60,419 nt of DNA from Planctomycetaceae bacterium (lineage in GTDB: Bacteria; Planctomycetota; Planctomycetia; Planctomycetales; Planctomycetaceae): assembly GCA_947476295.1 (NCBI GenBank), contig CANJQC010000015.1, positions 1 to 60,419 of the forward strand, written 5' to 3'. The position numbers were made by a program, and so were the translations under genes. Within the stretch, counting starts at the first letter, position 1. Each line of letters begins with the position of its first letter. The notes under the pieces were generated by a model. That model ran no database searches and was not told the origin of the DNA. It saw only the letters and a program-made list of their open reading frames with translations. Positions 1 to 60,419 of this stretch are shown one piece after another.

Positions 1-54
1 GTAAAAATCAGGTTTTTGTTTTGTGCATGATCATGCGGCTGTTTTGAATTGGGC

Positions 55-250
55 TTAGGCGGTTTGTCGCTTTGAGGCGAGCGTTGTGCCCAGATTTTCA
101 CTGACCCAAGTTCTCATCTGTTTCACAGACACGCGAGCAAAGTCGGCTCTGTATCTTCTGAGCCAGCCCAGCTTGTTGTTCATTTGCGATGTCGGGATGG
201 ACTGGCGGGCAATCGATTGTGGATGACTCAGATGCCAACCAGTCCATCAT
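55..250 (-). pseudogene. Unidentified C-terminal gene remnant
   Basis: Reading the minus strand in the frame that ends with TAA at 55-57 gives about 62 codons without a stop. The text is protein-like and includes NNKLGWLRRYRADFARV and SVKQMRTWVSENLG. It begins just after an in-frame TGA and has no convincing start. A competing minus-strand frame at 98-292 is also open but reads less like a protein. I do not recognise the family. It may be the tail of a gene whose front is lost, next to the equally damaged bestrophin remnant. Confidence 0.25.
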
Positions 251-288
251 GATTTTCAGACACGTGATGCTGGCTCGCAGCCCAACTT

Positions 289-728
289 TCATCGCGAGGT
301 TGACACCAGAAAGCTGGGAACATGGCGCGGAACAAGTTTGATATCTCCGAGGACTTCGACATCATCCAGAAGCGCGCCATCACGGAGGTGATCTTTCAGC
401 ACCGGGGCAAAGGCGCTTAGAATCTTTTGGAGTCGATGCAAATCATCCTTCGGCACCTCGATAAGATAGACAATCTTCAGCGACAGATTTCGCATCGTGT
501 TGATCAGAGAGCCCCACAGCGTGCGGGCTTCCCACCATCGTCCATACGACGTGTTCGTCCGAAACACCAGCAGCCAACCCAGAACTAGAGTCAACGCGGC
601 ATGAATATCAGTCGGCACTCCCGCCAGCATCGACAACTTCTCGCGGTCGTTGAGTCAGGTCGGGATCACGGCGTAGACGGACACAAAAACCGCGGATATC
701 AGAGCGGCGTACAAACTGCAACGTACCA
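289..728 (-). pseudogene. Bestrophin-family channel remnant with internal stop
   Basis: The minus strand encodes the N-terminal half of a bestrophin (UPF0187/YneE-type) anion channel. The diagnostic stretch is LLVFRTNTSYGRWWEARTLW, close to the second transmembrane helix. Starting at ATG 728 the frame reads a hydrophobic helix (SLYAALISAVFVSVYAVIPT), meets TGA at 655-657, and continues in the same frame with LNDREKLSML. A Trp codon (TGG) at that place would restore it. The product would be about 146 residues against roughly 300 for the family, so the C-terminal half is missing as well. It lies 28 bp downstream of the phospholipase D-like gene on the same strand. A sequencing error could explain the stop but not the truncation. 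Confidence 0.7.
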
Positions 729-756
729 TTGCATGCTAACGACAGATTCCGCAGTG

Positions 757-1467
757 CTACCCGGACATCGGCTCCATCTGCGGCCAGAGATGTTCGAATT
801 GTTTCCCGAATGCCTGCACGATTTGTCGGTTATTGGTGACGACGATGTTCTCTTCATTGTGTTCGGCCGCTGAGCGAGTCCAGTTGTAACTGCCCGAGAC
901 GACGATCTTGCCATCGAAGACGGCAAACTTGTGGTGCATGTGATTGGGCGACGTATCCATTCGAACGGGTATCTGCGCAGCATGCAGACGATGCATGTCG
1001 CTGCCGGGGTCGAACGCTTTGTCGTTGTCGCTGATAGTTCGTATTTTCACGCCGCGCGCGGCGGCGGAGATCACGGCTTCCGTGATGCGATCGTCAGTCA
1101 TGGTGAAAACACAGATTTCGACAGTGGCTCGAACTTCTCGCAGCAATTCCTGAATGCGAAGTCGGCAGTTGTCGCCAGGGCTGAAGTGGACTTCGCTGAT
1201 GACCTGGCCCGACTGATCCGCAGACGGACGTTCGGCCTGAAGCAGAACTCCGGTGATGTCTTCCAGCCAATCGACCGTTTTCTTCGCATCCGGCCCAAGA
1301 AGAGACAGCCGGGCTATTTCGAAGGCACGATTCCGCAACAGGTCACGCTGGTGCGACGTGTCAGCGTCATTCGTCAGAATTGCCTTGAGTATCGATTTTT
1401 CGGCTCGTGAAAGCTTGCCGTCGCACAGTGATTGTTGCAGCATGCCGTCAATGTCAGATTGATTCAT
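757..1467 (-). CDS. Phospholipase D-like domain protein
   Basis: 236 residues. The C-terminal half is a single PLD phosphodiesterase domain. The HKD signature is complete (H178-x-K180-x4-D185, in HMHHKFAVFDGK) and is followed by GSYNWT (192-197) and the NEEN stretch typical of the family. A single HKD domain implies a homodimer, as in Nuc endonucleases and mitochondrial cardiolipin hydrolase. The substrate (nucleic acid or phospholipid) cannot be told from sequence. Residues 1-80 are helical and charged, without a signal peptide, and resemble a small TerB-like helical module (weak inference). The product should be cytoplasmic. It is divergent from the RidA-like gene, with start codons only 22 bp apart, so the two probably share a control region. 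Confidence 0.85.
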   Translation of the reverse strand: MNQSDIDGMLQQSLCDGKLSRAEKSILKAILTNDADTSHQRDLLRNRAFEIARLSLLGPDAKKTVDWLEDITGVLLQAERPSADQSGQVISEVHFSPGDNCRLRIQELLREVRATVEICVFTMTDDRITEAVISAAARGVKIRTISDNDKAFDPGSDMHRLHAAQIPVRMDTSPNHMHHKFAVFDGKIVVSGSYNWTRSAAEHNEENIVVTNNRQIVQAFGKQFEHLWPQMEPMSG

Positions 1468-1489
1468 AAAACCAGCCGAAAGAAATGAT

Positions 1490-2251
1490 GTGACAAGTCT
1501 TCTAAAAACGAACGAATCCGGAGGATACCGATTTCTTCCGGGAATCGCGCCTTACTCGTCGGGTGTCGTCGCCATGCCGGGATTCGAGATCGTGCATGCG
1601 TCGCTGCAGACTCCGCTGCCGTGGCACGACGGGCTGAATGCCGCACGCCGATATTTGGAAGGCAACAAGCTGGCTTGCCACAACCTTTGCGGTGTCGAAT
1701 TGCGATGTCCGCAGCCGTATGCATTGGAGGGATTCATTGATTTCAACAAACAGTATCAACGGCTGTTGAATGACTGGGAGATGATGGTTGACGGACTCAA
1801 TCCGGTCGCCCGTACGAACGTAGCTCCGGTGGTCGATCCCCCGCGCGAACCGGTTTTGTTCGCGTTCTCGTACGCTCGCCCTTCAGAGATTTCGCGACTG
1901 ACGTTTGTCGTGGCTGGTGGTGGTGAATTGCCGGATGGTGAATTAGCGGAACGTCGGATCGTGCGAGTCGGCGACACCAGCCCTGATGCGCTGATCGAAA
2001 AGGCTGAATGCGTCGCTCAGATCATGAATTCGCGTCTGCAGGCACTGGGCGGCAGCAGCGAACTTCTGACTGTGCTCGACGTTTATACGGCACACCCGCT
2101 GCGTCCTCTGTTGGAAGGCGTGCTGCTGTCGCGGTTACCGGCGATTTCTCGGCTTGGAGTTCACTGGTTCCATTCGCGGCCACCTATCGTCGATATCGAG
2201 TTCGAAATGGACATGCGCGGTGTGGTGCGTGAGGACGTGGTAGATCTGTGA
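1490..2251 (+). CDS. RidA-like (YjgF/L-PSP fold) protein
   Basis: 253 residues from GTG 1490. The opening TNESGGYRFLPGIAPYSSGV matches a conserved group of RidA-related proteins in which an N-terminal RidA-like half is followed by a second similar half (TFVVAGGGELPDGEL onward, about 135-253). Classical RidA is about 130 residues and hydrolyses reactive enamine/imine intermediates. The two-lobed form has no assigned substrate that I know of. There is no signal peptide. The Shine-Dalgarno match before the GTG is weak. An internal ATG near 1574 is possible, but starting there would drop the conserved N-terminus. Family level is fairly sure; function is inferred. Confidence 0.75.
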   Translation: MTSLLKTNESGGYRFLPGIAPYSSGVVAMPGFEIVHASLQTPLPWHDGLNAARRYLEGNKLACHNLCGVELRCPQPYALEGFIDFNKQYQRLLNDWEMMVDGLNPVARTNVAPVVDPPREPVLFAFSYARPSEISRLTFVVAGGGELPDGELAERRIVRVGDTSPDALIEKAECVAQIMNSRLQALGGSSELLTVLDVYTAHPLRPLLEGVLLSRLPAISRLGVHWFHSRPPIVDIEFEMDMRGVVREDVVDL

Positions 2252-2358
2252 AACCCTCGCGGAGTGCCCTGCGTTTGGGTTTCCCTGTCGCCTCCCTCCG
2301 CAGGACGTCCAACAGAATGACGGCACGCCAACGTTGATCAGGCTGCAGTACCTTCGCC

Positions 2359-2799
2359 CTACTTCGCCGCCGCCGCGCGTTGGGCGCGAATATGGTTGTG
2401 GCAATCGAAGCAGCGCTTGGTGGCATCGAGCCACTCGAGCTGCGCTGACGCAAATTCGGACTTTTGCGCCGCTTCGTCAAGTCGCCTAACCGCACTTCGG
2501 AATGTCTGCGTATGCTCTCGGTACACCGCGTCGGTTAAAACCTGCCAGACTTCGGCCTTGCTGAGTTCAGTCAGTACCATCGCTCCTTCATGCACAAGTT
2601 TTTTGTCTTCAATTGCCAGACCTTCCAGCACTTTTGAGGTTCCCTCAAGTTTTTGCCGCATATTGACTTCAATAGAACTTTTTTTTGCATTTTCCTGCGC
2701 ACCGGCAGACCACGTAAGCCAGCCCGCGAACATGAGACTCACGGTCAAAATTGTGAGTCTGAAAACTGCTGCAAACCGGAAGTGAAAGGGAAGGTTCAT
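2359..2799 (-). CDS. Exported monohaem c-type cytochrome (cytochrome c'-like)
   Basis: 146 residues from ATG 2799. This start has a clear AAGGAG seven bases upstream. The frame is open further upstream, but nothing supports an earlier start. The N-terminus is a signal peptide (hydrophobic 8-32, ending SAGA). The mature part is four-helix-like and ends with a single haem site CFDCH (C130, C133, H134) close to the C-terminus, the layout of cytochrome c' and related helical-bundle cytochromes. The likely place is the periplasm, in electron transfer or gas binding. It runs convergently with the RidA-like gene and is not obviously in an operon. Confidence 0.8.
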   Translation of the reverse strand: MNLPFHFRFAAVFRLTILTVSLMFAGWLTWSAGAQENAKKSSIEVNMRQKLEGTSKVLEGLAIEDKKLVHEGAMVLTELSKAEVWQVLTDAVYREHTQTFRSAVRRLDEAAQKSEFASAQLEWLDATKRCFDCHNHIRAQRAAAAK

Positions 2800-3265
2800 C
2801 ACTGTCTCCTTGTCTTGGATATGGGGTAGTGACTGGTTCCCTAAAAATCGGGAGACCGCAAGATCTGTCGTTCGCAATAAGCGTTCCACCAGAAGTCTTA
2901 AGATGACTCCGGACTCAGCTTGATCAATTGACGGGGAAATTGCGGGATAATGCTGAACAACCGTGACCTCAAACAGTTCCTAGCGGACACACACTTGGCA
3001 ATCGCTGCGTCAAATTAGCACGCCATCGCTCGCAGGTACCGTGCGGATCAGCACTTTTTTTCAGGTCGGACGACCAATGAGGGGGCCCGAAGATTGCGAA
3101 GCATTTGGCGACGATCAAGAGTCATAAAGGGAGGATTTGATAATCCAAACACGTAGTCGTTACGTAGTCTCCCCCCAATACCCTAACCTCAATCGCCGCC
3201 ACCTGCACAGCCGTCGTAACTTTCATTAAGACGCATCGCCGCACCACAGGCATTGCCGCCCGTCA
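2800..3265. other. Intergenic stretch, no gene seen
   Basis: About 466 bp between the cytochrome start and the DUF1080 stop. All six frames break up quickly. I see no tRNA-like fold, tandem repeat or strong hairpin. The right-hand part must hold the cytochrome promoter, but I cannot place its boxes with confidence. Confidence 0.5.
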
Positions 3266-4480
3266 CTACGGCGTTGTCTCGCGAATACGGATGTTGCGGA
3301 ACCGGATGTTATTTGGTTCACCGTGATCCTGAAACCCAATGTAACCTTCCATTGGTCGGTTCTTCATCGGACCCTGATCCAGTTGAGTGTCAATAATCTG
3401 TTCGCCGTTCAGATCGACCTGCAAATGACTGCCGATGCACGTCACGACCATTCGATTCCACTCATGAGGAGGTCGGGACATATTCTTAGACGCGGCGGCT
3501 GTGCCGATGATTCCGCCGTGGTCGTGAGGCCCGACAGGGCCTTCTTTTTTTGATGAATCAAGAATCTGAGCTTCGATGCCCTGCTTGACTGGATCACTTC
3601 GATCACCGACTCGAAAGTAAAGGCCACTGTTGCCGCCGGGTGGATACGAATACTCCACATCCAGCACGAAATTCTTGTACTTTTTTTCAGACCAGAGATA
3701 TGCGTCGTAACGTTCCCAGCCTTTCTCACCTTCGCGCGGCTGGATCAGCAGAGAACCATCCTGCTGCGGCAACCAGTTGCCCGTTGTTTTCCAGCCAGTC
3801 AGATCCTTGTCATTGTAGAGCGATGTGAATTTCGTCAGATCGCGAAGCTTCAAGTTGCGCCAGCGAACCTCAAAAGGTCCCTTGCCCGCACCGACGCCGT
3901 GAACCTGCAGACCAATAAATCCTTTTGGATGCGACTTGTAACGTTCTTCATGTGTCAGATCCGAGATCTGGTGTCCGTTGATCCAGGTTTCGATTTTGTT
4001 GCCCACAGCGACAATCTGATAAGTGTTCCACTCACCATCCTTAAACTGCTGATGAGGTTTCCTGTCGGAGTCAGGTGTCATCCAGCCACCGGCTGATTCT
4101 CCGTAAACGTAGCCTGCCAATCCATCCAGTGAGATCTCAACCTGTGGTCCGTTGACGCGACCTTCAGGTTTGCCTCCTTCACTCTGCGACCGGATCTGCA
4201 CACCCGAGTTCAGATCAGTATCCACCTTCACATCAAATTTCAGCTCAAAATCGCCGTACAGCTTGTCGGTACACAGAAACGAGTTTGGACTGCCTTCAGA
4301 CGTTTTCCCGACAATTGAGTCGCCTTCAATGCGGTACGTGGCCGTGCCGTTTCGCTGAGTCCACCCTTCCAGATTCTTACCATTAAACAGGTCTACGAAG
4401 CCCGGATCTTGGCCATTCACCGTGGTAAATGATGCGATCGTGAACAATATGGACGCGCAAATACTAACGGCGGTTTTCAT
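3266..4480 (-). CDS. Secreted protein with two DUF1080 domains
   Basis: 404 residues from ATG 4480, chosen because a signal peptide (MKTAVSICASILFTIASF, cleavage near VNG-QD) begins there. The upstream in-frame extension is not protein-like. There are two tandem DUF1080 (3-keto-disaccharide hydrolase) domains with concanavalin-like beta-sandwich folds, at about 28-205 and 215-402. Hallmarks are FVDLFNGKNLEGW, then GWKTTGNWLPQQDGSL, and NSGVQIR/NSGLYFR in each half. DUF1080 proteins act on keto-glycosides or bind glycans, and are greatly expanded in Planctomycetota. Here the product is extracytoplasmic. It follows another DUF1080 gene on the same strand (gap about 194 bp), so the two may be co-transcribed. 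Confidence 0.88.
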   Translation of the reverse strand: MKTAVSICASILFTIASFTTVNGQDPGFVDLFNGKNLEGWTQRNGTATYRIEGDSIVGKTSEGSPNSFLCTDKLYGDFELKFDVKVDTDLNSGVQIRSQSEGGKPEGRVNGPQVEISLDGLAGYVYGESAGGWMTPDSDRKPHQQFKDGEWNTYQIVAVGNKIETWINGHQISDLTHEERYKSHPKGFIGLQVHGVGAGKGPFEVRWRNLKLRDLTKFTSLYNDKDLTGWKTTGNWLPQQDGSLLIQPREGEKGWERYDAYLWSEKKYKNFVLDVEYSYPPGGNSGLYFRVGDRSDPVKQGIEAQILDSSKKEGPVGPHDHGGIIGTAAASKNMSRPPHEWNRMVVTCIGSHLQVDLNGEQIIDTQLDQGPMKNRPMEGYIGFQDHGEPNNIRFRNIRIRETTP

Positions 4481-4674
4481 GGTGGGAACTTTCAAGAAGG
4501 CGGGACTGCATACGAAAAATGGACGGCTCATCAGTGGTTTGGCACAGTTTGATTTTGGGGTTGGTTCCCGACACTCTGTGGCAGGTCCTCGAAGCCATTC
4601 AACGCCACTATTTCGTCGTGACACAGCACTCGTTGGATGGATGCGGAAAACTGCGAGGGCTATCGGTGTTGCGA

Positions 4675-5304
4675 TCAGTCGGCCAGAGGCAGGACTTCAA
4701 CTTTGCGAACATGGACCGTGCTGCCAGGATCGTGGTGCTGGAAGGCGAAGTATCCTTCCTTGAATGTTTGATCGAAGTCGAGGTACTCGTAGAGTTCGTT
4801 ATCGTCGATTGTAACTTTGATCTTTGTCACATTGCGACCGCGCCACACGTCGTCACGCACTTCGATTTCATAAGTGAACCAGGTGTCGGGCTTCACATGT
4901 TCCTGGTAGACATGGCACATACCGTAGATCGAACCCGTTCGAATAGGGTCCTTGTGAGTGCTGTCGATCTGAGCTTCATAGCCGTCGGAAAATCCAGGTT
5001 TTGCAGTGGTGCGAAAGTACAGGCCCGAATTACCACCGTCGCTGATCTTGACTTCGGCTCGATAACGGAAGTTCTTGTACGGCCCTTTGGTACAGACCAG
5101 CATCGACGCCGGACCTGAGCCACTCAGCGATCCGTCCTTGACTTCCCAGACACTGCCGTCCTTTCCGACCTTTTCCCATCCCTCCATCGTTTTGCCATCG
5201 AATAACGAAATCCATTCCGCATCGTCTGCGAAGCTGCTCGCTCCGAAAGAAAGGACCAAAAGCGCGGCAACAGAACAACTAAGTCGAGAAGCAAAGGCTG
5301 TCAT
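4675..5304 (-). CDS. Secreted single-domain DUF1080 protein
   Basis: 209 residues from ATG 5304, which places a signal peptide (MTAFASRLSCSVAALLVLSF) at the N-terminus. The open frame extends to 5460, but that extension has no protein character. It has one DUF1080 domain, about 30-205, with WISLFDGKTMEGWEKVGK at the front, GNSGLYFRTT in the middle and a closing FAFQHHDPGSTVHVRKVEV. Its length fits the family's single-domain form. It is upstream of the double-domain DUF1080 gene on the same strand and divergent from the DUF1501-SUMF1 gene. A role in extracytoplasmic glycan handling is inferred from the family. Confidence 0.88.
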   Translation of the reverse strand: MTAFASRLSCSVAALLVLSFGASSFADDAEWISLFDGKTMEGWEKVGKDGSVWEVKDGSLSGSGPASMLVCTKGPYKNFRYRAEVKISDGGNSGLYFRTTAKPGFSDGYEAQIDSTHKDPIRTGSIYGMCHVYQEHVKPDTWFTYEIEVRDDVWRGRNVTKIKVTIDDNELYEYLDFDQTFKEGYFAFQHHDPGSTVHVRKVEVLPLAD

Positions 5305-5530
5305 CAGCAGATTCCGGAAAGAGGGAGGATTGTTGTTGATCGCCGTGTGATCAACAATATAAAAACAGGCTTTCTGCCTGCTTTGCGAACTTTGCACTTT
5401 AATGATACCGTCGGCAAAAGCAATTGTGTGTGACCACAACAGGCGAATTCTGCAATACACTCAATTAGTCTGAGGCGAGCAGCGAAGCCGCGATGCCTCG
5501 CTGGTTCTCGGAGAATGTCGAGGAGATTTC

Positions 5531-7756
5531 ATGAGTCGCCCAATGCCGCAACATCAAAAAACGGGAGGATTGAATTTCTCTCGCCGTACTGCTTTGCATC
5601 GCCTCGGGGCTGGGGCGATCAGCCTGCCTGGGTTGACGTTGTGGACAGGACCTCCAGGGGCGACTGCCGCTCTGACTGACGTAGCTCGCCAGGCACCCAC
5701 GGCCAAATCGATCATTTTTCTGTCGCTATTTGGCGGACCACCTCACCAAGACACATTTGACATCAAAGAACTCGCTCCACTGGAAATTCGGGGTGAATTC
5801 AAGTCGATCGCCACGTCACTGAACAGCTTTCGCGTGTGCGAGTATTTGCCTGAACTTGCGAAACTTGCTCACCTGTATACCGTTATCCGATCCGTCACGC
5901 ACAATGACAATGCTCATGAATCGGCATTTTATTCGTTGATGACCGGCTGGCCTCACCCTCAGCCAAACACCAACGCTCGTCCGCATCCTTCCGATTATCC
6001 CAACTTCGGTGTGGTCATGGAACAGCTTAGACCACCAGATGATGCTGTTCCCGGATTCATGCTGGCTGGTGGAGTGACCACCGGCGGCATTGGACAGACG
6101 GCAGGCTTTCTGGGCCGCAGTCGGGCTCCGTATGTGTTACCACAGGATGCTAACAGTCCACAGTTCTCTGTGCCCGATTTCGACCTCGATGCAGAAGTCA
6201 GCAATCCTCGCCTTTCTCAGCGTCGAAGTCTGCTTGAACATTTCGATGATGTCACACGCATGGCCGATCTCCGTGTGTCTCACCAGTTCTCGGCAATTCA
6301 ATCACGCGCTTTCGATATGTTGTCGTCAACCCGGCTGCGGCAGGCGTTTGACCTCAGCCAAGAATCACCGGAGCATCGTGATGCGTACGGGCGGAATCCC
6401 TTTGGCCAGAATTTGCTGGTAGCTCGTCGACTTGTGGAAGCCGGCGTGCCCGTCGTCCAGGTGAACTGGCGAAACAAGGGCGACGGCGGACTGGATACGC
6501 ATTACGACAATTTTAACCAGTGTAAAGGAACTTTGCTGCCTCGACTTGATGCTTGTCTTTCTTCGCTGCTGATCGATCTGACGGAGCGTGGTCTGCTGGA
6601 CCAGACACTGGTGGTTGCGGCGGGTGAATTCGGTCGGACACCAAAGATTAATGATTTGGCGGGGCGTGATCACTGGGCTGGCTGCAACTCGATGCTGCTT
6701 GCTGGCGGAGGAATTCGCAGTGGGTTCACCTACGGATCATCCGACCGCATTGGTGCGTATCCTGCGACCAATCCGGTCGGTCCCTGGGATGTTTACGCGA
6801 CAATGCTCCATTGTTACGGGATTAATCCGGAAACCCTCATTCACGATGTCACAGGACGCCCTCATCCAATTTGCAAGGGCACTCCAATACACGCTGTGTT
6901 GAACGATTCGCGTTCGGTGCAGAGCGAGCGGCCTGAATTACCGACGCGATTGCGAGTGAGTTCCACCACACCCATTCCTGGTAATTCTTCTGTTGCCGAG
7001 GCCATTGTCTATCGGACTCGCCGCAACAGTGTGGACGACTCGATAATGATGTACGTCTCGGGTGGCGAATTCACCATGGGTAGTAATCGATATTCCATTG
7101 AGATCCCTACTCACTCGGTGCGAGTCAGCCCGTTCTGGATGGCGCGGACTCCGGTGACAACTGCGATGTACAAAGTCTTTGTTGCGGCGACCAGCCATCG
7201 AAGTCAGGAGTTTTATAACCAGCATCTTGTAGATTCGACTCTATTTTATTGCGACGACCATCCAGCCGTTGGCGTTAGTTACGACGACGCTGTCGCATAC
7301 TGCCACTGGGCGGGCGGACGACTGCCAACAGAAGCGGAATGGGAATTTGCGGCGCGTGGCACCGATGGACGGGAATATCCCTGGGGCAATGATCCGCCAA
7401 GGCCCGGACGAGCTGTCTATGGGCGAGTGATTGGCCATGGTGGAAAACCAGATCCTGTGGGCACGACTCCCGGCGACTGTAGTCCGTTCGGCATTCTGGA
7501 CATGGCTGGCAATGTACTGGAATGGTGTGAGGACTTCTTTGGTCCATACCCTGCGAATGGTTCGGAGCCGCAGGTAAATCCTCGAGGTGCAGCCCAGGGG
7601 AGCAGTCGAGTCCTGCGAGGCGGGTGCTGGTGTTATGAAGCTCGTTCGTTGCGTGTCACAGAGCGACTGCAGCAGCCACCTCTGCAGAAACTCTGTTTGA
7701 TTGGGTTCAGGATGGCTATAGATGTGAGTCCGGCAGACGACGGGAAGAATAAGTAA
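5531..7756 (+). CDS. DUF1501 protein fused to a SUMF1/FGE-like domain
   Basis: 741 residues from ATG 5531, preceded by GAGGAG at good spacing. A twin-arginine leader (SRRTALHRLGAGAI, RR at 18-19) suggests Tat export. Residues 50-460 are DUF1501, an alkaline-phosphatase/sulfatase-like fold of unknown activity (IIFLSLFGGPPHQDTFD, then GEFGRTPKINDLAGRDHW). Residues about 505-737 are a formylglycine-generating-enzyme (SUMF1) domain (GGEFTMGS, PTEAEWEFAARG, DMAGNVLEWCEDFF, VLRGGCW). Of the two catalytic cysteines known in aerobic FGEs, only one has a plausible counterpart (GGCWCYEARS), and the end reads GFRM rather than GFRC. True FGE activity is therefore doubtful. The domain may instead bind a ligand or protein. 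Confidence 0.85.
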   Translation: MSRPMPQHQKTGGLNFSRRTALHRLGAGAISLPGLTLWTGPPGATAALTDVARQAPTAKSIIFLSLFGGPPHQDTFDIKELAPLEIRGEFKSIATSLNSFRVCEYLPELAKLAHLYTVIRSVTHNDNAHESAFYSLMTGWPHPQPNTNARPHPSDYPNFGVVMEQLRPPDDAVPGFMLAGGVTTGGIGQTAGFLGRSRAPYVLPQDANSPQFSVPDFDLDAEVSNPRLSQRRSLLEHFDDVTRMADLRVSHQFSAIQSRAFDMLSSTRLRQAFDLSQESPEHRDAYGRNPFGQNLLVARRLVEAGVPVVQVNWRNKGDGGLDTHYDNFNQCKGTLLPRLDACLSSLLIDLTERGLLDQTLVVAAGEFGRTPKINDLAGRDHWAGCNSMLLAGGGIRSGFTYGSSDRIGAYPATNPVGPWDVYATMLHCYGINPETLIHDVTGRPHPICKGTPIHAVLNDSRSVQSERPELPTRLRVSSTTPIPGNSSVAEAIVYRTRRNSVDDSIMMYVSGGEFTMGSNRYSIEIPTHSVRVSPFWMARTPVTTAMYKVFVAATSHRSQEFYNQHLVDSTLFYCDDHPAVGVSYDDAVAYCHWAGGRLPTEAEWEFAARGTDGREYPWGNDPPRPGRAVYGRVIGHGGKPDPVGTTPGDCSPFGILDMAGNVLEWCEDFFGPYPANGSEPQVNPRGAAQGSSRVLRGGCWCYEARSLRVTERLQQPPLQKLCLIGFRMAIDVSPADDGKNK

Positions 7757-7894
7757 CCGCTTAGTCCATCGCCCATTGATCGCACCGTGTCGTCGGACGG
7801 CGAAGGCGGCGTTTCGTGGTTGCTGCAACCGTCATTAGTCGCGCCATTCGCACGGCACACCCATTACGGCAATGAGCAAACGTGCGGCTCACTG

Positions 7895-10800
7895 CTACTT
7901 TAACGACACAAGATATGCGATCAGATCTGCCGCCTGCTGAGTTGTGAGATCTCTCATCATCTGATCCGGCATGATGGACTTCGTCTGAGGTACCAATTCT
8001 TCCACTTCAGAAGTCGGGACTCGCACCTGCTTAGTTTCATTGCCCTGTAGAACATTCAGCACGACCTGACTCTCCGATTTTTCAGCAAGAATTCCGCTAT
8101 AAACCTTTCCATCTGTAGTCTGAAGGGAGTAAGCGATATACTTCGGATCAATCCGCCTGGAAGGTTCTGCCACAGCTTCCAGCAGTTCCTCAGGCTTGTA
8201 CTTCTTGCCGATTTCTGTCAACTCCGGTCCGACGATTCCTCCTTCCTGTTTCACTCGATGACAATTTCGGCATTGTGAAGCACTGCCGAAGAATAGCTGG
8301 CGACCTTGTTCCGGATCGCCGGCCAGCGCGAGAACTGAGTGTGGATCAAACAGTTCTCCCAGACGCTGAATTCTTTTTTCTTCCGGTACAAAGCGCTCAA
8401 ACAGATCACGAACGTTCGAGTTCGGATGAGCTATCGCAGCATTGATGAGCGACTGCCCCCAAGGGGCGGGCGCTGGTTGCTCTGACAAAGCGTATGCGGC
8501 CATGAAGGCAGATCGAGCACCGCCCAGAATGTCGCTCATGGCGATTGCTCGATCTTCGTCCGGCAGGTTCGCCGTTGCTGCAAGCCGACTCAAAACTGAC
8601 TGATACTCTGTGTCTGATTTCTCGGCCGCTGCAGTCAAGGCGGCTTTCTGTAACTCTGTCGCTACGCGGTGTTCTTCCATCTTGCGAGCATCTTCTTCAT
8701 TCTTTAACTCAGCGAGTTTTTCTTCTGCCAGTTTAGCATCTTCCGAGTCGCCGTTTGCTGCGTCTGCCACAGGCTTCTTGTCTGCCTGTTCAGTCGATGC
8801 CGTTGTGGCAATCGCTGGTGGTAGTTTTCTAATCCAGTCATGAATGAGTTTCAGACCCTGTTCGTCGTGCTGCCGGGAGCTGACATGAGGCATTCTGCCG
8901 CGTCCGAGCTTTGAAAGTCGGTAAAACAGGACTGACGCGAACGGGTCACCGGGGGCGATAAGACGTGCGTCAGTGAGCTCGAATGTTCCGTGCAGAGCGT
9001 ATTCGTTCACCAGTTTGGTATCTTTGAGCTCCTGCGAGAATTTCACTTCCAGTTTCGCATTTCCACCTCCGTCGGCGACATGGCAGACAGAACAATTGAC
9101 GTGAAGCCATGCGCGAGCTTTAGCATTCGTGTCTGTGCTCTCGCCATACGGATTTGGCAGTTCGGTATATTCGTTCAGTTTTTTCTCCACCGGTTTTGTA
9201 AACATCCCGATGTGATTCCATGCCCGTAGCTGGTTGTCACGAATACCGTGATAGTCATGTTCACGATTCATCTGAGCTGTGCTGAACCCGAGCACAAAGC
9301 CTGCCGCGCGGGAATGACAGGCCATACATTCGTCCCGACTAGGGATTCGCCAGGTCTGCTGCCGTTTGCCACCCGGCGCGGATTCATCCGGAACGCTCAG
9401 TTTCAGATCCATGCCGCGAGCACCCACGAGCTCTGCGTCAGTCTGTCCATCATTCCACAGATACGAGTAGCCCAGCCAGTGATTCTGTTGTTTGACAAGG
9501 ATCCGAGTTTCAATTCGCTGGCGTTGATTCGTTTCACTTCTGTTCACGGCCGCCGATGAATTCAAATCAAATGAAATGGTCTCCATGTGAACCGTACCAT
9601 CAGGAAAGCTCCATGCACCCATCGACTTTGAGTCTTCCATAAAATCGGCCTTCAGATCTCCCGGAATAGCAGCGAAACGAACTTTTGTTCCACCGTCAAC
9701 CCACTGGGGAGCATTCACAGAATAGGGGATCATTCCCTCAGCAACCTGATGCGCGGACACAGAAACAAACATGCCTGTCTCGCTCAGTTTCCTCGGAAAC
9801 GGCGGTCCAGCGACCTGCTCCGGTGCATGCTCAAGCGTGTAGAGTTCACCCGTCGGATGATCAATGAGGTAAATCTCACCGTCTCGACCAACTCCGAAAC
9901 TTGCGATTCGCAGCGAAGAGTCGGCAAGCTCCTCCTGCCAGGTAACTCGTTGTCCGTCGTATTTGAGTGCCCACACCTGACCATATTCGTAATCGCCGTA
10001 GAAGTAGGCGCCTTGCAACTCCGGAAACTTTGTTCCGTGATACACATACCCCCCGGTGATTGAGCGACATTCCGTATGATGATGCTCGAACACCGGTGGA
10101 ATGATTGGCCCCGGACCAATCTGCTTTTTCGGATGAAACGGATGGCTGCCTTCTTGGACACTCCATCCATAGTTGCCTCCCTTCTGGACAACTCGCACCA
10201 TTTCCCACAGGTCCTGTCCGACATCTCCGACCCAGAGATCGCCCGACTCTTCATCGAAACTCATACGCCATGGGTTTCGAAAACCAAATGCCCAGATCTC
10301 CGGACAGGCGTCCGGAACATTGACGAATGGATTATCGGGCGGAATTGCGTACGCCTTGCCCTCGGCAGGATTTTCAACATCCAGTCGCATCATAACGGAA
10401 TAGAGATCGTTGACTCCCTGTCCGGTTGCTTTCGGATCAGATCCTGAAGTTGTGTCGCCGGTACAAATGTAGAGATAGCCATCCGGTCCGATGATTGCTT
10501 CACCACCATTGTGACCACCGGCCAGCCATTCAATAATCACTTCTTCACTGTCAGGCGATGACTTACGAGGGTGTTCCAGACTCGCTCGAAATCGCGATAC
10601 GCGACTCTTTCTATCCTTCTCTTCTGCCTTATCCTGGGGATCTGAAGGACTGAAAACAAAAATCTGTCCGTTCTCTTCATAACGGGGGTGAAACGAAAAC
10701 GCATAGATCTGACGCTTTGTGTCAAGAAATAGTTCGCGGCTCGCATCATCTGGAGACTCGGCCGTAAATGAGTAAATCTTCCCGCCAAGTTCCGCGACCA

Positions 10801-11044
10801 GAAAACGATCCGTTCCCGGTTCCTGAGCGATAAAAACAGGCTGATCAAATTTGATTTTTGGGAACGCTCGCTGAACCGTATATTTCGGCGGAGGCTCAGG
10901 CGTCCCCGCGATCCGGGATGTCGTCCATGGAATTCGCATTGCAATGCCGTGAGGACGTTCGTTTTCGTCCGGCATGATACCGTGCGAATGTATTGAGGTG
11001 CTGCAAAGTAAAGTTGTCAGCAAAACCAAGATCTGCCATCGCAT
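7895..11044 (-). CDS. Exported sugar dehydrogenase-cytochrome c fusion
   Basis: 1049 residues with a signal peptide (MRWQILVLLTTLLCSTSI). Residues about 50-410 form a six-bladed propeller of the glucose/sorbosone dehydrogenase type (GGHNGGEAIIGPDGYLYICT, WAFGFRNPWRMSFD, GNYGWSVQEG), which uses PQQ in characterised members. The middle carries CMACH (near 571) and CSVCH (near 651). An acidic, Glu/Ala-rich probable coiled-coil linker follows at about 745-810. The C-terminus is a planctomycete-type haem-binding domain with CRNCH near 925 (FFGSASQCRNCHRVKQEGG). Three haem sites and a propeller in one chain suggest periplasmic oxidation of a sugar or other alcohol with internal electron transfer. 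The substrate is unknown. Confidence 0.85.
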   Translation of the reverse strand: MRWQILVLLTTLLCSTSIHSHGIMPDENERPHGIAMRIPWTTSRIAGTPEPPPKYTVQRAFPKIKFDQPVFIAQEPGTDRFLVAELGGKIYSFTAESPDDASRELFLDTKRQIYAFSFHPRYEENGQIFVFSPSDPQDKAEEKDRKSRVSRFRASLEHPRKSSPDSEEVIIEWLAGGHNGGEAIIGPDGYLYICTGDTTSGSDPKATGQGVNDLYSVMMRLDVENPAEGKAYAIPPDNPFVNVPDACPEIWAFGFRNPWRMSFDEESGDLWVGDVGQDLWEMVRVVQKGGNYGWSVQEGSHPFHPKKQIGPGPIIPPVFEHHHTECRSITGGYVYHGTKFPELQGAYFYGDYEYGQVWALKYDGQRVTWQEELADSSLRIASFGVGRDGEIYLIDHPTGELYTLEHAPEQVAGPPFPRKLSETGMFVSVSAHQVAEGMIPYSVNAPQWVDGGTKVRFAAIPGDLKADFMEDSKSMGAWSFPDGTVHMETISFDLNSSAAVNRSETNQRQRIETRILVKQQNHWLGYSYLWNDGQTDAELVGARGMDLKLSVPDESAPGGKRQQTWRIPSRDECMACHSRAAGFVLGFSTAQMNREHDYHGIRDNQLRAWNHIGMFTKPVEKKLNEYTELPNPYGESTDTNAKARAWLHVNCSVCHVADGGGNAKLEVKFSQELKDTKLVNEYALHGTFELTDARLIAPGDPFASVLFYRLSKLGRGRMPHVSSRQHDEQGLKLIHDWIRKLPPAIATTASTEQADKKPVADAANGDSEDAKLAEEKLAELKNEEDARKMEEHRVATELQKAALTAAAEKSDTEYQSVLSRLAATANLPDEDRAIAMSDILGGARSAFMAAYALSEQPAPAPWGQSLINAAIAHPNSNVRDLFERFVPEEKRIQRLGELFDPHSVLALAGDPEQGRQLFFGSASQCRNCHRVKQEGGIVGPELTEIGKKYKPEELLEAVAEPSRRIDPKYIAYSLQTTDGKVYSGILAEKSESQVVLNVLQGNETKQVRVPTSEVEELVPQTKSIMPDQMMRDLTTQQAADLIAYLVSLK

Positions 11045-11399
11045 TCAAGACGTTCCCGGGTTAAGCGTTGTCGGCAAGCGCACGCCGTGTGTGCGGAGGA
11101 GGAGTTTTGGAGGCGGACTACCGGCACAACAGCATTTCAGAATCCAGCACCGTATTTCCGAAATAAATTTCACTCACCACACTAGTCTCATATGACGGCC
11201 AGGTCCACTGAACTAAAGAATCTCCCGAACTTTGACAGTGATTCCGCGATTCTCCGGTGTCTAACCAAAACTCCGGTCCTGGAACAAAAACGCTGGCACA
11301 ACCCGCCCCGCCTTAGCTCGACTCCCCTGTTCAAGAAAAAAAGACAGTGTTTTCCGGGACAACGTTTCCACCATTTTTTCTTCTGGACTAATCTCGAGG

Positions 11400-11610
11400 G
11401 CAGTTTAAGGCGGAAAGATCATTGTGGTTACCGACTCCATACTCAGTTCGAAATCTTTCGTGGCACGGTCAGTCGTGTTGATGTCAGTGGCTCGAAGCCC
11501 GGGAGTGGGGCGGACGAACGAGCACTGCCAAGCATCGCCCTGCACGCCGATCGTTGGTATCTGATGGATCGGGGTTATGCGAAGTTCTTACTCTGGAACG
11601 TCAGCGATCA

Positions 11611-11614
<4 letters not shown>
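11400..11614 (+). pseudogene. IS4-type transposase remnant
   Basis: The plus-strand frame ending at 11614 contains RLHTQFEIFRGTVSRVDVSG, then ADERALPSIALHADRWYLMD, then RGYAKFLLWNVSDH. This matches the order and wording of the catalytic core of IS4-type DDE transposases, in which D-R-G-Y carries a catalytic Asp. Sequence before about 11400 and after the stop does not continue the protein, so only a fragment of about 70 codons remains. It sits between two minus-strand genes and its stop overlaps the end of the DUF1559 gene by a few bases. I could not find terminal inverted repeats. Confidence 0.5.
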
Positions 11615-14112
<2,498 letters not shown>

Positions 14113-14224
14113 CGGCGCTCACCTTGTCGCATTGAGTTGAGTGTCAGTGACTATGAACAGTCAGGATTTTGCTGAGTTGCCGCTCCGGATTTCGAAGGCA
14201 GTTTGCGAATTCGTTAGCGTCTCC

Positions 14225-14425
14225 TCATGGCCTTCCCGACCTTCGCATCATCGCATCCTGAATAATGTTCGCAAGCAACTTTGTTGATGCGCCATGCGCA
14301 GCATTGTAAGTAATGGCAGCACCGGCCATATCGCCGACCGGTCCCTTTCGAGCAGTCGGCCTCAGGCTTGACCACATCCAGTCCTTTGGACTTTCCTTTT
14401 CAATTTCGTCGGTCGGGACTGACAT
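14225..14425 (-). CDS. Small uncharacterised protein, possibly translationally coupled
   Basis: 66 residues starting at ATG 14425, preceded by GTG 14428, which itself directly follows the TAA stop of the large glycosidase-like gene (TAA-GTG-ATG). That tight junction suggests translational coupling. The sequence is hydrophilic, with KDWMWSSLRPTARKGPVGD then KLLANIIQDAMMRRS. There is no signal peptide, membrane segment or motif that I recognise. It could be a real small protein or chance, and a search for homologues with the same synteny would decide. Confidence 0.4.
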   Translation of the reverse strand: MSVPTDEIEKESPKDWMWSSLRPTARKGPVGDMAGAAITYNAAHGASTKLLANIIQDAMMRRSGRP

Positions 14426-14428
14426 CAC

Positions 14429-17167
14429 TTAGTTCGAGGATTGATAGTCACGACCGGATGTTCGCTTTGACTCGAATTTTTGGTTCGTGCAATAAATGCG
14501 TGACTCCAGAGGCCTCAGACGAGCTGTAAAGCCACCCTGATCGATGGTCAATCTGTCGGAACCATAGAGTTCATACAGTTCGCGGCCGTCACAGCAAGTC
14601 AGACCATGGATCTCGACTCCCAAATGCCGATGATTGTCCTCATTCACCAGCATCACCAGTAGATCGTCACCCGATCGACGAACATCGACGCTGATGCCCT
14701 GCCCGGCAGGCTCAAACAGATCCGGCACAACCACGGCCTTCGCCCCGGGCCACGGCGGCTGAGTCAGGAACGGCTGCAATGCCGCCAGTTCGGAAGTCAG
14801 TGCATAAACGGACTGTCGAAACGCCGGGTCCCGAATTTCCGTGCTGCCCCAGTACAACACTGCCTGGGCACCATGGACGACTGATGCATAAGCCATGTAT
14901 CGCGTTTCGGGAAAATGGGGATAGCGGACGCCGCGACGAGGAACCATGGTGTGCCATGAGAACGCCTGCAGCACCATCCATACCGGTTTACCGCGTCCCA
15001 CATACTTCCAGCGATCGACCATCTGGTTGACGCTGCGCAGATCGAACTCTTCTGTGCCACGAACAGGATAATAGTCGCATCCCAGACAGTCTACGGAATT
15101 CACATAGCCCCGAGTATAGCGGAGATCACTGTCGGCAGCCTCGTTCATCCAGAATGGTCGGTGATGGGGATCCAGCGATTTGACCAAGGCGATGCCTTCT
15201 CGCATCTTTGGCAGAATCAAGGCTGCCTGCGCTTCAGCATACTCAATAGCTTTCGGCCGTTGTTCGTACCAGTCTTCCTTTGTGAATCCGGCTGTCTTTT
15301 GCAGGCCGCTGTAAGCAGTGAATGTCCAGATAATCTCATCCGGCCCTTCCCACACGGCCAGAGCCGGATGATCCATCAGCGACTTGATCTGATTGCGTAA
15401 TTCGTCGGTTGCTCCCTGTTGAACCGATATGGGGACCCAACCCAGAGCACCGGACAAGTGAACTCGATCCAGATCATTGCGGCTGCTGCAGCGAATCAGG
15501 TTTACTCCAGCATCCGTCATGTCCTTCAGTGCTGTGTCATCACCCGGAAGTTCATAGAACCCGATGGGAAACAGGGATTCATTCCCACGCTGCAGCAGCA
15601 GCGGCTGTTTAGATGCTGTGGCTGCTGGTGCTGTGGTCGACTGAAACGACTCTGTCCGAACCGCAGTCACTGGTTGTGCACTAACGATATGATTTCCTGC
15701 AGTAGCCGGAACGACAAATCGCTGGTTCAAATCCGCCTTCGGTGACAACTGCTCAGATGATGTCGGTGTGGAAGTGAAACCGTATTCGCTGCGTCGGATC
15801 AAAGCCTGATTTCCCAGTCGCAGACCAGACACTACCGTGGCCGGATGGGCAGGAACATCGAACGTCAGCGATTCTCCTCGGGAAAGAAATCCACTGTATT
15901 GCAGTGATTCGCCGTAGACTTCATGGACCAGCTGGATTTCTTCCGGAAGTTCGTTTGGGAGACACCACAGAAAGAAGGTATCATGCCCGCGCAGCAGCAT
16001 GTGCCATAGCAGGTCTTTGTAGGCCGCAGCACTCATCTGTTTGACACCGGGATCGGCATTCTCGGGAGGCGCGGTTGTGTTCCAGTGTACGAACGGTATG
16101 AGTGGCGTTGCGGGAGACGTATTTTCACCCGCGCTGCTGGCTTCTTTGAGCATATTGTAATACCAGCGATAGTCGGTTGATTCGAAATCGTACCAGCTGA
16201 ACGTGGGATACCAAGTGTAGACGACGGGCATGGCAAACGTGTATCCGGTCTCTTGGAACTCTGGATACCATTCCCGATACCGTGCTTTCTGGTCCCTCAG
16301 AAAGGGCATCGAGTCATCCGCTGGTTTCTCGAAATAATCGTACCAGTAACGGTGCCCGTCGTGGGGGCAGACTCCATAGTTGCCGACCAAAGACTGCGGA
16401 AACAGCTGCGTCACGGGCTCCGCAAACGCTTCTCTCTGCAGTTGCGAACGGATTCTTCGGAGAGCCGCTTGGTACTGTCGGAAATCCGCGATTTTACTGA
16501 CATGATTTTGGCAGCGGACACATTTTCTGGAAGCGGTCCAGGAACCATTCCATTCGATTGGGCCGTCGATTTCCCAGTCCGCGAAGATGAAGTCGATTTC
16601 GGCGCCGGCGTTCCGGTAAGCTTGCAGGAATTGTTCTACCTGCTGCCGGATTACGGGAATACGATGTTCGAGGGCAAAGGGGCAACCGAGTGCTCCGCCG
16701 CATGAACTGTCCGAGAACTTCTGACCGGTAGAGTCCACATGCAGGGTTTCCGGGCTGCCGTCGCAAAAGGAATGCAGACAGGCGGTGGCATTCACGGCGA
16801 CTGGCTGACCGATCTTCTTTTGCAGTCTCGCGATTCGCAAACCTTCAGCAAGTGATGCCTCGAATGACGATGGCTGCCAGTCAACGGTATAGCCGATGCC
16901 ACGGGAGTCCAGCAGGCGCAGTTGCTGTTCGGCCAGCTCGTCCGACAGCCCGCTCAGACTGCTGGAGATGGGCAGCACATACAGCGGCAATCTTCCATGG
17001 CGAGGATGTACGAGCGGCTTTGTATGTTCCAGGACAGCGGTCAAAGTTTCCGGAATTCTGACATCTGCCCCGGACGTCAGCCCTGTGCTCAAAATCAGCG
17101 AAGTAGTGACGACGGCCAGATAACTTCTCAGTGGTCGAATTATCGCCAGTCTTCGGTCCGGTCCCAT
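14429..17167 (-). CDS. Two-module secreted glycosidase-like protein
   Basis: 912 residues. The N-terminus is exported (hydrophobic segment about 14-33, ending LTSGA). Residues 45-420 look like a TIM-barrel glycoside hydrolase. The stretch FIFADWEIDGP (D/E near 195) resembles the acidic DWE motif of GH56 hyaluronidases, but that link is weak. A beta-sandwich-like linker follows. Residues about 520-895 form a second barrel (LFPIGFYELPGDDTALKDM, WEGPDEIIWTFTAYSGLQ, PFWMNEAADSDLRY, AFSWHTMVPRRG). The Glu of WEGPDE (near 607) is a good acid/base candidate. This second module is a close paralogue of the complete protein at 20555-21910. A role in glycan degradation is inferred; no substrate can be named. 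Confidence 0.75.
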   Translation of the reverse strand: MGPDRRLAIIRPLRSYLAVVTTSLILSTGLTSGADVRIPETLTAVLEHTKPLVHPRHGRLPLYVLPISSSLSGLSDELAEQQLRLLDSRGIGYTVDWQPSSFEASLAEGLRIARLQKKIGQPVAVNATACLHSFCDGSPETLHVDSTGQKFSDSSCGGALGCPFALEHRIPVIRQQVEQFLQAYRNAGAEIDFIFADWEIDGPIEWNGSWTASRKCVRCQNHVSKIADFRQYQAALRRIRSQLQREAFAEPVTQLFPQSLVGNYGVCPHDGHRYWYDYFEKPADDSMPFLRDQKARYREWYPEFQETGYTFAMPVVYTWYPTFSWYDFESTDYRWYYNMLKEASSAGENTSPATPLIPFVHWNTTAPPENADPGVKQMSAAAYKDLLWHMLLRGHDTFFLWCLPNELPEEIQLVHEVYGESLQYSGFLSRGESLTFDVPAHPATVVSGLRLGNQALIRRSEYGFTSTPTSSEQLSPKADLNQRFVVPATAGNHIVSAQPVTAVRTESFQSTTAPAATASKQPLLLQRGNESLFPIGFYELPGDDTALKDMTDAGVNLIRCSSRNDLDRVHLSGALGWVPISVQQGATDELRNQIKSLMDHPALAVWEGPDEIIWTFTAYSGLQKTAGFTKEDWYEQRPKAIEYAEAQAALILPKMREGIALVKSLDPHHRPFWMNEAADSDLRYTRGYVNSVDCLGCDYYPVRGTEEFDLRSVNQMVDRWKYVGRGKPVWMVLQAFSWHTMVPRRGVRYPHFPETRYMAYASVVHGAQAVLYWGSTEIRDPAFRQSVYALTSELAALQPFLTQPPWPGAKAVVVPDLFEPAGQGISVDVRRSGDDLLVMLVNEDNHRHLGVEIHGLTCCDGRELYELYGSDRLTIDQGGFTARLRPLESRIYCTNQKFESKRTSGRDYQSSN

Positions 17168-17320
17168 GAAAGAGCTCCAGCAATTACAAACAGTGGGCAG
17201 TGCGATGACAAGGTGTTCTAGCAGACTTGCTTCATCGTGTCTTCCGACGCAACGTTAGGCTTAATTGTTTGGCGGCGACTCGCAGATAAGCGATGACAAC
17301 ACACTACAACTTGCGATGAG

Positions 17321-17737
17321 TCATTCGGCAAGAGTGTTCCGCAACGAATCCTGCCAAGCCGTCCGCTCAGCCTGCATCGAGCTCAGAACTTTGGGTTGTT
17401 CAGCTGCGATGTTGATCGTTTCGCCAGAGTCTTTGATCAGATTGTACAGTTCCCACACAGCCACTTCTGCTGCCCCGTTGTCAGAAGACAGTCTGCGCAC
17501 CGCCGAATTGTTTAACAGCTTGAATTGATTTCCTGAGAGGGCCGCCTGAGTTTCGAATTGAAACGGGATCGACCTCGAGCGTTCATCTGTTTGCTGTCGG
17601 CTGAGTGGCATCAGACAGATTCCATCCAGAGGTCTGTGATCGTCCAGATTCAAACCTACAGCTTCAGCGATGGTCGAAAAAAAATCACTGGAGACACACG
17701 GCACATTCGTTTCAAATGGCACTGGAACTAATGGCAA
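17321..17737 (-). pseudogene. Sulfatase C-terminal remnant
   Basis: A 139-codon minus-strand frame carries the tail of an arylsulfatase-type protein. It shows NVPCVSSDFFSTIAEAVGL, DDHRPLDGICLMPLSRQQ, a segment like ...FETQAALSGNQFKLLNN, and WELYNLIKDSGETINIA. These match the order of the C-terminal part of type I sulfatases (the VSSiDffPT, DGvsl and yKLi blocks). The catalytic N-terminal half, including the C-x-P-S-R site modified to formylglycine, is absent. The frame upstream of 17737 soon stops looking like sulfatase. It is therefore a decayed fragment beside a glycosidase-like gene, suggesting an older sulfated-glycan locus. Confidence 0.7.
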
Positions 17738-18032
17738 ACGTTTAACGAAAACCTCTGCACAGACGTGGTTATGAATAATTGAACGGTATTAGCGCTAGTC
17801 GGCCGGTCGTCTCGCGGCTGTTAGTCCGCGACCGCAGGGGAACACGGACTGGAGTTCTCTGTCCGCCCGAGCGGAAGGCCGAACCGAGAAAAGTGGGGCG
17901 TCCTAATTAAGCAGCCCGAGAGTTGTGCCGCTGCAATGCAGCATGTACCATCGTCACCTCACACTGAATTTCTGTGCAGTGGGCAGGTTAGATAGATTTT
18001 CGTGTGCAACTGACACTTTAGAAAGGTCAACG
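17738..18032. other. Intergenic stretch with weak hairpins
   Basis: 295 bp between the sulfatase remnant and the polytopic membrane gene. It contains a loose inverted repeat (CGCGG...CCGCG near 17816-17836) and GGAACACGGACTGGAG, which resemble dispersed planctomycete intergenic elements. GAAAGG at 18021-18026 serves as the ribosome site of the next gene. I see no gene here. Confidence 0.4.
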
Positions 18033-19532
18033 ATGTCTGATACTGGCTCCGGATCCGCGGTATCGATCCCCTCCAGCAATTCTTCAGCAGCGCATTCTGT
18101 GTGGCTTCTGTTTCTGGCAATCGTGCTGGGAGGGCTGGCAGGTGGTATGGCTTGGGGCATTCGCGGCCAGTATGGTCATGAAATGGGGGCGATGATTTTC
18201 GGTATCTTGGTGGGGTTTACTCTCGTTCTGCTGTTCATGCCAAATGCCAGTGCACTGCAGGCGGCTCGAGTGATCGGGCTGTTTACGCTGGCGATCGGTT
18301 TTGGTGGTTCCATGACATATGGTCAGACTGTGGGACTGACAATGGACTCGGGAGTTCACGGCAATGTTTCTGATCCACATTGGAATCGGGATGCTTACCT
18401 GTGGGGCATGCTGGGACTCGCTCTCAAAGGTGGACTCTGGATTGGTTTCGGCGGATTATTTCTGGGTATGGGGATGAGCGGAAAACGATACACCGCTCGA
18501 GAAATGCTCTGGATCGGGATTGCGATGCTGGGGCTCTTTGTGGTCGGTCGGTGGGCACTGAATACACCGTTTGAACCGGATCTGAAAAATCTGCCGGTGT
18601 TCTACTTTTCCGATCACTGGCGCTGGGAACCAGCTGAGAACGTCAAACCGCGCGCGGAACTCTGGGGAGGATTGCTCTTCGCATTCGCGGGGCTTTCTGC
18701 ATATCTGTTTCGGATCAAACGGGATCGACTGGCAGTCAGCCTCGGATGCTGGGGCATCCTGGGTGGGCTTGGTTTCCCGATCGGGCAGGCATTTCAGGCG
18801 GCTTATGCATGGGATGCCGAAAAGTTCACGCGCTCGTCGTGGTGGCAGATTGGATATAACACATGGAACATGATGGAGGTCACATTCGGAATAGTTGCCG
18901 GTGTGGTGCTGGGTGTGGGCACCTGGGTCAGCCGTCATCGAATTTCACAGGATCGTGCCGCTGCCGTGGTGAGCCTCTCCCCAACCACTGACGGTTGGTT
19001 GAGTGCTTCATACGTGTATGTCCTGTGTCTGGGGTGGTACTATGGCGATTCCGTTTTTACTCTGGTTCACGCTCATGGTCTGCTGCTGGGGATGATTCCG
19101 ATGATCGCCATCGCAGGTGGACGGTACTCCCCCTTTCTATATGTGCTGCCGATCGTAGCGCTCAGCATTATCGTGAAGACTTTTCTGGCAGTTTGTCGAG
19201 ATGCGGACTTTGTGGGTACGTCGGCTGGGCTGATATTCGTCGTGACGATTCCGCTGGTACTCCTGATTCATTTCGCCCTGCGTCTCGGAAACAGGACTCT
19301 GGATGACATGTCTGCACGGAACTTTGCCCGATTCGGCCTTCTGCTGACATCAGCTCTGTATTTCTGGTTGAATTTCGCGTTCCTCGGATTTCAGTGGCAA
19401 TGGTGGAGTGACTGGAAAGGAATGCTGGCTCAAAAGACTTCGGGCGGCATTTATATCGTTGGCTGGGTTGTGTTATCTCTTGCCGCACTCTGCAGCCGGC
19501 AGACCGCAGCGGTGAGTCAGAAATCGGCGTAA
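18033..19532 (+). CDS. Polytopic integral membrane protein
   Basis: 499 residues from ATG 18033, chosen because GAAAGG lies seven bases upstream. The longer open frame from 17925 is not protein-like. A short Ser-rich cytoplasmic tail leads into about 12 hydrophobic segments, many glycine-rich (VWLLFLAIVLGGLAGGMAWG, GMLGLALKGGLWIGFGGLFL). I do not recognise a transporter signature. It is followed at 80 bp by ThuA and then a glycosidase-like gene on the same strand, so it may belong to a three-gene carbohydrate operon, perhaps as a permease (inference from context only). Confidence 0.7.
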   Translation: MSDTGSGSAVSIPSSNSSAAHSVWLLFLAIVLGGLAGGMAWGIRGQYGHEMGAMIFGILVGFTLVLLFMPNASALQAARVIGLFTLAIGFGGSMTYGQTVGLTMDSGVHGNVSDPHWNRDAYLWGMLGLALKGGLWIGFGGLFLGMGMSGKRYTAREMLWIGIAMLGLFVVGRWALNTPFEPDLKNLPVFYFSDHWRWEPAENVKPRAELWGGLLFAFAGLSAYLFRIKRDRLAVSLGCWGILGGLGFPIGQAFQAAYAWDAEKFTRSSWWQIGYNTWNMMEVTFGIVAGVVLGVGTWVSRHRISQDRAAAVVSLSPTTDGWLSASYVYVLCLGWYYGDSVFTLVHAHGLLLGMIPMIAIAGGRYSPFLYVLPIVALSIIVKTFLAVCRDADFVGTSAGLIFVVTIPLVLLIHFALRLGNRTLDDMSARNFARFGLLLTSALYFWLNFAFLGFQWQWWSDWKGMLAQKTSGGIYIVGWVVLSLAALCSRQTAAVSQKSA

Positions 19533-19612
19533 CAATCATTGATGCACGTTCTGACGATGGAGCCTGTGTCATCGGTGTTCCTTAACTGACGAAAACTGCC
19601 GGGAGAAAGTGA

Positions 19613-20452
19613 ATGAAAATCTGGCTGGCTGCAATTCAATGTATTTCGCTGATGATCACCACTGCTGTTGCACATGAAGATCATCCGGCAACACGTTCAG
19701 ATTCGGAAGGTCTGAAAATCCTTGTGTACTCTGACACCGGATACTACCGACACCCCGATATTCCGAAGATTAATCGCTGGCTGGTGCTGCTCGGCCACGA
19801 GAACGGCATGGAAGTCGATATTACCGAACATTATCTCGATCTGCAGCCGCAGGTTCTCGATCAGTACGATGTGCTGCTGCTGAACAACGCCAATGAACTG
19901 GATAAAGTTCTTCCCGAAGAACAACGAAAGTCTGTCGAAAACTGGTTTACGCCGGGCAGCAAAGGAGTCGTGGCACTGCATGCGGCTCTGGTCTATCAAC
20001 AGAAATGGCCCTGGCTGAATGAGCTGGGCGGATGTGATTTCAACAGTGATTCCGAGTTTCATCGAGCCAAAGTGACGGTCGATCCGGCGGCTCTGGATCA
20101 TCCCACGATCAAGGGACAGCCCGCTAAATTCTGGTACGAGGCGAACTGGACTAACCACGATCGCACAGTGACCGGTCGGCCAGGATTTCAGGTGTTAATG
20201 CGGGTCGATGAATCCACCTATGAACCCGTTCAGGAATGGTTCAGGCAGCGAAACGGCAAGCCGATGGGCAAGGACCATCCGATCGCATGGACCCACGAAC
20301 CGAAGAATGGTGGCCGATTTTTCTATACAGAGTTCGGTCACGATCTGAGGTCACTGAATACCCCATTCGCCAGACGGCACCTGCTGGAAGGCATTCGCTG
20401 GGCAGGCCGCTCGTCGAAACCTGTACAATCCGATCCGCCGGAGAAAAAGTAA
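19613..20452 (+). CDS. Exported ThuA-like domain protein
   Basis: 279 residues with a signal peptide (MKIWLAAIQCISLMITTAVA). The body is a ThuA domain, a class I glutamine-amidotransferase-like fold named for trehalose utilisation. Hallmarks are LKILVYSDTGYYRHPDI, LDQYDVLLLNN, GSKGVVALHAAL, HPTIKGQPAKFWY, HPIAWTHEPKNGGRFFYTEF and a C-terminal RRHLLEGIRWA. In characterised members the pathway is conversion of keto-sugars. In planctomycetes ThuA commonly accompanies DUF1080 and Gfo/Idh/MocA genes. Start is ATG 19613 with GGGAG upstream. It lies between the polytopic membrane gene and the glycosidase-like gene, same strand, and is probably co-transcribed. Confidence 0.88.
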   Translation: MKIWLAAIQCISLMITTAVAHEDHPATRSDSEGLKILVYSDTGYYRHPDIPKINRWLVLLGHENGMEVDITEHYLDLQPQVLDQYDVLLLNNANELDKVLPEEQRKSVENWFTPGSKGVVALHAALVYQQKWPWLNELGGCDFNSDSEFHRAKVTVDPAALDHPTIKGQPAKFWYEANWTNHDRTVTGRPGFQVLMRVDESTYEPVQEWFRQRNGKPMGKDHPIAWTHEPKNGGRFFYTEFGHDLRSLNTPFARRHLLEGIRWAGRSSKPVQSDPPEKK

Positions 20453-20554
20453 TTCCTCCTCCGACGTTCATTTCTCATGTTCTTCTGCGTTTCTGTTTCT
20501 TTTCGCCGACAAGTTCGACCGCCGTCTTACATCTTTCACTTTGGAGCTCTGACT

Positions 20555-21910
20555 GTGCAGAAAAAAGTATCGTTCGTCCGTAGGACTTCCAACGCAGCCT
20601 CCGCAATTTCTGTTGCCATGACCCTGTTCATGTGTACCTCGACCGCAGGGGCAGGTGAGACTCCACAGGCCGCATCCGGTATAGTTTCCGCTGGAGTAGC
20701 TGCGCGAACACCTCGCCCGAACTTGCCGGATGTCTGGCTGAAACGTGGCGAAACACAATTGTTCCCGCTGGGCTGGTACGATCCCCCGGCCGACGATGTC
20801 GATCTTCAGAAACTCGCAGACGCCGGAATTAACCTGGTACGGTGCGGTGACAGAGCGTCTCTGGATCGCGCCGCAAAATGCGGACTGCAGGGATGGTTGT
20901 CATTGTCAGTGCAGCAAGGCGCCACACCGGAACTGAGGAAGCAGATTGAGTCGGTTGTTGATCACCCGGCTCTGGCTGTCTGGGAAGGACCAGACGAAAT
21001 CGTATGGGGTTTCACCGCGTACAGCGGACTTCAGAAAACGGCTGGCATCAGCAAAGAAGACTGGTTCGAACAACGCCCCAATGCCAAAGCCTATGCAGCA
21101 AAACAGGCAGCCGACATTCTTCCGAAAATGCGAGAGGGAATCGCTCTGATCCGATCTCTCGATCCTCGAAAACGTCCGTTCTGGATGGACGAAGCAGTGG
21201 ACAGCGACCTTCGATACGTTCGGGGCTACATGAATTCCATCGATACCGTCGGGTGTAATTATTATCCCGTGAGAAAGGGCGAATTTGACCTGCGTGCGGT
21301 CAGCGCGATGACAGATCGCTATCGAGCTGTGGGTCGCGGAAAACCTGTCTGGAACGTGCTTCAGGCGTTCTCATGGCATCCGATGGTTCCGGAACGCGGA
21401 CGCCGATATCCTCACTTTCATGAATCGCGATTCATGGCCTACACGTCGATTGCTCATGGAGCTCGAGGAATTTTTTACTGGGGATCGTTCTGCATTGACG
21501 ACCAGAAATTTCGCGAATCTCTGTATGCTCTGACATCAGAACTGGCGACAATTCAGCCCTTCCTGACATCATCCCCGATGCCCTCCGTGCATGCGGAAGT
21601 CATTCGTGATCTATTTGAGCCCGAAGGCCGGGGAGTGCGAGCGGTTGCCAGAAAAGTGGGCGACGATCTGCTGATCATTTTGGTCAATGAAGATGAACAT
21701 CGACATCTGGCGGTTGATGTGCGCGGTCTGAACGACTGGAACGGACGAACTTTCCATGAAATGTACGGTACCGATGAAGCGACCGTTGATCAGGGCGATC
21801 TCGCCGTCCGTATGAAGCCCTTTGAAGTCCGGCTCTACTGCACAAGTCGAAGTTATGAAACCACCCATCGGAATGGACGGGAGTTTATATCACCCGAGGC
21901 TGACAAGTAA
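20555..21910 (+). CDS. Secreted glycosidase-like protein (clan A barrel)
   Basis: 451 residues from GTG 20555. This start has GGAG eight bases upstream and gives a clean signal peptide (KKVSFVRRTSNAASAISVAM). The frame is open back to 20477, but that adds 26 residues before the leader without a better ribosome site. The body is a TIM barrel (FPLGWYDPPADDVDLQKLAD, WEGPDEIVWGFTAYSGL with the candidate acid near 144, PFWMDEAVDSDLRYVRG, VLQAFSWHPMVPERGRRY) plus a small C-terminal beta-domain. It is strikingly similar along its whole length to the C-terminal half of the 912-residue protein at 14429-17167, implying duplication and fusion or loss. Glycoside hydrolase clan GH-A is inferred; the substrate is unknown. 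Confidence 0.75.
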   Translation: MQKKVSFVRRTSNAASAISVAMTLFMCTSTAGAGETPQAASGIVSAGVAARTPRPNLPDVWLKRGETQLFPLGWYDPPADDVDLQKLADAGINLVRCGDRASLDRAAKCGLQGWLSLSVQQGATPELRKQIESVVDHPALAVWEGPDEIVWGFTAYSGLQKTAGISKEDWFEQRPNAKAYAAKQAADILPKMREGIALIRSLDPRKRPFWMDEAVDSDLRYVRGYMNSIDTVGCNYYPVRKGEFDLRAVSAMTDRYRAVGRGKPVWNVLQAFSWHPMVPERGRRYPHFHESRFMAYTSIAHGARGIFYWGSFCIDDQKFRESLYALTSELATIQPFLTSSPMPSVHAEVIRDLFEPEGRGVRAVARKVGDDLLIILVNEDEHRHLAVDVRGLNDWNGRTFHEMYGTDEATVDQGDLAVRMKPFEVRLYCTSRSYETTHRNGREFISPEADK

Positions 21911-21970
21911 CTCGATCGTTGTGGATTGTCCGGTTACAAAACTCCATCGGCTGCGGCATGGCGCCGGAGT

Positions 21971-22489
21971 TCAGCTGGATTGCTGATCTGTGGGGCTTGG
22001 TTTTTCGGAATGAAACCGCAGGTATCCTAGGACGTTGCTGATCAGAAAAGACACTTCCATCACACTGCCGACCGGAGATTCTGCAAGCAGGTTATGGATC
22101 AGCCAGACGGTGTTTCCGCAGATGAAGCAGAGTCGCATGATGCGGTTCGATTTCTGAAAACTGCCGAATGTACCCAGCAGAGCACCCAGCAATGCCAGAA
22201 AGCTGAGCGGTCCCTGGTACGTCAGAAAAAACGTTAGGACAGCAGCAGAAGAAAACAGCAGGATCAATTCACGGCGATGAGAATACATTGCGGTGACATA
22301 TCGCGTTCCCGTCAGAAACATCATGACTGCCGGGGCTGTGCGTCCAAGCAGAAAGAAGTGGCAGGAATTCAGGGCGGCTAGGCAGGTCAGGCAGCGCAGG
22401 ATTGATTTTCGATCGGGAAAGTGAAACGAAATCAAACCGCATGCAAATGCACCGCACGCGGCAATCTGTGACCAGAAAAACGGAGTCAA
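21971..22489 (-). CDS. YgjV-family inner membrane protein
   Basis: 172 residues from TTG 22489, supported by GGAG eight bases upstream. It has four to five hydrophobic helices (FWSQIAACGAFACGLISFHF, LLFSSAAVLTFFLTYQGPLS, FLALLGALLGTFGSFQKSNR, ICGNTVWLIHNLLAESPVGS) and a short polar tail. GTFGSFQKSNRIMR and NTVWLIHNLLAESPVG are typical of the YgjV family, which has no firm biochemical function. It follows a DUF1501 gene at 35 bp on the same strand, so the two are probably one transcript, though no functional link is evident. Confidence 0.75.
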   Translation of the reverse strand: MTPFFWSQIAACGAFACGLISFHFPDRKSILRCLTCLAALNSCHFFLLGRTAPAVMMFLTGTRYVTAMYSHRRELILLFSSAAVLTFFLTYQGPLSFLALLGALLGTFGSFQKSNRIMRLCFICGNTVWLIHNLLAESPVGSVMEVSFLISNVLGYLRFHSEKPSPTDQQSS

Positions 22490-22524
22490 CCGGTGTTCTC
22501 CAGAGAGTCAGGCACTTCGGGAAT

Positions 22525-23943
22525 TCAGATGAGTTCCCGAAGTGGCTGAAAGTGATCAACTAGGAACTGCGGTCTTCCACTGAGATCCTGCATCGACGTG
22601 CTTCCTGCATCGATGCCCACGTTATGATAGAGAGTTGCCATGATTTCGCGGTAATCCACAGGTCGCTCATGAACTTCAGCTCCCAGACGATCTGTGGCTC
22701 CTATCACTTGGCCGGACTTCATGCCACCTCCCGCCATCAGACAGGAGTTCACGTTTGGCCAATGATCACGTCCCGCCATATTATTGATGCGGGGTGTTCT
22801 GCCAAATTCTCCCCAGGCTATGACGGATACATCGTTCAGCATGCTGCGCTGTTTCAGATCCGCAACGAGAGCCGTGATTCCCTGATCGAGCATTGGCAGG
22901 CTTCGGCGTGCCTTCGTAAAATTGTCGGAGTGCCAGTCCCAGTTAAACCCGGCGCGACTCTCTCGTTCCAGCGGCCAGGGGCTCAGGGCGAGCGTCACAC
23001 AGCGTGCCCCGGCTTCGACTAGGCGGCGAGCGATCACGAATCCTTCCAGAAGTTTTCGTCCGCCCTTTTTCGGTACCTCTTCGTCGGGCACTCCGTACGC
23101 AGCGAGTAAGCTTGGATCTTCCCGTGTCAGATCCAGCGCTTCGGCAAGCTTACTGGAAGTCAGAACACCGAAAGCCTGACGAGTCAGCGCATCCATGCCA
23201 TTAAGCAGTTCGCGGGTGTCTGCAGTCGATCGAAATCGATCCAGACCTGTCAGCAGCGCGTTTCGATCCCGCAGGCGATCGGGACTCATGTTTTTCAGCA
23301 GCAGATCGCCGTGATCGATTCTCCACGGCGCGAATCCTGAATGAGCAAGTCCCAGAAACCCGGCCTGCCCCAGAGAAGCCCGTGTCATGGACTCTGCCTG
23401 TTCCGGAGCGAGACTTATAAACGGAGGCAATGCGGGACTGGCCGGTCCCTGAAGCCGGGAGACAACCGCGCCGATTGATGGCCAGCCACCGCTCGCAAAA
23501 CCAGATACGAGCTGTGAGTCCCCCTGCTGAGGATGGCTGTCGCGCCCGGTGAGACACTGGTGAACGTTGTGATCATCTCGTCCACCCACGATCGACCGGA
23601 CGATGACAAAGTCGTTCATCATTCGAGCGAGCCGCGGCATCAGCTCGCAGACTTCGATTCCGGGAGTTTCTGTAGCAATGGGCTGAAACTCTCCACGAAT
23701 CTCTGAAGGCGCTTCTGGTTTCAGGTCATACATGTCGAGGTGCGGTGGTCCACCAGGAAGCAGGATCATGATGATCGCTTTATGGCGTGACAAACTTTGA
23801 CTGCTTGATGAAGCGTCCCTGTTCTTTGCGGCTTGAAGGTGCGGCAAAGAGTACCCGCTGACGATCGATGCCCCGGCCTGCAAGACGTAACGTCGCGAAA
23901 GCTTTTCGCAGAACGCTTTTGTCGGGGATGGATTCTTCAGCAT
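22525..23943 (-). CDS. DUF1501 protein
   Basis: 472 residues from ATG 23943. The leader has a basic twin-arginine-like stretch (KLSRRYVLQAGASIVSGYSL) fitting Tat export. The body is a complete DUF1501 domain with a sulfatase/alkaline-phosphatase-like fold: IIMILLPGGPPHLDMYDLKP, RGEFQPIATETPGIEVCELM, GFNWDWHSDNF, VIAWGEFGRTPRINNMAGRD and HWPNVNSCLMAGGGMKSGQV. No enzymatic activity has been established for the family as far as I know. The longer open frame to 24039 is unlikely coding. It is followed by the YgjV-like gene and lies next to a transposase pseudogene. Confidence 0.88.
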   Translation of the reverse strand: MLKNPSPTKAFCEKLSRRYVLQAGASIVSGYSLPHLQAAKNRDASSSSQSLSRHKAIIMILLPGGPPHLDMYDLKPEAPSEIRGEFQPIATETPGIEVCELMPRLARMMNDFVIVRSIVGGRDDHNVHQCLTGRDSHPQQGDSQLVSGFASGGWPSIGAVVSRLQGPASPALPPFISLAPEQAESMTRASLGQAGFLGLAHSGFAPWRIDHGDLLLKNMSPDRLRDRNALLTGLDRFRSTADTRELLNGMDALTRQAFGVLTSSKLAEALDLTREDPSLLAAYGVPDEEVPKKGGRKLLEGFVIARRLVEAGARCVTLALSPWPLERESRAGFNWDWHSDNFTKARRSLPMLDQGITALVADLKQRSMLNDVSVIAWGEFGRTPRINNMAGRDHWPNVNSCLMAGGGMKSGQVIGATDRLGAEVHERPVDYREIMATLYHNVGIDAGSTSMQDLSGRPQFLVDHFQPLRELI

Positions 23944-24108
23944 CGAGCAGGCTTTTCGATTGAACCGGACGGAAACGGATGAAATTAGCTCGACTTTTGC
24001 GATTTTTTGGGATGACAACGTGTAGCAGATGGTCTTCACAAAAAGAGCTTCCTGCGGATAGTGTTTGGGTAATCACAGACCAAACCATCCCCGAGCAAGG
24101 AAGCTCGG

Positions 24109-24960
24109 ATGATCAAGTTACCCGTTGCGTTGGGAAAAGTCATTGGTGCGTTGGCTCCAGCGTATACAAAAACCAACACACGCACGCGTTTGTGTGTTGC
24201 TGACAGCGGCGATCCTGACCGTCGGTTCTCACACCATTTCCAACATTCTGCGGACAGCTGGCAGTCTCGTCCCCGGACAATGGTCAACTTATCACCGCAT
24301 CTTTTCCAGAGCAAAGTTCTGGCATTGGCGTGTCGCACGAATTCTGGCCACGTTGGTTATCGAAGCGTTCTGTGCCGAGGGACCCATTTATCTGGCGGGT
24401 GACGATACCGTCGATGAACATCTTGGGGCAAAGGTCTATGGCAAGGGTTGCCATCGGGATGCGGTTCGATCCTCGCACAAATTTACCGCGTATCGCTGGG
24501 GGCACAAATGGATTGTGTTGGCAATTCTCGTGCGTGTTCCGTGGTCGAAACGGCCTTGGGCTCTGCCGGTGCTGGTGACACTGTATCAGCCGGAGGAGCA
24601 GAATCAGAAAGCCGGGCGTCGCCACAAAACTCCTTCGAAGCTGATGCGACAAATGCTGGCTGTTCTGCTGAGCTGGTTTCCTGAGCGAAAATTCGTGTTT
24701 TCCGGCGATAGGGGCTATCATCGTGACAGTCTTGGCGCGTCTTCAAACGCGGATTGCCAAGTTCAGCTTCGTGAAGCGGATTCATGTCCAATTGAGTCGC
24801 ATGCCAGAACAAGGTCAAAATCCCAATGCGAGTGGCAGAACCATATCCGGCTGCATTCAGCTGCTGACCACGAATATTCCGGCAAGAATCTCCGCGTCCC
24901 GGATTGGACGTTCACTTTCGCGAAGTCCGGGGCGGCAGAATCTGCCGGATGATTTTCGCT
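24109..24960 (+). pseudogene. Frameshifted DDE transposase (IS701-like)
   Basis: Three plus-strand frames must be joined to read one transposase. Frame A starts at ATG 24109 (MIKLPVALGKVIGALAP). Around 24170-24195 the match moves to frame B (VLLTAAILTVGSHTISNILR, then YLAGDDTVDEHLGAKVYGKG, HRDAVRSSHK, GRRHKTPSKLMRQML and FVFSGDRGYH). Around 24715-24735 it moves again to frame C (TVLARLQTRIAKFSFVKRIH). D-D-T in YLAGDDT and D-R in FSGDRGY correspond to catalytic acids of the DDE_5/IS701-like group. The C-terminal part is not recoverable, so the element is dead. I could not define the inverted repeats or target duplication. Confidence 0.75.
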
Positions 24961-25098
24961 GGTCAGTCTGATTATTTTTGACACATAAACTGTAGCGGTA
25001 CTTCCGGCCGCGTCGATGACAACAGTGGTAAGGATTTTTCGCAATCTGCCAAGGCTGGCGATTGCTCCTTCGAGGATATAGCAGAAGGTTTGAAAAAG

Positions 25099-25671
25099 AT
25101 GCGAAAGCACACGATACTAGCCAAGGCCGCCAGCGTCGCTGTGTGCTTTGGAATTCTCCTGTCCAGCACCGCCTCTGCATTCGACGGAAGCAGTTCGCAG
25201 GTTGCTCGTGATATCGAGTTGACCAGCGATGGCACTCTGCACGGACAGATCTACACGTCTGAAGGCCGCGTGGTGGAAAATGCCGCCATCGAACTTCGAT
25301 ACCAAGGCACAACCGTGGCTCAGTCCCTGACCGGTGCGAATGGGGACTTCGCTATTACTGGCGTTCGAGGCGGGGCTCACGACCTGTCTGTCGGCTCAGC
25401 AACAACCTCCGTACGACTTTGGAAGAACGGCACTGCGCCAGTTGGTGCGGTTGATAGCTTGGTTTTTGCAGCGGACGAAAATATCGTTCGCGGTCAGGCG
25501 TGCGATGAGTACGGTAATCCGTGCAATACCTGTGCTCCGCCAAGTTCCGGCTTTGGGCTGATCGATGTTGTCACGCTGGCAATGGTCGGCACTGCTGTGA
25601 CGGCACTGGTCTTCACAATCAAAACGCAGAATGACATCGAAGACCTTAAGGATCAGCTTGCATCACCGTAA
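25099..25671 (+). CDS. Small secreted protein with a carboxypeptidase-regulatory-like domain
   Basis: 190 residues from ATG 25099, about ten bases after GAAGG. A TTG at 25090 is in frame but too close to that site. The signal peptide ends TASA near residue 27. Residues about 50-105 resemble a Cna-B/carboxypeptidase regulatory-like beta-sandwich (GTLHGQIYTSEGRVVENAAI, TGANGDFAITGVRGG). A CDEYGNPCNTC cluster follows, then one hydrophobic segment (VTLAMVGTAVTALVFTIKTQ) and a charged C-terminal tail, so it is probably anchored in a membrane. It starts right after the transposase wreck and ends before a strong terminator hairpin. The function is unknown; a cell-envelope role is inferred. Confidence 0.65.
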   Translation: MRKHTILAKAASVAVCFGILLSSTASAFDGSSSQVARDIELTSDGTLHGQIYTSEGRVVENAAIELRYQGTTVAQSLTGANGDFAITGVRGGAHDLSVGSATTSVRLWKNGTAPVGAVDSLVFAADENIVRGQACDEYGNPCNTCAPPSSGFGLIDVVTLAMVGTAVTALVFTIKTQNDIEDLKDQLASP

Positions 25672-25724
25672 CCTTTTGTCTCTGGGCACGACTCAGTCTC
25701 ACGACCGGAACTCATCCAACGAAA

Positions 25725-25748
25725 CAGCCCGCAGTTTTCTGCGGGCTG
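25725..25748 (+). terminator. Terminator-like hairpin
   Basis: A perfect 10-bp stem (CAGCCCGCAG / CTGCGGGCTG) closes a TTTT loop 54 bp past the stop of the small secreted protein. The following T-run is weak (ATCTTGTTATTC). The hairpin lies between convergent genes, so it may stop transcription from either side. Confidence 0.6.
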
Positions 25749-25836
25749 ATCTTGTTATTCAACAGCCCGAGGCGTCAGCGAGGGAACTGTTCTATCAGCC
25801 GGCGTCCGTGACAATCTCAAAAACTTCGCTGTCCAG

Positions 25837-26757
25837 CTATAGGGCACCTTTGCCGGTGATCACGACGCGAATTGTGCGTAACAGAATCTTAATATCGTTC
25901 CGGATGCAGCAGTTCTGAAGGTACAGCAGATCATAAGAAACCTTTCGGCGAAAGCCTTCCAGTTCGTTGTCGTAGCCGTTCACGACCTGCGCGATTCCAG
26001 TGAGCCCTGGCTTCAGGCCAAGTCGGTCGATGAAATTCGGAATCTGATCCTGTAGCTTCATCATGAATTCCGGTCGCTCCGGTCGTGGTCCAATCAGAGA
26101 CATGTCGCCCTTCAGGATATTCCAGAGTTGCGGCAGTTCATCGATTCGCGTTCGCCGCAGCAAGCGACCAATCGGTGTAATTCGCGGGTCGCCCTCTTGT
26201 GCAAACTGGGCTCCGTTCTGTTCGGCGTCGTTTCGCATGGTGCGAAATTTGTAGATCGTGAACGGGCGACCAAAGTTGCTCAGTTCCCGTCGTTCTTGGC
26301 CCGGCTGACGACGGTCAGTTTCGTGAACCAGTTCCTGCGAGTCAGCCCGTCGATCATTCTGTTTTTTCTTGCGCAGATTAAGTCCGATGCGTGTCTGCGA
26401 ATAAATCACGTGGCCCGGCGATGTCAGCTTCACCAGAATCGCGGCAGTGATCGTGAGCGGCGAAGTCGCGATGAGCAGAAACAGCGCCGCGACGATGTCG
26501 AACGCCCGCTTACAACTCCGCAGTGACAGCGACAGACATCTCACGTTTTCACGTGGCCCATCCAGCGTTAAGCGTGTCAGCCATTCCGTGTCGGGAACAT
26601 CAATCGAATGTTGTGCAACGAGCGTTGAGAACAACGGAGTTTCTTCAGGTCGTCGATGTGCGACGTGGCGACATTCGACTGGATGTTCCAGAACTGCGGT
26701 CGCATTCATTGAACAGAGCTTCCGAGCAGACTCAAAGCCGAAATACCAGCGCATCAC
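25837..26757 (-). CDS. Bacterial sugar transferase (undecaprenyl-phosphate type)
   Basis: 306 residues. The C-terminal two thirds is a bacterial sugar transferase domain (WcaJ/RfbP-like), which moves a sugar phosphate from a nucleotide sugar to undecaprenyl phosphate to start an exopolysaccharide repeat. Visible hallmarks are RAFDIVAALFLLIATSPLTI (the membrane-embedded helix), PFTIYKFRTMRNDA, LLRRTRIDELPQLWNILKGD, MSLIGPRPERPEF and LGLKPGLTGIAQVVNG. Unlike PglC-sized enzymes it has about 85 extra N-terminal residues, and unlike WcaJ it lacks four preceding helices. A charged insertion (KKKQNDRRADSQELVHETDR) follows the first helix. The start is uncertain: GTG/ATG at 26757-26752 or ATG 26709. 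Confidence 0.88.
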   Translation of the reverse strand: MMRWYFGFESARKLCSMNATAVLEHPVECRHVAHRRPEETPLFSTLVAQHSIDVPDTEWLTRLTLDGPRENVRCLSLSLRSCKRAFDIVAALFLLIATSPLTITAAILVKLTSPGHVIYSQTRIGLNLRKKKQNDRRADSQELVHETDRRQPGQERRELSNFGRPFTIYKFRTMRNDAEQNGAQFAQEGDPRITPIGRLLRRTRIDELPQLWNILKGDMSLIGPRPERPEFMMKLQDQIPNFIDRLGLKPGLTGIAQVVNGYDNELEGFRRKVSYDLLYLQNCCIRNDIKILLRTIRVVITGKGAL

Positions 26758-26939
26758 AGACCGACTGCGCAGCTGTATTGCATGAAGTATAAGGCACTGT
26801 CGTAAGGCGGTGGCATCGAATTTCCGGAAAATCGATTCGTCCCACTCGGCTGAAGGTATCGTTCACGTCTGTGCGGCCCTGTTGCAATATGGCAACAAAT
26901 TTGTCACGTTACGCATGACTCGTGTCGAGGACAACCTGA

Positions 26940-28244
26940 CTAATTGTTACAATCGGAAAAACTGGCAATGGCGGCGGCTATCGTCTGATCGATGTCAGCG
27001 TCCGTGTGAACAGCCGACACGAACAGTGCCTCAAACTGACTGCACGGAAGATACACACCACGATTCAGCAACCCATGGAACCAGCGTGCAAATCTCGCAG
27101 TGTCCGACGTCGTCGCTGAAGCAAGGTTGGTTACCGTTTGCGACGTTAGAAAGACCGTCAACATGCTGCCGACACGGTTGATACGCACATCAACGCCCGC
27201 CGCACTGGCCGCAGACTGAAATCCGACCGCCAGTTTCTCCCCGATCTGTTCCAAACGAGGATAAGGATTCCGTTCGCGGATCAGATTGAGCATAGCGATC
27301 CCTGCGGCCATCGCGACCGGATTGCCGGCAAGAGTTCCAGCCTGATAGACCTTGCCGACCGGTGACACGCAGTTCATGATGTCGGCCCGCCCGCCATAAG
27401 CTCCAACCGGCATCCCGGCCCCGATGATCTTGCCCAGTGTTGTCATGTCCGGAGTGATGCCGAATAATTGCTGGGCCCCTCCGGCCGCAACTCGGAAACC
27501 CGTCATCACCTCATCAAAGATCAGCACCGTACCATGCTGCGTACACAAGCGACGCAACAGAGACAGGAATTCAGGCGTCGGAATCACGCAGCCCATGTTG
27601 CCCACAACCGGTTCCAGAATCACAGCTGCCAGTTGATCACCGTTTTCCTGAAAGGCCACTTCCAGACTTTCGCAATCGTTGTAGGGCAATACCACGGTGT
27701 CGGCTGTCGCTCCGGGCGGCACCCCAGGACTCGACGGACACCCTAGGGTTAACGCACCGCTGCCGGCGGCCACCAGCAGACTATCAACATGTCCGTGATA
27801 ACACCCGGCAAACTTCACAACCCCGTTTCGTCCTGTGAAGCCACGAGCAACGCGGATGGCCGACATCGTCGCTTCGGTGCCGGAGTTGACCATCCGTACC
27901 ATTTCGACCGAAGGCACCATGTCGATCACCAGTTGAGCCAGTTCAGCCTCAGCTTCCGTCGGCGCACCGAAACTCGTGCCGATGATCAGCGCCTGTTCGA
28001 TCGCCTGCAGAATCGCCGGATGCCGATGCCCAAACAGATGCGGTCCCCATGAACCGACGTAATCGATAAAGCGATTACCATCAACATCGAACAGATACGC
28101 TCCTTCACCGCGTTTCATAAACGGTGGCGTGCCACCCACGGCACCAAACGCGCGAGCCGGGCTGTTGACGCCTCCGGGAATCAACCTGGACGCACGTTCA
28201 AAAAGGAATTCACTGCGAGTTCGTTTTGATGTGTCGGGAAGCAC
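26940..28244 (-). CDS. hemL: Glutamate-1-semialdehyde 2,1-aminomutase
   Basis: 434 residues from GTG 28244. This start is two bases after the TAA of the leucine-rich-repeat gene, with GGAG of the last two codons acting as its ribosome site. The open frame reaches further into that gene, but without support. HemL is a PLP enzyme that makes 5-aminolevulinate in the C5 haem pathway in the cytoplasm. Conserved blocks are RLIPGGVNSPARAFGAVGG, SGTEATMSAIRVARGFTGRN, FAGCYHGHVDSLLVAAGSGA, VLIFDEVMTGFRVA and TTLGKIIGAGMPVGA with the PLP lysine at K272. Length is normal. Translational coupling to the upstream gene is clear from the junction. Confidence 0.95.
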   Translation of the reverse strand: MLPDTSKRTRSEFLFERASRLIPGGVNSPARAFGAVGGTPPFMKRGEGAYLFDVDGNRFIDYVGSWGPHLFGHRHPAILQAIEQALIIGTSFGAPTEAEAELAQLVIDMVPSVEMVRMVNSGTEATMSAIRVARGFTGRNGVVKFAGCYHGHVDSLLVAAGSGALTLGCPSSPGVPPGATADTVVLPYNDCESLEVAFQENGDQLAAVILEPVVGNMGCVIPTPEFLSLLRRLCTQHGTVLIFDEVMTGFRVAAGGAQQLFGITPDMTTLGKIIGAGMPVGAYGGRADIMNCVSPVGKVYQAGTLAGNPVAMAAGIAMLNLIRERNPYPRLEQIGEKLAVGFQSAASAAGVDVRINRVGSMLTVFLTSQTVTNLASATTSDTARFARWFHGLLNRGVYLPCSQFEALFVSAVHTDADIDQTIAAAIASFSDCNN

Positions 28245-28246
28245 AT

Positions 28247-29644
28247 TTACTCCAGGATTTCTATGCCGGGTTTTGCAGCTTTCAATGCCGCTACAGTTTC
28301 CGGTTTTGGCTGCGAATTGCTCAGGTTTAACCACTTCAAAGCAGGCAGTTGACCCAGCTGAACAATGCCTTCATCGCCCATCTGCGATCCCGCGACACTC
28401 AAACGTTCCAGCTTTCGCATTTTGAGCAGCGTTGCAGTGGATTCGTCAGTGATCCGCGTCGTTTCCAGATCCAGCTCCGTGAGGTTGGTCAGCGTGCCGA
28501 GTGCAGCGAAATTGTCGTCGTTCACCTTTTTAAGCTCTCGCAGTTCCAGGTACGTAAGTCCGGTAAGCTTGCCAAGTTCGCCGATCGTTTTACCTTTCAG
28601 ACTGCGGCATTCGCTGATATCGAGGTACTCAAGTTTTGCAAGATCGCTGATGATTTGCAGACCGACGTCGTCGATGGATGTTTCTCGCAGTTCCAAACGA
28701 GTCAGTTCTTTCAGCCCCGCAAGGTGTTTGATGCCTTCGCCGCTGACATCGGCAAGTCGGCAGCCGAAACGTTTGAGTTTCTTAAGCTTCGCAACTTCCG
28801 CCATTCCGACATCGGTCAGTCGCGACGCTTCCATTTGCAGAGACTCCAGCGTCGCCATGCTGCCGATCGCCGGCATGGCGGCATCGGTCACGGCGGTGTA
28901 GTTGAGGTTAAGTGATTTGAGCGGCAGTCCTCGAAGGTATTCAATCCCGGCATCGGTCACTTTGGATTTTTCCAACTGCACATCAACCAGCGTCTTGATT
29001 CCCGCCAAATGTGCGACACCGGCGTCGGTGACGTTGGTGTTGCGCAAGTCGATGGCCCGCAGCTTTGAAAGATTTCTGACCGGTTCGAGACCGGAATCCG
29101 TAAACCCAGCTCGCCGCAGAGTCAACACTTCGATGGTGTGGATTCCACCCACAACTTTCAGAGTGTCATCGCCGATCGCTGAGCAGTCGGTGAGGTCCAG
29201 TCGCTTAAGAGACTTGAGGCTCGACAGAAACGCCATGCCTTTATCGTTCATTCCCGGCCCACCAAAGCGAGCGAGAGTGATGTTTGGAACGCCGACGAGG
29301 TGCTTTAGAGTTTCAGAAAAATCCGTATCGGAAGACACGGCAATTTCAGTCACCAGACCAGCAGCGTCTTTCTTGAGGCTGCACCCGGCTTTTTCGAGTG
29401 CCGCGACGGCAACCTGATCATCCGGCGTGGCGTTCCCATTCTGAGCCTTGCCGGGACTGGAAGATTCAACACAGCCCGCAAACAGAAAACTGCATATGGC
29501 AAATACAGCCAAATTGCGATGAAAGGTGCGCGCAAAAAGTCTCATGTGGATAAACACCCGGGAGTTCAAAAAACGATCGTCTGAGCCCAGCAGCGTATGT
29601 CGATCCACCCATTTTCGCAACCCTCCTGAATTTCTGCGAATCAT
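28247..29644 (-). CDS. Leucine-rich-repeat lipoprotein
   Basis: 465 residues from ATG 29644, which has AAGGAAACAGCA in front. A second candidate, ATG 29545, begins right at the lipoprotein signal (FHRNLAVFAICSFLFAGC) but lacks a ribosome site. If 29644 is right, the signal peptide has an unusually long n-region. LFAGC is a lipobox, so the mature protein would be lipid-anchored. The rest is about 14 leucine-rich repeats of 23-25 residues with the pattern LxxLxxLxLxxTxITDAGLxxLxGL, as in F-box-like LRRs, ending in GIEILE. It probably binds protein. Its last codons carry the ribosome site of hemL. It is divergent from the oxidoreductase gene at 29790. Confidence 0.85.
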   Translation of the reverse strand: MIRRNSGGLRKWVDRHTLLGSDDRFLNSRVFIHMRLFARTFHRNLAVFAICSFLFAGCVESSSPGKAQNGNATPDDQVAVAALEKAGCSLKKDAAGLVTEIAVSSDTDFSETLKHLVGVPNITLARFGGPGMNDKGMAFLSSLKSLKRLDLTDCSAIGDDTLKVVGGIHTIEVLTLRRAGFTDSGLEPVRNLSKLRAIDLRNTNVTDAGVAHLAGIKTLVDVQLEKSKVTDAGIEYLRGLPLKSLNLNYTAVTDAAMPAIGSMATLESLQMEASRLTDVGMAEVAKLKKLKRFGCRLADVSGEGIKHLAGLKELTRLELRETSIDDVGLQIISDLAKLEYLDISECRSLKGKTIGELGKLTGLTYLELRELKKVNDDNFAALGTLTNLTELDLETTRITDESTATLLKMRKLERLSVAGSQMGDEGIVQLGQLPALKWLNLSNSQPKPETVAALKAAKPGIEILE

Positions 29645-29789
29645 TGCTGTTTCCTTGAGTGTTGTTATCGTAACAAGCTTGTCTTTGGGCGATTGTGCCT
29701 GAAAATGATGTCCGTTGGACGGCCGTGCAGTGTTGCTCGTGTTTAAGTCTGATGGTTTATTTGTTCCACTGAAATCCTGAGGTACGCTA

Positions 29790-31190
29790 ATGACACAAAA
29801 AACATCACGTCGCAGTTTTCTCGGCGCCTCTGCCGCTCTGGGAACGGCGTTCTGGGTTGCTCCGCGAACGTTCGCCAGACCAACCCGATCAGCTCTTGAA
29901 GGTCTCACAGCAGCCTGTATTGGAGTCGGAGGCAAAGGCAGCAGCGACAGCAGCCATATTTCGGATCAGGATGTCGCTATTGTCGGCATTTGTGACGTGG
30001 ATCGACGCACGCTCGCCAAGAAAGCGAAAGAATTCAGCGACGCTGAGCAGTTCACGGACTTCCGCGAAATGCTCGATAAGCTCGGTGACAAAGTGGACAT
30101 CGTGACGGTCAGCACTCCTGACCACACACATGCGACTGCGGCAATCAAAGCCATGAAGATGAAGAAGCATGTTTACTGTCAGAAGCCTATGACCTGGTCC
30201 ATTCGTGAAGCCCGCATGATGCGTGAAGTTGCCGCGGAAATGGGCGTTGTGACTCAGATGGGCAACCAAGGAACCTCCGAAGACGGACTTCGTGAAGCGG
30301 TCGAAGTTATTCGTTCTGGCGCAATTGGTGACGTGGCGGAGATTCACGTCTGGACTAATCGGCCGGTCTGGCCTCAGGGCATCGGTCGACCTGCGGGCGA
30401 AGACGCAATTCCAGATTATCTGGACTGGGATTCATGGATCGGACCTGCTGCTATGCGACCTTACAAAGAAGGCGTCTATCATTCCTTCAACTGGCGTGGC
30501 TGGGCAGATTTTGGAACCGGTGCGCTGGGTGACATGGCGTGTCATACGACCAACATGCCTGTCATGGCGCTTGAACTTTGGGATCCGATCGCTGTAACTG
30601 CGGTGGAGAATCCTGGCATCTTTGAAAACGAAACGTTCCCTGGTTCAACGACGCTGATGTTCGAATTCCCTGAACGTAACGGCAAGGTGGCCTGCAAGTT
30701 CTACTGGTACGACGGTGGCAATCTGCCATCCGACGACTTGATCGCACATCTGCCGGAAGATTTTCGCAAGCGGATCGACTCGCAGAAAGCGGGCGGCAAG
30801 AAGACCAGCGCAGCTCTGGTCGTGGGCAGTAAGGGCATGTTGCTCTCGGAAAACGATTACGGTGCGGCCTATTCGTTGCTGCCGTCTGACAACTACAAGG
30901 ACTTCAAAAAGCCCGAGCAGTCGCTGCCTCGAATTCCGTTCAAGGGTGGTACAGACGAACGACAGAAGTGGGAGTTTGTCCAGAGCTGCCGTGGCGAGTA
31001 CAAACCAGGCACAATGTCAAACTTTGGCTACGCTGGTCGCCTGACCGAAACCATTCTCGTCGGTAATCTCGCTGTCCGAGCTGGTGAAGGCCAGCGAATC
31101 GAATGGGACGCAAAGAATCTCGTCAGCACGAACCTGCCTGGACTTAACAAGTACGTTCAAAGAGAATACCGCGAAGGCTGGACATTGTAG
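29790..31190 (+). CDS. Tat-exported Gfo/Idh/MocA-family oxidoreductase
   Basis: 466 residues. The leader has a textbook Tat motif (TSRRSFLGASAALGTAF), so it is exported folded. The N-terminal Rossmann domain (about 38-165) has AACIGVGGKG as the nucleotide loop, DIVTVSTPDHTHATAA, and the family EKP motif in the variant form QKP (131-133). The C-terminal domain contains FNWRGWADFGTGALGDMACH. Family members oxidise or reduce sugars and inositols with NAD(P). Export with bound cofactor is typical of planctomycete paralogues. ATG 29790 is divergent from the LRR-hemL unit, and a good terminator follows the stop. Confidence 0.88.
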   Translation: MTQKTSRRSFLGASAALGTAFWVAPRTFARPTRSALEGLTAACIGVGGKGSSDSSHISDQDVAIVGICDVDRRTLAKKAKEFSDAEQFTDFREMLDKLGDKVDIVTVSTPDHTHATAAIKAMKMKKHVYCQKPMTWSIREARMMREVAAEMGVVTQMGNQGTSEDGLREAVEVIRSGAIGDVAEIHVWTNRPVWPQGIGRPAGEDAIPDYLDWDSWIGPAAMRPYKEGVYHSFNWRGWADFGTGALGDMACHTTNMPVMALELWDPIAVTAVENPGIFENETFPGSTTLMFEFPERNGKVACKFYWYDGGNLPSDDLIAHLPEDFRKRIDSQKAGGKKTSAALVVGSKGMLLSENDYGAAYSLLPSDNYKDFKKPEQSLPRIPFKGGTDERQKWEFVQSCRGEYKPGTMSNFGYAGRLTETILVGNLAVRAGEGQRIEWDAKNLVSTNLPGLNKYVQREYREGWTL

Positions 31191-31223
31191 TCCGGCAGAA
31201 TCCGCCATAATTATTTGACCACG

Positions 31224-31258
31224 AAAGCCCTGCGTCGAAAGATGCCGGGCTTTTTTTG
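31224..31258 (+). terminator. Rho-independent terminator
   Basis: AAAGCCC pairs with GGGCTTT across a loop of about 16 bases and is followed by a run of seven T residues, 33 bp after the oxidoreductase stop. Confidence 0.8.
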
Positions 31259-31297
31259 TTTGCCGCAAGGCGGCACAGCCTGAATGCGTAGGGCACC

Positions 31298-31380
31298 CTC
31301 CGTGTCTCCGTGTCTCTGTGTGCCATCATTCTCATTTTCATAAAAAGAGGTCTCACACAGAGACACAGAGGCACAGAGAG
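31298..31380. repeat. Inverted repeat of the CACAGAGACACAGAG type
   Basis: The left arm (31298-31322, CTCCGTGTCTCCGTGTCTCT...) and right arm (31354-31380, CACACAGAGACACAGAGG...) are imperfect inverted copies separated by about 31 bases. The core is a short alternating CACAGAGA microrepeat. Similar elements are scattered in environmental bacterial genomes (recollection, not checked). It lies in a gene-free stretch of 531 bp (31191-31721) that holds the preceding terminator and presumably the promoter of the giant surface protein. I see no gene there. Confidence 0.55.
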
Positions 31381-31721
31381 GGAAGCATCGCAGTTTGAGC
31401 GATAGCTTCCGATCGCCTTTACCCCTCCGTCATTTTTTCATTGGCCATGATCACGGATTCGGCGAGGAGATGTTCTCCATTCCAAAATCCTTCATGGCGT
31501 TGCGCTGCGGACATCGTTCGGCGGAAACTGCCGACTCCCATTGGTTTGTTTCCTCACTCCTCACTCCCGACCCCACGGCATAATTTGCAGATTCCGAATG
31601 ATCCGCACATCCGCCACATTTTAACTCAACCGACCGGGTTCCGAATTCCGATTCAGGAGAGTAACCGTCACTGCTGGCACATCCGGCACACATTCTCAGA
31701 ACGGCTCGATCGGAACAATCG

Positions 31722-34700
31722 ATGAAACCCACACGAATTCTTGCCTCGGCCACACTCATTGTCAGCAGCCTTGCTCTGATTACAGCCGCGGGTATTTCTG
31801 TCGGCGATGAGCCGGGTGTTGTCCGAATGGGATCACATCCGCCTCAGGCCGATTCTGCCCCAACGCAGATGCTGGATCCGCCCGGTTCCGGCGTTGCGAC
31901 GCTGGATGGCGGACCGCCGGAGCCCTACATGGGCATGTATCCGCAGCCGGCACCATATGCGCCGTATTTTGAGCGATCGCACGGAGCAACGCAGCAACTG
32001 CCAAATTCGGCTTACCAGCCGACTCAGCCATTCGGACCTATCATGATGTTCGAAACGAACATCGGCGACGGACTGGGGTACAATCAGTCGTATCAGCGAC
32101 TCAACGCTCGGATACCGTATCATATCATCCCCAACACCAACGTATTGATCGGCGACATTTCAGCTTCGGTCACGAATAACGGAGATCCGCTGGCCAACGT
32201 CGGTCTGATCTACCGTAACTACGACTCACTTCGAGACCGGATTTTTGGCTTTAATGCATACGGTGACTACGACCAGGGTTATGGGAACGGGGATTGGTAC
32301 CAGGTCGGTGCGGGTTACGAATCGCTCGGCAAGTATCTGGACTTTCGTGTGAACGGCTATCAGGTCGTCGGTGACGATTCAATGCTGTTGAGCAGCAATC
32401 TTTCGAGCACACTGCGACTAATGGGCAACAATGCCTACAAGACTCGCAGTCAGGTACTGGACAATGCGTATTCGGGACTTCAGGCAGAAGTCGGCGGTCC
32501 GCTGCCTGTACTTGGCCAGTACGGACTCAATATGTACGTCGGCGGCTACTATTTAAACAATCCGAGCGGCGACGACACGCCGGGCTTTCAGGCACGCTGG
32601 CAGGCACTGATCACAGAGAGTCTGCGTGTGAACACGTACTTAACGACGGACGACACATTCGGCACGAATAGCTGGGTAAGTCTGCAGTACGACATCCCGA
32701 ATTACAAGAATCGCCGCGTGCTGCGACCATCGACTGTGCGTGAGCGTCTGCAGGATCCAGTTGTCCGCGACAATCGCATCCACATCAACCGCGATAGCCG
32801 TTCGTTGAATGAAGCTGTGATCAACAGTGCTACCGGGTTGGCGTATAACATTCTGTATGTCGATCCGAATGCGACGACGGCCGGCATCGGTACGTTTGAA
32901 GATCCGTACGGCACTTTGCAGGCTGCTGCGATTGCCAACAATGCCGGGGTGGATATTCTTCGCGTGACTCCGCGAGCGGATGATCTGGGCACAAATCTGA
33001 CCGTCAATGGAGGCATCAGCCTGTTTGACGATCAGACGCTGTTGTCGTCACTGAAACCACTGACACTGGCACCGGGCTGCATCATTCCGGCTGACATAAG
33101 TCCTGCGACATTGCTTGGCCCGCTCATCTCCAATCCTACGATGCTGGCGGGCGGCAGTGTGGTTCGACTCGGCAATAACGATGCTGTGATCGGCATGCGA
33201 ATCGATGCGTCCAACGCAGCGGGCACGGTCTTCGGTAACGGCATCGTGAATCCACTGCCGATCACCGACGCGAATCTCACATGCAACATCTTCACGAACT
33301 ACACGAACGGTGCAATTCTCCAGGACGTTTCAGGTCGGATCATTGTTGATCAGAATGAGTTCAATGGGCTCGCGGGAACATCTGTCAACGGGCTGAACAT
33401 GACCGTTGCCGGCGGTTCAACAGTCGATCTGCTGGTACGTGACAATAAAGCCTCGAACAACAATGGAACCGGGCTGAGCATTATTGCGAATCCAGGTTCA
33501 ACCGTGAATGCGGACGATCCCAACGGAACGGTACCGACCGGCATCGTCGATAACACAACCACAGACAACGGTGATGGTATCCTGTTGCATGGGCGCACAG
33601 GTTCGACAATCAACGCTCTTGTTGAGAACAACACATCCACAGGCAATTCGCAGAACGGATTTTCGGGAGAAACAGACGGCGGCGACTTCAACCTCGCCAG
33701 CATGCGAAACAATACATTTTCCGAAAACACAGCGAACGGTGCGTTCCTGCATTACCTGAACGGTGGAACGTTCCGGTCCGTTACGGAAGATCGAACGGAG
33801 GATCTCAACTTAAACGGGATTCTTGATCCCGGCGAAGACACCAACGGAAACAGTCAACTGGATCTCGCGAACGGAACTCTTGACGCAGGCGAAGACCTGA
33901 ATGGCAACGGCTTGCTGGACGAAGGGATCGTCTCGAATACCTTCAACAGCAACACGATCGCAGGATTGTGTATATTTGGAGAAGACGTTGCGAACGCTGG
34001 CTCAGCCGGAACGTTTGATGTCGGGTCAGGGCTCGGCGCTGTCGGTGCGGCCGGGTCCGGGAATGATTTCCTCCGAAACGGAATTGCAGGGATTGCCTAT
34101 GATCTTACAGGATTTGCCACAGGCCAAATCGATGCAGTCAACAACAATGTTCAGGGGGTGTCGCGCAGCTTAAGCTTCCTGATCGATGGAAACACGTTCT
34201 CACAGCCGTGGCTGCTGACGAACTCTTCGGCCGCATCGGTCGATATCACACGTCTGACATTGGATATCGCTCCGTCCGGAAACATCTGGGATACAACAGC
34301 TGCCGCTCCCGGAGCCGCGTTCGTACCATTTCAGCCTGGGAATAACTCTGATGTTACGACCGGCTTGACCAGCGTCAACGGAACGCTGATCACCGCAGGG
34401 TCCAATCCACTCACCAACTCAGCCGGGGTTGTTTTGGCAGACGGCGGAGTCGCCGACGGGACTTCGATTCTTGATCTCGCTTTTAACGGATTCGGGCCAC
34501 AGAAACAGTTTACCTGGGATCTTGATGTGGATCCCATTGGATTTCCAGACGGCACGACCAACGGCAACGACCTGATCGGGTCAACGATTCAGTTACAATT
34601 CTCTGACGGCGGAATTCTCGGAGGCACGCTGCAGGCTGTGGCCGGCAATCCAGTCGCCTCCGCGTTCGTCGCAACAAGCGGCAACGGAGTGGCTAACGGT

Positions 34701-37562
34701 ATCGTTATCCGAGGTGTTGATAACTCGGTTCTTCAGGCGTCAACGATATTGAACAACAGCATCGACGGTAACGGACTATGGGGAGTCAATGTCTCGATGA
34801 GCGACGCAGCCAAAGCGGAAAGTCTGGATTTGAAAGCGAACATCGTCACGAACAATGGTTCTGGCGGAGTCCTCCTTCACACAGACGGTCCGACAGCGAG
34901 TATCGATGCGTCGCAAACCATTGGAGGCTTCAGTCAATTGCAACTGGCCGCAGGAAATCTCGTGAGTTCCAGCAATCGGTTCTCCCAAAATCGGGGTGAC
35001 GGATTCAGAGCGTTCGCAGAAAACGGCGGTGCAATTAGTGGTAATCTCATCAACAACACAATGCAGGACAACGATGGTAATGGAGTTGCTTTGCTTGTAG
35101 AGAATGGCGGCACTGTTGACTTTGGCACCCCGGCCAGCAATCGATTGATTTCCGGCAATTCAATCACCGGAAATTCTGGTGCGGGAATTCGGACTGTCAG
35201 CAATGTGTCCGCGACGAGCCGTGGTGTCATTAATGCGGTAGTGATCGACAACGAAATCTCACGGAATGAATCTGGTGGTATCGTTTCAAGCCTCAATGGC
35301 CCAAACAACGCCCCGCCGGCACCACCAGCGTTCGTAGAAAACAATGTATTGAATCTGACTGTTGGTGGGCCTGCCCTGACGGATTCCAATACGCTAACCG
35401 CGAACGGTGATGCCGGAATTGCTGTCGATGTGACTGGCAACGGTCGAGCAAACGTAAACATCGCGAATGCGACAATTACAAATACCACTGACGGTCCAGA
35501 CGCATCCCTCGATGGAGACGGAATTAATCTGCGGCGAGCAGACTCATCATTATTAACTGCCAACATCACCAATGTCACGGCAACGGGCAATGCAGGCGAT
35601 GGCCTGAACGTCGATGCTCAGGGCAACGATCGGTTCGATCTAAACCAGCCCATGTCCGGAACAGCTAACGTAGTGACAGTGAACGACAGCACGTTCGACA
35701 ACAACGGTCAGAACGGAGCAAGGTATCGTATCCGTGGCGATGCGACTCTTATTAGCGACGTCACTGGCAGCAGTTTCGATAACAATGGTCAGAATGGTGT
35801 GCTAGTCCAGACGTCAGAGACCTCGTCGTTCGGTGATCCAACCGATGGTCTGCCGCCAGGACGTCGTTCCATCTTTGACGGCAATACTTTCAACGATAAC
35901 GGTGTGGATGGCGTGCAACTTGTGGCAACTGAAGATTCCCGGATCCTTGTCGAGATCAACAGTAACACCGTCGCCGGAAGTCCGTCACCCCATGCAGGTG
36001 CAAATACAAATGGCGACACAAGCATCTCTCGCAACGGTGGAGACGGCGTACGGATTGATACAACCGGCGGTCGGTCTGACATCCTGATCACATCGGGAAC
36101 AGGGCAGACTACCATTGACGGCAATGGCACGACTGCGGGTGGTAATGGCATTCGCTGGAATTCTTCCGGCACGTCGGATGGTGTTGTTCGAGTGACAAAG
36201 ACAATAATCACGAACAGCATTGCCGGTGCCACGGAAGATGCCAACGGAAATGGCGTGCTCGATCCGGGTGAAGACCTGAACGGAAACGGCGACATCGACG
36301 TTGCTGACGGAGATGGAATTCAGGCAAACTTCACCGGCGGCGACGCTACGGCGACGCTGGTTGTGGGTAATGTTGGTGAAGGAAACATCATTCAAAACAA
36401 CGACGATGATGGGATTGCGATCACCGCAACAGGTTCGAATGCCTCTGGAAATCCTAGGCCAATTATTGCGATCACCGATAACACAATTGGCGGTACAAAC
36501 AACGGCTCGATCGCCGGCAATGGCGGTGATGGTGTCAGCCTGAATGTTGTCGGTGGTACAGCTGTCGGAACTGATCCTGGTGCCGTTGACTTTACCTTGC
36601 CGCTGCTTTCGTTCAACGGAGGTGTGACAGAATCTGGTGCGGTTCCGCAGTTTACCATGACCAACAACCTCGTCAATAACAACGGACATCGTGGGCTCAA
36701 TATGCTGTTGAATGGAGCATCCGGAACCCGCAATCGCGAAAATGGCGCGTCAGTCTTTGATCCGATCCTGCTCACGGTTCAGAACAATACGATTGATTCA
36801 AACGGCGACGAGGGTGTTGTGCTGCGAGCGGACTCAGACATGAATCAGAGCCGATTTGTGTATCTGCCAAACTTCCCGGATCCTCCAGTGACTGGTCTGG
36901 ATAACCAAAACTACAGTCCATTCCGACCTGAGTTCCTGGCTCTAAATGTAGGAAGCGTGAACGGGACGACCGCATATGTTGCTCCGTACCTGAACCTGCG
37001 AACGGTGCAAAACACCTTCCTGACTTTGACTGGCAATGCAATTCGTAACAACGGAGTCAACCAGAACGTTGGACAGGGCATTCGCATCGACGTGGGAACA
37101 GGTTCCTATGTTGCTGCTGACATCCAGAACAATGCGTTTGGCGGAAATCTCGACGAAGACGTGACCACGTCGTCGTTCCTCTCTGCCGGGAACACGTTCG
37201 ATTCGGTCGATACTACTGGCGACCTGACCTTTGACTACGTCTATCTGGACGACACCGCTCAGTTGGATATGCGATTCCAGAACAACAGCGGCAATCAGAT
37301 CGCTCCAAGCGATTTCGGAGCGGTCTATACAAATGCAGATCCGCTGAAGGAACAGTTCTTCGGACCCGTTGGCGTGGTCAACCGCGAAGCGGCCCTCTTC
37401 CAGGTTGAAAATGGACCGGGCCTGAACGATCCAAACAATATTTTCATCAACTTCGGAATCACTCAGAATATTCAGAATGCGTTCACAACCGGAGGTTACA
37501 ACCTGCGAGCTGCGGCGGACCCACTGTTCCCGAACATTGGTTTTGCTCCGTTCCTGCCATAA
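31722..37562 (+). CDS. Giant inverse-autotransporter-like beta-helix surface protein
   Basis: 1946 residues. A signal peptide (ASATLIVSSLALITAAGISV) leads to a Pro/Gln-rich linker. Residues about 105-335 are rich in alternating aromatic strands (RIFGFNAYGDYDQGYGNGDW, YLDFRVNGYQVVG, GLNMYVGGYYLNNPSGDD, RVNTYLTTDDTFGTNSWVSL) and resemble the 12-strand beta-barrel of intimin/invasin inverse autotransporters. From about 375 (ILYVDPNATTAGIGTFEDPY) to the C-terminus it is Asn/Gly-rich right-handed parallel beta-helix (many NNxxxGNGxxGI turns). Asp-rich loops DLNLNGILDPGEDTNGN (near 695), DAGEDLNGNGLLDEG and DANGNGVLDPGEDLNGNGD (near 1505) look like calcium sites. An N-terminal barrel with a C-terminal passenger is the inverse-autotransporter order. 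A surface adhesin or glycan-acting role is inferred. Confidence 0.8.
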   Translation: MKPTRILASATLIVSSLALITAAGISVGDEPGVVRMGSHPPQADSAPTQMLDPPGSGVATLDGGPPEPYMGMYPQPAPYAPYFERSHGATQQLPNSAYQPTQPFGPIMMFETNIGDGLGYNQSYQRLNARIPYHIIPNTNVLIGDISASVTNNGDPLANVGLIYRNYDSLRDRIFGFNAYGDYDQGYGNGDWYQVGAGYESLGKYLDFRVNGYQVVGDDSMLLSSNLSSTLRLMGNNAYKTRSQVLDNAYSGLQAEVGGPLPVLGQYGLNMYVGGYYLNNPSGDDTPGFQARWQALITESLRVNTYLTTDDTFGTNSWVSLQYDIPNYKNRRVLRPSTVRERLQDPVVRDNRIHINRDSRSLNEAVINSATGLAYNILYVDPNATTAGIGTFEDPYGTLQAAAIANNAGVDILRVTPRADDLGTNLTVNGGISLFDDQTLLSSLKPLTLAPGCIIPADISPATLLGPLISNPTMLAGGSVVRLGNNDAVIGMRIDASNAAGTVFGNGIVNPLPITDANLTCNIFTNYTNGAILQDVSGRIIVDQNEFNGLAGTSVNGLNMTVAGGSTVDLLVRDNKASNNNGTGLSIIANPGSTVNADDPNGTVPTGIVDNTTTDNGDGILLHGRTGSTINALVENNTSTGNSQNGFSGETDGGDFNLASMRNNTFSENTANGAFLHYLNGGTFRSVTEDRTEDLNLNGILDPGEDTNGNSQLDLANGTLDAGEDLNGNGLLDEGIVSNTFNSNTIAGLCIFGEDVANAGSAGTFDVGSGLGAVGAAGSGNDFLRNGIAGIAYDLTGFATGQIDAVNNNVQGVSRSLSFLIDGNTFSQPWLLTNSSAASVDITRLTLDIAPSGNIWDTTAAAPGAAFVPFQPGNNSDVTTGLTSVNGTLITAGSNPLTNSAGVVLADGGVADGTSILDLAFNGFGPQKQFTWDLDVDPIGFPDGTTNGNDLIGSTIQLQFSDGGILGGTLQAVAGNPVASAFVATSGNGVANGIVIRGVDNSVLQASTILNNSIDGNGLWGVNVSMSDAAKAESLDLKANIVTNNGSGGVLLHTDGPTASIDASQTIGGFSQLQLAAGNLVSSSNRFSQNRGDGFRAFAENGGAISGNLINNTMQDNDGNGVALLVENGGTVDFGTPASNRLISGNSITGNSGAGIRTVSNVSATSRGVINAVVIDNEISRNESGGIVSSLNGPNNAPPAPPAFVENNVLNLTVGGPALTDSNTLTANGDAGIAVDVTGNGRANVNIANATITNTTDGPDASLDGDGINLRRADSSLLTANITNVTATGNAGDGLNVDAQGNDRFDLNQPMSGTANVVTVNDSTFDNNGQNGARYRIRGDATLISDVTGSSFDNNGQNGVLVQTSETSSFGDPTDGLPPGRRSIFDGNTFNDNGVDGVQLVATEDSRILVEINSNTVAGSPSPHAGANTNGDTSISRNGGDGVRIDTTGGRSDILITSGTGQTTIDGNGTTAGGNGIRWNSSGTSDGVVRVTKTIITNSIAGATEDANGNGVLDPGEDLNGNGDIDVADGDGIQANFTGGDATATLVVGNVGEGNIIQNNDDDGIAITATGSNASGNPRPIIAITDNTIGGTNNGSIAGNGGDGVSLNVVGGTAVGTDPGAVDFTLPLLSFNGGVTESGAVPQFTMTNNLVNNNGHRGLNMLLNGASGTRNRENGASVFDPILLTVQNNTIDSNGDEGVVLRADSDMNQSRFVYLPNFPDPPVTGLDNQNYSPFRPEFLALNVGSVNGTTAYVAPYLNLRTVQNTFLTLTGNAIRNNGVNQNVGQGIRIDVGTGSYVAADIQNNAFGGNLDEDVTTSSFLSAGNTFDSVDTTGDLTFDYVYLDDTAQLDMRFQNNSGNQIAPSDFGAVYTNADPLKEQFFGPVGVVNREAALFQVENGPGLNDPNNIFINFGITQNIQNAFTTGGYNLRAAADPLFPNIGFAPFLP

Positions 37563-37603
37563 GGCTTGACCAGCGATGGCTGGCTTAGACCAATTTCAAT
37601 TCA

Positions 37604-37639
37604 CAGGGGCTGCTGATTTTTCAGCAGCCCCTGTTTTCG
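37604..37639 (+). terminator. Strong rho-independent terminator
   Basis: A perfect 14-bp stem (ACAGGGGCTGCTGA / TCAGCAGCCCCTGT) with a TTTT loop, followed by TTTTCG, 41 bp past the stop of the giant surface protein. Confidence 0.88.
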
Positions 37640-37646
37640 TTTGTAG

Positions 37647-37895
37647 GCGAGCGGCAGGGCGTCAGCCCTCCGTGTACTTTGTCGTGAATTCACCCAGCAC
37701 GGGCTTCGCCCGCAACCCAAAGTGGAAAACGCATGGAACACTAATCGACGCTGATCTGCGCTAATCCACAGCAATCACAGCATAAGTGAAGATCAGCGTC
37801 GATTAGTGTTCCCCGTTTATGCGTGCTGGGATTTGTGCGCTGTGCGAAGATTTTGAACGTTAGTAGTACGGAGGGCTGACGCCCAGCCGCTCGCC
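37647..37895. repeat. Nested three-level palindrome, 249 bp
   Basis: The outer arms are 28 bases, 37647-37674 and 37868-37895, with one mismatch (core GGGCGTCAGCCCTCCGT). Inside them CCCAGCACG (37693-37701) pairs with CGTGCTGGG (37822-37830). Innermost, 37735-37756 and 37791-37812 are perfect 22-base inverted copies beginning GGAACACTAATCGACG. The innermost repeat belongs to the same family as those around the GxxExxY gene. The element fills the space between the surface-protein terminator and the stop of the ThiF-like gene, and contains no gene. Confidence 0.85.
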
Positions 37896-37898
37896 GAA

Positions 37899-38654
37899 TC
37901 AAGATACCCCTCCACATTCCTCACACTGATCGTCACGGACAGTTGGGAGTTTGCGGAATTCCATCGTCCGAAGATTGATCAGTAACAGACTGTTCGTCAA
38001 CGGTTCGCCAATACCTGTGATGAGTTTGATGACTTCCAGCGCGGCCAGCGCTCCGATCATTCCGGCGACCGCTCCGAAGACAGGAAACTCGCGTTTCCAG
38101 TGCGGCGGATCGACCGGGTACAGGCATCGCAGACACGGCGTCGAACCGGGTATGATCGTGGTGAGTTGAGCGTCCAAATCAAACATGGCACACTCGATCA
38201 GTGCCCTGCCCTGCTCGACCGCCGCCCGGTTCATCGCGAATCGCTCCGAAAAGAGTGGAGCTGCATCGACAATGATGTCTGCCTGTTTCACAATCGTCGT
38301 CGCGTTATCGTCGGAGACGTTCTGATTGATCGCAACGATTTCCACATGCGGATTCAGCTCGTTCAGACGCCGCTGAGCCGATTCAACGCGCGGTTTGCCG
38401 AGCCAGTCTGTGGTCATCAGCAGTTGGCGATTGAGATCACTGGGCTTGACGTTGCCTGCATGCGCCAGCACAAGTTTTCCAATTCCGGCAGCAGCCAAGT
38501 AATACGCCACAGTGCCTCCGACCCCACCGATCCGTGACACGAGCACACTCGCCGCTTTTAGCTTCCGCTGTCCTTCTTCGCCGACATTCGGCGTCCACAT
38601 CTGCCACTCATAGCGGGCTCGTTCTGCATCGGTCAGGGATGGAAGTTCAGGCAT
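37899..38654 (-). CDS. ThiF/MoeB/HesA-type adenylyltransferase
   Basis: 251 residues. It is an E1-like enzyme that adenylates the C-terminus of a small sulfur-carrier protein (ThiS or MoaD type). Visible features are RYEWQMWTPNVGEEGQRKLK, the ATP loop RIGGVGGTVAYYLAAAG (43-47), SDLNRQLL (73-80), the conserved K87 of GKPRVESA, and two zinc-type pairs, CLRC (near 178) and CEEC near the C-terminus. Length suits MoeB/ThiF without a rhodanese domain. No sulfur-carrier gene is nearby, so the pathway (thiamine, molybdopterin or other) cannot be chosen. No Shine-Dalgarno sequence is visible before ATG 38654. The repeat unit begins only about 22 bp upstream and may have separated this gene from ribF. 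Confidence 0.88.
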   Translation of the reverse strand: MPELPSLTDAERARYEWQMWTPNVGEEGQRKLKAASVLVSRIGGVGGTVAYYLAAAGIGKLVLAHAGNVKPSDLNRQLLMTTDWLGKPRVESAQRRLNELNPHVEIVAINQNVSDDNATTIVKQADIIVDAAPLFSERFAMNRAAVEQGRALIECAMFDLDAQLTTIIPGSTPCLRCLYPVDPPHWKREFPVFGAVAGMIGALAALEVIKLITGIGEPLTNSLLLINLRTMEFRKLPTVRDDQCEECGGVS

Positions 38655-38676
38655 TGTTTTGTTGCTGGATAAGGAG

Positions 38677-38844
38677 TTTGGAACACTAATCTTCGCTAAT
38701 CGACGCTAATCATCGCAGGGAGACAGGAACAGGGGATTTGGAACACTGATCTTCGCTAATTGACGCTAATCATTGCTAGAAGAGCAGGAACCATTTCTTC
38801 CTGCTGCTATTAGCGCAAATCAGTGAAAATTAGTGTTCCAAAAA
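38677..38844. repeat. CTAATC repeats R1, R2 (direct) and R3 (inverted)
   Basis: R1 starts TTTGGAACACTAATCTTCGC at 38677 and R2 starts TTTGGAACACTGATCTTCGC at 38737, both reading rightward. R3 (38805-38844) is the reverse and ends TTAGTGTTCCAAAA. R2 and R3 can fold into a long imperfect hairpin. Motifs of the CTAATC type recur at ten-base steps within each copy. R3 ends 19 bp from the stop codon of the GxxExxY gene. Confidence 0.85.
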
Positions 38845-38862
38845 TGATTTGCACGCAGTTCG

Positions 38863-39243
38863 CTACTTTAGATCACTGATGATCAAACGTTTCCATTCCA
38901 GTTCTCCTTTGTGTCCAAAGTTGATCAGGTATCCAACCGGCTGTCGGGCGATGCGCATGTAATTGAAAAGCTGAGCTTCATGATCACTGCAGAGTTCGGC
39001 CACTGCCTTGAGTTCAACAACAATCTGCCCGAAGACCCTGAGATCGGGCCGGTACTTTGCTGTCAATTCATGCCCTTTGAAGAACACGGATAGCTCCTGC
39101 TTGCTGCCCCACGGAATTTCACGCAGACCGAGTTCAATTTCAAGACTCTGCTGGTAGATCTCCTCCGCGATCCCGTACCCAAGCTCGTTGTAAACCTCGA
39201 ACGCTGCACCCATGAGTTGGTATCCTTCGTCCTTAAGCGTCAT
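38863..39243 (-). CDS. GxxExxY-family PD-(D/E)XK nuclease-like protein
   Basis: 126 residues from ATG 39243, with GGAG seven bases upstream. The naming motif is intact (G24-x-x-E27-x-x-Y30 in LGYGIAEEIY), and the nuclease-like core shows D67 (KYRPDLRV) and E77-L-K79 (IVVELKAV), followed by EAQLFNYMRIAR and GYLINFG. Length is that of the family. Family members belong to the PD-(D/E)XK superfamily, but I know of no established function. The gene is flanked on both sides, within 35 bp, by inverted pairs of CTAATC repeats. It lies between ribF and the ThiF-like gene on the same strand, so it may also be read from the ribF promoter. Confidence 0.9.
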   Translation of the reverse strand: MTLKDEGYQLMGAAFEVYNELGYGIAEEIYQQSLEIELGLREIPWGSKQELSVFFKGHELTAKYRPDLRVFGQIVVELKAVAELCSDHEAQLFNYMRIARQPVGYLINFGHKGELEWKRLIISDLK

Positions 39244-39275
39244 TGATTTTCTCCGAAAAGGTCAGGAACACGGAG

Positions 39276-39384
39276 TTTGGAACACTAATCTTCACTGATT
39301 AACGCTAATCAGGGCACTGCAATGTGCACATGTTTCATTGCTCCTTGTTATTAGTGCAAATTAGTGAAGATTAGTGTTCCAAAA
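39276..39384. repeat. CTAATC repeats R4 and R5 (inverted pair)
   Basis: R4 (39276-39310) reads TTTGGAACACTAATCTTCAC rightward. R5 (39349-39384) is its inverted partner, ending GATTAGTGTTCCAAAA. Together they form a hairpin-capable unit of about 109 bp between the GxxExxY start and the ribF stop. Flanking bases are also shared with the other pair (GGAG before R1 and R4, TGATT after R3 and R5), so the family unit extends a little beyond the core. Confidence 0.85.
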
Positions 39385-39393
39385 GTGATTCAG

Positions 39394-40317
39394 TTAACCT
39401 CTGGGGCGCTGCATTAACCTCGTCGTTTCAACATCTTCACGGATCTGTTGCACGAGGCGTTCGATCGAATCAAATGACTGCAACGGGCGAATTTCAGCCA
39501 GCAGATCGACCTGAAATATCTTGTCGTAAAGATCGCCACTAAATCCATCAATGTGACATTCGACTTTTTCACGATGCTCGCCGAATGTCGGATTCGGGCC
39601 GATGCTGACCGCCACCGGATAACACCTGCCATCACGCGTCGTACGACCGGCATAGACTCCGTGTGCCGGCAACAGTGTGGCAACTTCAGCGAGATTCGCG
39701 GTGGGAAAACCGAGCCCGGCACCGCGGCCTGCTCCGCGACGCACAATGCCCGTCATACGGTATGGATGCCCCAGCAACTGCGCCGCCTTATGCAGAGATC
39801 GACTGCAGATGAGTTCGCGGATATGGCTGGATGAAATAAGTTGTCCGTTGGTTTCGACCGGACTCACAATGCGACACGGCACGGACGCTCGTTCACAGAA
39901 TCCCTGTAACATCGCGGTGTCGCCCTTTCGCTCCCGACCGAACCGAAAATTTGGCCCTTCCACCACACCTTTCGCCTGAAATGAGTCCAGAACAACGGCA
40001 TGAAAGAACTGCTCCGCCGTCATCTCCAAAAGCGACTTTGTCACAGGCAATACAATCACCGAATCAGCTCCGGCCGCGCGCAGCAGTTCAATCCGGTCTT
40101 GAATGGTCGTCAGTATCGGTGGTGTGAACTCAGGACGAAGCACGGCGATGGGATGTGGATCGAATGTAACGGCCACAGCCTGAGTACCCTGCTCTGCCGC
40201 CAGTTCCCGCAATGCAGCGAGCATCACGGCATGACCAAGGTGAACTCCGTCAAAATTCCCGATTGCCACGCAGCCGTGCAATTGCCCGGCGGTCACGGGT
40301 ATAGTCAATCTTGTCAT
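39394..40317 (-). CDS. ribF: Bifunctional riboflavin kinase/FAD synthetase
   Basis: 307 residues from ATG 40317, placed so that the protein begins MTRLTIPVTA shortly before the nucleotidyltransferase motif. The frame is open to 40461, but the extra part is not conserved-looking and spans a hairpin. Residues 15-180 are the FAD synthetase module with GNFDGVHLGHA (20-30) and VLPVTKSLLEMTAEQFF, VVEGPNFRFGRERKGD and SSSHIRELI. The C-terminal riboflavin kinase has RGAGRGAGLGFPTANL and HGVYAGRT. It makes FMN and FAD in the cytoplasm. The ribosome site before ATG 40317 is weak. It may have been in an operon with the ThiF-like gene before the repeat unit intervened. Confidence 0.93.
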   Translation of the reverse strand: MTRLTIPVTAGQLHGCVAIGNFDGVHLGHAVMLAALRELAAEQGTQAVAVTFDPHPIAVLRPEFTPPILTTIQDRIELLRAAGADSVIVLPVTKSLLEMTAEQFFHAVVLDSFQAKGVVEGPNFRFGRERKGDTAMLQGFCERASVPCRIVSPVETNGQLISSSHIRELICSRSLHKAAQLLGHPYRMTGIVRRGAGRGAGLGFPTANLAEVATLLPAHGVYAGRTTRDGRCYPVAVSIGPNPTFGEHREKVECHIDGFSGDLYDKIFQVDLLAEIRPLQSFDSIERLVQQIREDVETTRLMQRPRG

Positions 40318-40356
40318 GGATTGGGAAGCGTCTGAATGCGTTCGACATGGACTAAA

Positions 40357-40385
40357 ATCGCCCCCGAGTTTAGCTCGGGGGCGAT
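40357..40385 (-). terminator. Strong hairpin upstream of ribF
   Basis: A perfect 12-bp stem (ATCGCCCCCGAG / CTCGGGGGCGAT) with a five-base loop, 40 bp upstream of the ribF start. On the minus strand it is followed by TTTTAGTCC, so it could act as a terminator or leader attenuator. It does not look like the FMN riboswitch. Confidence 0.55.
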
Positions 40386-40469
40386 CATTCAATAGCACTA
40401 AACATTGCGTGAAATTGTACTTACTTTGACTCAAAATGGCAGGCACTTCCAGCGTTCTCACCCACGGCT

Positions 40470-40590
40470 GGCCAATTTGTGAATTTGTAGGGTGGGACCA
40501 GCGGAGCGCAGGCCCACCAGATCGAATGAATGGTGGGCCTGCGCTGTCGCTTGTCCCACCCTACATACGGCGTAGGTTCACAAACTGGCC
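40470..40590. repeat. 121-bp palindromic element (GTAGGGTGGGAC type)
   Basis: The inner arms 40487-40519 (GTAGGGTGGGACCAGCG...) and 40531-40564 (...GTCCCACCCTAC) pair almost fully around an 11-base loop. Outer arms GGCCAATTTGTGAA (40470-40483) and TTCACAAACTGGCC (40577-40590) extend the symmetry. It lies in the 382-bp space between ribF and the esterase gene, which otherwise shows no gene. It has the size and form of a non-coding miniature element. It could also terminate transcription. Confidence 0.8.
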
Positions 40591-40699
40591 GACGATGCAC
40601 AGGTCGGAGTCGCAAGGTACCGGTGGAAGCGAAATCCTGTACATTAGTGTCTTCCGCTGCTTAGTTCCCTGTTCCTGCCCCAAAAGAGACTGGTCCATC

Positions 40700-42439
40700 A
40701 TGTATCGATTATTGTTTTTGCTCTTTGCTTTGCTGCCAACTGCGTTTCTGACTGTTCCAACGGCAAGCGGGATGGAAGAGGAATATCCGGTGCCTCCCGA
40801 AGGCGAAGTAAAGGACGGCGTGCCTCAGGGAAAAGTCGAAGGTCCATTTGAATTTCGCAGTTCCGTTTTCGTTGGCACGGTCCGCGAATACTGGGTCTAC
40901 GTCCCAGCCCAGTACGATCCCGAGAAACCGCCGTGTCTGATGATCGTTCAGGACGGTCTTGGCATGGCGAAAAACTGGCGGTTGCCAATCGTGCTGGACA
41001 ATATGATTCATTCCGGGGAGATTCCCGTACAGCTGGGAATCTTTGTCGGACACGGCAGCGTTCCGGCTGCGAATGAAAATGCGCAGCCACGTTTCAACCG
41101 CAGCTTCGAATACGATGGCCTCGGCGACCGCTACGCGCGATTCCTGATTGACGAGCTTCTGCCGGAAGTCGCGAGGACATGGAAATTCAGCAACAACCCG
41201 GACGATCGTTGTCTCGCCGGTGCCAGTTCTGGCGGCATCTGTGCGTTCAATGCCGCATGGGAACGTCCGGATGCGTTTCGTCGAGTCATCAGTACGATCG
41301 GTACATTCGTAGCGCTGCGTGGGGCGGATGCGTTTCCGAGCCTGATCCGCAAGACTGAAAATAAACCACTGCGTATCTTTCTTCAGGACGGAAGCAGCGA
41401 TCTTGACATTTACGCCGGAAGCTGGTGGCACGCGAATCAGGCAATGTTGTCCGCTCTTCAGTACTCGGGCTATGACGTGAATCACGTCTGGGGCGAAGGT
41501 GGCCACAACGGAAAACACAGCGCCGCCATCATGCCGGATGCCCTGCGCTGGATCTGGCGCGGCTATCCGGAACCGCTCAAGGTAGGCAAAGCCAAAGAAC
41601 GTCGCATGGATTTGGTGATCGAAGATGAAGACTGGCAGCTTGTGAGCACTGGCCACAAGTTCACGGAAGGACCAGCAGTCAATGACGCGGGTGAAATCTA
41701 TTTTACGGACATTCCAAACAACCGCATTCACAAGGTGAGTGCCGACGGCAAGGTCTCTGTTTTTGCCGAGGACTCAGGTGCTGCCAACGGACTGATGATG
41801 GGGCCGGATGGTCTGCTCTACGCTTGTCGGCATGCTGACGGACAGATCGTGCGTTATGCGGCGGATGGCAAGTCACGAGACGTTGTTGTCGATGGCATTA
41901 AGGGCAATGATCTGGTGTTGCTGAGCAACGGAACGGGCTATTGCACGGATCCGGACAACAAGAAGATCTTCTATTTCACGATCAATGGTGAAAAGAAAGA
42001 AGTAGACAGCGGTATTGAGTTTCCAAATGGCGTGATGACGTCCCCCGATCAGACGTTGCTGACCGTCGCAAACACGCGAGGACGCTTCTGTTATTCGTTC
42101 CAGATTCAGCCGGACGGAACGCTGGGAGCGAAACAGGAATACGGCTGGCTGCATGTGACCGATCATCTGCAAACCGGTGCGGATGGAATGGCGGTCGATA
42201 CCGAAGGCCGCATGTATGTGACGACGGCTCTGGGCGTGCAGGTGATGGACCAGCTTGGTCGCGTCAATCTAATCCTTAGCAAGCCCAAAGATGCGTGGCT
42301 GTCTAACGTCGTTTTCGGCGGGCCGGAACGAGACGTGCTGTATGTGACCTGCGGAGACAGCGTCTTCAAACGCCGCATCCGCGCAACGGGCGTCGATCCC
42401 TGGAAAGATCCGGCGAAACCACCAAAGCCCGGTCTGTAG
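40700..42439 (+). CDS. Secreted esterase fused to an SMP-30/gluconolactonase propeller
   Basis: 579 residues from ATG 40700, where a signal peptide starts (MYRLLFLLFALLPTAFLTVP). The longer frame from 40436 runs through the palindrome and is not coding. Residues about 55-290 form an alpha/beta-hydrolase of the Fes/enterochelin-esterase type (REYWVYVPAQYDPEKPPCLM, a nucleophile elbow in AGASSGGICAFNAAW, and GGHNGKHSAAIMPDALRWIW as the His block). Residues about 315-575 are an SMP-30/gluconolactonase six-bladed propeller (FTEGPAVNDAGEIYFTDIPN, ANGLMMGPDGLLYACRH, GIEFPNGVMTSPDQTLL). The pairing suggests cleavage of a sugar ester followed by lactone hydrolysis, but no substrate can be named. Confidence 0.88.
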   Translation: MYRLLFLLFALLPTAFLTVPTASGMEEEYPVPPEGEVKDGVPQGKVEGPFEFRSSVFVGTVREYWVYVPAQYDPEKPPCLMIVQDGLGMAKNWRLPIVLDNMIHSGEIPVQLGIFVGHGSVPAANENAQPRFNRSFEYDGLGDRYARFLIDELLPEVARTWKFSNNPDDRCLAGASSGGICAFNAAWERPDAFRRVISTIGTFVALRGADAFPSLIRKTENKPLRIFLQDGSSDLDIYAGSWWHANQAMLSALQYSGYDVNHVWGEGGHNGKHSAAIMPDALRWIWRGYPEPLKVGKAKERRMDLVIEDEDWQLVSTGHKFTEGPAVNDAGEIYFTDIPNNRIHKVSADGKVSVFAEDSGAANGLMMGPDGLLYACRHADGQIVRYAADGKSRDVVVDGIKGNDLVLLSNGTGYCTDPDNKKIFYFTINGEKKEVDSGIEFPNGVMTSPDQTLLTVANTRGRFCYSFQIQPDGTLGAKQEYGWLHVTDHLQTGADGMAVDTEGRMYVTTALGVQVMDQLGRVNLILSKPKDAWLSNVVFGGPERDVLYVTCGDSVFKRRIRATGVDPWKDPAKPPKPGL

Positions 42440-42614
42440 CCTATGAAGTGACTGCAAGCGAAGAATCTCAAAAACAGGGACTATCGAAATTGCCTCACCC
42501 ACTTCATTTGACATTCCGTCTAGTCGTCCTTATCCTTGAATCTTGCCCTGTCTTCTGTACTTGCGTTGTCTGCGTGGGTGAGTGGGTTAAGAATCAACAA
42601 ATTGGAGGTTTGTT

Positions 42615-43163
42615 ATGAAAGTGGATCGTTTGGTTTGTTTGGGTGTTATGGCTGGACTGATTGCTTTTGGCGATCTGTCTGAGGCTGGTCCTTTCCGTCA
42701 CTCCAGCGATTTAGGATCATATGGAAACTCTGGCGGATCGACTGGATCTTATGGGTCAGCAGGCGACTATGGTTCAACTGGATCTCACGGATCAGCAGGC
42801 GACTATGGTTCAACTGGATCGCATGGCTCTTATGGATCAGCAGGCGACTATGGTTCAACTGGATCTCACGGATCGCATGGCTCACGAAGAGTACGTCACT
42901 CCTCTGCGTCGTACGGTTCCAGTGGATCTGACGGATCAGTAGGCGACTATGGTTCAACTGGATCGCATGGATCGCATGGCTCACGAAGAGCACGTCACTC
43001 CTCTGCGTCGTACGGTTCCAGTGGATCTCACGGAGCCGATGCTTCAAGCGGTGGATCTTCAGGTGGTCGCGCTGCTCGCCGAGCATCGCGTGGTTCTCAT
43101 GGATCCACGGGTTCAACTGGCTCATATGGATCTCACTCATCAGGTGGATCGAACGTATGGTAG
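42615..43163 (+). CDS. Secreted Gly-Ser tandem-repeat protein
   Basis: 182 residues from ATG 42615 with GGAGG seven bases upstream. A signal peptide (VCLGVMAGLIAFGDLSEA) precedes a low-complexity mature chain made of GSTGSHGSAGDY-like units. Two longer copies carry a basic insert (HGSHGSRRVRHSSASYGSSG and HGSHGSRRARHSSASYGSSG). The tail is again Gly-Ser with a basic patch (GGRAARRASRGS) and ends SNVW. The pattern GS-aromatic/His is like intrinsically disordered surface or matrix proteins. No enzyme domain is present. The function is unknown. The clean leader and ribosome site argue that it is real in spite of the repeats. Confidence 0.75.
   Translation: MKVDRLVCLGVMAGLIAFGDLSEAGPFRHSSDLGSYGNSGGSTGSYGSAGDYGSTGSHGSAGDYGSTGSHGSYGSAGDYGSTGSHGSHGSRRVRHSSASYGSSGSDGSVGDYGSTGSHGSHGSRRARHSSASYGSSGSHGADASSGGSSGGRAARRASRGSHGSTGSTGSYGSHSSGGSNVW
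42721..43050 (+). repeat. Tandem DNA repeats inside the Gly-Ser gene
   Basis: Blocks reading GGCGACTATGGTTCAACTGG recur at least four times, joined by GATCTCACGGATCAGCAG-like spacers. A longer block containing CACGTCACTCCTCTGCGTCG-like sequence occurs twice. Near-identity at DNA level, including silent positions, points to recent duplication and to likely length variation between strains. Confidence 0.85.
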
Positions 43164-43215
43164 TTTCTGTCGCTGCGTCAGAATTGACGGCAACGCACGG
43201 AAACAGAAATTCGGG

Positions 43216-43264
43216 AAACGCCATCTGGTCACCAGTAAATCTGGCTGACCGCTGGCGTTTCTTT
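43216..43264 (+). terminator. Terminator-like hairpin
   Basis: AAACGCCA (43216-43223) pairs with TGGCGTTT (43253-43260), with an inner CTGGT/ACCAG stem in the loop, and is followed by CTTTC. It lies 52 bp after the Gly-Ser gene. Confidence 0.5.
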
Positions 43265-43380
43265 CAATTCCGCTATTACAAAACGGAAGAGCCACGGAGG
43301 CCGCTCAGCACTTCGTTGCCGTTCGCGTCAGGGACACCGCGAGCTGTCGGCAATATCGCTCTTTGTTGTGAACCGCACCG

Positions 43381-43959
43381 ATGGTTGTCGGTCTGAGAAA
43401 AATGCTTTGCAAAGCCGGTTACGCAGTGCTTAGCCTGTGGCTGGCATTTCACGTCTTTGCAGTCTTTATTTCTCCGGCTGCCATGCCCCCCGCATCACCG
43501 CTGCTTGAAGACGGTTATCGATTTGCATTGCCGTACAACGAGGCTCTGTTCCTGAACCATGGCTATCACTACTTCGCGCCGGATCCTGGTGCCAGCACTT
43601 TGATTGCCTGGGAAATCCCGCGTGACGGTGACGCACCGGCGGTCGGACGATTTCCGGACGTCTCCATTCATCCTCGGCTGTTGTATCACCGCTATTTTAT
43701 GCTGGCGGAAAATGTCTGGGCATTCGATGACGAGACTCAGCAGGATATGCTGAAAGCCTACGCACGGCACTTCGCAGGCCACTTTGGTGCGGATCGTATT
43801 TCACTCAGTCGGATCAGCCACGAACCGTCCTCAATTTTGCGGCTGCAGGCTGGTGGAAAACTGGATGACCCGGAGACTTTTCAGAAAGACCTGCTCGGCG
43901 ATTTCGATTTTTCTGCTGATCCCGATGAGCCGGATTCCACAGTGGCCCGGAATTTCTGA
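43381..43959 (+). CDS. Membrane-anchored protein paired with HTTM
   Basis: 192 residues from ATG 43381; ATG 43402 is a possible later start. One N-terminal hydrophobic segment (AGYAVLSLWLAFHVFAVFIS) is followed by a soluble domain of about 160 residues with LNHGYHYFAPDPGASTLIAW and RLLYHRYFMLAEN. I do not know a named family, but short proteins of this kind (HYFAPDPG motif) are commonly found directly before HTTM genes in planctomycetes (recollection). It ends 12 bp before the HTTM start on the same strand, so the two are almost certainly co-translated and probably act together at the membrane. Confidence 0.7.
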   Translation: MVVGLRKMLCKAGYAVLSLWLAFHVFAVFISPAAMPPASPLLEDGYRFALPYNEALFLNHGYHYFAPDPGASTLIAWEIPRDGDAPAVGRFPDVSIHPRLLYHRYFMLAENVWAFDDETQQDMLKAYARHFAGHFGADRISLSRISHEPSSILRLQAGGKLDDPETFQKDLLGDFDFSADPDEPDSTVARNF

Positions 43960-43971
43960 GGGAGTGCAGCC

Positions 43972-45510
43972 GTGAAAGAGCAGCTTGGTACTTCTTCGTT
44001 AATAAGTGTTCTGACGACAGTTCGACGCTGTGTGGATCAAATTGTCGCGGCATGGCATCGCTTTTGGTTTGATCCTCTGGACCCGCTAATGCTGGGCATC
44101 ATCAGGCTGCTGACGGGCTGGATGCTGTTCTACAATCTGCTGACTTGGTCGTTGCGGCTGGAAACATTCTTCGGGCGTAATGGCGTGCAGCCGCTCGAGA
44201 CCGTGAAGCGGCTTTATGAGTCCCGATATGTCTTTTCGTTCTGGCTGTGGATCGATGATCAATATCTGTGGCCCGTTCATATTGGCTGCATTGTCGTGGC
44301 AGCACTGTTCTGCATGGGAGCAGCAACACGTGTGACTTCGATTTTGGCTTTCCTTATTACGATTTCTTATTCCCAGCGCGTGCCTGTTGCAAATTTTGGA
44401 TTCGATCAGATCCTGGGTATGATGTGTCTGTATCTGGCATTGTCCCCCTGCGGCGCGGCGATTTCGGCGGACAGCCTGATTCGAAAGTGGTGGCACCGCC
44501 GAAAGGGTCTCACACAGGGTGTCGCACCCGTCCGGTTTGCGTCGGCTCGAATGGCAAGTCGTCTGATCCAGCTGCACCTGTGTGCAATCTATTTTTGGTC
44601 CGGCTTTTCAAAGCTGAAGGGTACGACATGGTGGACCGGCGAAGCCATGTGGAATGTAGTCGCCAATCAGGAATACCAGACCCTCGATCTCACATGGATG
44701 GCATGGACACCGTGGCTTCCGTTTCTGATCGCCCATGTCACAATCGCGTGGGAAGCGTTTTTCATTGTACTGGTCTGGAATCGTCGGCTGCGGCCTTTCG
44801 TGCTTGCGATGGGGACAATGATGCACTTCGGGATCGGGGCTTTCCTGGGAATGTGGACGTTCGGGCTCATCATGACGTTTGCGTACCTGTCGTTTGCCGA
44901 TCCAGAGATCTGGCGGACTCGATTCGCTCAGATGCATGCTCGCTTCACCCGCCGAGTCTTAGCAGCATCGATTGCCGTTAAAGCCGAGCCAAAAGAGCCC
45001 GTCCATGGGATTGTCATAACAACTGGCGATCCGCAACCTGCTTCACTGCCGATATCTGCGGTCCCTGCATTGACGGCCGAGTTGCAGTTGAGCCGAAAAC
45101 ACGTTTCGTCCGTTCAGATCGCGGCATCCATGTGCAGCGTTCTTGTCATCGCGATCGATGTGCATCATCGCAGCAGTTTGCGGGAACATTTTCGCGCTCA
45201 TGCATTTGATTGTCGAGCTGTGGATTGTGGGGACCGAGCCATGCATCTGCTTCATCGACAGCAGTATTCTGCAATTGTGGTTCACGGGAGCGGCTATTTT
45301 CAGACAGATCTGCTAGGTCTGGTGTCGGACGTACTTGATTACGGCAACGTCCCTGTGCTTGTGTTGCTGGCGGGTGGTCAGAATTCGATCGCATCACATT
45401 TCAGCCAGATGCCAGTGGTGGAATGTCGCCTGCTTCCGGCGTCACTTCGTGAAATCCGCAACAGCGTTGAATCGTTGCTGGCGCGGTGCGGAAATCCGGT
45501 CACTGAATAG
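43972..45510 (+). CDS. HTTM membrane protein with C-terminal receiver-like domain
   Basis: 512 residues from GTG 43972, with GGGAG seven bases upstream. Residues about 25-325 form a horizontally transferred transmembrane (HTTM) domain, related to vitamin K-dependent gamma-carboxylase, with several helices (MLGIIRLLTGWMLFYNLLTW, FLITISYSQRVPVANFGFDQ, HLCAIYFWSGFSKLKGTTWW, MGTMMHFGIGAFLGMWTFGL). After a linker, residues about 385-500 alternate hydrophobic strands and helices (VLVIAIDVHHRSSLREHFRA, YSAIVVHGSGYF, NVPVLVLLAGG) like a CheY receiver. The acidic pocket and phosphoacceptor Asp are not convincing, so it would be a degenerate receiver. Usual HTTM proteins lack this tail. The chemistry of the HTTM part in bacteria is unproven. 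Confidence 0.8.
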   Translation: MKEQLGTSSLISVLTTVRRCVDQIVAAWHRFWFDPLDPLMLGIIRLLTGWMLFYNLLTWSLRLETFFGRNGVQPLETVKRLYESRYVFSFWLWIDDQYLWPVHIGCIVVAALFCMGAATRVTSILAFLITISYSQRVPVANFGFDQILGMMCLYLALSPCGAAISADSLIRKWWHRRKGLTQGVAPVRFASARMASRLIQLHLCAIYFWSGFSKLKGTTWWTGEAMWNVVANQEYQTLDLTWMAWTPWLPFLIAHVTIAWEAFFIVLVWNRRLRPFVLAMGTMMHFGIGAFLGMWTFGLIMTFAYLSFADPEIWRTRFAQMHARFTRRVLAASIAVKAEPKEPVHGIVITTGDPQPASLPISAVPALTAELQLSRKHVSSVQIAASMCSVLVIAIDVHHRSSLREHFRAHAFDCRAVDCGDRAMHLLHRQQYSAIVVHGSGYFQTDLLGLVSDVLDYGNVPVLVLLAGGQNSIASHFSQMPVVECRLLPASLREIRNSVESLLARCGNPVTE

Positions 45511-45548
45511 ACCTGTAATTGTTTGTCTGCTTCTGTGTGACGCCGATT

Positions 45549-46679
45549 ATGAACGAACTTAATGCATTGGCTGTCCGAGTTCTCTCAGTATCGGCAGCCT
45601 GCCTGATGCTGCTGGTGGCAGGTTGCGCGAAAGCACCGAATTCGCCGGATGTGATGATGGAACGCGCGAAGATTCTAATGGATCGCGGCCAGGCAGTGGA
45701 AGCCATTCCGCTGCTGGACGGCGTGCTGACGGCCATGCCGCAAAATCCTGAAGCGTATTATCAGCGAGGCCTTGCGTATGAAAATCTCAACCTGCCTGAA
45801 AAGGCTTTGGCCGACTACGTCGCCTGTCTGAAGCTGGATAAACTTCGCACCGACGCTCTCAACAATCAGGCTGTTCAGCTTGCCAAACTCAAGCGGTACG
45901 GCCAAGCCATCGCCGCGTTCACAGAACTTGTCGATCTGGATCCGGAAGATTTTCTGGGATACCGCAATCGCGGACTCTGCCGATTCGATATGCACGACGC
46001 TGCTGGCGCGCTGCAGGACTATGACACGGCCCTGAAGCTGAATCCCGATGATCCATCGTCGTGGTTTCAGCGCGGCAAAGTTCATCTGTCAATGAACACT
46101 CTGGACGCTGCAGACAGTGATTTTTCAAAGGCACTGGAACTGGACCGTGAATTTGCAAAAGCATGGATGAATCGCGGCGTTGTGCGATATCGCAAAGGTG
46201 AAAAATCATGGGCAGCTGACGATTTGACGAAGGCTCAGGAACTGGACAGCAATATCGTTCTGCCCACGATTGATTTCTTCAGTGACGCTGCACCTTCCGC
46301 TGCTGCGACCAAAGTCATGGCGCGGTCGGTGTGGGACAGTTGCCGTCCTTTCATTGAAGAAGAACTTGCCGACCGAGGATTTACAGTATTGGTCTTTGTG
46401 CGAGAGTTCCCGGATCTGCAGTGTGCTGAACTGACAGGGGAATTTGATGGCCAGCCTCGTACGGTCCTTGTGACATGTCAGCAAAAAGGGCAATCCTCCG
46501 TCTCCCTGCCCTGCCCTGATTCGCAGTCAGTTGCCGGCGAAAAGCGAATACTGTGTTCGCTGCTTGTGCTGCAAATGTCGGGCGAAAATGGTGTTGATCC
46601 AATGGTTGCTCGGTTCGAACAACAGTGGAATCCTGATGCTCAGGCAGGTGAACCATTGATAATGAACTACAACCTCTGA
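45549..46679 (+). CDS. TPR lipoprotein
   Basis: 376 residues from ATG 45549, selected because the lipoprotein signal (VRVLSVSAACLMLLVAGC) starts there. LVAGC is a lipobox. Residues about 40-235 contain five to six tetratricopeptide repeats (GQAVEAIPLLDGVLTAMPQN, PEAYYQRGLAYENLNLPEKA, PSSWFQRGKVHLSMNTLDAA, AKAWMNRGVVRYRKGEKSWA). The C-terminal 130 residues have no recognised family. It starts 38 bp after the HTTM gene and could share its transcript. A scaffold role at the envelope is inferred. Confidence 0.82.
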   Translation: MNELNALAVRVLSVSAACLMLLVAGCAKAPNSPDVMMERAKILMDRGQAVEAIPLLDGVLTAMPQNPEAYYQRGLAYENLNLPEKALADYVACLKLDKLRTDALNNQAVQLAKLKRYGQAIAAFTELVDLDPEDFLGYRNRGLCRFDMHDAAGALQDYDTALKLNPDDPSSWFQRGKVHLSMNTLDAADSDFSKALELDREFAKAWMNRGVVRYRKGEKSWAADDLTKAQELDSNIVLPTIDFFSDAAPSAAATKVMARSVWDSCRPFIEEELADRGFTVLVFVREFPDLQCAELTGEFDGQPRTVLVTCQQKGQSSVSLPCPDSQSVAGEKRILCSLLVLQMSGENGVDPMVARFEQQWNPDAQAGEPLIMNYNL

Positions 46680-46845
46680 GAATGGACCAGGTCATCATCA
46701 CGGTTTGCACAGCTGCTGCAATTCTAAGGCAGCACTCAGAAACCTGCCTGCAAAGAGTTGTGTCGATCTCCTATAGTACGAAGCCGTTGGCATTGAGCTG
46801 ACGGCTTCTTCCGATTATGGCCTTGACCTGAAGAGAAAATTGTTC

Positions 46846-48057
46846 ATGAATGCTCCATCGACTTCGCGACTTCCTGTCGGTTTCCAGGCGTCCGGCACTA
46901 CCTGTGGCATTAAAGTCAGCGGCAAATCTGATCTGGCGTTGTTTGTTTCAGATCGTGATGCGACGGCGGCCGGGGTCTTTACCACGAACAGAGTCTGCGG
47001 AGCCCCGGTGATTGTGTCAAAGCAACGCGTGCCATCGACTGTCGCGCGAGCGGTAATTATTAACTCTGGCAACTCGAATGCAGCGACCGGCGAGCCGGGG
47101 ATTCAAGACGCACAGCAGATGACTGCCGTTGTGGCCGAACAAATTGGTTGCGATGCAAAATCAGTCTTTGTATGTTCGACGGGAGTGATCGGCGTGCCGT
47201 TGCCGATGGCCGCGATCCTTAATGGAATCCCCCACAGCGTAAAAGCACTGGGCACATCAGACAAGCATCTTTTAGATGCCGCAACGGCGATGATGACGAC
47301 AGACACGTTTCCAAAGCTGACGTCTTTGGATGTCGCCCTGGCCAGTGGCACAGTGCGAGTTTCCGGCGTATGCAAAGGTGCGGCGATGATTGCTCCGAAC
47401 ATGGCTACGATGCTGTCGGTCTTGATGACGGATGCTCAACTGACCGCAGAGCAATCCGATTCAGCACTGCGATTTGGTGTCGATCGCACTTTCAACTGCA
47501 TCAGTGTCGATGGTCACATGAGTACCAGCGATACGGTGTTGTTACTGGCGAACGGAGCGGTTGGCGGATCACTTTCGGACGATGATTTCGTCAGAGTTCG
47601 CGATGCCATTCAACAGGTCTGCCAGAAACTGGCAACGGACATCATCCGTGATGCTGAAGGTGCGGATCACTTTATCACGATCGACGTTTCTGGCCTAGAA
47701 ACTCGGGAAGCCGCTTGCCGGGTGGCCAAAGAGATCGCCGACAGCGCATTGGTGAAAACAGCGATCACCGGCGGCGACCCGAACTGGGGCCGCATTGTCT
47801 CAGCAGCCGGCTACGCAAACGTTGATTTCGATACGGCTTTCGTTTCGCTGCACATCAATGGCACAGAAGTCTACTGCGCTGGTACCCCTGTTCCATTCGA
47901 TACTGGCGCCCTTTCAACGCAGCTCAAATCCCACCGTGACGTCCATCTGGCACTCTCCGTCTCCGGTGGCCCCTGTTCAGGCAAACAAGCTGTCCGCTTC
48001 TGGACGTCCGACCTGACGCAGGAATACGTACGGCTGAATTCTGAGTACACGACTTAG
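46846..48057 (+). CDS. argJ: Glutamate N-acetyltransferase/amino-acid acetyltransferase
   Basis: 403 residues from ATG 46846; TTG 46840 in the same frame is less likely. ArgJ transfers the acetyl group from acetylornithine to glutamate in the cyclic arginine pathway. It is made as a precursor that cleaves itself before a Thr; here the motif is KGAAMIAPNMATML with the nucleophile T188. Other blocks are SGNSNAATGEPG, CSTGVIGVPLP, TTDTFPK, FNCISVDGHMSTSDTVLLLANG and ITGGDPNWGRIVSAAGYA. Length and motifs are normal, so it should be active in the cytoplasm. No other arg genes are adjacent. Confidence 0.95.
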   Translation: MNAPSTSRLPVGFQASGTTCGIKVSGKSDLALFVSDRDATAAGVFTTNRVCGAPVIVSKQRVPSTVARAVIINSGNSNAATGEPGIQDAQQMTAVVAEQIGCDAKSVFVCSTGVIGVPLPMAAILNGIPHSVKALGTSDKHLLDAATAMMTTDTFPKLTSLDVALASGTVRVSGVCKGAAMIAPNMATMLSVLMTDAQLTAEQSDSALRFGVDRTFNCISVDGHMSTSDTVLLLANGAVGGSLSDDDFVRVRDAIQQVCQKLATDIIRDAEGADHFITIDVSGLETREAACRVAKEIADSALVKTAITGGDPNWGRIVSAAGYANVDFDTAFVSLHINGTEVYCAGTPVPFDTGALSTQLKSHRDVHLALSVSGGPCSGKQAVRFWTSDLTQEYVRLNSEYTT

Positions 48058-48110
48058 AAACGGCGTATCAACGTTATAATGTAAAGAAGGTAAATCAATA
48101 AAAGTTCAAT

Positions 48111-49730
48111 ATGCTTCATCTTTCATGGATTTCGATCGGCTCTTTCTCCGCCGCATTGTTGCTGTCTTCAATGATGGTGGATCACGGAACGGCTGAAGGT
48201 CGTCTGGATGGCCCGGGTCTGACAATCGATGAATCCTTCAACATCCAACAGGGTGTGTATCTTGTTGACGCATTAACGCAGCATGGACCGCTGATTTTTT
48301 CGCCGTCTGGAGCACGGGAAGTTTTCGGCTCCCAAAATTATCTTCCCGATCATCCACCCCTCGGCCGAGTGGGGCTTGGCGTCGCGCACTATTTGACGTC
48401 CTGGTGCATCACTGGATCGGAATCGACAGACTACAACGTTCCGGCTGCCAGGCTGGGATCCTGCTGCGCATTTGCGATCACGGTGCTGCTGCTTACAGAA
48501 TTCTGTCAGCGGCGATATGGCTGGGCAACAGCTGTGTGCGCCACCATTTTGATGATCAGCACACCAAGTCTGCTTGGGCATGCGAGACTTGCGGCTTTGG
48601 AATCTGCCACCAATCTTGCGTGGGTTGCGGCGTTGTTGCCGTTGTTGGCATGGTGGACTGAATCTCGCCCTCCGACTGTTTTGCAAGCATGCATCTCGGG
48701 GCTGTTCTGGGGACTGCTTCTGTTGACAAAAGTGCAAGGAATTTTGCTTCCGCCAATTGTCTTGCTGTGGGCCGTCTGGCAATATCGTGAGCAGAGCATA
48801 AGACCTCTTGTTTGCTGGTCTGTTTGCGGAGTCGTTGTGTTTTTTGTTGCATGGCCGTGGCTATGGCTGGATCCGTTTCACAACCTGCAGCAGTACCTTG
48901 GTCGCACATCGGTTCGTCTGACACTCTACTGCTGGTATTTCGGCGAACGCTATGCCGATAAACAGGTGCCGTGGCACTATCCGTTTGTAATTACGCTTTT
49001 CACACTGCCTGTTGGCGTGATTCTTTGTCTGCTCACACGCATTAAACTGAAGCGACTGGATTCGACTGATCAATTACTGTTGCTGAGCATCGCGGTTCCG
49101 CTTCTGGTATTCGCATTACCCGGAACACCCGTCTATGATGGCAATCGACTTTTTCTGATTGTGATGCCCTCGATTGTTTTATTTTCCGCTCGAGCTTTCT
49201 CCGGGTTCAACGACTCGACAAAACGATCGGACTATCCGTCCCCTGAACCAATCTCACGAGCCGTCGTACGCTGGCAGGCGGCAGTGCTTGGCCTGATGGC
49301 GATTCAGCCATTCGGCTCACCAGTCTTTTCGCCGTACGCCATTTCTCAATATGGTCCCCTGGCGGGCGGCAGCAACGGAGCGGCGTGGCTGGGGATGGAA
49401 TCCAGTTACTGGTCCGATGGCCTGAACGGCAGTTTCTGGGAACAGGTTCCGGAGAACTCAACGGTTTATGTCGCACCGGTCAGCCATCAGTTTCAACTGC
49501 AGGACATTATGTCACTGGTGCCGATTGTCCAGCAGCGAAAAATCCAACTGGTGCCGTATAAATACGATCCAGACAAACAGAAGGGCCTGCTGCTATTCAT
49601 TCATCGACTGGCGGATCTGCGACCAGAACTCCGGATCGTTCCGCCAGGAGCCACGGTGGTCGCTGAGTCCCGTTTAGACCACGTCATATTGGCACGACTG
49701 ATTGACACAACTAACGTTGAAAGCCCATAA
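48111..49730 (+). CDS. GT39/ArnT-like membrane glycosyltransferase
   Basis: 539 residues. About ten to eleven transmembrane helices fit a GT-C fold. After the first helix comes LTIDESFNIQQGVYLVD, in which D-E matches the catalytic acidic loop of protein O-mannosyltransferases and ArnT. YLPDHPPLGRVGL gives the conserved HPPL motif. Later helices include VCGVVVFFVAWPWLWLDPFH and FALPGTPVYDGNRLFLIVMP, followed by a periplasmic C-terminal part of about 120 residues. Such enzymes move a sugar from a polyprenyl phosphate to protein or lipid on the outer side of the membrane. It lies 53 bp after argJ on the same strand, without evident functional connection. Confidence 0.8.
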   Translation: MLHLSWISIGSFSAALLLSSMMVDHGTAEGRLDGPGLTIDESFNIQQGVYLVDALTQHGPLIFSPSGAREVFGSQNYLPDHPPLGRVGLGVAHYLTSWCITGSESTDYNVPAARLGSCCAFAITVLLLTEFCQRRYGWATAVCATILMISTPSLLGHARLAALESATNLAWVAALLPLLAWWTESRPPTVLQACISGLFWGLLLLTKVQGILLPPIVLLWAVWQYREQSIRPLVCWSVCGVVVFFVAWPWLWLDPFHNLQQYLGRTSVRLTLYCWYFGERYADKQVPWHYPFVITLFTLPVGVILCLLTRIKLKRLDSTDQLLLLSIAVPLLVFALPGTPVYDGNRLFLIVMPSIVLFSARAFSGFNDSTKRSDYPSPEPISRAVVRWQAAVLGLMAIQPFGSPVFSPYAISQYGPLAGGSNGAAWLGMESSYWSDGLNGSFWEQVPENSTVYVAPVSHQFQLQDIMSLVPIVQQRKIQLVPYKYDPDKQKGLLLFIHRLADLRPELRIVPPGATVVAESRLDHVILARLIDTTNVESP

Positions 49731-49751
49731 ACCACGGTCTTGCGTGGGATC

Positions 49752-49863
49752 GACATTCATGTCCGTCGCATGGCAATAACACGGGGTCGAGACGAGGGTT
49801 ACTATGCTGCAGAAATCCTGGGGCAGTAGGCCGCTTTTGGGTGAAGTCTCGGACATGAATGTC
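49752..49863. repeat. Inverted repeat GACATTCATGTCCG
   Basis: Two perfect 14-base inverted arms (49752-49765 and 49850-49863) enclose 84 bp between the convergent GT39-like and tyrS genes. The arm is itself partly palindromic. It may be a dispersed miniature element or a shared terminator region. Confidence 0.65.
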
Positions 49864-49898
49864 TAAGCTACGGGAATCGCAGCGTTGCGACCGTGCAT

Positions 49899-51125
49899 TC
49901 AGGCAAGTTTCACGCGGCAGTATTTTTTCTTGCCAGCCCAGACAAGCATGCCGTCAGTGACCGTGATTTGTTGATCGTGAGCAGTGATCGCAGTTTTTTC
50001 TTCACCGAGCTTTGCACCGCCGCCCTGGATGAGGCGTCTGGCTTCGCCGTTGCTGGTGCAAAAGTTCAGGGCAGTGAAAAGTTTCACCGCAGTGATGGTG
50101 CGGTCGGCCAGTAGTCTGGCATCGAGTATTACGTTGGGAATGTCGGTGGGCAATGCTTCGCCGCCTATTTCGGCCTGCCAGCGGGCGGCTGCAGCGTCAG
50201 CGTCTTCTGCGGAGTGGTACTGCGCAATAACGAGTTTCGCGAGCGTCACCTTGGCTGCTTTCAGATGTCCGGCAAGAAGGCGATCGACATCGTCCAGAGG
50301 CACCTCAGTCAGCAACTCGAAGTACATCTTCATGACATTGTCAGGCAACTGCATGAATTTTTTCATCATGTCATACGGCGATTCACTTATGCCGATGTAG
50401 TTGCCGAGACTCTTGCCCATGCGACGGACTCCGTCGAGCCCCACTAAAATCGGCGACATTACAGCGATCTGCTGAGTGAGATTTTCCTGAGCCTGCAGGT
50501 CACGAGCCAGCATGAAACTGTAGAGTTGTTCCGTACCGCCCAGTTCCACGTCCGAACGAATTTGGACGCTGTCCCATGCCTGCATGACGGGATACAGACA
50601 TTCGTGGAGGAAGATGGGTTTCTCTTGGCGGTAACGCTTGGCGAAGTCTTCTCGCGTCAGCAACTGAGCGACGGTGACTCGCCCGCAAAGCGACAGGACA
50701 TTCGCGAACGACATTTTGCCGAACCAGTCGCCGTTGCGATGCACTTCAGCGCGGGACATATCGACGACTTTGCCAACCTGAGTCAGATACGTCGTGGCGT
50801 TGGTTTCGACTTCCGCTTCGGTCAACTGTTTGCTGCGCGCTTCATCGCGTCCACTGGGATCTCCGACCAGAGCCGTGTAGTTGCCGATGATGATGACGGC
50901 CTGATGTCCCAGCTCCTGAAACTGCCTCATCTTTCGAAGCGGCACGGTGTGGCCAAGATGAACGTCGATACCAGTCGGGTCGATCCCGTACTTGATTCGC
51001 AGCGGTGTGCCCGCATCTTGGCTGTGTTGCAGTTTCTTGCGGAGTTCTTCCTGAGGCACGATTTTTTCAATGCCACGCATGATGATTCGAAGCTGTTCTT
51101 CAACGGGTAGAAAAGTCATGGACAT
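49899..51125 (-). CDS. tyrS: Tyrosyl-tRNA synthetase
   Basis: 408 residues from ATG 51125; ATG 51119 is also possible. Class I synthetase charging tRNA-Tyr. It carries the HIGH-type site HLGH (56-59) after KYGIDPTGIDV, the motif QIRSDVELGGTEQLYSFMLA, and the KMSKS-type loop as RRMGKS (234-239), which departs from the usual KMSKS. A C-terminal S4-like RNA-binding domain ends the protein (SNGEARRLIQGGGAKLGEEK). Length is that of the longer TyrZ-like branch. It is monocistronic by appearance, convergent with the GT39-like gene. Confidence 0.93.
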   Translation of the reverse strand: MSMTFLPVEEQLRIIMRGIEKIVPQEELRKKLQHSQDAGTPLRIKYGIDPTGIDVHLGHTVPLRKMRQFQELGHQAVIIIGNYTALVGDPSGRDEARSKQLTEAEVETNATTYLTQVGKVVDMSRAEVHRNGDWFGKMSFANVLSLCGRVTVAQLLTREDFAKRYRQEKPIFLHECLYPVMQAWDSVQIRSDVELGGTEQLYSFMLARDLQAQENLTQQIAVMSPILVGLDGVRRMGKSLGNYIGISESPYDMMKKFMQLPDNVMKMYFELLTEVPLDDVDRLLAGHLKAAKVTLAKLVIAQYHSAEDADAAAARWQAEIGGEALPTDIPNVILDARLLADRTITAVKLFTALNFCTSNGEARRLIQGGGAKLGEEKTAITAHDQQITVTDGMLVWAGKKKYCRVKLA

Positions 51126-51332
51126 CAGTCAGTCGTCGAAAGCAGGGGAAACCTGAACACACAGCATCGCGAATTTGATGCCGCAACGGTGGAAGCGTAG
51201 TGCCAACGGATGCCGATGTCCAAACAGCAGTCGCTTTAAGCCCGGAGAGCGGTATGGGATCAGCCCATCGGTGCAAATGCCAGCCATGGGCGGTCATGCA
51301 TGAACAACACCAAAAGGCCGGCGCCTCTCCGC

Positions 51333-52811
51333 TTATCGCGATGAAATTACGTCGATTTGAGAACCGACTGGGACATTGGGCCACAGGCGACCGACTTGCT
51401 CGATTCGGACAGCTGCCAGCGTGTCGCCGGAATTTCCGGTCAAGTCAGCAACCATCGGAATATCGACAACCTGGCCTCGGAATTCTTCGTTGCCTGGAAA
51501 TCGCAGTTCGACTTCCTGCCCCGGTCGCATTTCGTGGACTCGTCGCGTCGGCAGGTACGCTGTGATATAACGTCGATCGTTGTGCAGAATACGGAGCATG
51601 ACTTCACCGGCCTGCATATCGTCACCTTCTCGATAACGCACCTGCCCCACCGTGCCGTACACCGGAGAAATGACGTTGACTTCACGACTGACAGACCTCA
51701 TAGACTCCAATTGTTTAGTGGCATCCGAGTAGTGAGCTTTTAGCGTCGTCGCGCCAACGGCTTCGTTGACTGTGACTGGCAATGACGAGCGGACGGCTTC
51801 CAGGCGTGACTGTTCTGATCGCAGAGTCTGAAGTTCTGGATCATCTGTGGAAATCGTTACGGAATCCGATACGACAGAATTGCATGGCCGTTGCGCGGTG
51901 CGAACGAGTTCCTGAACGGCAGGAACGTACGCTGGTTCGGGCACGGGCGACGACTTGCCACTCGCTCCACTGAAGAAAATGATTCCACCAGCAAGACTGC
52001 TTGAGGCGGAGTTTAACTGTGGTGCGTTGCTGGAAGAAACGCTGAGTACCGGCATACCATTCTGCGTGCGAATCGGCTTGGCGTGGGGAACGCTCCTAGC
52101 AGTCGTGACGTCCCGTTCCTTTACGGCCACACGCTGACGTACGCTGGAAAGTTCTCGATCCAGGTCACGAATCCGCCATTCCAGTTCAATCGCCGCCTGA
52201 GCTTCGATGCGTTTGAGTTCTCTTTCAATGTCGCGAACAAGGCATACCTGCTCTTCGATAGACGCTAGGTGTTCAAGTTTTTCCAGTGTTACTAAGGGCT
52301 GACCGGAGAAAATTTCTTCACCGGCTTTGATCTGAATACCCGTCAGCCTTGACGCTGCGGGCACACGGATCGCTGTAATGTCGGCGGAAAGTATTCCGGT
52401 CAACGGCTGATTGCGATGGCGTCCCAGCAGATATACGGTGAAAAATCCAATCAGTAGCGCACAGATCAGCAGCGTCGTGGTGCGCAGGGCTGACGCGGGA
52501 AGCGTAAACGATTGGCGAGGTGCCGCGATGCGACAGAGACTTTTCGCCTGTTCGGTCCAGTCCTCATCAATAATGCGTCCGACACCGATTTGCAGTTCTT
52601 CGGCGATTGCAGACATTTCACGATGACGCCACAGGGCAATCTGACCCCAGAAATAGATGCCCAACTGATTCAGCAAAACTGCTTCCCGCGTACGCACGCC
52701 ATCAATCCGAGTCAGGTCGTCAGAGAATTCCGGACCGATGTCGAAGACAACTCCGAAACGTCGGTCCATGTGATGTCCGCGTGGCAATGTGGCAATGATC
52801 GGCGATTCCAT
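51333..52811 (-). CDS. HlyD-type membrane-fusion protein with N-terminal HhH-like domain
   Basis: 492 residues. Residues 31-85 (FSDDLTRIDGVRTREAVLLN through FWGQIALWRHREMSAIAEEL) resemble a helix-hairpin-helix module of the DUF4332 type and would be cytoplasmic. One transmembrane helix follows (TTTLLICALLIGFFTVYLLG, 111-130). The rest is HlyD-like: a split lipoyl/barrel-sandwich domain (LTGIQIKAGEEIFSGQPLVT and later VNVISPVYGTVGQVRYREGD), a coiled-coil hairpin at about 175-235, an unusual Ser/Pro-rich insert at about 240-300, and a C-terminal beta-barrel (RRVHEMRPGQEVELRFPG). No ABC transporter or outer-membrane partner is adjacent. An adaptor in export or polymer secretion is inferred. Confidence 0.8.
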   Translation of the reverse strand: MESPIIATLPRGHHMDRRFGVVFDIGPEFSDDLTRIDGVRTREAVLLNQLGIYFWGQIALWRHREMSAIAEELQIGVGRIIDEDWTEQAKSLCRIAAPRQSFTLPASALRTTTLLICALLIGFFTVYLLGRHRNQPLTGILSADITAIRVPAASRLTGIQIKAGEEIFSGQPLVTLEKLEHLASIEEQVCLVRDIERELKRIEAQAAIELEWRIRDLDRELSSVRQRVAVKERDVTTARSVPHAKPIRTQNGMPVLSVSSSNAPQLNSASSSLAGGIIFFSGASGKSSPVPEPAYVPAVQELVRTAQRPCNSVVSDSVTISTDDPELQTLRSEQSRLEAVRSSLPVTVNEAVGATTLKAHYSDATKQLESMRSVSREVNVISPVYGTVGQVRYREGDDMQAGEVMLRILHNDRRYITAYLPTRRVHEMRPGQEVELRFPGNEEFRGQVVDIPMVADLTGNSGDTLAAVRIEQVGRLWPNVPVGSQIDVISSR

Positions 52812-53442
52812 AGGTCAATCCATCAGGAACATCCGAGAAGCATTTAACGGCGTCAGGCAAGTGACAACCGCGAAGCACTTCGTGAACGTAGGACCGCCAG
52901 ACGAGCGTATGACCATACCGGTCTTATTCCGTTGCGAAGTCTGACTCCTCTGTTTTCGGCCTTGTGATTATGAATCGTTGACAAAATCCACGAATCCGTT
53001 CAACTGAGTAAGACTAAAACGATTGATGTAGCGATCGGTTGCAGTAGAACTCTGACCGGCGGTCTGCAATGATTGTCACGATTCTGAGTCAATCGAATTC
53101 CCCCTAAACAGACATTTGAGGCCATTTTTCTGCGGACAAGAGTTGAACACTACTCGCCATGCTGCGCACAATCCCTAATATGCCGATCCTAAAGAGCAGC
53201 AGATACTGCCGGAGTTCATATCCGATGTGGCACTGCCTAGAATACGCAGGGCGAATGTCGTGGTCACCGATTGACTGCGATGGGCCTTGGCGAATGAAAA
53301 GTCGCCTGGCATGGTCAGCGTGCCGTTACCCTCAAGACTTCCCCGTTTTTTTGCGGGCATTTCGGACGGCACGCGGAGCGTGCCTGATACTTCTAGTCAG
53401 ACAGATCCGCAGAGTAAACCAAGACTATCAGACGAGATTTTT
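52812..53442. other. Divergent intergenic region, no gene seen
   Basis: 631 bp between the divergent HlyD-like and DUF255 genes. All frames here are short or lack protein character. The plus-strand frame that runs into the DUF255 gene is open from 53287, but its first 52 codons cross a hairpin and lack a leader. A small perfect hairpin GGCACGC-GGA-GCGTGCC sits at 53368-53384. Promoters for both genes must lie here, but I could not place them. Confidence 0.5.
53368..53384. repeat. Short palindrome GGCACGC-GGA-GCGTGCC
   Basis: A perfect 7-bp stem with a 3-base loop, 59 bp before the DUF255 start. It resembles short dispersed palindromes of planctomycete intergenic DNA. It could also be a regulatory hairpin in the mRNA leader. 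Confidence 0.5.
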
Positions 53443-56253
53443 ATGCATTCAATCCGGTTTGTCGTCCCGGCGACGGCAGTCATAATGGTGTGTACGTTTG
53501 GGTCGTTGTGTAGTTCATTCACCGGCGTGGTGAACTCAGTTCACGCAGCTGTTGCAGTCGAAGGTAATTCGACCACTCCAGCGACGACGGAGGAATCCGT
53601 GACCAATACTTCGGTTCAAGGTGATAACGGTCAGACTGCGAAGGCAATGGAGTCCGGGCCGACAAACCGCTTGGCGCGTGAATCGAGCCCGTACCTTCTG
53701 CTGCACGCTCATAATCCCGTGGACTGGTATCCGTGGGGACCGGAAGCGTTTGAAAAAGCCCGCACGGAAGGCAAGCCGGTGTTTCTGTCCGTGGGCTACA
53801 GCAGTTGCTACTGGTGTCATGTGATGGAACGGCAGGTTTTTTCGAACCAGAAAATCGCCGACTATATGAACGAGCACTTTATCTGCGTCAAAGTGGATCG
53901 TGAAGAACGTCCGGACATCGATGACATCTACATGACCAGCCTCATCGTGTATCAGCAGGCGACGGGTGCGGGCGGTGGAGGCGGTTGGCCGTTGTCAATG
54001 TTTTTGACACCGGAGGGAGATCCGATTGCTGGCGCAACCTATCTGCCGCCAGAAGATTCTCCGGATGGACGCACCGGATTTCTGACGGTCGCCAGTCGCA
54101 TTATGGAACTCTGGACAGACAAGCAGGAGACTCTCTCCGGTTCCGCTGCCATGATCGCTCGCGAAGTTCGTCGTCTCTCTGGCCCGATGATACTGGCGGA
54201 ACCTAAGGAACTCACACGCGAACTGCTGGAAGCAGTCGTGGCGGGTATCGAAGGCCGTTACGATCCCGAATATGGTGGCGTCGATTTCAATCAACGCAGG
54301 CCGGACGGTCCACGATTTCCAAACGTGCCGCGATTGCAGTTTCTGCTGGCACTGCACGCAGAAAATCCGCGACCGGAAATCCTGAAGATCGTCGATCATA
54401 CGCTCACTGCAATGGCGAAGGGCGGTATCCGCGATCATCTGGGCGGCGGCTTTCATCGCTATAGTACCGACCGCCGCTGGAACGTGCCTCACTTCGAAAA
54501 AATGCTCTACGATCAGGCGCAATTACTGGAGGCCTATGCTCAGGCCGCACTGCTGACTGACAATCCTTTGTACCGGCAGGTGATCGAAGAACTGGTGGTG
54601 TTCATCGAACGCGAAATGACGCTGCCGGGCGGAGGTTTCTGTTCCGCGCTGGATGCCGAGACAAATGCGATCGAGGGTGAATCATACGTCTGGACGGAAG
54701 CTCAGATTCGTGAGGCTCTGAAACCGGAAGACGCGGAATTGTTCATGACGGCTTATGGGTTTCACGAACCGCAGTCGTTTGAACACGGCCGAGTTCTGTT
54801 CCTGCCGGTCACGGTGACAGAACTCGCGGCAATACAATCGACAGACGCTGCTTCGCTTGAAGCACGCCTGGCTGACATGCGGAATCAGTTGCTGCAGATT
54901 CGTTCAAAGCGGCCGAGTCCGCTGCTGGACGATAAGGTGCTTACCGAATGGAACGCACTGATGATTCAGGGACTGGCGACGAGCGGACAATTGCCGGGTC
55001 GAGAACACGATCTGCAACTTGCGTCCAAAGCGGCCGATTTTCTACTAACACATTTGCGGGACAGCGAAGGTCATCTGCTGCGTTCGTGGCGAAACGAAAC
55101 GCCGGGTCCGCGTGGTTATCTGGACGATTATGCCTGCCTAGCGTCTGCATTGCGGACTTTGCATGTGGCCACAAAAGACGCACGCTGGCTGACAGCCGCC
55201 AATGAACTCACAACACTGCAGATTGCACAGTTCTACGACGAAGCTCAATCGACATTCTTTTTTACGGCGCACGATCACGAGAAATTGTTCGCGCGGACAA
55301 GTTCGCCATACGATTCTGTATCACCATCAGGCAACAGCATCACAATTCGCAACCTGCTGGCTCTGAGTAATGACAATCCAAAGTTTCGTGAAATTGCCGA
55401 ATCGACGCTCAGGCGATTCAGTGGCGCTCTGGATGCCGCGCCGGTTTCCTGTGCCGGGCTGGGAATGGCGTTGCAGGACTTGCTGCAATTGAAGTCAATG
55501 GAAACAACGGGAGCGACAGGTTTGCTTGATTCGGCTGTTCGGAAAACATTTCGAGTTGTAACGGTTGAACCTCAGGATGGCTGCGTCACCGCTCGGTTCG
55601 GTCGTCCGATCTTCACTTCGGTCGATGGCGAAGTCGGGCAGACGCTAAAGGAAGAAGCGCCGGAGAACACTGAATCAGAAATTGGCGAGCAACACGCATT
55701 CAAACCTGTTCTGCCGGATCCGTTGACACCGTCGCCGTTTAAGCAGGGACAGGAGAGTCCCGTCAAAGTAAAGATCTATCCGTATTTTGACAAGCTGGAA
55801 CGCGGAAGTAAGTGCCTTGTCGCGATCGAACTGACGATTGCCGATGGCTGGCACATCAATGCCAACCCAGCGAATCCGGAGTTTACAATTCCGACCGAAG
55901 TAAAGATCACAAGCAAGCAGAAGATCAGGATGACAAAGGTTAAGTATCCAAAGCATGAACTGCTGGATGTTGAAGGTCAGGATGAACCTTCGCATGTGTA
56001 CGGCGAGCGTGTCATCATCTATGCACTGCTGGAGATTGCAGCAGATGAAACAGCGGACGAAGCGGAATTGGAAGTCGAAGTGAAAGTCCAGGCATGTAAT
56101 TCCAAAACATGTGAGCCGCCTGAAACCAGGAAGTTGGTTGGAAAACGCCCCCTCGCAAATCCAGGCGACGAAATCAAACGCATCAACGAATCCAAGTTTC
56201 CGAAAGAGGGCGAAGAAAAGCAAGACGCTGAAAAAGACGTCAAAGACGAATGA
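53443..56253 (+). CDS. DUF255 thioredoxin-like protein with C-terminal DsbD-like domain
   Basis: 936 residues from ATG 53443, where a signal-like segment ([18 protein letters not shown]) begins. Residues about 75-240 are the DUF255 (YyaL/SSP411) thioredoxin-like domain: [20 protein letters not shown], the redox pair CYWC (122, 125), [14 protein letters not shown] and [15 protein letters not shown]. Residues about 260-680 are the (alpha/alpha)6-barrel part ([40 protein letters not shown]). Residues about 770-910 match the N-terminal domain of DsbD ([20 protein letters not shown], then CNSKTCEPP). Standard members end near residue 680-700, so the DsbD-like part is an added module, suggesting periplasmic thiol chemistry. 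A highly charged Lys/Glu tail ends the protein. Confidence 0.88.
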
Positions 56254-56407
56254 ACGTCTGCGCCTTCTGCCACAGCGTCGTGCGCGATTATGAGAGCATT
56301 GTGGTCGATGTTCAACAGGTGTGGTCGCCTGACCAATGTGCTGCAGGTTCAGAACAAAACTCAGGTTGATCTGCACGCCGGACGGTGCCGGTCCATTCAA
56401 CGCGAAT

Positions 56408-57679
56408 TCAGTAACTCCACAGTGCCCGATACGGACGGTCGATCATACCCTGTGCTTCCGCATCACCGGGGCAAGTTTCAGTCGTGGGATCCCACTTCAC
56501 TGGACGTCCGAGACGCGCGACCAGATTTCCCAGATGGCAGACGGTGGCAGATCGGTGACCAATTTCGACATCACAGATCGGCAACTCACGACTTCGCATG
56601 CAGTCGAGAAAATTCTTTGTGTGATCATCGCTGCGATAAAGTTGAGTCAGCGCAGCAGACTCCAGCGAAGTCGTGGGCAGTTCGACGGGTTCCGTCGTCA
56701 ACTGACCTCGGTTAACAGCCACGCGACCTTTGGTTCCAATAAAGGTTGTGCCCTCGGCAATATCCTGCTGGCCCTGTCCGAGCGTCATCCGGACGCCATT
56801 CGCGTATAAGTACGTGAGTCGACATCTTTCCGTGACTTCATGCAGCATCTGGGGATGAAACTCAGCGGTTCCCTCAACAGAAACAGGACCGCTGTTGTCC
56901 ATGCCAAGTCCCCACTGAGCGATGTCGAGATGATGAGCCCCGAAGTTCGTCATCTGACCGCCGGAGTAATCCCACCAGAACCGGAAGTTGTAGTGAACTC
57001 GTTTGCTGTGATACGGTTTCAGAGGAGCCGGGCCGAGCCACATTTGGTAGTCCAGTTCGGGCGGGACCATTTCTTCGAAGCCTATCGAACCTGGATGATT
57101 CGGGCCGGGAATCCCGACGAGTACTTCCTTCACGTCGCCAATGAAACCATTGCGTACCAGCATGCAGGCCCTTCGAAATTCTGACGATGATCGCTGCTGC
57201 GAACCGGTCTGCACGATGCGTTTGTGTTCGCGAGCCGCATTGACCATGCGCCGACCTTCTGCGATGGAGAGTGACAGCGGTTTTTCGCAATAGACGTCTT
57301 TGCCAGCCCTGCACGCATCAATCGTCATCAAGGCATGCCAATGATCGGGCGTTGTGATGACGACGGCATCGATGCCCGTATCGTCCAGCATCTGACGGTA
57401 ATCGCCGAATACCTTCGGAGTTGGACCTTTCGCGGAAACAATATCGACGCCAGCGGCTGCGACCTTTGAATCCACGTCACAAATAGCAATGACATCTGCA
57501 CCTGCCGCAAGGAACCGTTGCACGTTTCCGGCACCCTGATTTCGGACACCAATTGCACCAACCGAAATGCGTTCGTTCGCACCAAACACCCGACTCGGCA
57601 GGATCATCGGCGCAGCGAAGACGGTGGCAACAGCCGCACCGGATTTGCGAAGAAACGATCGCCGGGAGGATTTATTCAT
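56408..57679 (-). CDS. Tat-exported Gfo/Idh/MocA-family oxidoreductase
   Basis: 423 residues from ATG 57679, where the Tat leader begins (KSSRRSFLRKSGAAVATVF). The Rossmann domain (about 37-160) shows ISVGAIGVRNQGAGNVQRFL, VVITTPDHWHALM and the canonical EKP at 132-134 (VYCEKPLSLSIAEGRRM). The C-terminal domain has FRFWWDYSGGQMTNFGAHHL and DIAQWGLGMD. It is an NAD(P)-dependent sugar or polyol oxidoreductase acting outside the cytoplasm, substrate unknown. The second oxidoreductase at 29790 differs in having QKP. The DUF1501 gene at 57898-59322 lies 218 bp upstream on the same strand, so co-transcription is possible. Confidence 0.9.
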   Translation of the reverse strand: MNKSSRRSFLRKSGAAVATVFAAPMILPSRVFGANERISVGAIGVRNQGAGNVQRFLAAGADVIAICDVDSKVAAAGVDIVSAKGPTPKVFGDYRQMLDDTGIDAVVITTPDHWHALMTIDACRAGKDVYCEKPLSLSIAEGRRMVNAAREHKRIVQTGSQQRSSSEFRRACMLVRNGFIGDVKEVLVGIPGPNHPGSIGFEEMVPPELDYQMWLGPAPLKPYHSKRVHYNFRFWWDYSGGQMTNFGAHHLDIAQWGLGMDNSGPVSVEGTAEFHPQMLHEVTERCRLTYLYANGVRMTLGQGQQDIAEGTTFIGTKGRVAVNRGQLTTEPVELPTTSLESAALTQLYRSDDHTKNFLDCMRSRELPICDVEIGHRSATVCHLGNLVARLGRPVKWDPTTETCPGDAEAQGMIDRPYRALWSY

Positions 57680-57897
57680 CGATTGATGTCTTGAAAAGGA
57701 ACGGGGAGGGGAGACGGTGGGGATTTTGCAGATGAGGACGTGAGCTGTATGCAATCGCAGTCAAGTCACTCGGATGGATGAGACAGTATGCGTTCACAGC
57801 CATGTCTGTCAACCAACCAACGACCGCTGAAACACGCCTGATTGATGGCCACGCCCCAATGGCCCATCGCCGCTGGGCTAAGCGCCTGAACGGCCGC

Positions 57898-59322
57898 TCA
57901 AAACAACTCGACCAGTGGCTCACCATCCGGCAGCAGATTGAATGGACGATTCTCCCGATCGACCGCTTCCAGGTCGTCGATCCCCATCGCATAGTACACT
58001 GTCTTCGCCACATGCGCAGGCGTCACGGGCTTGTCTGCTGGATACTCGGCCAGACGATCGCTTGAGCCGTACGTCTGGCCACCGCGTACGCCGCCGCCGA
58101 CCAGCACATCCGTCAGACAGTGCGTCCAGTGATCTCGACCAGCTCCCGACGTCCCTCCCGATCGGACATCCCCGATCTTCGGTGTCCGACCCATCTCGCT
58201 GGTCACCATCAACAGGGTTGTATCCAGCATCCCCCGCTGACTAAGATCCTCAATCAACGCCGAAAAGCCTCGGTCAAATTCAGGCAGCAGATTCTCTTTC
58301 AAACAGGCGAAATTGTTCCCGTGTGTATCCCAGCCTCCTCCGCTGAAACACTTCTTCGACACGAATTCATCTTCTTCCGACCAGAACACCGTGATAAACG
58401 GTACTCCGATCTCCACGAGCCGCCGCGCCGCCAAAAGACTCATCGCGTTTACGGAATCGCCGTACCGCGCCAGTGTCTCCGGTGATTCCTGAGTTACGTC
58501 GAAAGCGTTCATCGCATTCGACGACGCCAGCAACCTCATTGCCCGCTCCTGCTGACTCGTCCACGTCCGAACCGAAGCCACTTCGTCAAAGTCCCGTCTT
58601 GCAGCATCGAATCCCGCCAGCAACTCCTGCCTTGAGAACAACCGCTTTGAAGGAACGTCGGTCGATAGCACCAGTTCCGGTGCCTTGAATTCCGTTGTCT
58701 TCTGCCGATTCCCATTCACATACAGCGAGTCGTATTTGACTCCCAGCTTCCCGGCAAACTGGCCCGGTCGTGTATAAGGAGCCTGACTCGGCTTCCATGG
58801 CATCACCACCGCGTTCGGCATTCCGTCCTGCTGCGCCCGCTTGGCTGCGACCACACAGCCGATGTAAGGCCAGTCATCCGCATAAGGGGTTCGATTATTC
58901 CCCAGTGAGATAAACGTGGCATCCGGCACATGCCCCGTCAGATTGTGATAATATCCCGCATGGTGATCGTTCGTGTTGACCGTTCCACTGACTGAATTGA
59001 TCAACGCAAGGTGGTGCGCTTGGTTGGCCAGCATCGGCAGATGCTCGCACAAAGTTACTCCTGGAGCCGAAGTCGCGATCGTCTGAAATTCTCCCCGATA
59101 TTCCTTCGGAGCATTCGGCTTCATGTCCCAAGTATCGATATGGGAGATGCCACCGCAGAGGAAGAACAGAATCGTTGACTTCGCCTGCCCAGGACCGTTC
59201 CCACCCTCGGTCGAACCCAGAAGTCGCTTCTGCCCGGCAGTTAACCCGGCCAGACCGGTCGCGGAAGCGACCAGGAAATCCCGCCGCCCAACCCCGCGAT
59301 CCGGCCAATGCAATGAAGACAT
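57898..59322 (-). CDS. DUF1501 protein
   Basis: 474 residues from ATG 59322; a GTG directly precedes it. The Tat-type leader is RGVGRRDFLVASATGLAGLT. The complete DUF1501 domain shows TILFFLCGGISHIDTWDMKP, RGEFQTIATSAPGVTLCEHL, NDHHAGYYHNLTGHVPD, GWDTHGNNFACLKENLLPEF, MVTSEMGRTPKIGD and GRDHWTHCLTDVLVGGGVRG. This is the sulfatase/alkaline-phosphatase-like fold without proven activity. It is the third DUF1501 copy in the window and the most canonical. It lies upstream of the Gfo/Idh/MocA gene on the same strand. Confidence 0.9.
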   Translation of the reverse strand: MSSLHWPDRGVGRRDFLVASATGLAGLTAGQKRLLGSTEGGNGPGQAKSTILFFLCGGISHIDTWDMKPNAPKEYRGEFQTIATSAPGVTLCEHLPMLANQAHHLALINSVSGTVNTNDHHAGYYHNLTGHVPDATFISLGNNRTPYADDWPYIGCVVAAKRAQQDGMPNAVVMPWKPSQAPYTRPGQFAGKLGVKYDSLYVNGNRQKTTEFKAPELVLSTDVPSKRLFSRQELLAGFDAARRDFDEVASVRTWTSQQERAMRLLASSNAMNAFDVTQESPETLARYGDSVNAMSLLAARRLVEIGVPFITVFWSEEDEFVSKKCFSGGGWDTHGNNFACLKENLLPEFDRGFSALIEDLSQRGMLDTTLLMVTSEMGRTPKIGDVRSGGTSGAGRDHWTHCLTDVLVGGGVRGGQTYGSSDRLAEYPADKPVTPAHVAKTVYYAMGIDDLEAVDRENRPFNLLPDGEPLVELF

Positions 59323-59358
59323 CACGAATTACCCCAAGTGTTCAGCAGCAACGCACTC

Positions 59359-59895
59359 TTAGAAAGAGTAGTTGATAAAACGACAGTCTGCAACAATTGA
59401 CATAACATCCTGCCTCGACTCACCTTCCACAATCAGACAATCGCCGGAGACGAAGAAATATGCCACAAAAAGCAGCAGGCACATTCCATATGCCGCAGCG
59501 GAACGCCGGGGCCAGCCATAATAAAAACGAAGGGCAACGTACACGGCAACATCTCTGATGAGAAGGATTTCTAGGCTGTCCTCGAGCTTGCGGCGACACT
59601 GAATCTTATGTGAAGATTTTTTTGACAGAACCCCTTCACTCGGAAAAGTCTTCGTCACATGCGATGAGACTTGGATTTGGAACTTGTTTCCATTCCGCCA
59701 AAATAACAATGAGTGCTCGGGAATTGTACCAGCAACTTCTTTCAATTCGTCCAATGTCGGCGAGCGCCCATTCGCTGAGATTTCCTCCCGTCCACAAAAC
59801 AGTTGATGTTGCGCACGGCATTTGTCGTTGAACAGCTCGACTTCCGCAAGTCGCTCCAAGAGTCGCGGCAGGTGCTGTGTATCACTGGTTGGCAC
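59359..59895 (-). CDS. Possible small pilin-like or hypothetical protein
   Basis: An open frame of 178 codons. The middle (ANGRSPTLDELKEVAGTIPE, then FWRNGNKFQIQVSSHV and FPSEGVL) recalls small planctomycete pseudopilins, in which a similar block follows the pilin helix, but the N-terminal helix is missing. Residues about 135-155 are hydrophobic (YGMCLLLFVAYFFVSGDCLI). It is 36 bp upstream of the DUF1501 start, same strand. No clear ribosome site is seen. It could be a real membrane protein, a degraded pseudopilin, or a chance frame. Confidence 0.35.
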   Translation of the reverse strand: MPTSDTQHLPRLLERLAEVELFNDKCRAQHQLFCGREEISANGRSPTLDELKEVAGTIPEHSLLFWRNGNKFQIQVSSHVTKTFPSEGVLSKKSSHKIQCRRKLEDSLEILLIRDVAVYVALRFYYGWPRRSAAAYGMCLLLFVAYFFVSGDCLIVEGESRQDVMSIVADCRFINYSF

Positions 59896-60194
59896 CTGCC
59901 GCTCACCTGCACCATGGACTTCTTTTTACCTCGTGAAATTTTCGTTCAATCGCCGAAGGTCGGCCGCAGATTCGATGATCGTTTCGGCGGAGACTTCCAC
60001 ATCCGTACAGAAGTACGCAACCACAAGCTTCCCGGAGGGTTTCCGTTCGAGTCCACGGGATACCGTTCCAGCCGTGGCCTGGTCAAAACGGTGTATATTT
60101 CGGGTGTTTTTGCAGTTTCAGTATTGTTGGACTGTTGCGCAACTTCGTATGAGATGGTTTTGGAAAACCGTGTTACCAGCGAAGGATCGCAACC

Positions 60195-60419
60195 ATGCCT
60201 GTATCTTGGTATCAAAAGGCGAGTGCATTCAAATCACCCAGACATGTCGTTTCAGCATTTCTGTTGAAAAGTCGCGAGGCGCTTAGCCCGCAGATTCAGA
60301 AACTCAAGGACGAGAACGAGCGACTCAAGTCGCAACTCGAGCAACAGGAGCGGCTTGCCGCAGAACAACAAAAGCAAATCGATTCGATGAAGCAGCTCTG
60401 TGATGAGCTTGGACAACAA
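60195..60419 (+). CDS. N-terminus of a coiled-coil protein, cut by the window edge
   Basis: ATG 60195 has GAAGGA nine bases upstream, and the frame stays open for 75 codons to the last base. It starts MPVSWYQKASAFKSPRHVVS, then AFLLKSREAL, and continues as a coiled coil rich in Gln, Glu and Lys (QKLKDENERLKSQLEQQERL onward). The opening, with a SWxxKAxxFKxPRxVVxAFLLxSRE pattern followed by a coiled coil, resembles the front of a planctomycete transposase group (recollection, uncertain). No other gene is apparent in the preceding 300 bp. The rest of the protein is needed to decide. Confidence 0.6.
   Translation, partial: MPVSWYQKASAFKSPRHVVSAFLLKSREALSPQIQKLKDENERLKSQLEQQERLAAEQQKQIDSMKQLCDELGQQ

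Follow-up and report, generated by a model that had tools for sequence, protein, structure and literature searches.

Inverted box arrays around a lone nuclease gene

A small nuclease gene in a planctomycete contig lies between inverted copies of a short repeat, which raises the question of whether gene and repeats form a mobile unit and, if so, which protein moves it. The window analysed here is the whole 60,419-nt stretch of that contig (CANJQC010000015.1, Planctomycetaceae bacterium). Its GxxExxY nuclease gene (38863–39243, minus strand) encodes a protein of 126 aa, to which profile searches, AlphaFold2 and residue counts assign a PD-(D/E)XK fold. The host context consists of a ThiF/MoeB-like gene on the left (37899–38654, minus strand) and ribF on the right (39394–40335, minus strand, the start being taken as the ATG at 40335), so that all three genes occupy the same strand.

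Five repeat arms surround the gene, each comprising GGAA and three CRCTRAT boxes with a 10-bp period. Downstream of the gene, R2 (38737–38770, plus strand) and R3 (38809–38842, minus strand) are the left and right arms of a complete inverted pair; upstream, R4 (39276–39309, plus strand) and R5 (39350–39383, minus strand) form another; R1 (38677–38710, plus strand) is an additional left arm. As the initial annotation had described, inverted repeats enclose the gene, 23 of the first 24 bases of R1 agree with the reverse complement of R5, and 31 bp separate ribF from the ThiF-like gene once 38677–39384 is removed. The gaps between the gene and R3 and R4 are 20 and 32 bp, respectively, by present coordinates, as against the 19 and 33 bp first given. 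The whole candidate mobile unit spans 38677–39384 (minus strand).

Outside the unit, repeat searches and pair comparison located a gene-less inverted array pair at 37735–37812 (no strand assigned); the 12 kb compared from the nearest relative (G001) contains no counterpart. A REP-like palindrome of ~28 bp, at 37646–37672 and 37869–37896, brackets this pair; dozens among the 100 pieces listed match the palindrome, and there is one match in the G001 stretch. Elsewhere in the window, 42615–43163 is a repetitive open frame rich in glycine and serine.

CTAAT arrays in the home genome

In the 5.99-Mb home genome (252 contigs), GGAACACTRATC occurred 32 times and the two-box pattern CRCTRATNNNCRCTRAT matched 124 times, each three-box array giving two matches; the reversed control of each yielded 0. 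The repeats are therefore not due to chance. A looser search, allowing 2 mismatches in the window alone, gave 13 matches where 9.06 were expected; 11 of 100 shuffles reached 13, so this excess is not significant. This genome also has repeats of this kind without a gene, in keeping with the likeness to RAYT transposases and REP sequences originally proposed.

One of the seven GxxExxY matches in the home genome is truncated at the N terminus. By reading, periodic arrays were clear on one or both sides of the other six, with differing words, and those of the truncated copy were doubtful. CTAAT-like words stood at only two of the seven genes, again by reading. The idea that the R1 sequence itself marks GxxExxY genes in general was rejected: the words differ between clades.

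The repeats had also been taken for hairpins. We compared the two arms of 25 CTAAT inverted pairs, two of which have a right arm in common: 51 of 117 spacer positions matched (43.6%, where composition predicts 39%) and 81 of 128 purine positions agreed. GGAA preceded the left array in 18 of the 25 and TTCC followed the right array in 15, neither being part of the search pattern; conservation of the boxes is partly built in, as pairs were picked for intact boxes. A hairpin or single-stranded DNA model of the CTAAT arrays is not supported, the spacer match being near the level of composition. The combination of mismatched spacers with conserved boxes, GGAA and TTCC instead favours boxes that would be read as duplex DNA. 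This result does not extend to all families, since long near-perfect arms occur in others (L144, score 51; L146, score 44).

A MITE-like repeat of ~205 bp, present in many contigs of the home genome (L018–L037, by reading), has other terminal inverted repeats and a CTAAT array pair inside. Several of these contigs end in it.

The array–gene architecture in other bacteria

The enclosed gene of the window proved to be one case of a general pattern. Around GxxExxY (TIGR04256/PF13366) genes, a box made up of C(A/G)C and a clade-specific 4-nt word is repeated every 8–10 bp. Three sets of loci were compared. The first comprised 67 loci from 59 related genomes: 96 matches led to 76 loci that were read, of which 71 were full length and 67 were used with both flanks; most of the remaining matches, largely partial genes, were read later and left out of the counts. 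A named set consisted of the best 80 of at least 585 loci from many phyla, with 76 used; its taxa include Acidobacteria, Verrucomicrobia, Bacteroidetes, cyanobacteria, Chloroflexota and several proteobacterial classes, together with one contig assigned to Methanosarcinales. A phylum set contained 30 loci among the matches listed from a 294-genome sample of this phylum, with 29 used. The family was matched in 145 of these 294 genomes.

For each locus, we scored the best local match of the upstream 150 bp to the downstream 150 bp in reverse complement, with a threshold of ≥13; the controls were the same loci, 600 bp further out. Inverted matches were found at 122 of 172 loci, which are not independent and some of which are orthologous, and at none of 156 controls. 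The threshold was missed by the other 50. By set, the counts were 45/67, 56/76 and 21/29, with controls of 0/59, 0/70 and 0/27, and a ribF-locus control gave 0/15. When flanks of different loci from the first set were paired at random (1000 draws), the 99th percentile was 14 and the maximum 22, high scores that arise because some words are common to different loci.

Boxes 7–12 bp apart in the expected orientation occurred at 143 of 172 loci compared with 32 of 156 controls, and boxes in both flanks at 96 compared with 2. The spacing peaked at 8, 9 and 10. Boxes in the reverse orientation, seen at 74 of 172 loci, are explained in part by flanks that hold complete pairs. Seven of the 172 loci, the window included, had inverted pairs on both sides; in 115 others, one arm on each side matched. 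GxxExxY genes elsewhere are thus associated with repeats as an architecture, with other words than that of the window.

Several loci depart from the simple form. Open frames of ~276–319 aa at L236, L238, L239 and L241 have a divergent GxxExxY domain and are possibly a separate subfamily, and a single open frame at L251 (G023:C85) has two GxxExxY domains. The GxxExxY genes of L237, L244, L245 and L250 are frame-split or truncated, as decaying mobile genes would be. In two genomes (L202 and L215), a unit occupies the same place between groEL-like and dnaJ-like genes, named from the look of their proteins.

The repeat word and the nuclease clade

Among the 143 loci with a word, word sharing between pairs of loci was 0.027 where the proteins were less than 30% identical and rose to 0.958 where identity exceeded 75%. 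The coupling of word and protein gave a Mantel r of 0.39; the highest value in 1000 permutations was 0.14. This box-word test replaced an earlier k-mer version (Mantel r 0.19, null maximum 0.06, 500 permutations) because composition diluted the latter. Paralogues within a genome shared the word in 7 of 39 dissimilar pairs (<45% identity) and in 5 of 13 more similar pairs. Between genomes, sharing was found in 33 of 61 pairs at ≥55% identity and in 80 of 760 at <40%. These within- and between-genome figures indicate that the word follows the nuclease more closely than it follows the host. They also point to some host effect, since dissimilar paralogues of one genome share words more often than dissimilar genes of different genomes (7/39 versus 80/760). 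Linkage alone would give such coupling of word and clade if gene and ends travel together.

The GxxExxY protein

The window protein scored 123 bits against TIGR04256 (cut-off 35) and 131 bits against PF13366 (PDDEXK_3; cut-off 22), and PDDEXK_3 and GxxExxY were its only Pfam or NCBIfam matches at E ≤ 0.001. Its AlphaFold2 model had a pLDDT of 95.8. The motif residues are G24xxE27xxY30, D67, E77xK79 and Q91xxxY95. In 172 homologues, G24, D67 and N108 are invariant and position 77 is always E or D; E27 is present in 171, Y30 and K79 in 170 each, Y95 in 166 and Q91 in 165. The predicted fold and the D...(E/D)xK residues place the protein in the PD-(D/E)XK superfamily. Foldseek returned three matches at E ≤ 0.001, all of them chains of Cas4 SSO0001 (4ic1: E 2.7e-4, TMq 0.55), followed by lambda exonuclease (E 1.6e-3), a Spirosoma REase-like protein and, further down, Hjc (E 0.036). 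A sequence search for a relative of solved structure yielded none at E ≤ 1.

In 17 of 19 gene pairs, dN/dS was 0.023–0.234, with dS saturated in 2 pairs and above 1.5 in several others. These values indicate that the GxxExxY gene is under purifying selection.

A role in a defence system was rejected: PADLOC gave weak Cas4 matches for two of three proteins tried and none for the window protein. PHROGs gave no match for the same three proteins.

Unit boundaries and occupied versus empty sites

Five copies of the unit (L191 A, L191 B, L197, L190 and L199) are alike essentially from TTCACCGC to GCGGTGAA, with little similarity outside. The left end of L197 is only partly conserved and L199 is without one box; L191 A, L191 B and L190 have a further dozen A+T-rich bases in common before the left array. 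No second gene was seen inside these aligned units of ~470 bp.

L191 A and B lie at two sites in a single G275 operon, termed Mrp-like because of how its proteins look; the middle gene of this operon was detected in 5 of 13 genomes from the same genus. The following comparisons were made by reading. At site A, G275 has the unit, G286 has arrays with the gene region replaced, and G220, G278 and G337 have neither; the arrays, too, are absent from the empty site in these three relatives. At site B, G275 has the unit, G286 has an array at a contig end, G220 and G278 are empty, and G337 has an unrelated insert. At a Flavobacterium site, for which six genomes were tried (the neighbour gene had no match in one, and another locus was too short for a verdict), three genomes have the unit and G345 has arrays but, over the 354 bp that precede its contig end, no gene. 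Gene and arrays are accordingly present in or absent from a site together, and gene-less array pairs also occur.

In the genus of the home genome, ribF is present in 16 of 18 genomes. Within the stretch examined, G001 alone shares the ribF–ThiF order with the home genome, and within the ~1.5 kb examined near ribF, GxxExxY occurs in the home genome only. None of these 16 genomes thus keeps the ribF–GxxExxY–ThiF order without the repeats. The window unit is absent from G001: the alignment ends at 38679 and resumes at 39374, so that homology breaks within 11 bases of the unit limits (38677–39384). The site is not cleanly empty, as 209 unrelated bases (L283, 8727–8935) lie at the ribF–ThiF junction. 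The absence may reflect gain in the home genome or loss in G001. The 209-bp stretch at this junction perhaps marks a favoured insertion point.

The boundaries of the five copies, the empty Mrp-like sites and the comparison with G001 argue that arrays and gene move together. These comparisons lend good support to the view that the unit is mobile DNA whose ends are formed by the arrays; of the mobile hairpin repeats first proposed, the mobility is borne out and, for the CTAAT arrays, the hairpins are not supported. Old, vertically inherited units also exist (L001/L048). Around 25 arrays, we recognised no target-site duplication, nor did reading reveal one at either of the Mrp-like sites, where the relatives have diverged; not every IS family makes one. 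Spread on plasmids or phages was rejected: in tblastn searches at 1e-5, 5 of 72,556 plasmid records matched the L001 protein and 0 of 50,697 phage records matched the window protein.

Box arrays and the cognate gene

Box arrays are commoner in genomes with the cognate gene. The CTAAT two-box pattern gave 15–124 matches in five genomes with a cognate gene and a median of 0 in 54 others (p 1.5e-4), and five genomes in which we found no cognate gene had 14–69 matches. The RGAT pattern had a median of 23 in 11 cognate-gene genomes versus 3 in 48 others (p 5e-5); RGAT-rich genomes without the cognate gene include G008 (101) and G003 (88). For both patterns combined against any GxxExxY gene, the medians were 20 (33 genomes) and 2.5 (26 genomes without; p 3.5e-4). 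All three tests ignore phylogeny and assembly gaps. The cognate clade was assigned by best match and reading; the counts take in a contig-end fragment in G020 (CTAAT) and a C-terminal fragment in G001 (RGAT), and leave out a split gene in G011.

A candidate single-gene mobile element

We consider it likely that the unit is a single-gene mobile element, in which inverted box arrays flank a small Cas4/RecB/lambda-exonuclease-type PD-(D/E)XK nuclease predicted to act on its own boxes. The element would resemble REPtrons, with a nuclease of Cas4/RecB type that probably targets its own arrays. Most simply, this nuclease would itself be the mover, given that it is the sole gene in the aligned units, that the word co-varies with it and that it is conserved as an enzyme. 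The nuclease would bind its boxes as double-stranded DNA and cut at them, so that units and gene-less pairs begin to move or to be copied. A hydrolytic nuclease by itself does not explain strand joining, and the joining of cut ends would be left to host repair or another partner.

This last point has a bearing on the next-best explanation, which we regard as unlikely: that the arrays are MITE-like ends moved in trans by an unrelated transposase, with GxxExxY as cargo serving repair or regulation. Strand transfer would then need no contribution from a hydrolytic nuclease, and the occurrence of CTAAT arrays inside the ~205-bp repeat with other terminal repeats (by reading) suggests that arrays can be carried. 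Against a passenger role, one gene family lies between the arrays at loci from many phyla, box words follow the divergence of the GxxExxY sequence, the gene combines purifying selection with a near-invariant active site, and the five aligned ~470-bp units have no second gene.

Homing, whereby the gene would cut gene-less array pairs and be copied in by repair through array homology, is a good deal less probable. Gene-less and gene-bearing pairs are alike in layout, and arrays without a gene stand at site A of G286 and in the 354 bp before the contig end of Flavobacterium G345, but deletion explains gene-less forms equally well. The empty Mrp-like sites, moreover, are without arrays as well as gene, indicating that those insertions brought their arrays. 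Homing could add to the single-gene element, not replace it. Least probable of all is that the arrays are regulatory sites binding host proteins such as IHF or HU, with the gene nearby by chance or for regulation, an interpretation given to opposite-strand paired sites at variable distance in Geobacter metallireducens (PMC2700814, in excerpt) that leaves unit boundaries and the 0/156 controls unexplained and is weakened by the empty Mrp-like sites.

If the single-gene element is correct, it would assign a role to a nuclease family that is common but uncharacterised and would explain where dispersed periodic repeats come from; it also raises the question of whether a hydrolytic nuclease alone is able to mobilise DNA. 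The linked change of word and protein would supply natural matched enzyme–site pairs for studying how such nucleases read DNA. The same layout in many bacterial groups points to a little-recognised kind of selfish element. More tentatively, and short of an outright preference, there may be a widespread, hitherto unrecognised class of elements that rely on a single Cas4/RecB-type nuclease and on no known transposase or integrase. This nuclease would read clade-specific phased box arrays and spread both units and gene-less pairs, and many as yet unexplained periodic intergenic repeats in environmental bacteria would then be its products. Among the entries listed, our literature search found no paper tying such repeats to GxxExxY, which does not in itself prove absence from print. 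GxxExxY is named in two papers, neither dealing with repeats in the excerpted text, PF13366 is named in one, and six array sequence strings had no match in the literature searched.

Relation to known systems

A REPtron consists of a RAYT/TnpA-REP transposase gene between a REP and an inverted REP, accompanied by many gene-less copies. The GxxExxY gene likewise lies between inverted repeats with gene-less copies elsewhere in the genome. Unlike the Y1 HUH transposase of REPtrons, the enzyme is a PD-(D/E)XK protein according to profile searches, and the repeats are phased box arrays in which the spacers of CTAAT arms are complementary no more than composition predicts. In common with insertion sequences and MITEs, GxxExxY units have inverted ends, empty sites and gene-less derivatives, and their ends are precise. 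In contrast to insertion sequences, the protein is without a known transposase domain and no target-site duplication was recognised.

The QxxxY motif is linked to the RecB family, and GxxExxY resembles Cas4/RecB nucleases, lambda exonuclease and Hjc in its fold and in this motif. A Cas4 HMM matched two homologues weakly and the window protein not at all. Unlike these nucleases, GxxExxY is encoded by a single gene between its own arrays, as in the five aligned units.

Rpn/YhgA-like (Transposase_31) proteins have the PD-(D/E)XK fold. They have been linked to DNA mobility (PMC5350276, in excerpt), a combination that GxxExxY shares, although no Rpn model was among the Pfam or NCBIfam matches of the window protein.

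Multicopy sequences have been described in G. bemidjiensis (PMC2996986, in excerpt). In G. metallireducens, class 2 paired repeats with the consensus TCTCCGTS[Y] are predicted to be global regulator sites, a reading that has no nuclease link in the excerpted text (PMC2700814). Compared by description, these repeats resemble the GxxExxY arrays in having three tandem repeats per site and opposite-strand pairs at variable distance (PMC2700814, in excerpt).
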